From an uncultured Oscillospiraceae bacterium (GTDB lineage Bacteria; Bacillota; Clostridia; Oscillospirales; Oscillospiraceae): a stretch of DNA of 34,595 bases. This document shows, piece after piece, positions 1 through 34,595 of this stretch. The stretch is taken from NCBI GenBank assembly GCA_947629755.1, contig CANREY010000015.1, forward strand, positions 1 through 34,595, in the 5' to 3' direction. The notes under the pieces were generated by a model that saw only the letters and a program-made list of their open reading frames with translations, ran no database searches and had not been told where the DNA came from. The position numbers and the translations under genes are program-made. The number at the start of each line of letters is the position of its first letter. Position 1 is the stretch's first letter.

Positions 1-24
1 GTCCGCTTTTTTGTTGTATCAAGC

Positions 25-366
25 TTACACCAGCTCGATTATTCCCATCTCGGCGGCGTCGCCGCGGCGGGTGCCGATGCGGGTCACGCGGGTGTAGCCG
101 CCGTTGCGGTCGGCGTACTTGGGGGCCAGCTCCTTGAAGACCTTGGTCACCACGTCCTCGCGGGTGATAAAGGCCAGGGCCTCCCGGCGTGAGGCAAGGG
201 TGTTGTCCTTGCCAAGAGTTATCATCTTCTCAGCAAGAGGCGCGATCTCGCTGGCTCTGGTGTAGGTGGTCTCCAGCTTTCCCTTGTCAAGGAAATCGGT
301 GACCAGCTGACGCAGAAGGGCCCTGCGCTGATCGGTGGTCTTGCCGAGCTTGCGGGTTCCAGGCAT
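25..366 (-). CDS. rplQ: 50S ribosomal protein L17
   Basis: This 113-residue protein is a structural component of the large ribosomal subunit near the exit tunnel. The N-terminus with [15 protein letters not shown] and the C-terminal [19 protein letters not shown] stretch are diagnostic for bacterial L17, and the length is normal for Firmicutes. It is the last gene of the alpha operon, 24 nt after rpoA, with AGGAGGAG upstream of the ATG. Only 24 bases follow the stop in this window, so the operon terminator is not visible. Confidence 0.97.
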
Positions 367-390
367 ATATTTCTCCTCCTTTGCGCGAAG

Positions 391-1347
391 TTAGTTGTTG
401 TCGTCACTGGCCAGGCTCAAGCCCATCATGGCCAGCTTGTGGATTACCTCCTCCAGGGACTTGTGGCCCAGGTTGCGCACCTTGATCATCTCGGCCTCCG
501 TCTTGGAGATGAGCTCCTCCACGGTGTTGATGTTGGCGCGCTTGAGGCAGTTGAAGCTTCGGACGGAAAGGTCCAGCTCCTCTATGGTCATCTCAAGGAC
601 CTTATCCCGCTGGGTCTCGGCCTTCTCCACGATGAGGGACTTGGAGCCCGCGGCCTCGGACAGGTCCGTGAACAGGGTGAAGTGGTCGCAGAGAATCTTT
701 GCTCCCATGCTCACCGCGTCCCTGGCGGAGATGGTCCTGTCTGTCCAGACCTCCAGCGTGAGCTTGTCGAAGTCGGTCATGTTGCCCACGCGGGTGTTCT
801 CCACCGCGTAATTGACCTTCAGGACAGGTGTGTAGATGGAGTCCACGGGGATAACGCCGATGACCTGCTGAGTCTGGTTGGCTTTGTTGCGCTCAGCGGA
901 GACATAGCCCCGGCCGTGGCTCATGGTTATGTCCATGCGCAGGTGGGCGTCGGGGCCCAGGTGGGCGATAACGAGGTCGGGGTTCAGTATCTCCACCTCG
1001 CCGTCGGCCTTGATGTCGCCGGCGGTGACGGCGCCCTCGCCGATGGCCTCGATATAGACCGTCTTCTCACCCTCGCAATGGAGCTTGGCGATGATGGACT
1101 TCAGGTTCAGGACGATCTCGGTCACGTCCTCCTTCACGCCGGGGATAGTGCTGAATTCGTGGTTCACACCGGCGATCTTGACGCTCGTCACCGCGGTACC
1201 GGGAAGGGACGAGAGAAGTATCCTACGAAGGGAGTTGCCCAGCGTTATGCCGTAGCCGCGCTCCAACGGCTCCACGACATACTTGCCGTAGGACTCGTCT
1301 TCCGGGGTCTCAATACATTCGATACGCGGCTTCTCAATTTCAATCAC
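391..1347 (-). CDS. rpoA: DNA-directed RNA polymerase subunit alpha
   Basis: The alpha subunit nucleates RNA polymerase assembly; its C-terminal domain contacts UP elements and activators. The protein is 318 residues, the usual length. The N-terminal dimerisation domain begins with [28 protein letters not shown]-like sequence (read in parts), and includes [14 protein letters not shown]. The C-terminal domain shows [15 protein letters not shown] and the helix-hairpin-helix segment [12 protein letters not shown]. The start codon is GTG, preceded by AAGGAGG at 10 nt. It lies 69 nt after rpsD and 24 nt before rplQ in the alpha operon. Confidence 0.98.
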
Positions 1348-1416
1348 TAATTTATACCCTCCTTATTAAGTTCAGGCGCTTTCGCGCGTGTGCGGATGCT
1401 GATCGAGGGCTTAGTA

Positions 1417-2028
1417 TTACTTGGAATAGAGCTCGACGATGAGCTGCTCCTCCACGGGCAGGTCGATGTCGTCCCTGGCGGGATTGGTCAGGACCTTGCC
1501 GGTCATGGTGCCCAGATCCTTCTCAAGCCACTTGGGGGGCGTGACGATGACCGCGTCCTCGCCGGTGAGGCGCTTGAACATGGGGGACTTGCGGCTCTTT
1601 TCACGGACCTCGATGACGTCGCCGGGCTTGACAAGGTAGGAGGGAATGTCCACTCTCTTGCCGTTCACGTTGAAGTGACCGTGGGTCACGGCCTGACGGG
1701 CCTCGCGGCGGGTCATGGCAAAGCCGAGACGGTAGATGACGTTATCAAGACGGCGCTCGATGGTGGTGAGCAGGACCTCGCCGGTCTGGCCGGGGGCCTT
1801 GGCGGCCTTCTCATAGTAGCCGCGGAACTGCTTCTCCAGTATGCCGTATACGAATTTGACCTTCTGCTTCTCGTTGAGCTGCATGGCGTACTCGCCCTGC
1901 TTGCGGCGGATCTGACCCTTGGGATTGCGAATGGTGTCGGATTTCGTCTTAGCGGTATAGCCCATATAAGCAGGAGAAATGCCCAGCGCCTTGCAACGCT
2001 TCACGATGGGCTGCATATTCTTAGCCAT
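1417..2028 (-). CDS. rpsD: 30S ribosomal protein S4, form without zinc cysteines
   Basis: S4 nucleates assembly of the 16S rRNA 5' domain. The protein has 203 residues. The S4 RNA-binding domain is seen from about residue 93 ([19 protein letters not shown], then [18 protein letters not shown]). The N-terminal region contains a single cysteine, so the four-Cys zinc site of some bacterial S4 proteins is absent. In many bacteria S4 represses its own operon; no S4-binding leader was identified here. AAGGAGG precedes the ATG. Confidence 0.97.
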
Positions 2029-2052
2029 AGTATATTTTTCCTCCTTCTTCGA

Positions 2053-2457
2053 TCACACGCGGCGGCGCTTGGGCGGCCGGCAGCCGTTATGGGCGATGGG
2101 GGTCACGTCCTTGATCATGGTGACCTCAAGGCCCACGGTCTGCAGGGCGCGGATAGCGGCCTCACGTCCGGAGCCGGGGCCCTTGACAAAGACCTCGACG
2201 GTCTTAAGGCCGTGCTCCATGGCGGCCCTGGCCGCGGTCTCGGCGGCCGTCTGGGCGGCGAAGGGGGTGCTCTTCTTGCTCCCGCGGAATCCCATTCCAC
2301 CGGCGGAGGCCCAGCTGAGGGCGTTGCCGAAGGAATCGGTCACGGTGACCATGGTGTTGTTGAAGCTGGAGCTGATATGCACCTGGCCTTTTTCGATGTT
2401 CTTGCGCTCGCGGCGGCGGGTACGGACTACCTTGCCTTTTGTGGTGTTTCCTGCCAT
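2053..2457 (-). CDS. rpsK: 30S ribosomal protein S11
   Basis: S11 lies in the platform of the small subunit and contacts the mRNA in the E site. The 134-residue protein shows the family core [23 protein letters not shown] split across strand and turn, [14 protein letters not shown], and the basic C-terminus [13 protein letters not shown]. Length and ends are normal. It sits 24 nt upstream of rpsD and 16 nt downstream of rpsM. Confidence 0.97.
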
Positions 2458-2473
2458 AGTGAATATCCCTCCC

Positions 2474-2842
2474 TTACTTCTTCTTATTGGCTATGGTGCG
2501 CTTCGGACCCTTGCGGGTGCGGGCGTTGGTCTTGCTTCTCTGTCCGCGGACAGGCAGACCCCTTCTGTGGCGGGTGCCACGGTAGCAGCCGATCTCGGTG
2601 AGGCGCTTTATGTCGAGAGCCACCTGACGCCTGAGATCGCCCTCCACCACATAGTGGTGGTCGATGCACTCACGAAGGGCGGCCTCCTGAGCCTCGGTCA
2701 GGTCCTTGACACGGGTGTCGGGGTTGATGCCGGTCTGCTCCAAAATCTGTTTCGCGCTTGTCCTGCCGATGCCATAGACATAGGTGAGGCCGATCTCGAT
2801 CCGCTTGTCGCGGGGCAGGTCAACGCCGGAAATTCTTGCCAT
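2474..2842 (-). CDS. rpsM: 30S ribosomal protein S13
   Basis: S13 sits in the head of the small subunit and forms bridges to L5 and to P-site tRNA. The 122-residue product begins [21 protein letters not shown], has the helix-two-turn-helix [12 protein letters not shown], and ends in a lysine/arginine-rich tail that contacts tRNA ([18 protein letters not shown]). It lies 16 nt before rpsK and follows rpmJ by 41 nt. Confidence 0.97.
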
Positions 2843-2883
2843 ACTTTATGACCATTCCTTTCTTCGTTCAGTCGTGTGTCCGC

Positions 2884-3030
<147 letters not shown>

Positions 3031-3249
3031 TTACTTTGTACGCCAGGTTATCCTGCCGCGGGTCAGGTCGTAGGGCGACATCTGCACCGTCACCTTGTCC
3101 CCCGGAAGGATCCTGATGAAGTTCATGCGAAGCTTGCCGGAGATATGCGCCAGTATAATGTGGCCGTTTCCGATATCCACATTGAACATGGTGTTGGGTA
3201 ATGACTCAACAACGGTACCTTCGAGCTCGATCACATCATCTTTAGCCAA
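3031..3249 (-). CDS. infA: Translation initiation factor IF-1
   Basis: IF-1 is a single OB-fold protein that occupies the ribosomal A site during initiation. The 72-residue product [19 protein letters not shown] and the later [18 protein letters not shown] are typical. The start is TTG at 3249: AAGGAGG ends 8 nt before it, and starting there gives the normal length. The gene overlaps the end of the upstream KOW gene by 8 nt, which suggests translational coupling. Confidence 0.96.
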
Positions 3250-3532
3250 TGTGCATACCTCCTTTTTCTTCCTCCCCCGCCTTACCTGCGAGGGCGCGTC
3301 TCAATTCGCTGTTGGTCACCTTCTCGCCCGCGCGGAGCTTCATGTCGGTACGTTCGTCCGAGCGCTCCACGAATCGAAGGTGCTTCAGCTTCTTCTTTTT
3401 CGGTTTCTCGATCCGTCGGCCTTTCCCGTCGGCGATAAGGGCGTAGAGCCCGTCGCTCTCCGTGACGAAGAAAAGCTCTCCGGCGTCCCGGCCCTGAAGG
3501 GACCGGACAACGTCCCCCTTCTGAAGCTCCAT
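3242..3532 (-). CDS. KOW-domain RNA-binding protein (L14e/L6e/L27e-like)
   Basis: This 96-residue protein starts [20 protein letters not shown], a KOW-type motif found in ribosome-associated proteins. A strongly basic patch ([11 protein letters not shown]) follows, then a charged, probably flexible tail ending KGGMHIG. Related small KOW proteins sit between map and infA in many Clostridia and are assumed to bind rRNA, but the exact role is not established. ATG at 3532 is preceded by GGAGGTG. The start lies 1 nt after the map stop, and the 3' end runs 8 nt into infA. Confidence 0.82.
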
Positions 3533-3533
3533 C

Positions 3534-4295
3534 TCACACCTCCGGCTCAGGGACCGTGAGTATCTCAGGCTCGCCGTCGGTGACGAGTATGGAGTTTTCG
3601 TAGTGGGCCGCCATGGAGCCGTCCTTGGTGACCACGGTCCAGCCGTCACGCAGCGTGCGGACCGCCCAATCGCCCGCGGCGACCATTGGCTCCACCGCCA
3701 GCGTCATGCCGCGGACTATCCTGGCCCCGTGCCCGGCTTTGCCGTAGTTGGGTATCTCAGGCTCCTCGTGCATCACGGCTCCGACGCCGTGTCCCACGTA
3801 GTCGCGTATGACCGAAAAACCGTTGACCTCCACGTATTCCTGGACCGCGTGGCCGATGTCGGAGATCCGGTATCCCGGACGGGCGTATTTTATGCCCTCG
3901 TAAAAGCTCTGCTTAGTGACACGCAAAAGCCTTTCCGCCTCGTCGTCCCTCGCGTTTCCCGCGATGAAGGTCGCCGCGCAATCCCCAACGAACCCGTCAA
4001 AGGTGGCGCCCACGTCGATGCTGACGATGTCGCCGTCCTTTATGACGTACTTGCCCGGTATGCCGTGTATGACCACCTCGTTCACCGAGATGCACACGCT
4101 GGCCGGGTAGTCGTTGTAGCCGAGGAAGGTGGGGTACGCGTGCTCTGATCTGATAAATGATTCTACCGCTTTGTCTATTTCTTGGGTTGTTGCGCCGGGG
4201 ACCGCCATTTTTCCCGCAAGTTCGCGGGCAGCCGCGGCAATTCGTCCAGCCTTGCGCATCTTTTCAATTTCCCGGAGTGACTTTATACGTATCAT
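3534..4295 (-). CDS. map: Type I methionine aminopeptidase
   Basis: Map removes the initiator methionine from nascent proteins with a dinuclear metal centre. The 253-residue protein has the pita-bread fold motifs: the metal-binding aspartates in SIDVGATFDGFVGDCAATF, the histidine in YVGHGVGAVMHEEPEIPNYG, and the glutamate in TLAVEPMV. There is no N-terminal zinc finger or SH3 extension, so it is the short bacterial form. It starts 2 nt after the adk stop and ends 1 nt before the KOW gene. Confidence 0.97.
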   Translation of the reverse strand: MIRIKSLREIEKMRKAGRIAAAARELAGKMAVPGATTQEIDKAVESFIRSEHAYPTFLGYNDYPASVCISVNEVVIHGIPGKYVIKDGDIVSIDVGATFDGFVGDCAATFIAGNARDDEAERLLRVTKQSFYEGIKYARPGYRISDIGHAVQEYVEVNGFSVIRDYVGHGVGAVMHEEPEIPNYGKAGHGARIVRGMTLAVEPMVAAGDWAVRTLRDGWTVVTKDGSMAAHYENSILVTDGEPEILTVPEPEV

Positions 4296-4297
4296 GC

Positions 4298-4933
4298 TCA
4301 GTCTATCCCCAGGGCCTCGAACACCTTTTGGGAGGTGGCCTCTATGGTGTCCTCCCCTACCACGGTGACCAGCTTGCCGCGGGACTTGTAGTAGTCAAGA
4401 AGCGGCTCGGTCTGGGCGTGGTACACGTTGAGGCGGCTCTGGACCGTCTCAGGCAGGTCGTCCTTCCTTACGGTGAGCTTGCCGCCGCAGGAGTCGCAGA
4501 TCCCCTCCACCTTGGGGGGATTGCTCTCCACATGGTAGGTGGCGGAGCACACACTGCAGGTGCGCCTGCCGGACATGCGCTTTGTGATGACCTCGTCGGG
4601 GACGTGGATACACAAGGCGGTGTCCACCTCTATGCCGTTGGCCTCAAGGGCGTCGGCCTGGGCGACGGTGCGGGGCACACCGTCAAGAATGTAGCCCCTC
4701 TTGCAGTCGTCCTTCGACACGCGCTCGGCCACGATGCCGATTATGACGTCGTCGGGCACGAGCTGGCCGGCCTCTATGATGGCCTTGGCGCGAAGTCCTA
4801 CGGGCGTGCCCTCCCGGACAGCGGCCCGCAGGATATTGCCTGTGGAAATGGTGGGAATTTCAAGCTTGCGGGAGATTATGTCCGCCTGGGTGCCCTTACC
4901 GGCCCCTGGGGCTCCTAAAAGTATGAGTTTCAT
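4298..4933 (-). CDS. adk: Adenylate kinase, zinc-lid form
   Basis: Adk interconverts ATP + AMP and two ADP. The 211-residue protein starts MKLILLGAPGAGKGTQAD with the P-loop GAPGAGKGT at residues 7-15. The LID domain carries two Cys-X2-Cys pairs (CSVC and CDSC), which indicates the long form with a structural zinc, as in most Gram-positive bacteria. ATG at 4933 is chosen over a codon six residues upstream because AAGGAG lies 6 nt before it. It follows secY by 14 nt, as usual in spc operons. Confidence 0.97.
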   Translation of the reverse strand: MKLILLGAPGAGKGTQADIISRKLEIPTISTGNILRAAVREGTPVGLRAKAIIEAGQLVPDDVIIGIVAERVSKDDCKRGYILDGVPRTVAQADALEANGIEVDTALCIHVPDEVITKRMSGRRTCSVCSATYHVESNPPKVEGICDSCGGKLTVRKDDLPETVQSRLNVYHAQTEPLLDYYKSRGKLVTVVGEDTIEATSQKVFEALGID

Positions 4934-4947
4934 ACCGCGCTCCTTAA

Positions 4948-6252
4948 TCATTCAAGAAATCCCTTGTAGTTGCGCATGATGAGCTGGGCCTCCAGACCTC
5001 TCACGGTCTCAAGGGCAACGCCCACAACGATTATGAGGGAGGTGCCGCCTATGGAGATGCCGGAGCTGTGGGCGGTCTCGGAGATCGCGCCCACGATGAG
5101 GGGCACAAGAGCGATTATGGCCAGATAGATGGCGCCGAACAGCGTGACCTTGTTGAGGACCTTGGCTATGAAGTCGCTGGTGGGCTTGCCCGGACGGAAG
5201 CCGGGAATGTAGCCGCCGTTCTTCTTTAGGTTGTTGGAGACCTCAATGGGGTTGAACTGAATGGTGGAGTAGAAATAGCTGAAGAAGATTATCAGCAGGA
5301 AGTACAGCACCATGTAGAGGACGCTTGTCTGGTCAAAGAGCTTGAGGAAGGTACCCCAGCCGCCGGCGCTCTTGCTGGTCTTGCCGAAGAACATTCCCAC
5401 CGTGGCGGGCAGGCTCGCGATGGAGCTTGCGAAGATCACGGGCAGGACGCCGGACATGTTGACCTTGAGAGGCAGGTGGGTGGACTGGCCGCCGTAGACC
5501 TTGCGGCCCACCACGCGCTTGGAGTACATAACGGGGATACGCCTCTCGGCGTTGGTGACGATGACGATAAGGACGATCATGGCCAGAGCCCCGATTATCA
5601 TAAGGGGATAGATGACGTAGACCTTCCAGCTCTCGGCATTGATGAGTGTGTTCACCATGCTGATGACGGTGTTGGGCACCCTTGCGATGATGCCTGCAAA
5701 GAGTATGATGGAGATGCCGTTGCCGATACCGAACTCAGTGAGCTGCTCACCCATCCACATAACGAGGGTGGAGCCGGCGACCAAAGTGGCCACGATAACG
5801 ATGGCGGGCCACACGCCGGTCTTGGACATGAGCTGGTTCGTGGAGAGTATCACGTAGTAGCCGTAGGCCTGCAGAAGCGCGATACCGATGGTGGTGTAGC
5901 GGGTGATGTTCTCTATCTTCTTCTTGCCTTCCTCGCCGCCCTCCTTGGAGAGCCTCTCCAAAGCGGGGATAGCGATGGTCAGAAGCTGGATAATGATGCT
6001 GGCGTTGATATAGGGCTGTATGGAGAGGGCGAACACGGTGCCGTAGGAGAAGGCCGAGCCGCTCATCACGTTATATAAGCCCAATATGGTGCCGGAAAGG
6101 TTCTGGTTGAAGTACGCTCCGAGGAGCTGAGTGTCAATAAAGGGAACGGGGACAGCATTGCCCAGTCTGAAAAGCAGTATGACGAACAGAGTGAAAAGGA
6201 GCTTCTTTCTGATCTCAATGACCTTCCAGGCGTTCTTTAATGTCTTGAGCAC
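4948..6252 (-). CDS. secY: Preprotein translocase subunit SecY
   Basis: SecY forms the protein-conducting channel in the cytoplasmic membrane together with SecE and SecG. The 434-residue protein has about ten hydrophobic helices. Typical stretches are RLGNAVPVPFID near the N-terminus, WMGEQLTEFGIGNGISIILF around residue 165, the cytoplasmic loop with ERRIPVMYSKRVVGRK, and KNGGYIPGFRPGKPT near the C-terminal third. The start is GTG, 1 nt after the rplO stop, with GAGGTGA as ribosome-binding site. The partner secG is at 25471. Confidence 0.98.
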   Translation of the reverse strand: MLKTLKNAWKVIEIRKKLLFTLFVILLFRLGNAVPVPFIDTQLLGAYFNQNLSGTILGLYNVMSGSAFSYGTVFALSIQPYINASIIIQLLTIAIPALERLSKEGGEEGKKKIENITRYTTIGIALLQAYGYYVILSTNQLMSKTGVWPAIVIVATLVAGSTLVMWMGEQLTEFGIGNGISIILFAGIIARVPNTVISMVNTLINAESWKVYVIYPLMIIGALAMIVLIVIVTNAERRIPVMYSKRVVGRKVYGGQSTHLPLKVNMSGVLPVIFASSIASLPATVGMFFGKTSKSAGGWGTFLKLFDQTSVLYMVLYFLLIIFFSYFYSTIQFNPIEVSNNLKKNGGYIPGFRPGKPTSDFIAKVLNKVTLFGAIYLAIIALVPLIVGAISETAHSSGISIGGTSLIIVVGVALETVRGLEAQLIMRNYKGFLE

Positions 6253-6253
6253 C

Positions 6254-6694
6254 TCAGATCACCTCAGCCTTTCCGCCAGCCGCCTCGATCTTCGCCTTGG
6301 CCGTCTCGGAAAAAGCAGAGGCTTTAACTGTCAGTTTCTTCGTGATCTCGCCGTTTCCGATGACCTTGACGCCGTACTTGACACCGGAGAGGATACCGGC
6401 CTTCTCAAGGGCCTCCACATCTACGGTGGCGCCGTCCTCAAAGCGGTTGAGCATGGACACGTTCACGCTGTCCAGGGGCTTTGCGAAGATGTTATTGAAG
6501 CCGCGCTTGGGGATGCGGCGGGCCAAAGGCATCTGGCCGCCCTCAAAACCCACACGGACTCCGCCGCCGCTACGGGCCTTCTGGCCCTTGTGTCCGCGGC
6601 CGCCGGTCTTGCCGTTGCCGCTTCCGATACCACGGCCCTTCCTCCAGGCCTTGGAGGTGGAGCCGGCGGCGGGAGATAAGTCGTTAAGTTTCAT
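6254..6694 (-). CDS. rplO: 50S ribosomal protein L15
   Basis: L15 is a late-assembly protein of the large subunit. The 146-residue product has the long basic, glycine-rich N-terminal extension typical of the family ([20 protein letters not shown]), then [17 protein letters not shown]. The folded C-terminal domain ends in an alanine-rich helix. It is 12 nt downstream of rpmD and 1 nt upstream of secY. Confidence 0.97.
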
Positions 6695-6706
6695 TCCCGT
6701 ACCTCC

Positions 6707-6889
6707 TTATTTCTCATCGGTGACCTGGAGGAGGTAGCCTATCTTGGCGATCTTGCCTCTGGTCTGGGGATTGTCGGGCTGGGTGGTCTTGTCGCCGATC
6801 TTGCGGAGCCCCAGGGACTCGGCGGTGGCGACGTGCTTGGCTATCCTGCCGTTGAGGCTCTTGACGAGCGTTATATTAATGTTAGCCAT
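6707..6889 (-). CDS. rpmD: 50S ribosomal protein L30
   Basis: This 60-residue protein matches the short bacterial L30: NITLVKSLNGRIAKHVAT, then LGLRKIGDKTTQPDNPQTRG, and the C-terminal GYLLQVTDE. L30 binds 5S-proximal 23S rRNA in the large subunit. It lies between rpsE and rplO with gaps of 12 nt on each side. AGGAGG precedes the ATG. Confidence 0.96.
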   Translation of the reverse strand: MANINITLVKSLNGRIAKHVATAESLGLRKIGDKTTQPDNPQTRGKIAKIGYLLQVTDEK

Positions 6890-6901
6890 TTTAAGTCCTC
6901 C

Positions 6902-7429
6902 TTAGCCCAGGATCTCTTCGGGGGCCTTGCCGCGGGTAGCCGCGACCTGGGACACGTCCCGAAGGGACTTAAGGCCCTTCATGGTGGCGGCTACCACGTT
7001 GGCGGGGTTGTTGCTCCGCAGGCACTTGGTACGGATATCCGTGATGCCGGCGGCCTCAACGACCGCGCGGACGGCGCCTCCGGCGATAACGCCGGTACCG
7101 GCGGGGGCGGGCTTCAAAAGCACCCGGCCGGCGCCGAATTCGCCGATGACCTCGTGGGGGATCGTGGTCCCCTTCAGGGTGATGTGTGTGAAGTTCTTCT
7201 TGGCGTCCTCGATGCCCTTGCGAATGGCCTCGGAGACCTCAGCGGCCTTGCCAAGGCCGAAGCCGACCTTGCCCTTGCCGTCGCCCACGACCACGAGAGC
7301 GGAGAATTTCATAACGCGTCCGCCCTTGACGGTCTTGGAAACACGGTTGAGGGAGACGACCTTCTCGATATACTCGCTCTTGACCTCCTCGCGGTCGCGG
7401 CGGTTTGATCTTGCGTTGTTGTAAGGCAT
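6902..7429 (-). CDS. rpsE: 30S ribosomal protein S5
   Basis: S5 sits at the mRNA entry channel and contributes to helicase activity and decoding fidelity. The 175-residue protein has the double-stranded-RNA-binding fold ([19 protein letters not shown], then [20 protein letters not shown]) and the S5 C-terminal domain ([18 protein letters not shown], then [12 protein letters not shown]). Length is normal. It follows rplR by 18 nt in the standard spc order. Confidence 0.97.
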
Positions 7430-7447
7430 ATTCGTTTCCTCCCTCCG

Positions 7448-7807
7448 TTAAAAGTTCAGTCCGCCCTCACGGGCGCCCTCGGCCAGCTCCTGTACGCGGC
7501 CGTGATAGATATAGCCGCCGCGGTCAAAGACCACGTCCTCTATACCCTTGGCCTTGGCCCTCTCGGCGATGAGCTTGCCCACCTTGCGGGCGCCCTCCTT
7601 GTTGGAGCCGGAGCCTTCAAAATCCTTTTCAACGGAAGAAGCGGCGGCCAGCGTGACGCCGTTCACGTCGTCGATGAGCTGGGCGTAGATGTTCTTCTCA
7701 CTGCGGAAAACGTTGAGCCTGGGGCAGTCCGGCGTGCCGGAGATCTTGGCTCTGACTCTCTTGTGGCGCTTTAAGCGCTGTGCGTTAGTATCAGGTCTTT
7801 TAATCAT
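7448..7807 (-). CDS. rplR: 50S ribosomal protein L18
   Basis: L18 anchors 5S rRNA to the large subunit together with L5. The 119-residue protein has the basic N-terminus [15 protein letters not shown] followed by [19 protein letters not shown], and the conserved end with [20 protein letters not shown]. It follows rplF by 16 nt; GGAGGTG lies before the ATG. Confidence 0.97.
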
Positions 7808-7823
7808 TTAGGCACACCTCCTT

Positions 7824-8363
7824 TTATTTACCAGTCTTGCCTTCTTTGCGGCGAATGACTTCGTCTGCGTACTTGATGCCCTTGCCCTTATAGGGTTCCG
7901 GCGGCCTCTTGTTGCGAACGTCGGCGGCGAACTGGCCGACCTGCTGCTTGTCGACGCCGCGAATGACCACCTGGTTGGGGTTCGGCACGTCGATGGAGAT
8001 GCCGTCCACCTCAGGGACTATGACCTGATGGGAGTAACCCAGGTTCATGACCAGGTTCTTGCCCTCCTTGGCCGCCCTGTAACCGACGCCGTTGATCTCA
8101 AGAGTCTTGGAAAACTCGTGAGTCACGCCGTGGACCATGTTGTTGAGGAGCGTGCGGGTAAGTCCGTGAAGGGCCCTATTCTCCTTGGTGTCGTCGGGGC
8201 GCTTTACGTGTATGACCTCGCCGTCCTTCTCGATGGACATAACGGGGCAAAGGGTCTTCGTGATGGTCCCCTTGGGGCCCTTGACTGTAACGACGTTGCC
8301 CTCGGCAACTGTCACGTCAACGCCGGCGGGGACGGTAATGGGAGCTCTACCGATTCTTGACAT
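7824..8363 (-). CDS. rplF: 50S ribosomal protein L6
   Basis: L6 lies at the base of the stalk near the sarcin-ricin loop. The 179-residue protein has two repeated L6 domains, starts MSRIGRAPITVPAGVDVTV, and has the family signature in the second domain (PPEPYKGKGIKYADEVIRRK). ATG at 8363 is used because GGGAGGT lies 8 nt upstream and the length then matches the family. An in-frame codon seven residues upstream would overlap rpsH. Confidence 0.97.
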   Translation of the reverse strand: MSRIGRAPITVPAGVDVTVAEGNVVTVKGPKGTITKTLCPVMSIEKDGEVIHVKRPDDTKENRALHGLTRTLLNNMVHGVTHEFSKTLEINGVGYRAAKEGKNLVMNLGYSHQVIVPEVDGISIDVPNPNQVVIRGVDKQQVGQFAADVRNKRPPEPYKGKGIKYADEVIRRKEGKTGK

Positions 8364-8377
8364 AGTATCTACCTCCC

Positions 8378-8773
8378 TTACCACACGAACGCCAGGACTT
8401 CACCGCCGACATGCTGCGCGCGCGCGGCCTTGTCGGTCATGATGCCCTTGGACGTGGAAATGATGGCGGTGCCGAGTCCCTTGAGAACATAAGGTATCTC
8501 GTCGGTGCCCGCGTAAACGCGAAGGCCCGGCTTGGACACGCGGCGGAGTCCCTGGATGACCTTCTCGTTGCCGTTGTACTTCAGGGTCACCTTGATGACT
8601 CCCTGACCACCATCATCGTTGATCTGGAAGCTCTTGATGTATCCCTCGTCAAGCAGGATCTGGGCTATTGCCTTTTTCATGTTTGAGCAGGGGATATCTA
8701 CTGTGGGGTGCTTTGCGGAGTTAGCGTTCCTGATGCGGGTCAGCATATCCGCAATGGGGTCTGTAACTTGCAT
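8378..8773 (-). CDS. rpsH: 30S ribosomal protein S8
   Basis: S8 binds the central domain of 16S rRNA and in many bacteria represses the spc operon through its own mRNA. The 131-residue protein begins [18 protein letters not shown] and ends with the conserved [20 protein letters not shown] segment. It is 198 nt downstream of rpsN, a gap far longer than the others here and filled by a palindromic repeat. AAGGAGG precedes the ATG. Confidence 0.97.
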
Positions 8774-8971
8774 TTTCTTGTTTTCCTCCTTGATCAGAGT
8801 TACCGTCCGGTCACCCGGTACGGTTCAGGCGGCGAGGTATCCACGGCAATCCGTGATTGCCGCGGACCTTTCGCCGTCCTATTAAAACTAAATAGAATTA
8901 CCTCTTTGGCTCCCCCTCCGGGGGAGCTGTCACGGCTTCGCCGTGACTGAAGGGGCCGTCGCGCTGAGGGC
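8774..8971. other. Enlarged rpsN-rpsH intergenic region
   Basis: This 198-nt gap interrupts the otherwise tight spc cluster. Its rpsN-proximal part holds one copy of the palindromic repeat described at 8905-8955. The rpsH-proximal part (8774-8900) contains no ORF I can support and no clear promoter; only the rpsH ribosome-binding site is evident. Confidence 0.6.
8905..8955. repeat. Dispersed palindromic repeat, copy A
   Basis: The unit starts TTTGGCTCCCCC and ends GACTGAAGGGG. It contains two inverted repeats: CCCCCTCCGGGGG, and TCACGGC-TTCG-GCCGTGA. Two near-identical copies occur at 15500-15553 and 15574-15627. The ends are semi-complementary (GGCTCCCC against GGGG-C), so the whole unit can fold into a branched hairpin. 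Short elements of this appearance are scattered through gut clostridial genomes, and no transposase is present. Confidence 0.8.
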
Positions 8972-9157
8972 TTACCACGAAGCTTTCTTAACTCCAGGAA
9001 TTTCTCCCTTATAAGCCAGCTCCCTGAAGCAGATACGGCAGATGCCGTAGTTGCGAAGGTAGGCGTGGGGGCGGCCGCAGATCTTGCAGCGGTTGTACTT
9101 GCGGGTGGAGAACTTGGGGTCGCGCTGCTGCTTGAGTATCATAGATTTCTTAGCCAT
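8972..9157 (-). CDS. rpsN: 30S ribosomal protein S14, zinc type (type Z)
   Basis: The 61-residue protein is the short, zinc-binding S14 of the small-subunit head. The zinc knuckle is visible as CKIC followed by CRIC, with [11 protein letters not shown] between, and the start is [16 protein letters not shown]. It is the type usually found in the spc operon of Firmicutes. It follows rplE by 15 nt and ends GVKKASW, the family's usual C-terminus. Confidence 0.97.
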
Positions 9158-9172
9158 AATTTTTCTCCTCCC

Positions 9173-9772
9173 TTAGTCTCTGTAAAACGGGGCGCCCAGC
9201 AGGGTAAGAAGCTCGCGGGCCTCCTCGTCGGTCTTGGCGGTGGTGCACATCACGATGTCCATGCCGCGGATCTTGTCGATCTTATCGTAGTCGATCTCAG
9301 GGAATATGAGCTGTTCCTTGATGCCCAAGGCGTAGTTGCCGCGGCCGTCGAAGGAGTTGGGGTTGATGCCGTGGAAGTCGCGGACACGGGGCAGAGCCAC
9401 GTTGAAAAGCCTGTCCAGGAACTCCCACATTCTGTCGCGGCGGAGGGTGACCTTCACGCCGATGCTCATGCCCTCACGGATCTTGAAGTTTGCCACGGAT
9501 TTACGGGCCTTGGTGACGACGGCGTGCTGGCCGGCGATAGCGGAGATCTCCTTCACCACGCTCTCGGTGACCTTGGCGTTGTCCTTGGCGTCGCCGCAGC
9601 CCACGTTGATGACTATCTTGTCAAGGCGGGGGATCTGCATGACGCTCTTGTAGCCGAACTTCTTCATAAGAGCGGGGGCGATCTCGGACTGGTACTTCGC
9701 CTTCAGGTTGGGGACCTTCTTGACGGGGGCCTCGACAGGTGTCTCGGCGGCCTTTGCTTTCTTTTCAGCCAT
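9173..9772 (-). CDS. rplE: 50S ribosomal protein L5, with N-terminal extension
   Basis: L5 binds 5S rRNA and contacts P-site tRNA. The core is clear: [19 protein letters not shown], then [18 protein letters not shown] and later [23 protein letters not shown] at 9772 (GGAGGAG 9 nt upstream) gives 199 residues. The first 22 residues ([20 protein letters not shown] and on) form a lysine/alanine/proline-rich extension that most L5 proteins, which begin near the LK-KY segment, do not have. Confidence 0.96.
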
Positions 9773-9792
9773 GTTCAATCACTCCTCCTCTC

Positions 9793-10098
9793 TCAAAACT
9801 CGGCTCCGCACTTCTTGCAGGCGCGGACCTTCTTGCCGTCGGCGATCTTGTGGCCGACGCGGGTGGGCTTGCCGCACTTGGGGCAGACCAGCATGACCTT
9901 GGAGACGTAGATGGGGGTCTCCTTCTTGATGATCTCGCTCTGCTCCTCCTGACGGCGGGCCTTCTGATGGCGCTTGGCAACGTTCACGCCCTCCACGATG
10001 ACCTTGCGGCCCTCAGGATCGGCGCTTATGACCTTGCCCTGCTTGCCCTTGTCCTTACCGGACAGGACCACAACTGTGTCGTTGGTTCTGATCTTCAT
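9793..10098 (-). CDS. rplX: 50S ribosomal protein L24
   Basis: L24 initiates large-subunit assembly. The 101-residue protein begins [20 protein letters not shown], the KOW motif of the family. Its C-terminal part has two Cys-X2-Cys pairs ([11 protein letters not shown] and ACKKCGAEF), as in many Firmicutes L24 proteins that bind zinc. It lies 14 nt after rplN and 20 nt before rplE. Confidence 0.97.
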
Positions 10099-10112
10099 TT
10101 ACTCGGTCCTCC

Positions 10113-10481
10113 TCATATGACTTCGGGAGCCAGGGACAGGATCTTCATGTAATCCTTATCGCGGAGCTCTCTGGCCACAGGCCCGAAGATACGGGTCCCG
10201 ACGGGGTTCTTGTCGTCGCGGATGAGCACCGCGGCGTTCTCGTCAAACCTGACGTAGGTGCCGTCGCCGCGGCGGACGCCCTTGGCGGAGCGGACGATGA
10301 CGGCCTTGACCACGTCGCCCTTCTTCACCTGGCCGCCGGGGGCGGCCTTCCGGACGGAGGCGACGATGACGTCGCCGATGTTGCCCCACTTGCGCTTGGC
10401 GCCGCCAAGCACGCGGATGCACTTTATCTCCTTGGCGCCGGTATTGTCGGCGACCTTCAGATAGCTTTCCTGCTGTATCAT
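10113..10481 (-). CDS. rplN: 50S ribosomal protein L14
   Basis: L14 forms intersubunit bridge B8 and is the docking site of the silencing factor RsfS. The 122-residue protein is canonical: [19 protein letters not shown] at the start, [18 protein letters not shown] in the middle, and [13 protein letters not shown] toward the C-terminus. AGGAGG lies before the ATG. It is 13 nt downstream of rpsQ. Confidence 0.97.
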
Positions 10482-10494
10482 TTATGCCGCCTCC

Positions 10495-10758
10495 TTACTT
10501 CGCCTTCTCGACGATCTCAACGAGCCGCCATCTCTTGTCCTTGGACAGGGGACGGGTCTCCATGACGCGGACGGTATCGCCGACGCCGCACTCGTTGTTC
10601 TCGTCGTGAGCCTTGAGCTTATAGGTCCTCTTGACTATCTTCTTATAGAGGGGGTGGGGCACACGCTCAGCGATGGCCACCACGATGGTCTTGTCCATCT
10701 TGTCGGATACCACGCGGCCGACGCGGGTCTTCCGGGAGGACGTTCTTACTTCACTCAT
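10495..10758 (-). CDS. rpsQ: 30S ribosomal protein S17
   Basis: S17 is a primary 16S rRNA-binding protein with an OB fold. The 87-residue product has [18 protein letters not shown] at the N-terminus, [19 protein letters not shown] in the middle, and the family end [19 protein letters not shown]. It is 13 nt after rpmC. Confidence 0.97.
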
Positions 10759-10771
10759 TCAAGTTACCTCC

Positions 10772-10963
10772 TCACTGCCCGGCCTTTTCACGGATCACGG
10801 TCTGGACGCGGGCTATGTCCTTCCTGACCTGGGAGATCCGGATGGGGTTGTCGAGCTGGTTCGTAGCGTGCTGCATACGGAGTGTGAACAGGTCCTTCTT
10901 GAGGTCGGTGAGCTTGGCCTCAAGCTCAGCGTCGCTCATCTTTCTAACATCTTTAGCCTTCAT
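10772..10963 (-). CDS. rpmC: 50S ribosomal protein L29
   Basis: L29 lies at the tunnel exit and helps bind trigger factor and SRP. The 63-residue two-helix protein starts [18 protein letters not shown] and ends [21 protein letters not shown] at 10963 is chosen because GAGGAGGG lies 9 nt upstream; the longer reading frame would run into rplP. The ATG is 1 nt beyond the rplP stop. Confidence 0.96.
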
Positions 10964-10964
10964 C

Positions 10965-11387
10965 TCATTCACCCTCCTCGGTCTCACGGGCGACTATCTT
11001 CGTCTTGCAGGGCAGCTTGTGGGCGCCGAGGCGCAATGCCTCCTGGGCGTCCTCAACGCTGACGCCGGCGATCTCAAAGAGGACTCTGCCGGGCTTGACG
11101 ACTGCGACCCAATACTCAGGGGCGCCCTTACCGGAGCCCATACGGGTCTCGGCGGGCTTGGCCGTCACGGGCTTGTCGGGGAAGATCTTTATCCAGACCT
11201 TACCGCCACGCTTGGTGTAACGGGTGATGGCCACACGGGCCGCCTCTATCTGGTTGGAGGTGATCCACGCAGGCTCCGTGGCGACTAAGCCCCACTCGCC
11301 GTAGGTCACCTTATTGCCGCGGGTAGCGACGCCGGTCATGCGGCCGCGCTGCTGCTTGCGGTACTTGACTCTCTTAGGTAAAAGCAT
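10965..11387 (-). CDS. rplP: 50S ribosomal protein L16
   Basis: L16 organises the A-site tRNA region of the large subunit. The 140-residue protein begins [19 protein letters not shown] and contains [19 protein letters not shown] and [18 protein letters not shown], all signature stretches. Its ATG shares one base with the rpsC TGA (TGATG), which indicates translational coupling. Confidence 0.97.
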
Positions 11388-12214
11388 CAGTTAGCCCCTC
11401 CTTCTTTAGGAGTGTTGGACGCGGGGCGGGGCCCACGGGGCTGGAAGTTGCCCTGGCGGGGAGCGCCCTGGCGGTCACGGTTGAAGCCGCCCTGGGGACG
11501 GGGACCCCTGCGGTCGTCCCGGCGCTCGCGGCGCTCACGGGGAGGACGGCTGGTGTCCATGGTGCGGGGAGTGGTGCGGAGAGTGCTGGAGAGGATCTCG
11601 CCCTTGTAGATCCAGACCTTGACGCCGATGCGGCCATAGGTGGTGGCGGCCTCGGCAAAGCCGTACTCGATGTCGGCCCTCAGGGTCTGAAGGGGAATGG
11701 TGCCCTCGTGATAGCTCTCGTTCCGGGCGATCTCGGCGCCGCCGATACGGCCGGAGAGCTTGATCTTTATGCCGCGGACGCCCATGCGCATGGCTCTGCC
11801 CATGGCGTTCTTCATGGCCCGGCGGTAGCTGGCACGCTTCTCAAGCTGCTGAGCGATGGACTCGGCAACCAGCTGAGCGTCGGCGTCGGGGTTCTTGACC
11901 TCGATGATGGAGACTGCCACGGTCTTGCCCAGCATCTTCTCCAGATCGGCGCGGAGCTTCTCTATCTCCTGGCCGCCCTTGCCGATGACAAGTCCGGGAC
12001 GGGAGCAGTGCAGGAAGATCTTGACCTTGGAGCTGTCACGCTCGATCTCGATCTTGGGCACGCCAGCGTCATAGAGGCGCTTTTTAAGATATTTACGGAT
12101 CTTGTGGTCCTCGACGATAAGGTCGCCCACCTTGTCGTCCCTGGCGTACCAGCGGGAATCCCAGTCCTTGATAACGCCCACGCGCAGTCCGTGAGGATTA
12201 ACTTTCTGTCCCAT
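11387..12214 (-). CDS. rpsC: 30S ribosomal protein S3 with long basic C-terminal tail
   Basis: S3 lines the mRNA entry tunnel. Residues 1-212 are canonical: [20 protein letters not shown], the KH motif [13 protein letters not shown] (residues 76-88), and [17 protein letters not shown] (155-171). Residues 213-275 form an extra low-complexity tail rich in Arg, Gly, Pro and Gln ([31 protein letters not shown]), so the protein is 275 residues instead of about 210-230. The tail reads through with normal codon use, so it is unlikely to be a sequencing artefact. Confidence 0.97.
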
Positions 12215-12217
12215 TGC

Positions 12218-12559
12218 TTACGCCTCCTTTTCCTTAAGAACGATGGTGATGTGGCTGGTGCGCTTGTTGATGCGGTAGCCGCGGCCCTTGGATACGGGCT
12301 GCATTCTCTTGAGAATGGGGCCGGGGTTGCCGTAGGCCTCAGCCACATAGAGCCTGGAGGGGTCCATGTTGAAGTTGTTCTCCGCGTTGGCCTCGGCGCT
12401 CTTTAAGAGCTTCACCATTATCTCGGTGGCGCGGTTGGGGGTGTTCATCAAGATGGCGCGGGCCACGTTGGCGTCCTTGCCCCTTATGAGGTCGCAGACT
12501 ATCTTCACCTTGCGCGGTGAGATAAGCGCGTATTTGATCTGTGCTCTTGCTTCCATCAT
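12218..12559 (-). CDS. rplV: 50S ribosomal protein L22
   Basis: L22 forms part of the exit tunnel constriction. The 113-residue protein has RAQIKYALISPRKVKIVCDL near its start, LLKSAEANAENNFNMD in the middle, and the beta-hairpin that reaches into the tunnel (QPVSKGRGYRINKRTSH). Two ATG codons are adjacent (12559 and 12556); AAGGAGG spacing slightly favours the second. It is 3 nt before rpsC. Confidence 0.97.
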   Translation of the reverse strand: MMEARAQIKYALISPRKVKIVCDLIRGKDANVARAILMNTPNRATEIMVKLLKSAEANAENNFNMDPSRLYVAEAYGNPGPILKRMQPVSKGRGYRINKRTSHITIVLKEKEA

Positions 12560-12568
12560 TTATCCTCC

Positions 12569-12844
12569 TTATTTGGCTGCCGTCTTGCTGCCGGAGTGAC
12601 CGCGGAAGGTCCGGGTCGGAGCAAACTCGCCCAGCTTGTGGCCGACCATGTCCTCTGTGATATACACGGGGATATGGCGGCGTCCGTCGTGGACGGCGAT
12701 GGTGTGGCCGACAAAGGACGGGAAAATGGTGGACGCGCGGCTCCAGGTCTTGAGGACCTTCTTGTCGCCGGTCTTGTTCATCTCATCGACTCTCTTCAAA
12801 AGCTCAGGAGCCGCGAAGGGTCCCTTTTTGATACTTCTGCTCAT
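12569..12844 (-). CDS. rpsS: 30S ribosomal protein S19
   Basis: S19 pairs with S13 in the small-subunit head. The 91-residue protein has [19 protein letters not shown] at its start, [20 protein letters not shown] in the core, and the end [20 protein letters not shown]. It lies 15 nt after rplB and 9 nt before rplV. Confidence 0.97.
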
Positions 12845-12859
12845 TTTCTCAGTCCCTCC

Positions 12860-13696
12860 TTACTTAGAGTTGCGGCGCTTGACTATGAACTTATCGGTGC
12901 GGTTCTTAGTCTTGCGGGTCTTATAGCCGAGAGCCGGCTTACCCCACGGGGTAACGGGGCCGGGACGGCCGATGGGGCTCTTGCCCTCGCCGCCGCCGTG
13001 GGGGTGGTCGACGGGGTTCATCACGGAGCCGCGGACGGTGGGACGAATGCCCATGTGGCGGACACGGCCGGCCTTGCCCAGATGGACGTTGGCGTGGTCG
13101 ATGTTGCCGACCTGGCCGATGGAGGCCATGCAGTCAAGGCGAATGTACCGGTACTCGCCGGAGGGGAGCCTGACCTGGGCCATGCCGTTCTCCTTGGCCA
13201 TGAGCTGCGCCGCCGCGCCGGCGGAGCGCACCAACTGTGCGCCGCGGCCGGGGTAGAGCTCGATGTTGTGGATTATGGTACCCACGGGAATGCTCCCGAT
13301 GGGGAGGGCGTTGCCGGGCTTGATGTCGGCCTCAGGGCCGCTCATGACGGTGTCGCCGGCCTTCAGGCCAACAGGGGCCAAGATGTAGCGGCGCTCGCCG
13401 CCCTCGAACTCCACGAGAGCGATATAGGCGGAGCGGTTGGGGTCGTACTCAAGGCGCAGGACGGTGCCGGGGACTCCGACGTTGGAGCGCTTGAAGTCGA
13501 TGACACGGTACTTGCGACGGTTGCCGCCGCCCTTGTGGCGGACGGTGATGTGGCCGTAGCTGTTGCGGCCCGCGTGCTTTTTCAGCACCTCGGTGAGGGC
13601 GCGCTCAGGCTTTGCCTTCTTATCTACTCCGTCAAAGCCGGAGACGGACATGTGCCTCCTGGACGGGGTAGTGGGTTTATAAAACTTTATAGCCAT
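12860..13696 (-). CDS. rplB: 50S ribosomal protein L2
   Basis: L2 is needed for subunit association and peptidyl transfer. The 278-residue protein carries the conserved [17 protein letters not shown] segment with the functionally important histidine, and the RNA-binding stretch [18 protein letters not shown]. It starts [18 protein letters not shown]. It is 14 nt after rplW. Confidence 0.98.
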
Positions 13697-13710
13697 TTCT
13701 TAATCCTCCC

Positions 13711-14007
13711 TTATACCATGCCCTCGAAGAACTCGATGGACTTGGAGTCAGCGGTGAGCCGGACAACGGCCTTTTTCCAGGTGCGGGTCATGCCCTCAGG
13801 ATAGCGGCCGGTCCTCTTGGCCTTGCCGCGGACGTTAAGGGTGTTGACGCTGGCGACCTTGACGTCGAAGATCTCCTCCACGGCGCTCTTGATGTCGGCC
13901 TTCGTGGCGTCCTTCGCGACCTCGAAGACGTACTTCTTAAGATCGATGGACTCCATGGACTGCTCGGTGATGATGGGGCGGATAATAATATCATATGAGG
14001 TCTTCAT
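13711..14007 (-). CDS. rplW: 50S ribosomal protein L23
   Basis: L23 forms the chaperone and SRP docking site at the tunnel exit. The 98-residue protein has [16 protein letters not shown] at the N-terminus, [16 protein letters not shown] in the core, and [17 protein letters not shown] in the rRNA-binding loop. Its ATG overlaps the rplD TAA by one base (TAATG), which implies coupled translation. Confidence 0.97.
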
Positions 14008-14630
14008 TACGCGTACACCTCCTCGATGGTCTGGAGAGCCGCCTTATCCACAACGAGCTTGTCGGCGTTGAGGATATCGTAGGCGTTAAGGATCTTTGCG
14101 GGGGTGGTCACCACGCCGGGAATGTTCCTGGCGGAGAGGACCACGTTCTTATCGACCTCGTTGGTGACGACGACGGCCTTGGAGCCGGCGCCGACCTTAT
14201 CCAAAAAGGCCTTGAAGGTCTTGGTCTTTATCTCGTCCATCTTGAGCCCGTCCACCACGATGACGCTCGTCTCGGCGGCCTTGTCGGAGAGGGCGGAGCG
14301 GATAGCGAGGCGACGGACCTTCTTGTTGACGGAGAAGCCGTAATCTCTGGGCTTGGGGGCGAAAGCCACGCCGCCGTGGGTCCACTGGGGATTGCGGGTG
14401 GAGCCCTGACGGGCACGGCCTGAGCCCTTCTGCCTCCAGGGCTTGATGCCGCCGCCGGAGACCTCGGCCTTCGTCAGGGCGCTCTGGGTGCCCTGACGCA
14501 GGTTGGCCAGATGGTTGCGGACCACGGTGTGGACTGCGGTCTCATTGGGCTCGATGCCGAAGATGGCGTCGGAGAGCTCAACTTCGCCTATGACCTCTCC
14601 GGCCATGTTGTAAACATTTGCTTTAGGCAT
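14007..14630 (-). CDS. rplD: 50S ribosomal protein L4
   Basis: L4 extends a loop into the exit tunnel. The 207-residue protein has [17 protein letters not shown] followed by [20 protein letters not shown], the loop signature, and [20 protein letters not shown]. In E. coli L4 represses the S10 operon; such control has not been shown for Firmicutes and cannot be judged here. It follows rplC by 18 nt. Confidence 0.97.
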
Positions 14631-14648
14631 ATTTCAGTCTCTCCTTTC

Positions 14649-15353
14649 TCAGCCACGGGCGGACCGCTTCTGCGGGTTGGAGCTTACGGTCTGAGCCGGG
14701 CCCTTGACCTTGCTACGGTTGATGACTGTATTCTTGAGGTAGACGATGCCGCCCTTGGGGCCGGGCACCGCGCCGCGAACGGCGATCATGTTGAGATCCG
14801 GGTCGATGTGGACGATGTCCAGGTTCTGGACCGTGACCTGCTCCGCTCCCATGTGGCCCGCGCCGATCTTGCCCTTGTAGATGCGGGAGGGGGTGGAGGT
14901 GGAGCCCATGGATCCGGCGTGACGGTGAACGGGGCCGCCGCCGTGGCTGGTGGGGGTCCGCTGGGCGTTGAAGCGCTTGATGGCGCCCTGATAGCCCTTA
15001 CCTTTGCTTATACCGGTGATGTCCACCTGGTCGCCTTTTGCGAACATGTCGGCCTTTATCTCGTCGCCGACCTCGAACTTGGAGCAGTCAGCCAGCCTGA
15101 ACTCCTTCAGGTGGCGCTTGAGCTCCGTCCCGGCCTTCTTGAGATGTCCGACCTCAGGCTTGGTGAGCTTCTTCTCGGCAACGTCCTCGAAGCCGAGCTG
15201 AATGGCGTCGTAGCCGTCCTTATCGGCGGTCTTGACCTGCGTCACCACGCAGGGACCGGCCTCGATAACGGTGACGGGAACGGCTTTTCCGGCTTCATCG
15301 AAGATCTGGCTCATGCCGACCTTTTTGCCGATGATGACCTTTGTCATTTCCAT
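14649..15353 (-). CDS. rplC: 50S ribosomal protein L3
   Basis: L3 is an early assembly protein reaching the peptidyl-transferase centre. The 234-residue protein begins MEMTKVIIGKKVGMSQIFDE and includes GFEDVAEKKLTKPEVGHL, then TSHGGGPVHRHAGSMGSTST and RIYKGKIGAGHMG, all diagnostic. ATG at 15353 is preceded by AAGGAAGG at 12 nt; a second ATG at 15347 is also possible. Unlike in most S10 operons it is separated from rpsJ by 362 nt. Confidence 0.96.
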   Translation of the reverse strand: MEMTKVIIGKKVGMSQIFDEAGKAVPVTVIEAGPCVVTQVKTADKDGYDAIQLGFEDVAEKKLTKPEVGHLKKAGTELKRHLKEFRLADCSKFEVGDEIKADMFAKGDQVDITGISKGKGYQGAIKRFNAQRTPTSHGGGPVHRHAGSMGSTSTPSRIYKGKIGAGHMGAEQVTVQNLDIVHIDPDLNMIAVRGAVPGPKGGIVYLKNTVINRSKVKGPAQTVSSNPQKRSARG

Positions 15354-15499
15354 TGCTGATCTATTCCTTCCTTTTAAGGTTATTGGTCGACGGCCTTGGG
15401 CCTTTAGCAACCTTTGGCCCTTCCGCCGACTTGACCCCGCGCGCTTAACGCAAGTCGCGCGCGATGGGTGTTAACAAAATCGTGCCTTGGCACTTCCAT

Positions 15500-15553
15500 T
15501 TTGGCTCCCCCTCTGGGGGAGCTGTCACGGCTCTTGAGCCGTGACTGAAGGGG
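15500..15553. repeat. Dispersed palindromic repeat, copy B
   Basis: The copy reads TTTGGCTCCCCCTCTGGGGG, then an AGCTG spacer, then TCACGGCT-CTTG-AGCCGTGA and CTGAAGGGG. Compared with copy A the second hairpin has a CTTG-containing loop and one extra base pair. It stands 20 nt from copy C in the same orientation. Confidence 0.8.
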
Positions 15554-15573
15554 TGCGCCGTAGGCGCTTCAAT

Positions 15574-15627
15574 TTTGGCTCCCCCTCCGGGGGAACTGTC
15601 GCGGCTCTTGAGCCGTGACTGAAGGGG
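15574..15627. repeat. Dispersed palindromic repeat, copy C
   Basis: This copy follows copy B directly. It differs from B by CCTCC in place of CCTCT, GGGGAACTG in place of GGGGAGCTG, and TCGCGG in place of TCACGG. The last change converts one base pair of the second hairpin to a wobble. The pattern fits two insertions or a tandem duplication followed by drift. Confidence 0.8.
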
Positions 15628-15642
15628 CCTCCCGATTTTTTT

Positions 15643-15708
15643 GTGAGACGAGGCGCGGCGGCGCGGACAGTACTTTGTGTACGGCAAGCCGTCGCAACGA
15701 AGTATCAC
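15643..15708. repeat. Nested hairpin segment just downstream of rpsJ
   Basis: Outer GTGA (15643-15646) pairs with TCAC (15705-15708), TACTT (15671-15675) with AAGTA (15700-15704), and ACGGC (15681-15685) with GCCGT (15688-15692). It lies within 10 nt of the rpsJ stop and could act as a 3' stabilising or attenuating structure. It may be another mobile repeat; no second copy was found in this window. Confidence 0.4.
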
Positions 15709-15715
15709 GGAAAAA

Positions 15716-16030
15716 TCAAAGTTTAATCTCTATCTCCACACCGGCGGGGAGCTCAAGAGACATAAGGGCCTCCACGGTCTTCTGGGTGGGAGCGATGATG
15801 TCGATGAGGCGCTTGTGGGTGCGGCGCTCGAACTGCTCACGGGAGTCCTTATCTTTATGGACGGCGCGCAGAATGGTCACGACCTCCTTCTTGGTGGGCA
15901 GGGGAATGGGGCCGGAGACCTTGGCGTCGGTCCTCTTGGCGGTCTCGACTATCTTCTCGGCGGTCTGGTCGATGAGCTGGTGGTCATAAGCCTTGAGTCT
16001 GATGCGAATGGTTTTCTTAGCGGGTGCCAT
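15716..16030 (-). CDS. rpsJ: 30S ribosomal protein S10
   Basis: S10 is a small-subunit head protein and, as NusE, a transcription antitermination factor. The 104-residue protein has [19 protein letters not shown] at its start, [20 protein letters not shown] in the middle, and [13 protein letters not shown] toward the end. ATG at 16030 follows GGAGG by 8 nt. It is the first gene of the superoperon, behind a long structured leader. Confidence 0.97.
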
Positions 16031-16433
16031 TTTTCTTTCCTCCAAAATCGTACATTAAATAGTACGGTGAAAAATTTTCCGTACACATATCCGTGCGTAT
16101 CACTCCCGCTCAGAAATAAAGCCGGACATGGTCCGGCCGTATCCTGTCCAAGCGATATACGCGTTTATCGCCATGTCTTAGGAAAATCCTTCAGCCGCCC
16201 GATTGCGTCGTCGCTTAAAATCGCGTTATTCGCCGTTCGGCAGACGCTTTCGCGCCAGCCTCGCGGCTCACACGCTGACTTCGCTCCTCCTTTCCCTCCA
16301 TGACGTTTACGTCATGTCGGGTCAGGAAAGGGTTCCAGCAACGACCGGACATACTCCCCGGAAGTTACCGCCTCTCGGCGCAATCTCCCGGATCATCGCA
16401 GTGCGCTCTGGGACATACTTTCTCCGCAGGCGC
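16031..16433 (-). promoter_or_regulatory. Long structured 5' leader of the S10 operon
   Basis: About 400 nt separate the promoter at 16440-16468 from rpsJ. Structures seen include CATGACGT/ACGTCATG (16299-16306 and 16309-16316), enclosed by CCTTTCC and GGAAAGG, giving a hairpin over about 16290-16332. A terminator-like stem GCCGGAC/GTCCGGC (16121-16137) is followed on the minus strand by TTTATTT. Two mutually exclusive stems stand just upstream of the rpsJ ribosome-binding site: 16049-16053 with 16062-16066, or 16062-16067 with 16079-16084. No convincing ORF is present. The arrangement suggests attenuation or a ribosomal-protein leader; this is inference. Confidence 0.5.
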
Positions 16434-16439
16434 TTTGAT

Positions 16440-16468
16440 AGAATACCAAATCTGTCACCCAATGTCAA
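16440..16468 (-). promoter_or_regulatory. Probable promoter of the S10-spc-alpha superoperon
   Basis: The minus strand reads TTGACA (16463-16468), a 17-nt spacer, then TATTCT (16440-16445). This is a perfect -35 and a 4/6 -10 for the housekeeping sigma factor. It lies between the terminator of the upstream unit and the leader of rpsJ. Confidence 0.75.
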
Positions 16469-16530
16469 GAGAAATTTTAAATTTTTTTCTTGATTTTCTC
16501 CGTCTTTCCGGAAAAAACCCAAAAATCCCG

Positions 16531-16556
16531 AAAAAAGCCGCCCGGAGGCGGCTTTT
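16531..16556 (-). terminator. Terminator after the anti-sigma/VanX gene
   Basis: On the minus strand AAAAGCCGCC-TCCG-GGCGGC is followed by TTTTTT, 10 nt after the stop codon. The stem is GC-rich, the T run is clear, and the A/T flanks make it potentially bidirectional. Confidence 0.85.
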
Positions 16557-16566
16557 GAGCGGTTTT

Positions 16567-17667
16567 TTATTCCTCGACGACCGGGTATACCACCGTATCC
16601 GTGTAGTGCCACCACTCGGCGCTGTACGGCGTAAAGCCGTGGACGGACATGAGCTTTTCAAGGAGCTCGGCGTTTGCGGCGGCGGTCTCGGTGACGTCGG
16701 AGTAGTCCCTGTCGGCCCTCGCCGTGAAGTCGTCAAAGCCCGTGGGCATCTCCAGCTCCACGCCGTCCAAGGTCACTAATGTAATATCCACCGTGTTGCC
16801 CCGGCTGTGCTTGGACCCGCTGTGGTTGGGGTTCGCCACGTATCTTGAGTCCGGACATATCTCCCAAAGCTTGTACTGAGCCGACGTGGGGCGGTAGGCG
16901 TCCCATATCTTCAGGGACAGGCCCATCTCCCGAAGCTCCGTCTGGACCTCCATGAGCTTTTTGACCGTGCCGTACCTGAGCCTCGCCTCCGTGAAGTCGT
17001 AGATCACCTGCCCGGTGAAATTGTCCTCCGTCGCGTATTTCAGGTCCACGTATATGCCCGGAATGTAGACTGTCACGTCCACCAGGTCCCCGTCCTCCGG
17101 CTCGAATACCTCCCCGGTTGGCTCCGTCGGGGGCTCCGTGGGCGGTTCAGTTGGCGGCTCCGTGGGCGCGGTAGTGGGCTCGACTGTGGGCTCAGCTGTC
17201 GTGTCCGTGGGGCTCGTGGCCACCGGTGTGCCGCCCTCCGGGCCTATGCACACGGCGGGCGAATCGCCGGGCCCCGTCACGTCCCGCGGCTCTATGCCGT
17301 AGGGCGCGATGCTCTCCTCCCCGCCGGGCTCCGTCGCTTCGGGCCCCTTCAAGAGCTTCGGCACAAAGGCCACCGCCAGCACCGCCGCGGCGGCCAGTGA
17401 GGCGGTGACACCTATGTAGCGGCGCCGCCGCATGGCGCTCTTTTTGGCGCGAAGCGCTCTCACCCCCGCCATAACGCCCGTCAGAAGCTCCTCCGGGGGC
17501 TCGGCGCTCTCGGAAAGGGCCTCGCGGGCAAAGCGCATTGCGTCAAAAAGCTCCCTGTCCTCAGGCCGGGACGCCAAAAGCCACTCAAGCTCCGCCTCGT
17601 CCTTTGCCCCAAGCCGGCCGTCCAGCCTCGCACTCATAAGCTCGTAGAGCCGTTCCCTCTCGGTCAC
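16567..17667 (-). CDS. Anti-sigma-like membrane protein fused to VanX-type D-Ala-D-Ala dipeptidase domain
   Basis: The 366-residue protein has three parts. Residues 1-80 are charged, helical and cytoplasmic, like anti-sigma domains, but have no HxxxCxxC zinc motif. RRRR at 80-83 precedes a single membrane helix (about 84-103), so the C-terminus is predicted outside. A Thr/Pro/Glu linker with PPTE repeats (about 145-195) leads to a peptidase M15D domain (about 196-366). Key VanX residues are present: DAYRP with Arg259, SKHSRG with His287, Asp294, and EWWHY with Glu351 and His354. GTG at 17667 overlaps the sigma stop as GTGA, behind AAAGGAGGG. The pairing with an ECF sigma gene suggests wall-precursor sensing; the substrate is unknown. 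No vanH or vanA lies nearby. Confidence 0.85.
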   Translation of the reverse strand: MTERERLYELMSARLDGRLGAKDEAELEWLLASRPEDRELFDAMRFAREALSESAEPPEELLTGVMAGVRALRAKKSAMRRRRYIGVTASLAAAAVLAVAFVPKLLKGPEATEPGGEESIAPYGIEPRDVTGPGDSPAVCIGPEGGTPVATSPTDTTAEPTVEPTTAPTEPPTEPPTEPPTEPTGEVFEPEDGDLVDVTVYIPGIYVDLKYATEDNFTGQVIYDFTEARLRYGTVKKLMEVQTELREMGLSLKIWDAYRPTSAQYKLWEICPDSRYVANPNHSGSKHSRGNTVDITLVTLDGVELEMPTGFDDFTARADRDYSDVTETAAANAELLEKLMSVHGFTPYSAEWWHYTDTVVYPVVEE

Positions 17668-18287
17668 TCCCGCGTCCCTCCTTTCCGTTTATTGGACTGA
17701 TTGTTAGACTGTGCGTGAAAAGTAAATGTTCCGCTGTTTTTCAAATTTTCAGCAAGGGCCGCTCTGGCTCTTGCAAGGCGGGACTTCACCGTGCCCTCCT
17801 CCAGCTTCAGGACCCTCGATATTTCCGCGTAGCTCATGCCCCGGTACTCACGCATCATGAGTATTATCCGCTTGTCCTCATTAAGCTCCGAAAGGGCCCG
17901 GCGGACGCTCTCCAACTCCTCCCGGCGCTCCATGAGCTCGTCGGGGCCGGGGCCGGGGTCCGGGGCGTCAAGCTCCGCCCCCTCCTCGTCCGTGGGCATG
18001 GACACCACGTGGCCCCGACGGCTTTTCTTGATGAGGTCCATGCAGGCGTTGTAGGTGAGCCTATATAGCCACACGGACACCCGGCTGTCGCCCCGGAAGG
18101 ACTTTAAATTCTGGTAAGCCTTCAAAAAAGCGTCCTGAGAGGCGTCCAGCGCGTCCTCGGCGTTGCCGGTGAGCTTCAGGGCGAGATTGTACACGTGCTT
18201 CTGGTTTTCCCGCACCAGCCTCTCGAAGGCCCGGTCGTCGCCTTGGGCGGCGGCGCGGACGATTTTCTGTTCCTCCTCGGCGGTCAC
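17664..18287 (-). CDS. ECF-family RNA polymerase sigma factor
   Basis: The 207-residue protein directs RNA polymerase to alternative promoters. Region 2 spans about residues 20-92 (GNAEDALDASQDAFLKAYQN, then SVWLYRLTYNACMDLIKK), and region 4 about 125-180 (MREYRGMSYAEISRVLKL, then GTVKSRLARARAAL). An acidic linker with DAPDPGPGPDE joins them. The last 25 residues are polar and Asn/Lys-rich, beyond the usual end. GTG at 18287 overlaps the dusB stop as GTGA, and the 3' end overlaps the anti-sigma gene as GTGA. It is therefore probably transcribed from the dusB promoter and held by the downstream membrane protein; no separate autoregulated promoter is visible. Confidence 0.93.
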   Translation of the reverse strand: MTAEEEQKIVRAAAQGDDRAFERLVRENQKHVYNLALKLTGNAEDALDASQDAFLKAYQNLKSFRGDSRVSVWLYRLTYNACMDLIKKSRRGHVVSMPTDEEGAELDAPDPGPGPDELMERREELESVRRALSELNEDKRIILMMREYRGMSYAEISRVLKLEEGTVKSRLARARAALAENLKNSGTFTFHAQSNNQSNKRKGGTRE

Positions 18288-19276
18288 GCTCCGCGCCCCC
18301 TCTCCTCGTCTCGCAAAAAGTCAAGAATGTCCCTCGACACATTATATATATCCTGAAGGGTGGTCATACTCATGAGCTGTCCCTTGAAAAAGGCCGCTCT
18401 TGGCATACCCTTCAGGTACCATGCGAAGTGCTTTCTGGCCTCAAGACAGGCCGTCCTCTCGCCAAGGACCTCGGCGCTTCGCTCAAACTGCCTGACGGCC
18501 GTCCGGACCCTCTCGGAATACGGCGGCGGCGCCGGGAGCTCCCGGCCCTCCATCGCGGCGCGGCACTCGTCGAATATCCACGGGTCGCCCATGGCCCCAC
18601 GGCCTATCATGACGGCGTCCGCGCCGGTGCTTTTCAGCATGGCCGCCGCGTCCGGCCCGGAGAAAATGTCGCCGTTGGCGATGACCGGCACGGACACCGC
18701 CGCCTTCACCGCGGCTATTATCTCCCAATCGGCCCGGCCTGAGTACATCTGCACCCTCGTCCTGCCGTGGACGGCTATGGCGGAGGCCCCGGCCTCCTCG
18801 CACATTTTCCCAAATTCCACCGCGTTTATGTGAGCCCCGTCGAAGCCCTTGCGGAATTTCACCGTCACGGGCCGGTCGGAGCTTTCGCGTACCGCCTCGA
18901 TTATTCTGCCCGCCAGCTCCGGCCTTAGCATGAGGGCCGAGCCGTCGCCGGACTTTACGACCTTGCCCACGGGGCAGCCCATGTTTATGTCGATGAGGTC
19001 GCAGTTTGAGATCTCGCACGCTTTCGCCGCGGCCTCGCCCATGCAGACGGGGTCCGAGCCGAAAAGCTGTACCGCCGCGGGGTGTTCGTTCTCCCCCAGC
19101 TCCATTATGAGCCGTGTCTTTTTGTCCTGATACATGAGGGCCTTGGAGCTCACCATCTCCGTATATGTGAGGCCCGCCCCGTGGGCCCGGCAGACCTCCC
19201 GGAAGGCAAGGTCCGTAACTCCCGCCATTGGCGCCAGCGCAAGACGCGATCTTACCTCAACTCCGCCTATATTCAC
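18284..19276 (-). CDS. dusB: tRNA-dihydrouridine synthase, DusB family
   Basis: Dus enzymes reduce uridine in tRNA D-loops using FMN and NADPH. The 330-residue TIM-barrel protein has LALAPMAGVTDLAFREVC at the start, the catalytic cysteine Cys101 in DINMGCPVGKVVKSGDGSAL, and IAVHGRTRVQMYSGRADW plus IANGDIFSGPDA, then IGRGAMGDPWIF in the FMN-binding part. The start is GTG behind GGGGAGG. It heads an operon with the ECF sigma and anti-sigma genes. Confidence 0.95.
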   Translation of the reverse strand: MNIGGVEVRSRLALAPMAGVTDLAFREVCRAHGAGLTYTEMVSSKALMYQDKKTRLIMELGENEHPAAVQLFGSDPVCMGEAAAKACEISNCDLIDINMGCPVGKVVKSGDGSALMLRPELAGRIIEAVRESSDRPVTVKFRKGFDGAHINAVEFGKMCEEAGASAIAVHGRTRVQMYSGRADWEIIAAVKAAVSVPVIANGDIFSGPDAAAMLKSTGADAVMIGRGAMGDPWIFDECRAAMEGRELPAPPPYSERVRTAVRQFERSAEVLGERTACLEARKHFAWYLKGMPRAAFFKGQLMSMTTLQDIYNVSRDILDFLRDEERGRGA

Positions 19277-19312
19277 GTACCCGCCTCCCCTTTCGTTTTA
19301 TCCGTAAGGGAT

Positions 19313-19341
19313 ATTTTACGCAATTTTCACCCGTATGTCAA
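19313..19341 (-). promoter_or_regulatory. Promoter of the dusB-sigma-anti-sigma operon
   Basis: The minus strand reads TTGACA (19336-19341), 17 nt, TAAAAT (19313-19318). This is a near-perfect housekeeping promoter starting directly behind the hpf terminator. Confidence 0.8.
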
Positions 19342-19342
19342 C

Positions 19343-19372
19343 AAAAACGCCCCGGCGGGTAGCCGCCGGGGC
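19343..19372 (-). terminator. Terminator of hpf
   Basis: On the minus strand GCCCCGGCGG-CTAC-CCGCCGGGGC is followed by GTTTTTG. It is a strong 10-bp GC stem between hpf and the dusB promoter. Confidence 0.9.
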
Positions 19373-19407
19373 ATCGTATCAACTATCAGTCAGCGAACAG
19401 CAGGCGC

Positions 19408-19944
19408 TCAGTCGCTCTCGATGAGGCCGTAGCCGCCGTTTTTGCGCTTGTAGACCACGGCGAACTTGTCCTCCTCGTCCTGATTTTTAAAGACGAAGAA
19501 CTCGTGGTCAAGAAGGTTCATCTGCAAAATGGCCTCCTCCACCGTCATGGGCTTGATGGAGAAGCGCTTTGTGCGGACCACCTCAAATTCGTCGGTCTCC
19601 TCATCTTCCGGGGCGATGACCGGGGCCTTTATCTCCCGCTCGAAAGCGCCCTCGCGGAGCCTTTTCTCAAGGCGTGTCTTGTTCTTGCGGATCTGCCGCT
19701 CGATGCTGGCGGCGGCGGAATCAATTGAGGCGTACATGTCCCCCGTGGTCTCGCTCACGCGGTAGATCATTCCTCCGGCCCGGATCGTGGCCTCGCAGAT
19801 GAACCGTCCCCGCTCCATGGAGAACGTCACCGACGCGTCGCCCTCGTTTTTGAAAAGCCTGTCCAGCTTCCCAAGCTTCTTCTCGGCGTACGCCCTCACG
19901 TCCTCGGAGACCTGCAGTTTCTTCTCGGCAAAGGTAAACCTCAT
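19408..19944 (-). CDS. hpf: Ribosome hibernation promoting factor, long form
   Basis: Long HPF dimerises 70S ribosomes into inactive 100S particles. The 178-residue protein has the S30AE domain (MRFTFAEKKLQVSEDVRAYA, ASVTFSMERGRFICEATI) and the separate C-terminal dimerisation domain (TKRFSIKPMTVEEAILQMNL, then FFVFKNQDEEDKFAVVYKR). ATG at 19944 is chosen because AAGGAG stands just upstream; the reading frame continues 27 codons further without a ribosome-binding site. A TATAAT-like box at 19994-19999 lies 50 nt upstream on the minus strand. Confidence 0.95.
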   Translation of the reverse strand: MRFTFAEKKLQVSEDVRAYAEKKLGKLDRLFKNEGDASVTFSMERGRFICEATIRAGGMIYRVSETTGDMYASIDSAAASIERQIRKNKTRLEKRLREGAFEREIKAPVIAPEDEETDEFEVVRTKRFSIKPMTVEEAILQMNLLDHEFFVFKNQDEEDKFAVVYKRKNGGYGLIESD

Positions 19945-19969
19945 TGTCGTCAGCTCCTTTCTGTGTACG

Positions 19970-20022
19970 GGGAGATATTCTCCCCCAAGGAGCATTATAT
20001 CACAGTCCGTGTAAAAAATGAA
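19970..20022 (-). promoter_or_regulatory. Probable hpf promoter and 5' hairpin
   Basis: The minus strand shows TATAAT (19994-19999), preceded at 17 nt by TTCATT (20017-20022), a poor -35. Downstream, GGGGAGA-ATA-TCTCCCC (19970-19986) forms a perfect hairpin in the transcript just ahead of the ribosome-binding site. The -10 is convincing; the -35 is not. Confidence 0.5.
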
Positions 20023-20105
20023 CAAAAATTTTGGTAATTTTTCAAAATTTTTTGAGAAATCGCCAAAATGAATAAATGGCCGTGTAAATTAGGGCAGACT
20101 ATTGG

Positions 20106-20124
20106 AAAAGGCCGCAGGCCTTTT
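20106..20124 (-). terminator. Terminator of the fumarate hydratase gene
   Basis: AAAAGGCC-TGC-GGCCTTTT on the minus strand lies 9 nt after the stop. The stem core GGCC-GCA-GGCC is shared with hairpins at 29311-29322 and 29365-29376, so it may belong to a recurring terminator-like element. Confidence 0.65.
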
Positions 20125-20132
20125 TCGACAAT

Positions 20133-20975
20133 TTAAAGCTTGCAACTTGCGTGGCGGGTTACGTGACAGCCGATGTTGACCACGCACGCCGTGCCGGCGA
20201 TGTGGGCGGCGTAGGCGTTTATGTTGACGGCCAGCGCCGTTGTCCTGCCCCCGAAGCCTTGGGGGCCGATGCCAAGCTTGTTTATCTTCTCAAGTGTCCG
20301 GCGCTCCATATCGGCGTAAAATTCGTCCACACTTCGTCTGTCGATGGGCCTTGTCAAAGCCAGTTTTGCCATGTGGGCGGCCTTCTCCACCGTGCCGCCG
20401 ATGCCCACGCCCACGATTACCGGCGGGCAGGGGTCGGCCCCGGCGATGCTGACCGTCTCCACGATAAAGTCCTCAAAGTCCTCGATTTTGGCGGAGGGCA
20501 GGAACATCTTCATGCGGCTTTTGTTCTCGCTCCCGAAGCCCTTGGGGGCCACGGTGAGGGCGAGCCTGTCGCCGGGGACTATCCTCGTCCATATGACGGG
20601 AGGGGTGTTGTCATTGGTGTTTACTCTCCGGAATGGGTCGGCCACCACGGATTTGCGCAGATAGCCGTTCACGTACCCCCGGCGCACGCCCTCGGTGACG
20701 GCCTCCTCAAAGTCCCCGCCCGCTATGTGTAAGTCCTGCCCCACGTCGGCGAAAACCACCGCCATTCCCGTGTCCTGACAGATGGGCAGACCGTCAGCGG
20801 CGGCGCATTTGAAATTCTCCTCCATGTCCCGCAGCGCCGCCCGGCCGGCCTCGGAGGGCTCGGCCTCCTCCGCGCACTCGATGGCCATGGCCACGTCCGG
20901 CGTCAGCACCGTAGCCGCCCGGACGCAGAGCCTCTCCACCGCGTCCGTAATATCCGAACAAAGTATCTCCCGCAT
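20133..20975 (-). CDS. Fumarate hydratase / tartrate dehydratase-type alpha subunit
   Basis: Class I fumarases hydrate fumarate to malate at a [4Fe-4S] cluster built by the alpha domain. The 280-residue protein matches this domain: ADGLPICQDTGMAVVFADVG with a cluster cysteine, NTNDNTPPVIWTRIVPGD, and FLPSAKIEDFEDFIVE. It continues with GVGIGGTVEKAAHMAKLAL, GPQGFGGRTTALAVNI, and NIGCHVTRHASCKL. These include the three expected cluster cysteines. Two-subunit enzymes normally have the beta subunit gene directly downstream. Here hpf follows instead, so the beta partner must be elsewhere if it exists. Confidence 0.9.
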   Translation of the reverse strand: MREILCSDITDAVERLCVRAATVLTPDVAMAIECAEEAEPSEAGRAALRDMEENFKCAAADGLPICQDTGMAVVFADVGQDLHIAGGDFEEAVTEGVRRGYVNGYLRKSVVADPFRRVNTNDNTPPVIWTRIVPGDRLALTVAPKGFGSENKSRMKMFLPSAKIEDFEDFIVETVSIAGADPCPPVIVGVGIGGTVEKAAHMAKLALTRPIDRRSVDEFYADMERRTLEKINKLGIGPQGFGGRTTALAVNINAYAAHIAGTACVVNIGCHVTRHASCKL

Positions 20976-21024
20976 AAAAATCTCCTTAAAAACACGTCGA
21001 TTTATAAATGTTCCCGTTTAAAAT

Positions 21025-21048
21025 TTTCCCGCCCGTGTCCGGGCGGGT
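21025..21048 (-). terminator. Possible terminator after ybaK
   Basis: On the minus strand CCCGCCC-GGACAC-GGGCGGG lies 4 nt after the ybaK stop and is followed by AAAATTTT. The stem is strong, but the T run does not touch it, so termination may be inefficient. Confidence 0.45.
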
Positions 21049-21051
21049 CAT

Positions 21052-21531
21052 TTATTCGGTTATGTCCGCCAATTTAAACTCCACAAGCTCCGAAAGCCCC
21101 GAAAGGGACGTCTCCACCTGCCAGCCGATCTTCCCGGCGCTGAATATTATCTCGTCAAAGAGCTCCGCTGTCTCGTCGATAACGGTGGGGAAGCGCTTTT
21201 TCATGCCGATGGGCGAACAGCCGCCGTGGATATAGCCTGTCAGGGGCAGGAGCTCCTTGGACTTTATCATCTCCACGCTCTTTTCCCCCACGGCCCTCGC
21301 CGCTTTTCTCAGGTCCAGCTCGCAGAGCACCGGGACCATGAAGACGTAGTGCTCGCCGCTGCCGGCCTGTGTGACAAGGGTCTTGAATACCCGCTCCGGG
21401 TCCTCCCCCAGCGCGGCGGCCACCTCAGCGCCGCTTATAACTCCGGTATTTGAGTAGTCGTGGACCTTGTAGGCCACCTTCTTCTGGTCCAGAAGCCGCA
21501 TGACATTGGTCTTTTGCGCCCTGTCAGCCAT
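21052..21531 (-). CDS. ybaK: Cys-tRNA(Pro)/Cys-tRNA(Cys) deacylase, YbaK/EbsC family
   Basis: YbaK hydrolyses Cys-tRNA(Pro) made by proline-tRNA synthetase error. The 159-residue protein has the family stretches NVMRLLDQKKVAYKVHDY, GEDPERVFKTLVTQAGSGEH with the conserved lysine, and GYIHGGCSPIGMKKRFPTVI. Its ATG shares one base with the stop of the E2-like gene (TGATG), so the two are co-translated although no functional link is known. Confidence 0.94.
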   Translation of the reverse strand: MADRAQKTNVMRLLDQKKVAYKVHDYSNTGVISGAEVAAALGEDPERVFKTLVTQAGSGEHYVFMVPVLCELDLRKAARAVGEKSVEMIKSKELLPLTGYIHGGCSPIGMKKRFPTVIDETAELFDEIIFSAGKIGWQVETSLSGLSELVEFKLADITE

Positions 21532-22412
21532 CAGTATATGTCCTGAACCACCGTCTCCGGGGGTACCTCCAGCTTCTCAGGGTGGGTCACGTTGAACTTC
21601 AGCATCTTGAGCCCCTGGGCGTAGTTGTAGCCGTCGCATATGCGCTCGTCGGTGACGATGGTGTAGTCCACGTACTTCTTTTCAAGCACCTTGCCGGTCC
21701 TGTCCACCTCGTAGGCGCGGCGGCGCGCGCCGAAGCTTATGAAAAGGGGAATGTTGCCGAAGTTGTAGAGGTGGTGGTATATGGGCGGTATGCCAAGTGA
21801 ACCGATGTCCGTAATAACGAGGGAGCCGTGGAAGGGGCTGGCCGTGAGCACAAGCTTCGGCATAAGATTGAAGTAGTCAAGGAAGCACAAAAAGCCAACC
21901 AAAGTCTTCAGCACGAGCCTTGGGATCTTTATAAGTATCCCCGCCAGATCCCCGGTGGCGGTCTCGTCGCCGCCTTTGACCTGCTCGATGGCGGCGTTCA
22001 TCTTGTTATAGACGTCGTTCACCGTATCGCGGGGGTCGAAGACCACCTTTATGCTGGTCTCGCCGCCGCTCTCCTCCATGGTCTTCTTCACCGTCATGAC
22101 CACCTGTATATCGCGTCTGGCGTAGGCCCGCTGGCCCGTTATGTAGCGGTTCATCTGGGGCTTCTGGCTCACCGTGCGCACGTAGGCGGCGATAAATAGG
22201 TGGAGCATACCCAAATTTTTATACCCGTCTGCCCGCTTCTGCCTTAAGTATTTGTCGATCTCGGAGACCTCTATCGTGTCCCGGAAGTAGTTTGAGGCGT
22301 CCCCGCGGTCGCGCATGACGTAGGGGGTTATGCGCATATAGGGCGACAGGCTCTTTATGCGGCGCCCCGGCTTGTTCTTCGGAAAAACAGGTACCTTTTC
22401 TTTTTCGGACAT
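21531..22412 (-). CDS. Stand-alone E2-like acyltransferase domain lacking the catalytic histidine
   Basis: The 293-residue protein resembles the catalytic domain of 2-oxo acid dehydrogenase E2 without lipoyl or peripheral-binding domains. The fold is recognised by SPFHGSLVITDIGSLGIPP (192-210), FGNIPLFISFGARRR (218-232), and the terminal motif region VTDERICDG (253-261). E2 enzymes have a histidine in D-H-R-x-x-D-G; here Glu256 replaces it while Arg257, Asp260 and Gly261 remain. A hydrophobic stretch at 156-189 may attach to membrane. ATG at 22412 gives a length that suits one CAT-fold domain. A good promoter lies at 22456-22484. The catalytic role is doubtful and the true substrate unknown. 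Confidence 0.75.
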   Translation of the reverse strand: MSEKEKVPVFPKNKPGRRIKSLSPYMRITPYVMRDRGDASNYFRDTIEVSEIDKYLRQKRADGYKNLGMLHLFIAAYVRTVSQKPQMNRYITGQRAYARRDIQVVMTVKKTMEESGGETSIKVVFDPRDTVNDVYNKMNAAIEQVKGGDETATGDLAGILIKIPRLVLKTLVGFLCFLDYFNLMPKLVLTASPFHGSLVITDIGSLGIPPIYHHLYNFGNIPLFISFGARRRAYEVDRTGKVLEKKYVDYTIVTDERICDGYNYAQGLKMLKFNVTHPEKLEVPPETVVQDIY

Positions 22413-22455
22413 TTGTGATCCCCGCCTTGATTTGTTATTTGCATAGCTATATAAA

Positions 22456-22484
22456 AGTATATAATACTGTTGTGAAAGTTTCAA
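22456..22484 (-). promoter_or_regulatory. Promoter of the E2-like/ybaK operon
   Basis: The minus strand reads TTGAAA (22479-22484), 17 nt, TATACT (22456-22461). An 11-bp palindrome TGAAAGTTTCA (22473-22483) overlaps the -35 and could be a regulator site. Confidence 0.75.
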
Positions 22485-22545
22485 CCGATTTTGAAAAATT
22501 TTTTGTAAAAGGCGAAAAAAATTATTCCGTCTTTCTGATAATATG

Positions 22546-22585
22546 TCAACATGCTGTTGATTTTGTGTCAAAAGGGTGCTATAAT
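22546..22585 (+). promoter_or_regulatory. Promoter of tetR-type gene with overlapping palindromic operator candidate
   Basis: TTGATT (22557-22562), 17 nt and TATAAT (22580-22585) form a good promoter ending about 30 nt before the TetR start. The perfect inverted repeat TCAACA-TGC-TGTTGA (22546-22560) overlaps the -35, a typical position for TetR autorepression. Binding is inferred from position only. Confidence 0.7.
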
Positions 22586-22616
22586 GTCCGGGAAAAAATG
22601 ACGAAGGTTGATATAA

Positions 22617-23252
22617 ATGGCCAATATTAAGGACAACAGGCGCTCCCAGTACACACGCACGGCGCTGAGAAAAGCTCTTTTGGGGCTGATGCTGGAAAAG
22701 CCGGTGAACAGGATAACGGTAAAGGAGCTGTGCTCCGCGGCGGACATAAACCGGGGGACCTTCTACGCCCACTACGCAAGCCCGGAGCAGCTCTTAGCCC
22801 AGGTGGAGAACGAGTTCTATCTGGACCTTCTTAACGAGGTGGCGTCCTTCCAGCAGGCCGACGACGTGGAGCGCATATTCACGAAGGCCCTCTACGCCCT
22901 TCTGGAGCGCCGGGAGCTTGCCAGCGTGCTATTCGGGCCCAACGGGGACCGGGATTTTCTGGCCCGCGTCATACGGGTGGCCCACGACATGTGCATCGTC
23001 CAGTGGAGCGCCGTAAGCCCCGACGCCCCAAGGGCGGCGCTGGAGCACCTCTACTCCTTCATCGCCTACGGGGTGGTGAAGATACTTCAGGAGTGGCTGG
23101 CCGGCGGCTCTGTGGAGACCCCGGAGTACATGGCCGCCATGCTCACGGATCTGTGCAATTACGGCGTCAGCGGCTTTGTGGCCCTTGAGAAGATCGACCC
23201 CCCGGTCCGCCGCCGGTATCCGGGTCTGGGCGGAAAGGAAGAAAGCCGATGA
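22617..23252 (+). CDS. TetR/AcrR family transcriptional regulator
   Basis: The 211-residue protein begins with a TetR DNA-binding domain: RRSQYTRTALRKALLGLM, then PVNRITVKELCSAADINRGTFYAHY. The recognition helix lies around residues 40-50. The C-terminal ligand domain (about 60-205) is of the general TetR_C type seen in Clostridia, with no ligand hint. It is divergent from the E2-like/ybaK operon, whose control is the simplest hypothesis. Its TGA overlaps the next gene's ATG (ATGA), so it is co-translated with the phosphatase. Confidence 0.9.
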   Translation: MANIKDNRRSQYTRTALRKALLGLMLEKPVNRITVKELCSAADINRGTFYAHYASPEQLLAQVENEFYLDLLNEVASFQQADDVERIFTKALYALLERRELASVLFGPNGDRDFLARVIRVAHDMCIVQWSAVSPDAPRAALEHLYSFIAYGVVKILQEWLAGGSVETPEYMAAMLTDLCNYGVSGFVALEKIDPPVRRRYPGLGGKEESR

Positions 23253-23803
23253 CCGTCTATCTCGTCCGCCACGGCGAGACCGCCTGGAACAAGGAAAGCC
23301 GCATACAGGGCCGGGAGGACGTGCCCCTTGACGCCGACGGCCTTGCTCAGGCGGAGAGCTGCGCCAAGGGGTTTCTGGGCAAAAAAATATCCGCCGTCCT
23401 CTCAAGCCCCCTGTCGAGGGCCTTGGAGACGGCGAAGCTCATCGGAAAGGCGGTGGGCGCCCCCGTATATGTGGAGCCGGACCTCACCGAGCGGGACTTC
23501 GGGAGCGTATCGGGCCGCGTGGTGGACATCTTCAACCCGGAAAAATACGCCAGCGACTTAGAGCCTCTGGACGATGTTGCGGAGCGTATGCTCTCCGTCC
23601 TTCGCCGGTACGCGGAAAGGTTGCCCCATGATTTCGCCGCCGTGTCCCACGGAGGGGCCATAAACGCCCTTTTGCGGGCGGTTTCCGGGGGAGAAATAGG
23701 GAGCGGCAAGACACGGCTCATAAACGCCGGAGTCAGCGTGCTCAAATTTGAAAACGGGAGCTTCACCGTAGCCGGATACAATCTGCGGCCGGGGGAATAT
23801 TGA
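23249..23803 (+). CDS. Histidine phosphatase family protein
   Basis: The 184-residue protein has the phosphohistidine active-site motif LVRHGETAWNKESRIQG at residues 5-21 and the second catalytic part SHGGAINALLRA near residue 134. VLSSPLSRALETAKLIG and LTERDFGSVSGR are also typical of the GpmB/CobC-like branch. Substrates in this branch range from phosphoglycerate to cobalamin or nucleotide phosphates and cannot be assigned. It starts inside the tetR stop, and the folT promoter begins right at its end. Confidence 0.9.
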   Translation: MTVYLVRHGETAWNKESRIQGREDVPLDADGLAQAESCAKGFLGKKISAVLSSPLSRALETAKLIGKAVGAPVYVEPDLTERDFGSVSGRVVDIFNPEKYASDLEPLDDVAERMLSVLRRYAERLPHDFAAVSHGGAINALLRAVSGGEIGSGKTRLINAGVSVLKFENGSFTVAGYNLRPGEY

Positions 23804-23805
23804 GC

Positions 23806-23834
23806 TTGCCTTTTCACATATCCTCTGATATAAT
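23806..23834 (+). promoter_or_regulatory. Promoter of folT
   Basis: TTGCCT (23806-23811), 17 nt, TATAAT (23829-23834) begins 3 nt after the phosphatase stop. Transcription would start near 23841, just ahead of the riboswitch. Confidence 0.75.
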
Positions 23835-23856
23835 CTTACCAAATCCAACACATGCT

Positions 23857-23955
23857 GTGCAGAGTAGGCCGGCGCGCGTTAAGTGCCCATGGGACGGAGA
23901 GTTGCCTTTGGGACGAAGGGTCATTCCCGCGGTGCGCCCGCCGCATCCCGCTGCG
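23857..23955 (+). promoter_or_regulatory. Tetrahydrofolate (THF) riboswitch
   Basis: The segment carries the conserved blocks of the folT-type THF riboswitch in order: GAGTAG, GCGTTAAGTG, GGGACGAAGGGT, CGCGGTG and CCGCATCCCGCT. A closing P1 stem forms between GCAG (23859-23862) and CTGC (23951-23954). It lies directly upstream of the folate transporter gene, the known context of this class. The GGGAGGAGG ribosome-binding site lies about 40 nt downstream, so control of translation or of RNA folding ahead of it is likely. Confidence 0.92.
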
Positions 23956-24009
23956 ACAGAGAGAACATCTCCTGCCTTGTGGAATTTCTGCATGGGAGGA
24001 GGTTTTTTT

Positions 24010-24582
24010 GTGAAGAAATTTACCGGTTCACTCATAAGCTCCTTTTTGGAGCTCAAGCGCCTCAGGTCCCTCACGTTCCTCGCCGTCATGGGCGCTCTTG
24101 CTTTGGCGCTGGAGGCCGTGGCCAGCCTCGATCTGGGGCCCTACATATCCATCGGCTTTTCGGGCCTTCCAAATCAGCTTGTGGACCTCCTGCTGGGGCC
24201 CTCCGCCGGGGGACTTTTCGCGGGGGCCATGGACGTGCTCAAGTACCTCATAAAGCCCGCCGGGCCATTCCACTTCGGCTTCACCTTTGACGCCATGCTG
24301 GCGGCCTTCATCTACGGGTGCTCCTACTACGGCCGCCCGGTGACGCTAAGGCGGATATTCATAACGAAGCTCATCGTCACCGTGGTCGTCAACATGGCCC
24401 TTGGCACCATGTGGATAAGCCTGCTCTACGGCCGGGCCTTTATGGTCCTCCTGCCCTCACGGGCTCTCAAGGACCTCCTCGTCTGGCCGGTGGAGTCCAT
24501 GATATTCTACACTCTTGCCCTTGCCTTGGAGGACGCGGGGATATATAAGCTCCTCAAAAAAGACTCCCCAAGACTTCACTGA
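24010..24582 (+). CDS. folT: Folate ECF transporter S component FolT
   Basis: FolT is the substrate-binding membrane subunit that joins the shared EcfA/EcfT module to import folate. The 190-residue protein has about six hydrophobic helices. LRSLTFLAVMGALALALE opens the first, GLPNQLVDLLLGPSAGGLF is typical of FolT, and FHFGFTFDAMLAAFIYG follows. The GTG at 24010 is chosen because GGGAGGAGG lies 8 nt upstream; the longer open frame would read through the riboswitch. It ends 2 nt from tatD, which is convergent. Confidence 0.92.
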   Translation: MKKFTGSLISSFLELKRLRSLTFLAVMGALALALEAVASLDLGPYISIGFSGLPNQLVDLLLGPSAGGLFAGAMDVLKYLIKPAGPFHFGFTFDAMLAAFIYGCSYYGRPVTLRRIFITKLIVTVVVNMALGTMWISLLYGRAFMVLLPSRALKDLLVWPVESMIFYTLALALEDAGIYKLLKKDSPRLH

Positions 24583-24584
24583 GC

Positions 24585-25346
24585 TCACTCTATCCCGAAA
24601 AACCTCCGGCCGTTCTCCGTGGTTATCTCCGCCACGCGCTCCGGCTCCATGCCCCGTATCTCGGCGATCTTTTCCGCCACAAGATGGACGTTCAGGGAGG
24701 AATTTCGCTCCCCCCTGTGGGGCACCGGGGCCATGTAGGGGCTGTCCGTCTCGATCATCATACGGTCTAAGGGCATCTTCTCAATGACCTCCAGACACCT
24801 TCTGGCGTTTTTGAAGGTGACGATACCGGTGAAGGATATATATAGGCCCATGTCAAGGAGCAGCTTCGCCACCTCCCAGCTTCCGGAGTAGCAGTGGACT
24901 ACGCCATTTGACACGCTGTGGGCCCTTAAAATGTCGAGGTTATCCTGTACCGCCTCCCGCTCGTGGATTATGACGGGCTTTTTGAGCTCACGGGCCAAAT
25001 CAAGCTGCTGGCCGTAGACCCTCCTCTGGACCTCCCTCGGCGAGAAGTCGTAGTGGTAGTCAAGGCCGATCTCCCCCACCGCCACGCACTTTGGGTCCCC
25101 GGCAAGGGCGCTAAGCTCGTGGAGGTAATCCTCCCCCGCCCTCTCCGCCTCGTGGGGGTGTACCCCGGCGGCGAAGTATACAAAACTGTGCTTTGCGGCG
25201 ATGTCGCGGGCCTTTTTCGCCGATAAAATATCCGAGGCCGGGTCCACGATGAGCTCCACGTCGGCATCTGCCATTTTTTTAAGAAGCTCGTCCCGGTCCA
25301 AGTCAAATTTTTCGTCGTCATAGTGGGCGTGAGTATCGAAGAACAT
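24585..25346 (-). CDS. tatD: TatD family 3'-5' exonuclease/metal-dependent hydrolase
   Basis: The 253-residue TIM-barrel hydrolase has the metal motif FFDTHAHYDD at the start, GEIGLDYHYDFSPREVQRR (glutamate and histidine ligands), KPVIIHEREAVQDNLDIL, VVHCYSGSWEVAKLLL, and METDSPYMAPVPHRGERN. TatD enzymes trim DNA 3' ends and act in DNA quality control. GGAGGG precedes the ATG. It is convergent with folT and no terminator is visible in between. Confidence 0.95.
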   Translation of the reverse strand: MFFDTHAHYDDEKFDLDRDELLKKMADADVELIVDPASDILSAKKARDIAAKHSFVYFAAGVHPHEAERAGEDYLHELSALAGDPKCVAVGEIGLDYHYDFSPREVQRRVYGQQLDLARELKKPVIIHEREAVQDNLDILRAHSVSNGVVHCYSGSWEVAKLLLDMGLYISFTGIVTFKNARRCLEVIEKMPLDRMMIETDSPYMAPVPHRGERNSSLNVHLVAEKIAEIRGMEPERVAEITTENGRRFFGIE

Positions 25347-25387
25347 TAAATTTCCCTCCGAATATCCATCATTTTTTAAAAAAACTC

Positions 25388-25416
25388 TTGCAATATGCCT
25401 GAAGTTATGATACCAT
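25388..25416 (+). promoter_or_regulatory. Possible secG promoter
   Basis: TTGCAA (25388-25393), 17 nt, TACCAT (25411-25416) lies 55 nt before the secG start. The -35 is 4/6 and the -10 weak, so this is tentative. Confidence 0.4.
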
Positions 25417-25470
25417 AAAAGTCCCGCGATTCAAAGACTAAAAAATACTTTATATAAAGGATTGATTATT

Positions 25471-25707
25471 TTGGAACTGGCAATCACTATCATTCAGCTT
25501 ATAGCGTGTCTGGCTCTCGTGGTCATCGTGATACTTCAGAGCGGCAAGAGCGCCGGCCTCTCCAGCGCCATCGGCGGCGGCAGCGGCGAGACTTTCCTGT
25601 CAAAGAACAAGTCCAAGTCCCTGGACGCCCGCCTTGCCCGCCTCACCAAATGGGTCGCCGCCGTCTTCATGCTCCTGACTTTGGTGCTGGTGTTCATAAC
25701 GAAATAA
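25471..25707 (+). CDS. secG: Preprotein translocase subunit SecG
   Basis: SecG is the small accessory subunit of the SecYEG channel. The 78-residue protein has two membrane helices, TIIQLIACLALVVIVILQSG and WVAAVFMLLTLVLVFI, flanking the conserved loop SGKSAGLSSAIGGGSGETF. The start is TTG at 25471, 10 nt after AAAGG; an earlier TTG at 25462 lies too close to it. Confidence 0.95.
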   Translation: MELAITIIQLIACLALVVIVILQSGKSAGLSSAIGGGSGETFLSKNKSKSLDARLARLTKWVAAVFMLLTLVLVFITK

Positions 25708-25724
25708 GCGAAATCACCGATCAT

Positions 25725-25753
25725 AACCGCCCCGGTCCACCGGGGCGGTTTTT
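25725..25753. terminator. Bidirectional terminator between secG and the XRE gene
   Basis: AACCGCCCCGG-TCCA-CCGGGGCGGTT is followed by TTT on the plus strand. The A/T ends also provide a T-containing tail on the minus strand. It separates the convergent secG and regulator genes. Confidence 0.9.
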
Positions 25754-25759
25754 CTGCTT

Positions 25760-25993
25760 TCAATCAGGCCGGTTGGGCTCACTTTGTGGCTCGCCGTCCT
25801 CCACAAATTCCGCTATGTCCTCCAACCGGCAGTGGAGAATTGAGCACAGGGCGTTGAGCGTATAGGTGCTGACGTTGCCGTTTTTCCGCAGGCGATCCAA
25901 CTGCCCGGCGCTTACGCCGTATTCCTTCAGGAGCTTATACTGGGAGACGTGCCGCTCCTTCATCGTGGCCCAGAGGCGATCGTAAACTATCAT
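25760..25993 (-). CDS. Small XRE/Cro-CI family transcriptional regulator
   Basis: The 77-residue protein is a bare helix-turn-helix domain: YDRLWATMKERHVSQYKLLK, then EYGVSAGQLDRLRKNGNVST and LNALCSILHCRLEDIAEFV. It has no dimerisation or sensor domain. ATG at 25993 is chosen because AAAAGGA lies 9 nt upstream, although a further ATG three codons upstream abuts it. It is divergent from the SLH surface-protein gene with interleaved promoters, so control of that gene and of itself is plausible. Confidence 0.88.
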   Translation of the reverse strand: MIVYDRLWATMKERHVSQYKLLKEYGVSAGQLDRLRKNGNVSTYTLNALCSILHCRLEDIAEFVEDGEPQSEPNRPD

Positions 25994-26060
25994 TTGAAAC
26001 ATTCCTTTTCCATCAGATCCCCGGCTGAGTTTGACCGGTTTGCGCAAAATTTATGTAAAA

Positions 26061-26089
26061 AGAATATTTCCATATACGTATGTTGACAA
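26061..26089 (-). promoter_or_regulatory. Promoter of the XRE gene
   Basis: The minus strand reads TTGTCA (26084-26089), 17 nt, TATTCT (26061-26066). Its -35 covers five of the six positions of the -35 used in the opposite direction for the SLH gene. The palindrome ATACGTAT (26074-26081) lies in its spacer. Confidence 0.65.
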
Positions 26090-26111
26090 TTAGCCAGATT
26101 CGGGTTATAAT
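26083..26111 (+). promoter_or_regulatory. Consensus promoter of the SLH surface-protein gene
   Basis: TTGACA (26083-26088), 17 nt and TATAAT (26106-26111) match the housekeeping consensus at all 12 positions. AAGGAGAG stands before the ATG at 26165. High expression is expected, as for abundant surface-layer proteins. Confidence 0.92.
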
Positions 26112-26164
26112 CCTTTTACGGGCTATATCCATAAATGCCCGAATAAGAAGGAGAGATACCTGTT

Positions 26165-27112
26165 ATGCGAAAATCAGTTAAGCTATTCAGTATTTTATTG
26201 GCGCTGGCGGTTGTGATCTCCGTCGTCCCGGTGGCCGGGGCCCTGGCGGACGGGGTAGAAGTGGCGGACACACCGGAGGCAACAGCCGCGACAGAAGCGA
26301 CAACCGAGCCGGAAGCAACGGAAACGGCAGCCCCGGCGGACAGCAACGGGTTCGCGCCCCAAAACCTCAGGTGGGAGGGCACAACGCTTCTTTGGGACCC
26401 GCCGTATCCGATGCCGACGGCTAAGGATATGGGTCTTGACTCCAGAGAGACGCAATATCTGTTAAACTATGAGGTGAGCCTCCATAAAACAGATTCCTAT
26501 TCCGAGCCTGAAATTCCATTTAGAATGTCATACGCTCCGGTCGGGGCCGGTGGCACGATAACGGACGATACATTTGTCAACGACCTGACGGATGGCGGCA
26601 CCTTCTACTTCACCGTGCAGCTTGTGGCTATACCAGTTGTGCCAAATGGCGGTAGTCGCAAACCGTTATGGAGCGGAGCTCTCGCCACTTCAGGTCCGGC
26701 GACATTCGAAAAGGTCGAAAAAACTCCGCTTGAAAAGCCCGAAATTGATGTCGACAACACATTTATAAGCACACGAAGTGATTTTAACCCAGCGACTTGG
26801 GACTTTGATGAAATTGAATTGCTCGAAGTCACGCTGAAAGCCGAATCGGAATGCGAAAAGTGCCTGTATGTATTGACGTGGTACGGGACCAACGACGAAC
26901 CGGCGACGACAGACTCCAGCTGGACAAAAATTACCAGCGCCGGACAACTCGGCCTGAGCTTTTCAATACCCACCGCAAGGGCGGAGGGATACAAGCACTT
27001 GGCGTTCACTATTCAATTCTACTGCATGGACGGCAAGCATACAGAAGGCCCGGAAAGCGACAAGGTGCTTCTTGATAGCATACAGAAAAAAAACCGACGA
27101 CGAAGCACTTGA
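26165..27112 (+). CDS. SLH surface protein, N-terminal part (split by frameshift)
   Basis: This 315-residue frame starts with a signal peptide (KLFSILLALAVVISVVPVAG, cleavage near residue 29). A Thr/Ala/Glu spacer (about 30-60) follows, then two beta-rich segments that look like fibronectin/Ig-type modules (LRWEGTTLLWDPPYP, and later WYGTNDEPATTDSSWTK). After Lys309 in the A8 run at 27086-27093 it continues with only six unrelated residues (NRRRST) to a stop. The natural continuation is the +1 frame from 27093. With seven A's the two frames would form one 982-residue protein. Base composition is more AT-rich than neighbouring genes. Confidence 0.8.
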   Translation: MRKSVKLFSILLALAVVISVVPVAGALADGVEVADTPEATAATEATTEPEATETAAPADSNGFAPQNLRWEGTTLLWDPPYPMPTAKDMGLDSRETQYLLNYEVSLHKTDSYSEPEIPFRMSYAPVGAGGTITDDTFVNDLTDGGTFYFTVQLVAIPVVPNGGSRKPLWSGALATSGPATFEKVEKTPLEKPEIDVDNTFISTRSDFNPATWDFDEIELLEVTLKAESECEKCLYVLTWYGTNDEPATTDSSWTKITSAGQLGLSFSIPTARAEGYKHLAFTIQFYCMDGKHTEGPESDKVLLDSIQKKNRRRST

Positions 27113-29114
27113 AGTAAAACCGGATAACATCGTTTTTAACCCCGATGGTACTGTGACATGGAGTATAGACGGGACGATCCCCGAAGAATACGAAGGGGTA
27201 TATTGGTCTGTATATATCTATAACAAGGCCTCCGGGAGCTTGGTCGGGACCGATAACGGTTACGTAAGAGCCGACGGGGAAAGCTACGGGTCTGAGATTA
27301 CGAGCTCCGCGGGTATAAACATCGAACAAAATGGCACATATATTGCGCTGGTAACTCTTCACGTCACCGTTGAACAGGCCGTAGAGCCGGGCACGCCGAG
27401 CGTTACCCGCAGAAGCGAAGCTCTTTCCAATGATCTTACGGTCAACACGGAGAGCGCCCTGTCCGTCCCCACCGGATTTAAGCTTGAGTGCGACTATTAT
27501 AATACTACTGAAGGGTTTGGATTCTGGGAGCCGACTATCTCAGGGGAGCCGGCGGAGAGCGAAGGCGTCAACGTGACTTACTTGGTGACCTGGTATATAA
27601 GACAGGACGCGGCGTGGGAAGATGTGATGGATTTCTTATCACCGATCACCGATACTGCGCAAAAGAGCTTCCTTTCAATAACACCCGATGGCGCTGAGCT
27701 CGCGATGAAGGTAAAATCTCGCACCAGCGACCTCACAAAGGCCCGGAGCAGTACATACTCCGATTACATTGAGCTAAGTAACCTCACGCTCAGCTTGAAC
27801 GAAGATTTCTTTACCGTGGACACCTCCGACGCCGTTTACACCGGGTCCGAGATAACAAAAACCGTCGCGCCCTCGGACATTTTCGGAAGCTCCTTATTCG
27901 GACATACCCTAATTCAGGACACCGACTACACCGTTACCTACGCCAACAACACCGAGGTGGGCACGGCGACAATAACGATCACCGGCATCGGCAAGTACAC
28001 CGGTGAGCTTACATACAGCTTTAATATCACCGCGGCCCCCTCCGGCGGCGGTGAGGCCGGAGACGGCGACTACGACTACGATGATGATGACGATTATTAT
28101 ACCCCGCCTACCCCCTCAGACGTGATCGAGAGCACCACCAACGCGGACGGGAGCGTCACCCAGACGGCCACCCACGCCGACGGTTCAAAAACGGAGACGA
28201 CCACCACGGCTGACGGCGTTGTCGGCACGGTAGAGCGCTCCTCCACCGGAGAGATAGTCTCCGCCGAGGTGACCGTCTCAGCCTCCGCGGTCGGCGGAAT
28301 CGTAACGGCTCCTTTGGAGGTGACCGCCTCCGCCGACAGCGCGAACGCCCCGGAGATAAGCGTTAAGGCGCCGGCCGGAAGCATCGCGAAGGTAGAGATA
28401 CCCGTTACCGGCGTTGGCCCCGGCACCGTGGCGGTGAAGGTCAATCCTGACGGCACCGAGGAGGTCATACGGGACTGCGTGGACGGAAAGAGCGGCGTTA
28501 TCTTCAGCACGGAGGGCGACGTCACCGTGAAGATCGTTGAGCGGAGCAGCTCCTTCACCGACATGAGCGGCAACAGCGCCTGGGCCAGCGACGCCGTGGA
28601 GTTTGTGGCCGCAAGGGAGCTGTTTAACGGCACAGGCAACAACAATTTCACGCCGGCGGGCACTATGAGCCGCGGCATGATGGTGACCGTCCTTTACCGT
28701 CTGGCGTATGAGCCGGAGACCGCCGATACCGGTGCGGCCTTCGACGACGTGGGAGGCGACAAGTTCTATTCCGAGGCGGTGGCATGGGCCGCTGACAATA
28801 ACGTAGCCAACGGTTACAGCGCCGGCACCTTCAGCCCTGACGACAACGTAACACGGGAGCAGCTGGTCACAATGCTGTACCGCTACGCCAAGTCCGGCGG
28901 TTGGGACGTCACCGCGTCCCAGAGCCCGCTGAGCGGCTTTGCCGACGGCAACGATGTCCATGACTACGCCAAAGACGCAATGGCCTGGGCCGTCAGCGCG
29001 GGCATCATCTTGGGGAACAATAACGGAGATTTGTCCCCGGAGGGCAACGCCACCAGAGCCGAGGCCGCGACGATCCTGATGCGCTTTTGCAAAAACATAA
29101 TCAACGCCGCGTAA
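27072..29114 (+). CDS. SLH surface protein, C-terminal part with three SLH domains (split by frameshift)
   Basis: The open frame from a TTG at 27072 lacks a signal peptide and is best read as the continuation of the preceding frame from 27093. It holds further beta modules and a bacterial Ig-like domain (about 240-320; VYTGSEITKTVAPSDIFG, DTDYTVTYANNTEVGTATIT). A linker of Gly and Asp/Tyr (DYDYDDDDDYYTPP) and a Thr/Ala-rich segment follow. Three SLH domains begin at FTDMSGNSAWASDAVEFV, FDDVGGDKFYSEAVAWAA and GFADGNDVHDYAKDAMAW. SLH domains bind secondary cell-wall polymers, usually pyruvylated, and hold the protein on the cell surface. Whether an intact product is made depends on the A-tract. 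Confidence 0.88.
   Translation: MIAYRKKTDDEALEVKPDNIVFNPDGTVTWSIDGTIPEEYEGVYWSVYIYNKASGSLVGTDNGYVRADGESYGSEITSSAGINIEQNGTYIALVTLHVTVEQAVEPGTPSVTRRSEALSNDLTVNTESALSVPTGFKLECDYYNTTEGFGFWEPTISGEPAESEGVNVTYLVTWYIRQDAAWEDVMDFLSPITDTAQKSFLSITPDGAELAMKVKSRTSDLTKARSSTYSDYIELSNLTLSLNEDFFTVDTSDAVYTGSEITKTVAPSDIFGSSLFGHTLIQDTDYTVTYANNTEVGTATITITGIGKYTGELTYSFNITAAPSGGGEAGDGDYDYDDDDDYYTPPTPSDVIESTTNADGSVTQTATHADGSKTETTTTADGVVGTVERSSTGEIVSAEVTVSASAVGGIVTAPLEVTASADSANAPEISVKAPAGSIAKVEIPVTGVGPGTVAVKVNPDGTEEVIRDCVDGKSGVIFSTEGDVTVKIVERSSSFTDMSGNSAWASDAVEFVAARELFNGTGNNNFTPAGTMSRGMMVTVLYRLAYEPETADTGAAFDDVGGDKFYSEAVAWAADNNVANGYSAGTFSPDDNVTREQLVTMLYRYAKSGGWDVTASQSPLSGFADGNDVHDYAKDAMAWAVSAGIILGNNNGDLSPEGNATRAEAATILMRFCKNIINAA
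27086..27093 (+). other. A8 homopolymer at the frameshift site
   Basis: Eight adenines follow CAG and precede CCGACGACG. Removing one joins the two SLH-protein frames exactly (Gln-Lys-Lys-Thr-Asp-Asp). Such tracts slip during replication and transcription. A sequencing error in the tract would look the same. Confidence 0.8.
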
Positions 29115-29123
29115 TAAACAGCG

Positions 29124-29156
29124 ATAAGAAAGCCCCCGATCCGGGGGCTTTCTTAT
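29124..29156 (+). terminator. Terminator of the SLH gene
   Basis: ATAAGAAAGCCCCCG-ATC-CGGGGGCTTTCTTAT is a perfect 15-bp stem beginning 10 nt after the TAA. Its T-rich distal arm serves as tail. It can also work from the other strand. Confidence 0.9.
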
Positions 29157-29210
29157 TATCTTATCAATTTTCGCGGCGGCGTTTGCCCCGCTAAAAACCC
29201 CATCTCAAAT

Positions 29211-29289
29211 ATTTTTTCTGACGACATGCGCGTCAGAAAAAATCCCTTTTGTCACGCAAGTGTGCCGCTTGCGGCGCGCGCGGCGTGAC
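29211..29289. repeat. Two inverted repeats of unknown role
   Basis: ATTTTTTCTGACG (29211-29223) pairs perfectly with CGTCAGAAAAAAT (29231-29243). GTCACGC (29251-29257) pairs with GCGTGAC (29283-29289), and GCCGC-TT-GCGGC lies inside it. No ORF is present. Confidence 0.6.
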
Positions 29290-29294
29290 GGCAG

Positions 29295-29338
29295 AAAAAA
29301 GTCCCGAATAGGCCCGCAGGCCTTTTCGGGACTTTTTT
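29295..29338. terminator. Strong bidirectional hairpin terminator
   Basis: AAAAAAGTCCCGAA pairs with TTCGGGACTTTTTT, and an inner GGCC-CGCA-GGCC pairs as well. The T run makes it a good terminator for either strand. It is redundant with the SLH and pta terminators on both sides. Confidence 0.7.
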
Positions 29339-29350
29339 CGCACGTTCTCT

Positions 29351-29390
29351 TAATGTCATAAAAAGGCCGCAGGGCCTTTTTATGACATTA
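29351..29390 (-). terminator. Terminator of pta overlapping its stop codon
   Basis: The 18-bp perfect arms (29351-29368 and 29373-29390, TAATGTCATAAAAAGGCC and complement) enclose the loop GCAG. The distal arm includes the pta stop codon TAA. On the minus strand the second arm is T-rich, giving termination directly at the end of the gene. Confidence 0.75.
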
Positions 29391-30407
29391 GTCTAATGCC
29401 GCCGTGATAATGGCCATGGTGTAGACCTCGTCGGCGTTGCAGCCGCGGGAAAGGTCGTTGATGGGGGCGTTTAGGCCCTGAAGGATTGGGCCGTAGGCGT
29501 CGTAGCCGCCAAGGCGCTGGGCGATCTTGTAGCCGATGTTGCCGGCCTCGATGATGGGGAAGATGAAGGTGTTGGCGTAGCCGGCCACAGTGGAGCCGGG
29601 GAACTTGAGCTGTCCCACAGTGGGGCTGACGGCGGCGTCAAACTGCATCTCGCCGTCGATGGCAAGGTCGGGGGCAAGCTCTTTGGCTATCTTCGTGGCC
29701 TCGGCGGAGAGGGCCACTGTGCCGCCCTTGCCGGAGCCCTTGGTGGAGAAGCTCAGAAGCGCAACCTTCGGGTCGATGCCGAAGAGCTTGGCGGTCTTGG
29801 CGGTCTCAACGGCCACCTCGGCCAGCTTCTGGGCGCCGGATACGACCACGTTGCCCTCCTTGTCCAGAGTGTCCTCGTAGCTTAAGTTGATGGCGCAGTC
29901 GCCCATGCAGATGGCCCTGAGGTTCTCATCGCCCGTGTCGCGGGTGAGTATGAAGGCGGAGGAGACGAGGTGGGCGCCGGGCTTGGTCTTGATAAGCTGG
30001 AGGGCCGGGCGCACAGTGTCGGCGGTGGAGTAGGTGGCGCCGCCCAGAAGACAGTCGGCCACGCCCATCTTAACGAGCATTGTGCCGAAGTAGTTGCCCT
30101 TCTTCAGCGCCGCGCGGCACTCGTCCTCGGTCATCTTGCCCTTGCGCAGGGCCACCATGGTCTCAACCATCTTGTCCATGTCGGCGTAGTTTGCGGGGTC
30201 GATGATCTGGCTATCGCCGATGTCAAAGCCGCCCTTTTCAGCCGCGGCCTTCACCTCGTCGGGGTTGCCGATGAGAATTACGGTGAGAAGGCCCTCCTTC
30301 ACCAGCCTGTCCGTGGCCTCAAGGATCCGGGCGTCGGGGCCCTCGGTAAAGACGATACGCCTCCCCGCGCCCTGGAGCTTTTTCTTAAGGTTGTCTATCA
30401 TTTCCAT
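29388..30407 (-). CDS. pta: Phosphate acetyltransferase
   Basis: Pta converts acetyl-CoA and phosphate to acetyl phosphate in acetate fermentation. The 339-residue protein is the short single-domain form: RRIVFTEGPDARILEATDRL, FGTMLVKMGVADCLLGGATY with STADTVRPALQLIKT, VALLSFSTKGSGKGG, and FPGSTVAGYANTFIFPIIEA. GGAGG precedes the ATG at 9 nt. The usual partner ackA is not in the window. It lies 34 nt downstream of the small membrane protein gene and could be co-transcribed with it and nfo. Confidence 0.97.
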   Translation of the reverse strand: MEMIDNLKKKLQGAGRRIVFTEGPDARILEATDRLVKEGLLTVILIGNPDEVKAAAEKGGFDIGDSQIIDPANYADMDKMVETMVALRKGKMTEDECRAALKKGNYFGTMLVKMGVADCLLGGATYSTADTVRPALQLIKTKPGAHLVSSAFILTRDTGDENLRAICMGDCAINLSYEDTLDKEGNVVVSGAQKLAEVAVETAKTAKLFGIDPKVALLSFSTKGSGKGGTVALSAEATKIAKELAPDLAIDGEMQFDAAVSPTVGQLKFPGSTVAGYANTFIFPIIEAGNIGYKIAQRLGGYDAYGPILQGLNAPINDLSRGCNADEVYTMAIITAALD

Positions 30408-30441
30408 GGGTATCTACCTCCGTAAATAATAAATTTTAAAC

Positions 30442-30837
30442 CTATCCTGAGAAGCCCGTATAAACGAGAAACCAAGCGACTGCCAATAGGCCCGTCACGG
30501 GAAAAAGCACGAAAGCGATTTTGGCGTCCTTGCGACGCCTGTCAAGCTCCTCGTCCCCGCCTTGCGGGGTAAAATCCTCCATGGCGCGGCCCCGCTCACG
30601 GGCAGAGCGTGGGCCCCAACCGCTTGAGAGGGCACCGGCTTCGGGATACTTGTCCTGAAGCCAGAACGAGAAGCTCAGTCCATATCTTGCCATAACCCCC
30701 CATGCAAAGGCGACCCCGGCGGCGCACCACACGATCACGAGCCCGGACGGGAGCTCAGGCCCAAGTGCTTTGACAGCCAGCGGCACGGCATACCACAAAA
30801 GGGGCACAGCGTACAATGCAATCCACTTTTTGCTCAT
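30442..30837 (-). CDS. Small three-helix membrane protein, unknown function
   Basis: The 131-residue protein is not recognised as a known family. It has membrane helices at about residues 6-23, 32-50 and 108-127. Between the second and third lies a charged, mostly polar loop (residues 60-105) with several Arg/Glu residues (RSARERGRAMEDF, EELDRRRKDAK). ATG at 30837 follows GAGGTGG; a longer upstream frame has no ribosome-binding site. It sits between nfo and pta. Confidence 0.7.
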   Translation of the reverse strand: MSKKWIALYAVPLLWYAVPLAVKALGPELPSGLVIVWCAAGVAFAWGVMARYGLSFSFWLQDKYPEAGALSSGWGPRSARERGRAMEDFTPQGGDEELDRRRKDAKIAFVLFPVTGLLAVAWFLVYTGFSG

Positions 30838-30914
30838 GTCGTCCACCTCATAAGCACATTTTACCACCACAAAGCACCGTATGCAAGAGGAAAAGCGCAA
30901 AAGTTGCCGTCTTC

Positions 30915-31748
30915 TTACTCCACATAAAGCCCTCTTAAAAGCTCTATCTCCCTCTTATACCCCTCAAGCTCGTTTGGCGTCTCAAGGTAGAAGGGGAGCT
31001 TTCGCAGCGCCGGGTGGTTTATTATCCGCTTGATGGCCTCGATGCCAAGGCTGCCCCCGCCGATGACCTCGTGGCGGTCCTTGTGGCTGGCGAAGGGGTT
31101 TTTGGAGTCGTTGAGGTGGATACACTTAAGCCTATTTAGTCCAATGACCTTATCAAACTCCGTCAGCACGCCGTCAAGGTCGTTCACAATGTCGTAGCCG
31201 CCGTCGTGGACGTGGCAGGTGTCGAGGCACACGCCCAGCTTGTCGGAAAGCTCCGTGCGGTCGATTATCTCCCGGAGCTCCTGAAATTTTCCGCCCACCT
31301 CGGTGCCCTTCCCGGCCATGGTCTCCAGTAACACGGTGGTGCGCTGTTCCGGCTTTAAAACAAGGTTCAGCGTCTCTGCTATGAGCTCTATGCCCCTCTC
31401 GGCCCCCTGTCCCACGTGGGAGCCGGGGTGGAAGTTATAATAGTTTCCGGGCAGCCACTCCATGCGCTCAAGGTCGTCCGCCATGGTCTGGCGGGCAAAC
31501 TGAAGTGTCTCCGGCTTTTCGGCGCAGGGATTTATTGTGTAGGGCGCGTGGGCGAGGAAGCTGTTGAGCCCCTTCTCCCGCGCTATTTGCAGAAATTCCG
31601 CTATGTCATTCTCGTCGATAGGCTTGGCCCCGCCGCCCCGCGGGTTGCGGGTGAAAAACTGAAAGCAGCTGGACCCGGTAAACTCCGCGTCCTTCGCCAG
31701 CGCCACGTAGCCCTTCGATACCGACAGATGACAGCCGATGTTCAACAT
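30915..31748 (-). CDS. nfo: Deoxyribonuclease IV (AP endonuclease)
   Basis: Endonuclease IV cleaves DNA at abasic sites using three zinc ions in a TIM barrel. The 277-residue protein has [88 protein letters not shown], and [20 protein letters not shown], which supply the zinc ligands. ATG at 31748 is 8 nt after AGAGG; a GTG three codons upstream lies inside that site. Confidence 0.97.
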
Positions 31749-31771
31749 AAAACGCACCTCTTTTCAGGACG

Positions 31772-31800
31772 ATTATATTATTTTCGCGGGGAAATTGCAA
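31772..31800 (-). promoter_or_regulatory. Promoter of nfo
   Basis: The minus strand reads TTGCAA (31795-31800), 17 nt, TATAAT (31772-31777). It has a perfect -10 and lies 24 nt before the nfo start codon. Confidence 0.75.
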
Positions 31801-31916
31801 GGCTAATTAATGACGCTACCAGAATCCCATATGAAGATCGCAAGATAATCATTCCCTTGACTCACGGAATCAGGAAACATGTATAATTAATAATCACAAA
31901 AAATTCTAACTTTCTA

Positions 31917-31952
31917 TTGTATAATTTACGACAACGTGCTACAATATATTGT
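31917..31952 (+). promoter_or_regulatory. Probable promoter of the dCTP-deaminase-like membrane gene
   Basis: TTGTAT (31917-31922), 17 nt, TACAAT (31940-31945) is one choice; a second -10-like TATAAT lies at 31920-31925. The 12-bp perfect palindrome ACAATATATTGT (31941-31952) overlaps the first -10 and could be an operator. Confidence 0.5.
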
Positions 31953-31987
31953 ATTCTTACAAATGTGGAATACAAAGGGTGATGACC

Positions 31988-32803
31988 GTGATACTCGTCG
32001 ATAAAAATATAAAAGTATTTGTCGCAAACGGAACCCACTGGCACGAAGGCGAAACTGCAATAATAGGAGGTTCGCCGGAGAATATTACAAACATTGGTTA
32101 CGATCTGGTGGCAGGCAAATTTGCCGTTGATGGCAAAATGGTCGACGTGTGCGCACTCAACCCCGGCGAGTCTGTCTTTGTAGAGTCAGTTGAGACGGTG
32201 GAATTTGATAATTTGACTGTGGGGCGGATTTCGCTTAAAAACAGCAGGATCCGCATGGGGCTGACGCTTGACTCCCCCACATATCAGCCAGGGCATACAA
32301 CGAAGATCTATTTCCGCCTGACAAACATATCAAAAGCCATAATTGATCTTGAGGCCGGCCAAAAATACGCCACCGTCATTTTTGAACAGCTCAGCGAGGA
32401 ACCTGATTCCCCTTATGACGGCGCCTTTCAGAAGGAATTTTCCTTCAAGGGCCTTGCTGATTACAAATCCGAATACCTGCATCAAATCCAATCGCTTGAA
32501 GGCAAAGTAAAGGATATTGAGTCTCTTGAAAAGAGCATTTATGCCAATGCGCTCGCAATTCTGGCGGTTTTTGTTGCTGTTTTTACGCTGTTGAATATCA
32601 ACATCTCAATGGCAAACGCTTCCGCGTCTGTGATTGACTTTTTGATATTCAACTTGTCCACTGTTGGAGGCGTAAGTGCCCTGGCGCTACTCTTGTCGGG
32701 CATTTTGGATAAGCGAAAGTATAGCAAGAGCTTATGGTGGATTCCTGGGATCTGTCTGGTTGCGCTGGTAGCTATTGGAGTTTTCTTGTGGGCGACTAAG
32801 TAA
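31988..32803 (+). CDS. dCTP deaminase/dUTPase-fold domain with coiled coil and C-terminal membrane helices
   Basis: GTG at 31988 (AAAGGG 8 nt upstream) gives 271 residues; ATG at 31982 is an alternative. Residues 1-137 follow the dCTP deaminase pattern: NIGYDLVAGKF, ALNPGESVFVESVETVEF, VGRISLKNSRIRMGLTL, YQPGHTTKIYFRLTN, and LEAGQKYATVIFEQL. The family's catalytic glutamate, in the strand before the final Asn, appears replaced by Arg110, so deamination is doubtful. A coiled coil (about 155-184) leads to three membrane helices (about 186-206, 214-239, 249-268). The gene is visibly more AT-rich than its neighbours and stands alone, which suggests transfer. A membrane nucleotide sensor, perhaps in phage defence, is inference. 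Confidence 0.75.
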   Translation: MILVDKNIKVFVANGTHWHEGETAIIGGSPENITNIGYDLVAGKFAVDGKMVDVCALNPGESVFVESVETVEFDNLTVGRISLKNSRIRMGLTLDSPTYQPGHTTKIYFRLTNISKAIIDLEAGQKYATVIFEQLSEEPDSPYDGAFQKEFSFKGLADYKSEYLHQIQSLEGKVKDIESLEKSIYANALAILAVFVAVFTLLNINISMANASASVIDFLIFNLSTVGGVSALALLLSGILDKRKYSKSLWWIPGICLVALVAIGVFLWATK

Positions 32804-32931
32804 AAGCATAATGCTTGTCGTAAGGTCGCGGTCAGTCATCATTCTCCCCGCGGCAAGACCATAAGATGTAACAAAGCGTTTTCTGCCTGTCCCGCTTTAT
32901 AATCTTTTATGGCACATGTGATAGAAATTTG

Positions 32932-32960
32932 CCGCCTGCGGAAAACCGCAGGCGGTTTTT
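32932..32960 (+). terminator. Terminator between the dCTP-deaminase-like gene and ttcA-like gene
   Basis: CCGCCTGCGG-AAAA-CCGCAGGCGG is followed by TTTTT. It is a 10-bp stem between two convergent genes; the T run serves the plus strand. Confidence 0.9.
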
Positions 32961-33796
32961 CATCTCTCGTCGTACCACTCCAAGAAAAAGTGCTCCTCGC
33001 CGCGTGTCTTGTAGGCGGGGAAGGTGTCGAGGCTGACCTCGTGAATGGCGTTGAAGATGCTCTTTTCCACGTTTGGGCTGGTCTTTTTTATCTGCGCTAT
33101 GAGCTCCTTCGTCTCCCGGCGCTTGCCGGAGAGCTCCCCGGCCTCGATGCCGGCGGTGAGCTTGCAGGCGCAACGGATAAACTCAAGGCCGTTGTACCTT
33201 GCCCATGCGATAATGTCCTCCTCGTGGACGCAGTAGAGAGGACGAATGAGCTCCATTCCGGGAAAATTCGCACTGTGGATCTTTGGCATCATGCCCTGGA
33301 GCTGTGCCCCGTAGAGCATGGCCATCAGCGTGGTCTCGATGACATCGTTGAAGTGGTGTCCCAGCGCTATTTTGTTGCACCCCAGCTCCCGCGCCTTGGC
33401 GTATAGATGCCCCCGGCGCATTCTGGCGCACAGATAGCAGGGGTTTTTATCCGTGGCGTCGGCGGCGGCGAATATGTCGCTTGAAAATATCTCCGCCGGA
33501 ATTTTCAAAAGCTCTAAATTCTCCTCGATTTTCCGCCGGTTTTCCCCGTTGTACCCCGGATCCATCACCAGATATTTCACCTCAAAAGGGTATGCCGAGT
33601 GGCGGTTCAGCTCCTGCATGAGCTTGGCTAAGAGCATGGAGTCCTTTCCGCCGGAGACGCACACGGCGATCCGGTCCCCCTCCTTTATGAGCTCGTACCT
33701 GTTGACGGCGTAGGTGAAGGGGTTCCACAGTTCTTTTCTGTATTTTTTTATTATGCTCCGCTCCACGCTCTCGGCGTAGCTAAGCTCCCGTCCCAT
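32960..33796 (-). CDS. TtcA-like tRNA thiolation PP-loop ATPase
   Basis: Enzymes of this family adenylate and thiolate cytidine 32 of tRNA with an iron-sulfur cluster. The 278-residue protein has the ATP pyrophosphatase motif SGGKDS (48-53), the pair CYLC (Cys120, Cys123), ALGHHFNDVIETTLMAML, and a further cysteine candidate at RCAC (Cys209, Cys211), as expected for a [4Fe-4S] TtcA-type site. Other PP-loop relatives such as TilS lack this cysteine pattern. It starts 2 nt after the methyltransferase stop, with GAGGG upstream, so the two are co-transcribed. Confidence 0.87.
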   Translation of the reverse strand: MGRELSYAESVERSIIKKYRKELWNPFTYAVNRYELIKEGDRIAVCVSGGKDSMLLAKLMQELNRHSAYPFEVKYLVMDPGYNGENRRKIEENLELLKIPAEIFSSDIFAAADATDKNPCYLCARMRRGHLYAKARELGCNKIALGHHFNDVIETTLMAMLYGAQLQGMMPKIHSANFPGMELIRPLYCVHEEDIIAWARYNGLEFIRCACKLTAGIEAGELSGKRRETKELIAQIKKTSPNVEKSIFNAIHEVSLDTFPAYKTRGEEHFFLEWYDER

Positions 33797-33798
33797 GC

Positions 33799-34464
33799 TC
33801 AGCCCTCCCTCGTGTCCGCCCGGAGCACCGCCGTGGCGCCCCAGTGGGCCAGAGCTTTCACCGACGAAAACCCGGCCGCTCGTAAGATTTCCGCCTCGTG
33901 CTCCTCCGTCAGTGGCGTGTCGTAGTGGTACATGCCCTCGTCAAGGCCCTGCTCCTGTCTCAGGACCCGGAGGTCCTCAAAATACTGCCGCTCCAGCTCC
34001 TCGCTCTCGGCAAAATAGTCCGTGAGGATAAAGTACCCTCCCGGCTTCAGCGCGTCCCGGAGCCTGCAGTACAGCGAGAGCTTCCTCTCCGCTGTGAAGT
34101 GGTGGAGCGACTCCACCGACACCGCCGCGTCGTAGCCTTGTCCCAGCTCCACGTCAAAATATGTGCCGCAAATGAGCTCAAGGCCCGGCCGGCCCGGAAA
34201 TTTGTTTTGAAGGGCGTCAAGCATTCCACGGGACAGGTCGATGCCAGTCACATGGGCCTTGGGAGCTATGGCGAGATATTCCTCCAGCTCCAGCCCCGCG
34301 CCGCAGCCCAAGTCCAGCACCCGGCAACCGGGGAACGCGGGCAGAAGGGAGGCGGTGAAGGCGTAGAAGTCCGCGGCGCCCCCTATATCCCGGCGCATGT
34401 GCCCGTCGTAATCCGCGAGCCTTTTTTCAAAAAACTCCGCCATTTTCTCAAGCGCGTATGACAT
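33799..34464 (-). CDS. Class I SAM-dependent methyltransferase
   Basis: The 221-residue protein has the SAM-binding motif I VLDLGCGAGLELEEYL (49-64), the acidic post-I residue in VTGIDLSRGMLDAL, motif II-like YDAAVSVESLHHF, and LKPGGYFILTDYFAES. The substrate cannot be inferred. The tight link to the TtcA-like gene suggests tRNA modification but small-molecule targets are equally possible. ATG at 34464 follows AAAGGGG at 9 nt. Confidence 0.88.
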   Translation of the reverse strand: MSYALEKMAEFFEKRLADYDGHMRRDIGGAADFYAFTASLLPAFPGCRVLDLGCGAGLELEEYLAIAPKAHVTGIDLSRGMLDALQNKFPGRPGLELICGTYFDVELGQGYDAAVSVESLHHFTAERKLSLYCRLRDALKPGGYFILTDYFAESEELERQYFEDLRVLRQEQGLDEGMYHYDTPLTEEHEAEILRAAGFSSVKALAHWGATAVLRADTREG

Positions 34465-34504
34465 CTGACGCCACCCCTTTCTCGGCTCGATTTCCTGATA
34501 TAAC

Positions 34505-34531
34505 AAAGAGGACCCGCAAAAGCGAGTCCTC
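34505..34531 (-). terminator. Terminator after tRNA-Trp
   Basis: On the minus strand GAGGACTCGC-TTTT-GCGGGTCCTC (one wobble pair) is followed by TTTGTT. It lies 2 nt after the tRNA 3' end and ahead of the methyltransferase. Confidence 0.8.
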
Positions 34532-34533
34532 TC

Positions 34534-34595
34534 TGGCAGGGGTTGAAGGGATCGAACCCTCGGCCTACGGTTTTGGAGACCGCCGCTCTACCAGC
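34534..34595 (-). tRNA. tRNA-Trp (CCA anticodon), partial
   Basis: The minus strand reads the D-arm, an anticodon arm GCGGT-CTCCAAA-ACCGT with anticodon CCA, the T-arm with GGTTCGATCCC, and the acceptor 3' strand ending in an encoded CCA at 34534-34536. The 5' part of the acceptor stem lies beyond the window edge. Confidence 0.92.

Follow-up and report, generated by a model that had tools for sequence, protein, structure and literature searches.

A putative ECF sigma factor switch whose anti-sigma protein carries a VanX-type peptidase as its predicted outer domain

In a contig of an uncultured Oscillospiraceae bacterium (GCA_947629755.1, contig CANREY010000015.1), we describe a gene cassette that may represent an RsiW-type ECF sigma factor switch in a dusB operon, in which the outer domain has been swapped for a D-Ala-D-Ala-type peptidase that would act as an enzyme-sensor; we put the probability of this whole reading at about 0.5. 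The window, by which we mean the entire stretch of DNA analysed (34,595 nt, positions 1 to 34,595), carries on its minus strand dusB, then the ECF sigma gene, then a gene for a 366-aa protein (Table 1). That this protein has the anatomy of a membrane switch, with an anti-sigma domain, a helix, a linker and a VanX-fold peptidase, can hardly be doubted from its predicted domains, and the sequence itself shows the cassette, what each domain is, an active site that is intact and an outer domain that has been exchanged. Together they suggest that the enzyme itself may read the state of the cell wall. The signals of ECF anti-sigma factors at the cell wall are often unknown, and the recognisable substrate class of this outer domain makes the signal guessable and testable.

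Table 1. Features of the dusB-sigma-anti-sigma cassette and of its 366-aa protein, in window positions
Feature	Position	Strand	Remarks
Probable promoter TTGACA-17-TAAAAT of dusB-sigma-anti-sigma	19313..19341	minus	11/12 consensus matches
dusB	18284..19276	minus	first gene of conserved cassette; TIGR00737 2.1e-113
ECF sigma factor gene	17664..18287	minus	207 aa, AlgU/RpoE/SigW-like
Anti-sigma factor with VanX-type M15D outer domain	16567..17667	minus	366 aa
Class I anti-sigma domain that has lost its zinc motif (residues 1-80)	17428..17667	minus	
Membrane helix with conserved Ala-Ala (residues 81-106)	17350..17427	minus	best 19-mer hydropathy 2.16 at 84-102
Low-complexity PTE linker (residues 107-190)	17098..17349	minus	weakly conserved; omega, pLDDT
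VanX-fold M15D peptidase domain (residues 191-366)	16570..17097	minus	R259 H287 D294 E351 H354, Y211, S285, D312
Probable intrinsic terminator after anti-sigma gene	16531..16556	minus	10-pair stem-loop, then U run

The initial annotation had the sigma gene overlapping the peptidase-bearing gene by GTGA, and both genes are indeed found as described, sharing that sequence at 17664-17667, while a second GTGA (18284-18287) joins dusB to the sigma gene. The sigma protein consists of regions 2 and 4 only (Sigma70_r2, PF04542, 1.8e-16, residues 24-91; Sigma70_r4_2, PF08281, 1e-15, residues 126-178), as in ECF, or group IV, sigma-70 factors, and its best PDB match is AlgU (6in7_B, 3.6e-30), with SigW (5wuq_A) at 8e-21. 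Queried at E 1e-20, it matched 45 of 60 genomes, its own included, and loci were fetched from 40 of the 44 others, giving 41 loci with the window. dusB adjoins the sigma gene in all 40 fetched loci, in L169 as two frames; these overlap (L169:4377-5373), and the gene may be broken or misassembled there. An anti-sigma-like gene also follows the sigma gene in every fetched locus, recognised in 33 of 40 because the anti-sigma domain matched by blastp and in the remaining seven called from the ORF after sigma, each of which contains HxxxCxxC. Thus the sampled relatives keep the order dusB-sigma-anti-sigma, and what varies is the peptidase: in 37 of the 41 proteins downstream of sigma the outer part is not M15D.

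Downstream of the anti-sigma gene, a 66-nt stretch covering the terminator folds with a z-score of -2.39, a value equalled by 4 of 200 shuffles. Upstream, by eye, a box resembling the dusB promoter occurs in 18 of the 19 stretches viewed, of 41 computed, and in 16 of those 18 a CG stands before the -10 box (CGTANAAT), where an ECF -10 could overlap. Simple ECF-type patterns of the kind expected for autoregulation lie 5' of dusB in 5 of the 41 loci and are absent from the window and the other fusions. A pattern search of the window's own genome returned 18 sites at up to 3 mismatches, as against 1 for the control, with the dusB site as the sole exact match, and this search yielded no regulon.

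Because a profile built from 27 such domains finds RsiW, and because relatives at the locus keep HxxxCxxC, as does one of the fusion proteins, we classify the inner domain as a class I, RsiW-type anti-sigma domain that has lost its zinc motif. The profile matches RsiW in the SigW-RsiW complex at 1.2e-10, aligning across positions 1-76, and 3hug_B at 1.3e-4, with ChrR, RsrA, MucA and RseA weaker (0.004-0.07). The Pfam family zf-HC2 matches 22 of the 27 domains, and the fusion protein of genome G024, in which HxxxCxxC is retained, matches both zf-HC2 (2.1e-8) and Peptidase_M15 (6.7e-33). Taken alone, the inner domain of the window protein matches no Pfam family at 0.01, zf-HC2 reaching only 0.17. 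HxxxCxxC is kept in 36 of the 41 proteins downstream of sigma, the window counted; the five lacking it are the fusion proteins of the window, G017 and G030 and the unfused proteins of G031 and G027. Thus the window protein combines homology to class I domains and adjacency to the sigma gene with the absence of the motif. According to a passage of PMC7406223, zinc and non-zinc members are intermixed across the class I tree and the zinc motif is not obligatory. The earlier suggestion that a missing zinc motif might mark a distinct anti-sigma class is rejected, as the domain is homologous to the zf-HC2 class I domains at the same locus, where its homologues and the G024 fusion keep the motif.

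The N-terminal domain, single membrane helix and repeat linker of the initial annotation were all recovered, with PTE repeats in the linker. The only hydrophobic helix of the 366-aa protein lies at about residues 83-104, and 7 of the 12 residues preceding the best hydropathy stretch are K/R, as against 2 of the 12 that follow it, the placement of the M15D domain outside the membrane being a predicted topology. Within the helix, A95 is invariant and A94 is present in at least 90% of 27 aligned rows. The linker has omega values of 0.34-1.11 across six pairs (NG86), which are rough since several pairs are near synonymous saturation, and pLDDT blocks below 60 for residues 101-170.

The outer domain, in contrast, is under purifying selection. 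It matches Peptidase_M15 at 1.7e-34 over residues 193-355 (119.8 bits against a cut-off of 27), and in a phmmer alignment to 1r44, with VanX positions counted by hand, R259, H287, D294, E351 and H354 correspond to VanX R71, H116, D123, E181 and H184, which we take to be the active-site residues; thus all five residues that had been picked out from the bare sequence are present and in register. With this score, the His/Asp/His zinc ligands, the catalytic Glu and Arg, and the fold, the domain belongs to peptidase family M15D. It differs from VanX and DdpX in that it is part of an anti-sigma factor and is predicted to lie outside the membrane, and it scores below the cut-offs of both PRK10178 (165 of 176 bits), presumably the DdpX model, and the NCBIfam VanX equivalog NF033115 (93.2 of 320 bits); in VanX, moreover, the SxHxxG motif comes after a longer stretch. 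All catalytic and substrate-site positions checked are conserved in the four fusions known, and the NG86 omega of the domain is 0.10, 0.15 and 0.18 between the window and its three relatives and 0.10-0.26 over all six pairs, again rough values with synonymous sites near saturation in several pairs. The outer domain is probably an active, membrane-tethered peptidase of the D-Ala-D-Ala type.

The search for the same domain pair in other genomes, proposed with the initial annotation, found the full-length combination of anti-sigma and M15D domains in 4 of 34 genomes of the genus, each time free of internal stops, the other three proteins being 56-82% identical to that of the window. Among the unfused rows of the genus, 17 of 27 end in a region with a common pattern and the others differ, a count in which L159 was entered in the wrong frame. 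Whole-model matches in family (200 genomes; E 1e-20, at most 9 candidates each), order (394; E 1e-30, at most 5) and phylum (398; E 1e-40, at most 4) samples, which overlap and in which a fusion whose inner domain differs strongly could have been missed, fell only within the same genus. A common fusion is thereby rejected within the reach of these searches. The fusion is rare, its anatomy is well supported, and it is more than a chance event, because four genomes share the stop-free architecture and the omega of M15D is low against the higher values of the linker.

Two trees bear on how the fusion arose. In a 35-row tree of sigma and DusB, G024 and the unfused G032 form a pair (100/98), and monophyly of the four fusion species is rejected (p-AU 4e-7), whereas in the M15D tree the four fusion domains form one group (99/86). 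The latter tree was drawn from 145 collected proteins and the window, of which 92 passed limits on match length and on identity (at least 44%); 79 rows remained once identical rows and five named loci had been dropped. Because the fusion species do not form a clade in one tree and yet their peptidase domains form one group in the other, the trees indicate that the outer domain either reached the locus on more than one occasion, from closely related sources, or passed from one species to another. A single gain followed by losses would need about four losses, each restoring an ordinary outer domain, by a tree count that is not a test; two gains, or one gain and a transfer, are simpler.

Elsewhere, most of the M15D relatives examined stand outside regulators. 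A crude export test based on hydropathy and a lipobox, applied to 71 of the 79 rows with the anti-sigma and M56 fusions set aside, classed 35 as lipobox-like, 22 as having a hydrophobic N-terminal stretch only and 14 as having neither; export-like relatives therefore look common (57 of 71), though not the rule everywhere. The surprise that the initial annotation had seen in an outer VanX-type domain, VanX being normally cytoplasmic, is weakened accordingly. It had also staked the idea on a sigma gene beside the peptidase gene in homologues, and most M15D relatives examined have none in their short flanks; this probes the wrong part, because it is the anti-sigma domain, not the peptidase, that is tied to sigma. 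One relative, L006, joins M15D to a Cthe_2159-type carbohydrate-binding domain, as confirmed by Pfam. Long lipoproteins with M15D are L006, L007-L012, L038, L040, L044, L045 and L047, the Cthe_2159 domain beyond L006 being assumed by similarity.

M15D also sits at the C-terminal end of M56 receptors, an end that we take to be outside by BlaR1 topology. This arrangement occurs in three proteins (L036:1330-3567, L041:1315-3534 and L035:3-2324); a fourth (L043:3-1727), cut at the edge and without a PF05569 match in the portion present, aligns with them, and its alignment with L036 is the ground on which it was classed as M56-type. A BlaI gene overlaps the receptor gene in L041, and in L036 a 135-aa ORF intervenes. 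In L041, an ECF sigma gene (3705-4289) follows the receptor gene. In the M15D tree the combination has two separate positions: L036, L041 and L043 group with L184 (99/94), and L035 lies elsewhere. In a class sample of 391 genomes, with 2 candidates scored in each, no match spanned both parts at 1e-60, so the combination is rare or was missed.

The enzyme-sensor idea gains from these receptors, the use of M15D on two unrelated membrane switches being the best argument that it senses something. A broader and more tentative proposal, which we would not yet bet on, is that M15D is a portable, active wall-peptide receptor fitted separately by Clostridia to ECF anti-sigma factors and to BlaI-linked M56 receptors, with hydrolysis or binding of material ending in D-Ala-D-Ala outside the cell directly setting transcription. 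The M56 receptors offer a second, independent system for testing the signal.

For the cassette itself, it can be hypothesized that the cytoplasmic anti-sigma domain holds the sigma factor, and that the peptidase has activity or, failing that, binds wall peptides ending in D-Ala, or free D-Ala-D-Ala, outside the membrane. Occupancy or turnover would then alter how readily a site-1 protease reaches the stalk, and an M50 site-2 protease would cut within the membrane. The remnant, ending in Ala-Ala, would undergo ClpXP-like degradation and so free the sigma factor, which would switch on envelope genes. Such regulated intramembrane proteolysis is the likely path, the steps past the architecture being inferred. 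The genome has a 351-aa M50 protease frame, and no PrsW family match was found in it, which leaves site 1 without a PrsW candidate. Passages of the literature describe recognition of XAA sites in RsgI by ClpXP (PMC12203970), site-1 cleavage of RsiP by a signal peptidase (PMC8844934), and a cleavage cascade that can be started by ligand binding to the outer domain of RsiV (PMC5014341).

An intact active site does not imply turnover, because the GH10 domain of RsgI6 has very low activity despite its enzyme family (a passage of PMC4711584). It could be argued from that precedent that the outer domain is a former enzyme now serving for ligand binding only, as proposed for RsgI6-GH10, since a catalytic domain serving as a sensor needs binding alone. 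Such sensing without catalysis is unlikely, given that the catalytic and substrate-site positions are all kept in the four fusions under purifying selection, and that none of the four fusion species has another full-length M15 domain. Such a domain is present in 18 of the 30 other genus genomes (Fisher p 0.039, kinship ignored; the G017 genome is 76% complete). That same lack could be turned to a different end, in which the anti-sigma protein is a mere membrane anchor for an exported peptidase with no part in signalling. The export-like majority of M15D relatives, 35 of them lipobox-like by the crude test, could make the fusion just another anchor, and the long, weakly conserved linker fits. 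We consider this improbable, as the ordinary outer domain is gone and signalling would lose its usual outer part, and as M15D also caps the unrelated BlaR1-type receptors. An assembly or gene-fusion artefact of a single draft genome of 130 contigs is contradicted by the four separate genomes that share the stop-free architecture and has a negligible chance of being right.

Compared with known systems, the putative enzyme-sensor has its nearest precedents in RsiW for architecture and in RsgI6, with its GH10 outer domain. With SigW-RsiW of Bacillus subtilis (5wuq) it shares an ECF sigma factor and a class I anti-sigma domain, the zinc motif being lost in the window protein; we know of no peptidase outer domain in RsiW. 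RsgI6 of Clostridium thermocellum likewise is a membrane anti-sigma factor whose outer domain, from an enzyme family, binds the enzyme's substrate, but it belongs to the SigI/RsgI family and carries a glycoside hydrolase, whereas the window holds an ECF/class I pair and a wall-dipeptide peptidase (a passage of PMC4711584). The window protein is not of the RsgI type, because the Pfam and NCBIfam scans list no RsgI family match, its partner is an ECF sigma factor and its inner domain is of the RsiW type. If the reading holds, an enzyme would serve here as sensor, much like RsgI6-GH10, though for peptidoglycan precursors or fragments. RsiV of B. subtilis shares a receptor outer domain whose ligand triggers site-1 cleavage (PMC5014341), but RsiV binds and inhibits an enzyme, lysozyme, whereas the outer domain here is of an enzyme type itself. 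BlaR1/MecR1 with BlaI share a membrane receptor with an outer sensor domain, and M15D-capped M56 homologues near BlaI exist; they signal through a repressor, whereas the window switch would signal through a sigma factor. The known BlaR1/MecR1 sensor domain is acylated by beta-lactams (a passage of PMC9834060). Among the open-access papers listed in literature searches, no title or displayed abstract describes an anti-sigma/M15 or BlaR1/VanX fusion; 'M15' in an excerpt of PMC8791391 is a lacZ allele, and in one of PMC12419801 VanX occurs only within a reference.

Elsewhere in the window, three S-layer homology stretches occur in a 680-aa protein (27072-29114), next to which lies a 315-aa frame (26165-27112) with no Pfam match at 1e-6. 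An S10-Clostridia ribosomal leader (16314-16404, 37.1 bits against 35.1) precedes the ribosomal protein genes that come after the anti-sigma gene. A THF riboswitch (23858-23955, 88.3 bits) overlaps the start of the frame called at 23800-24582, an ECF-transporter substrate component, whose true start is probably downstream of the called one.
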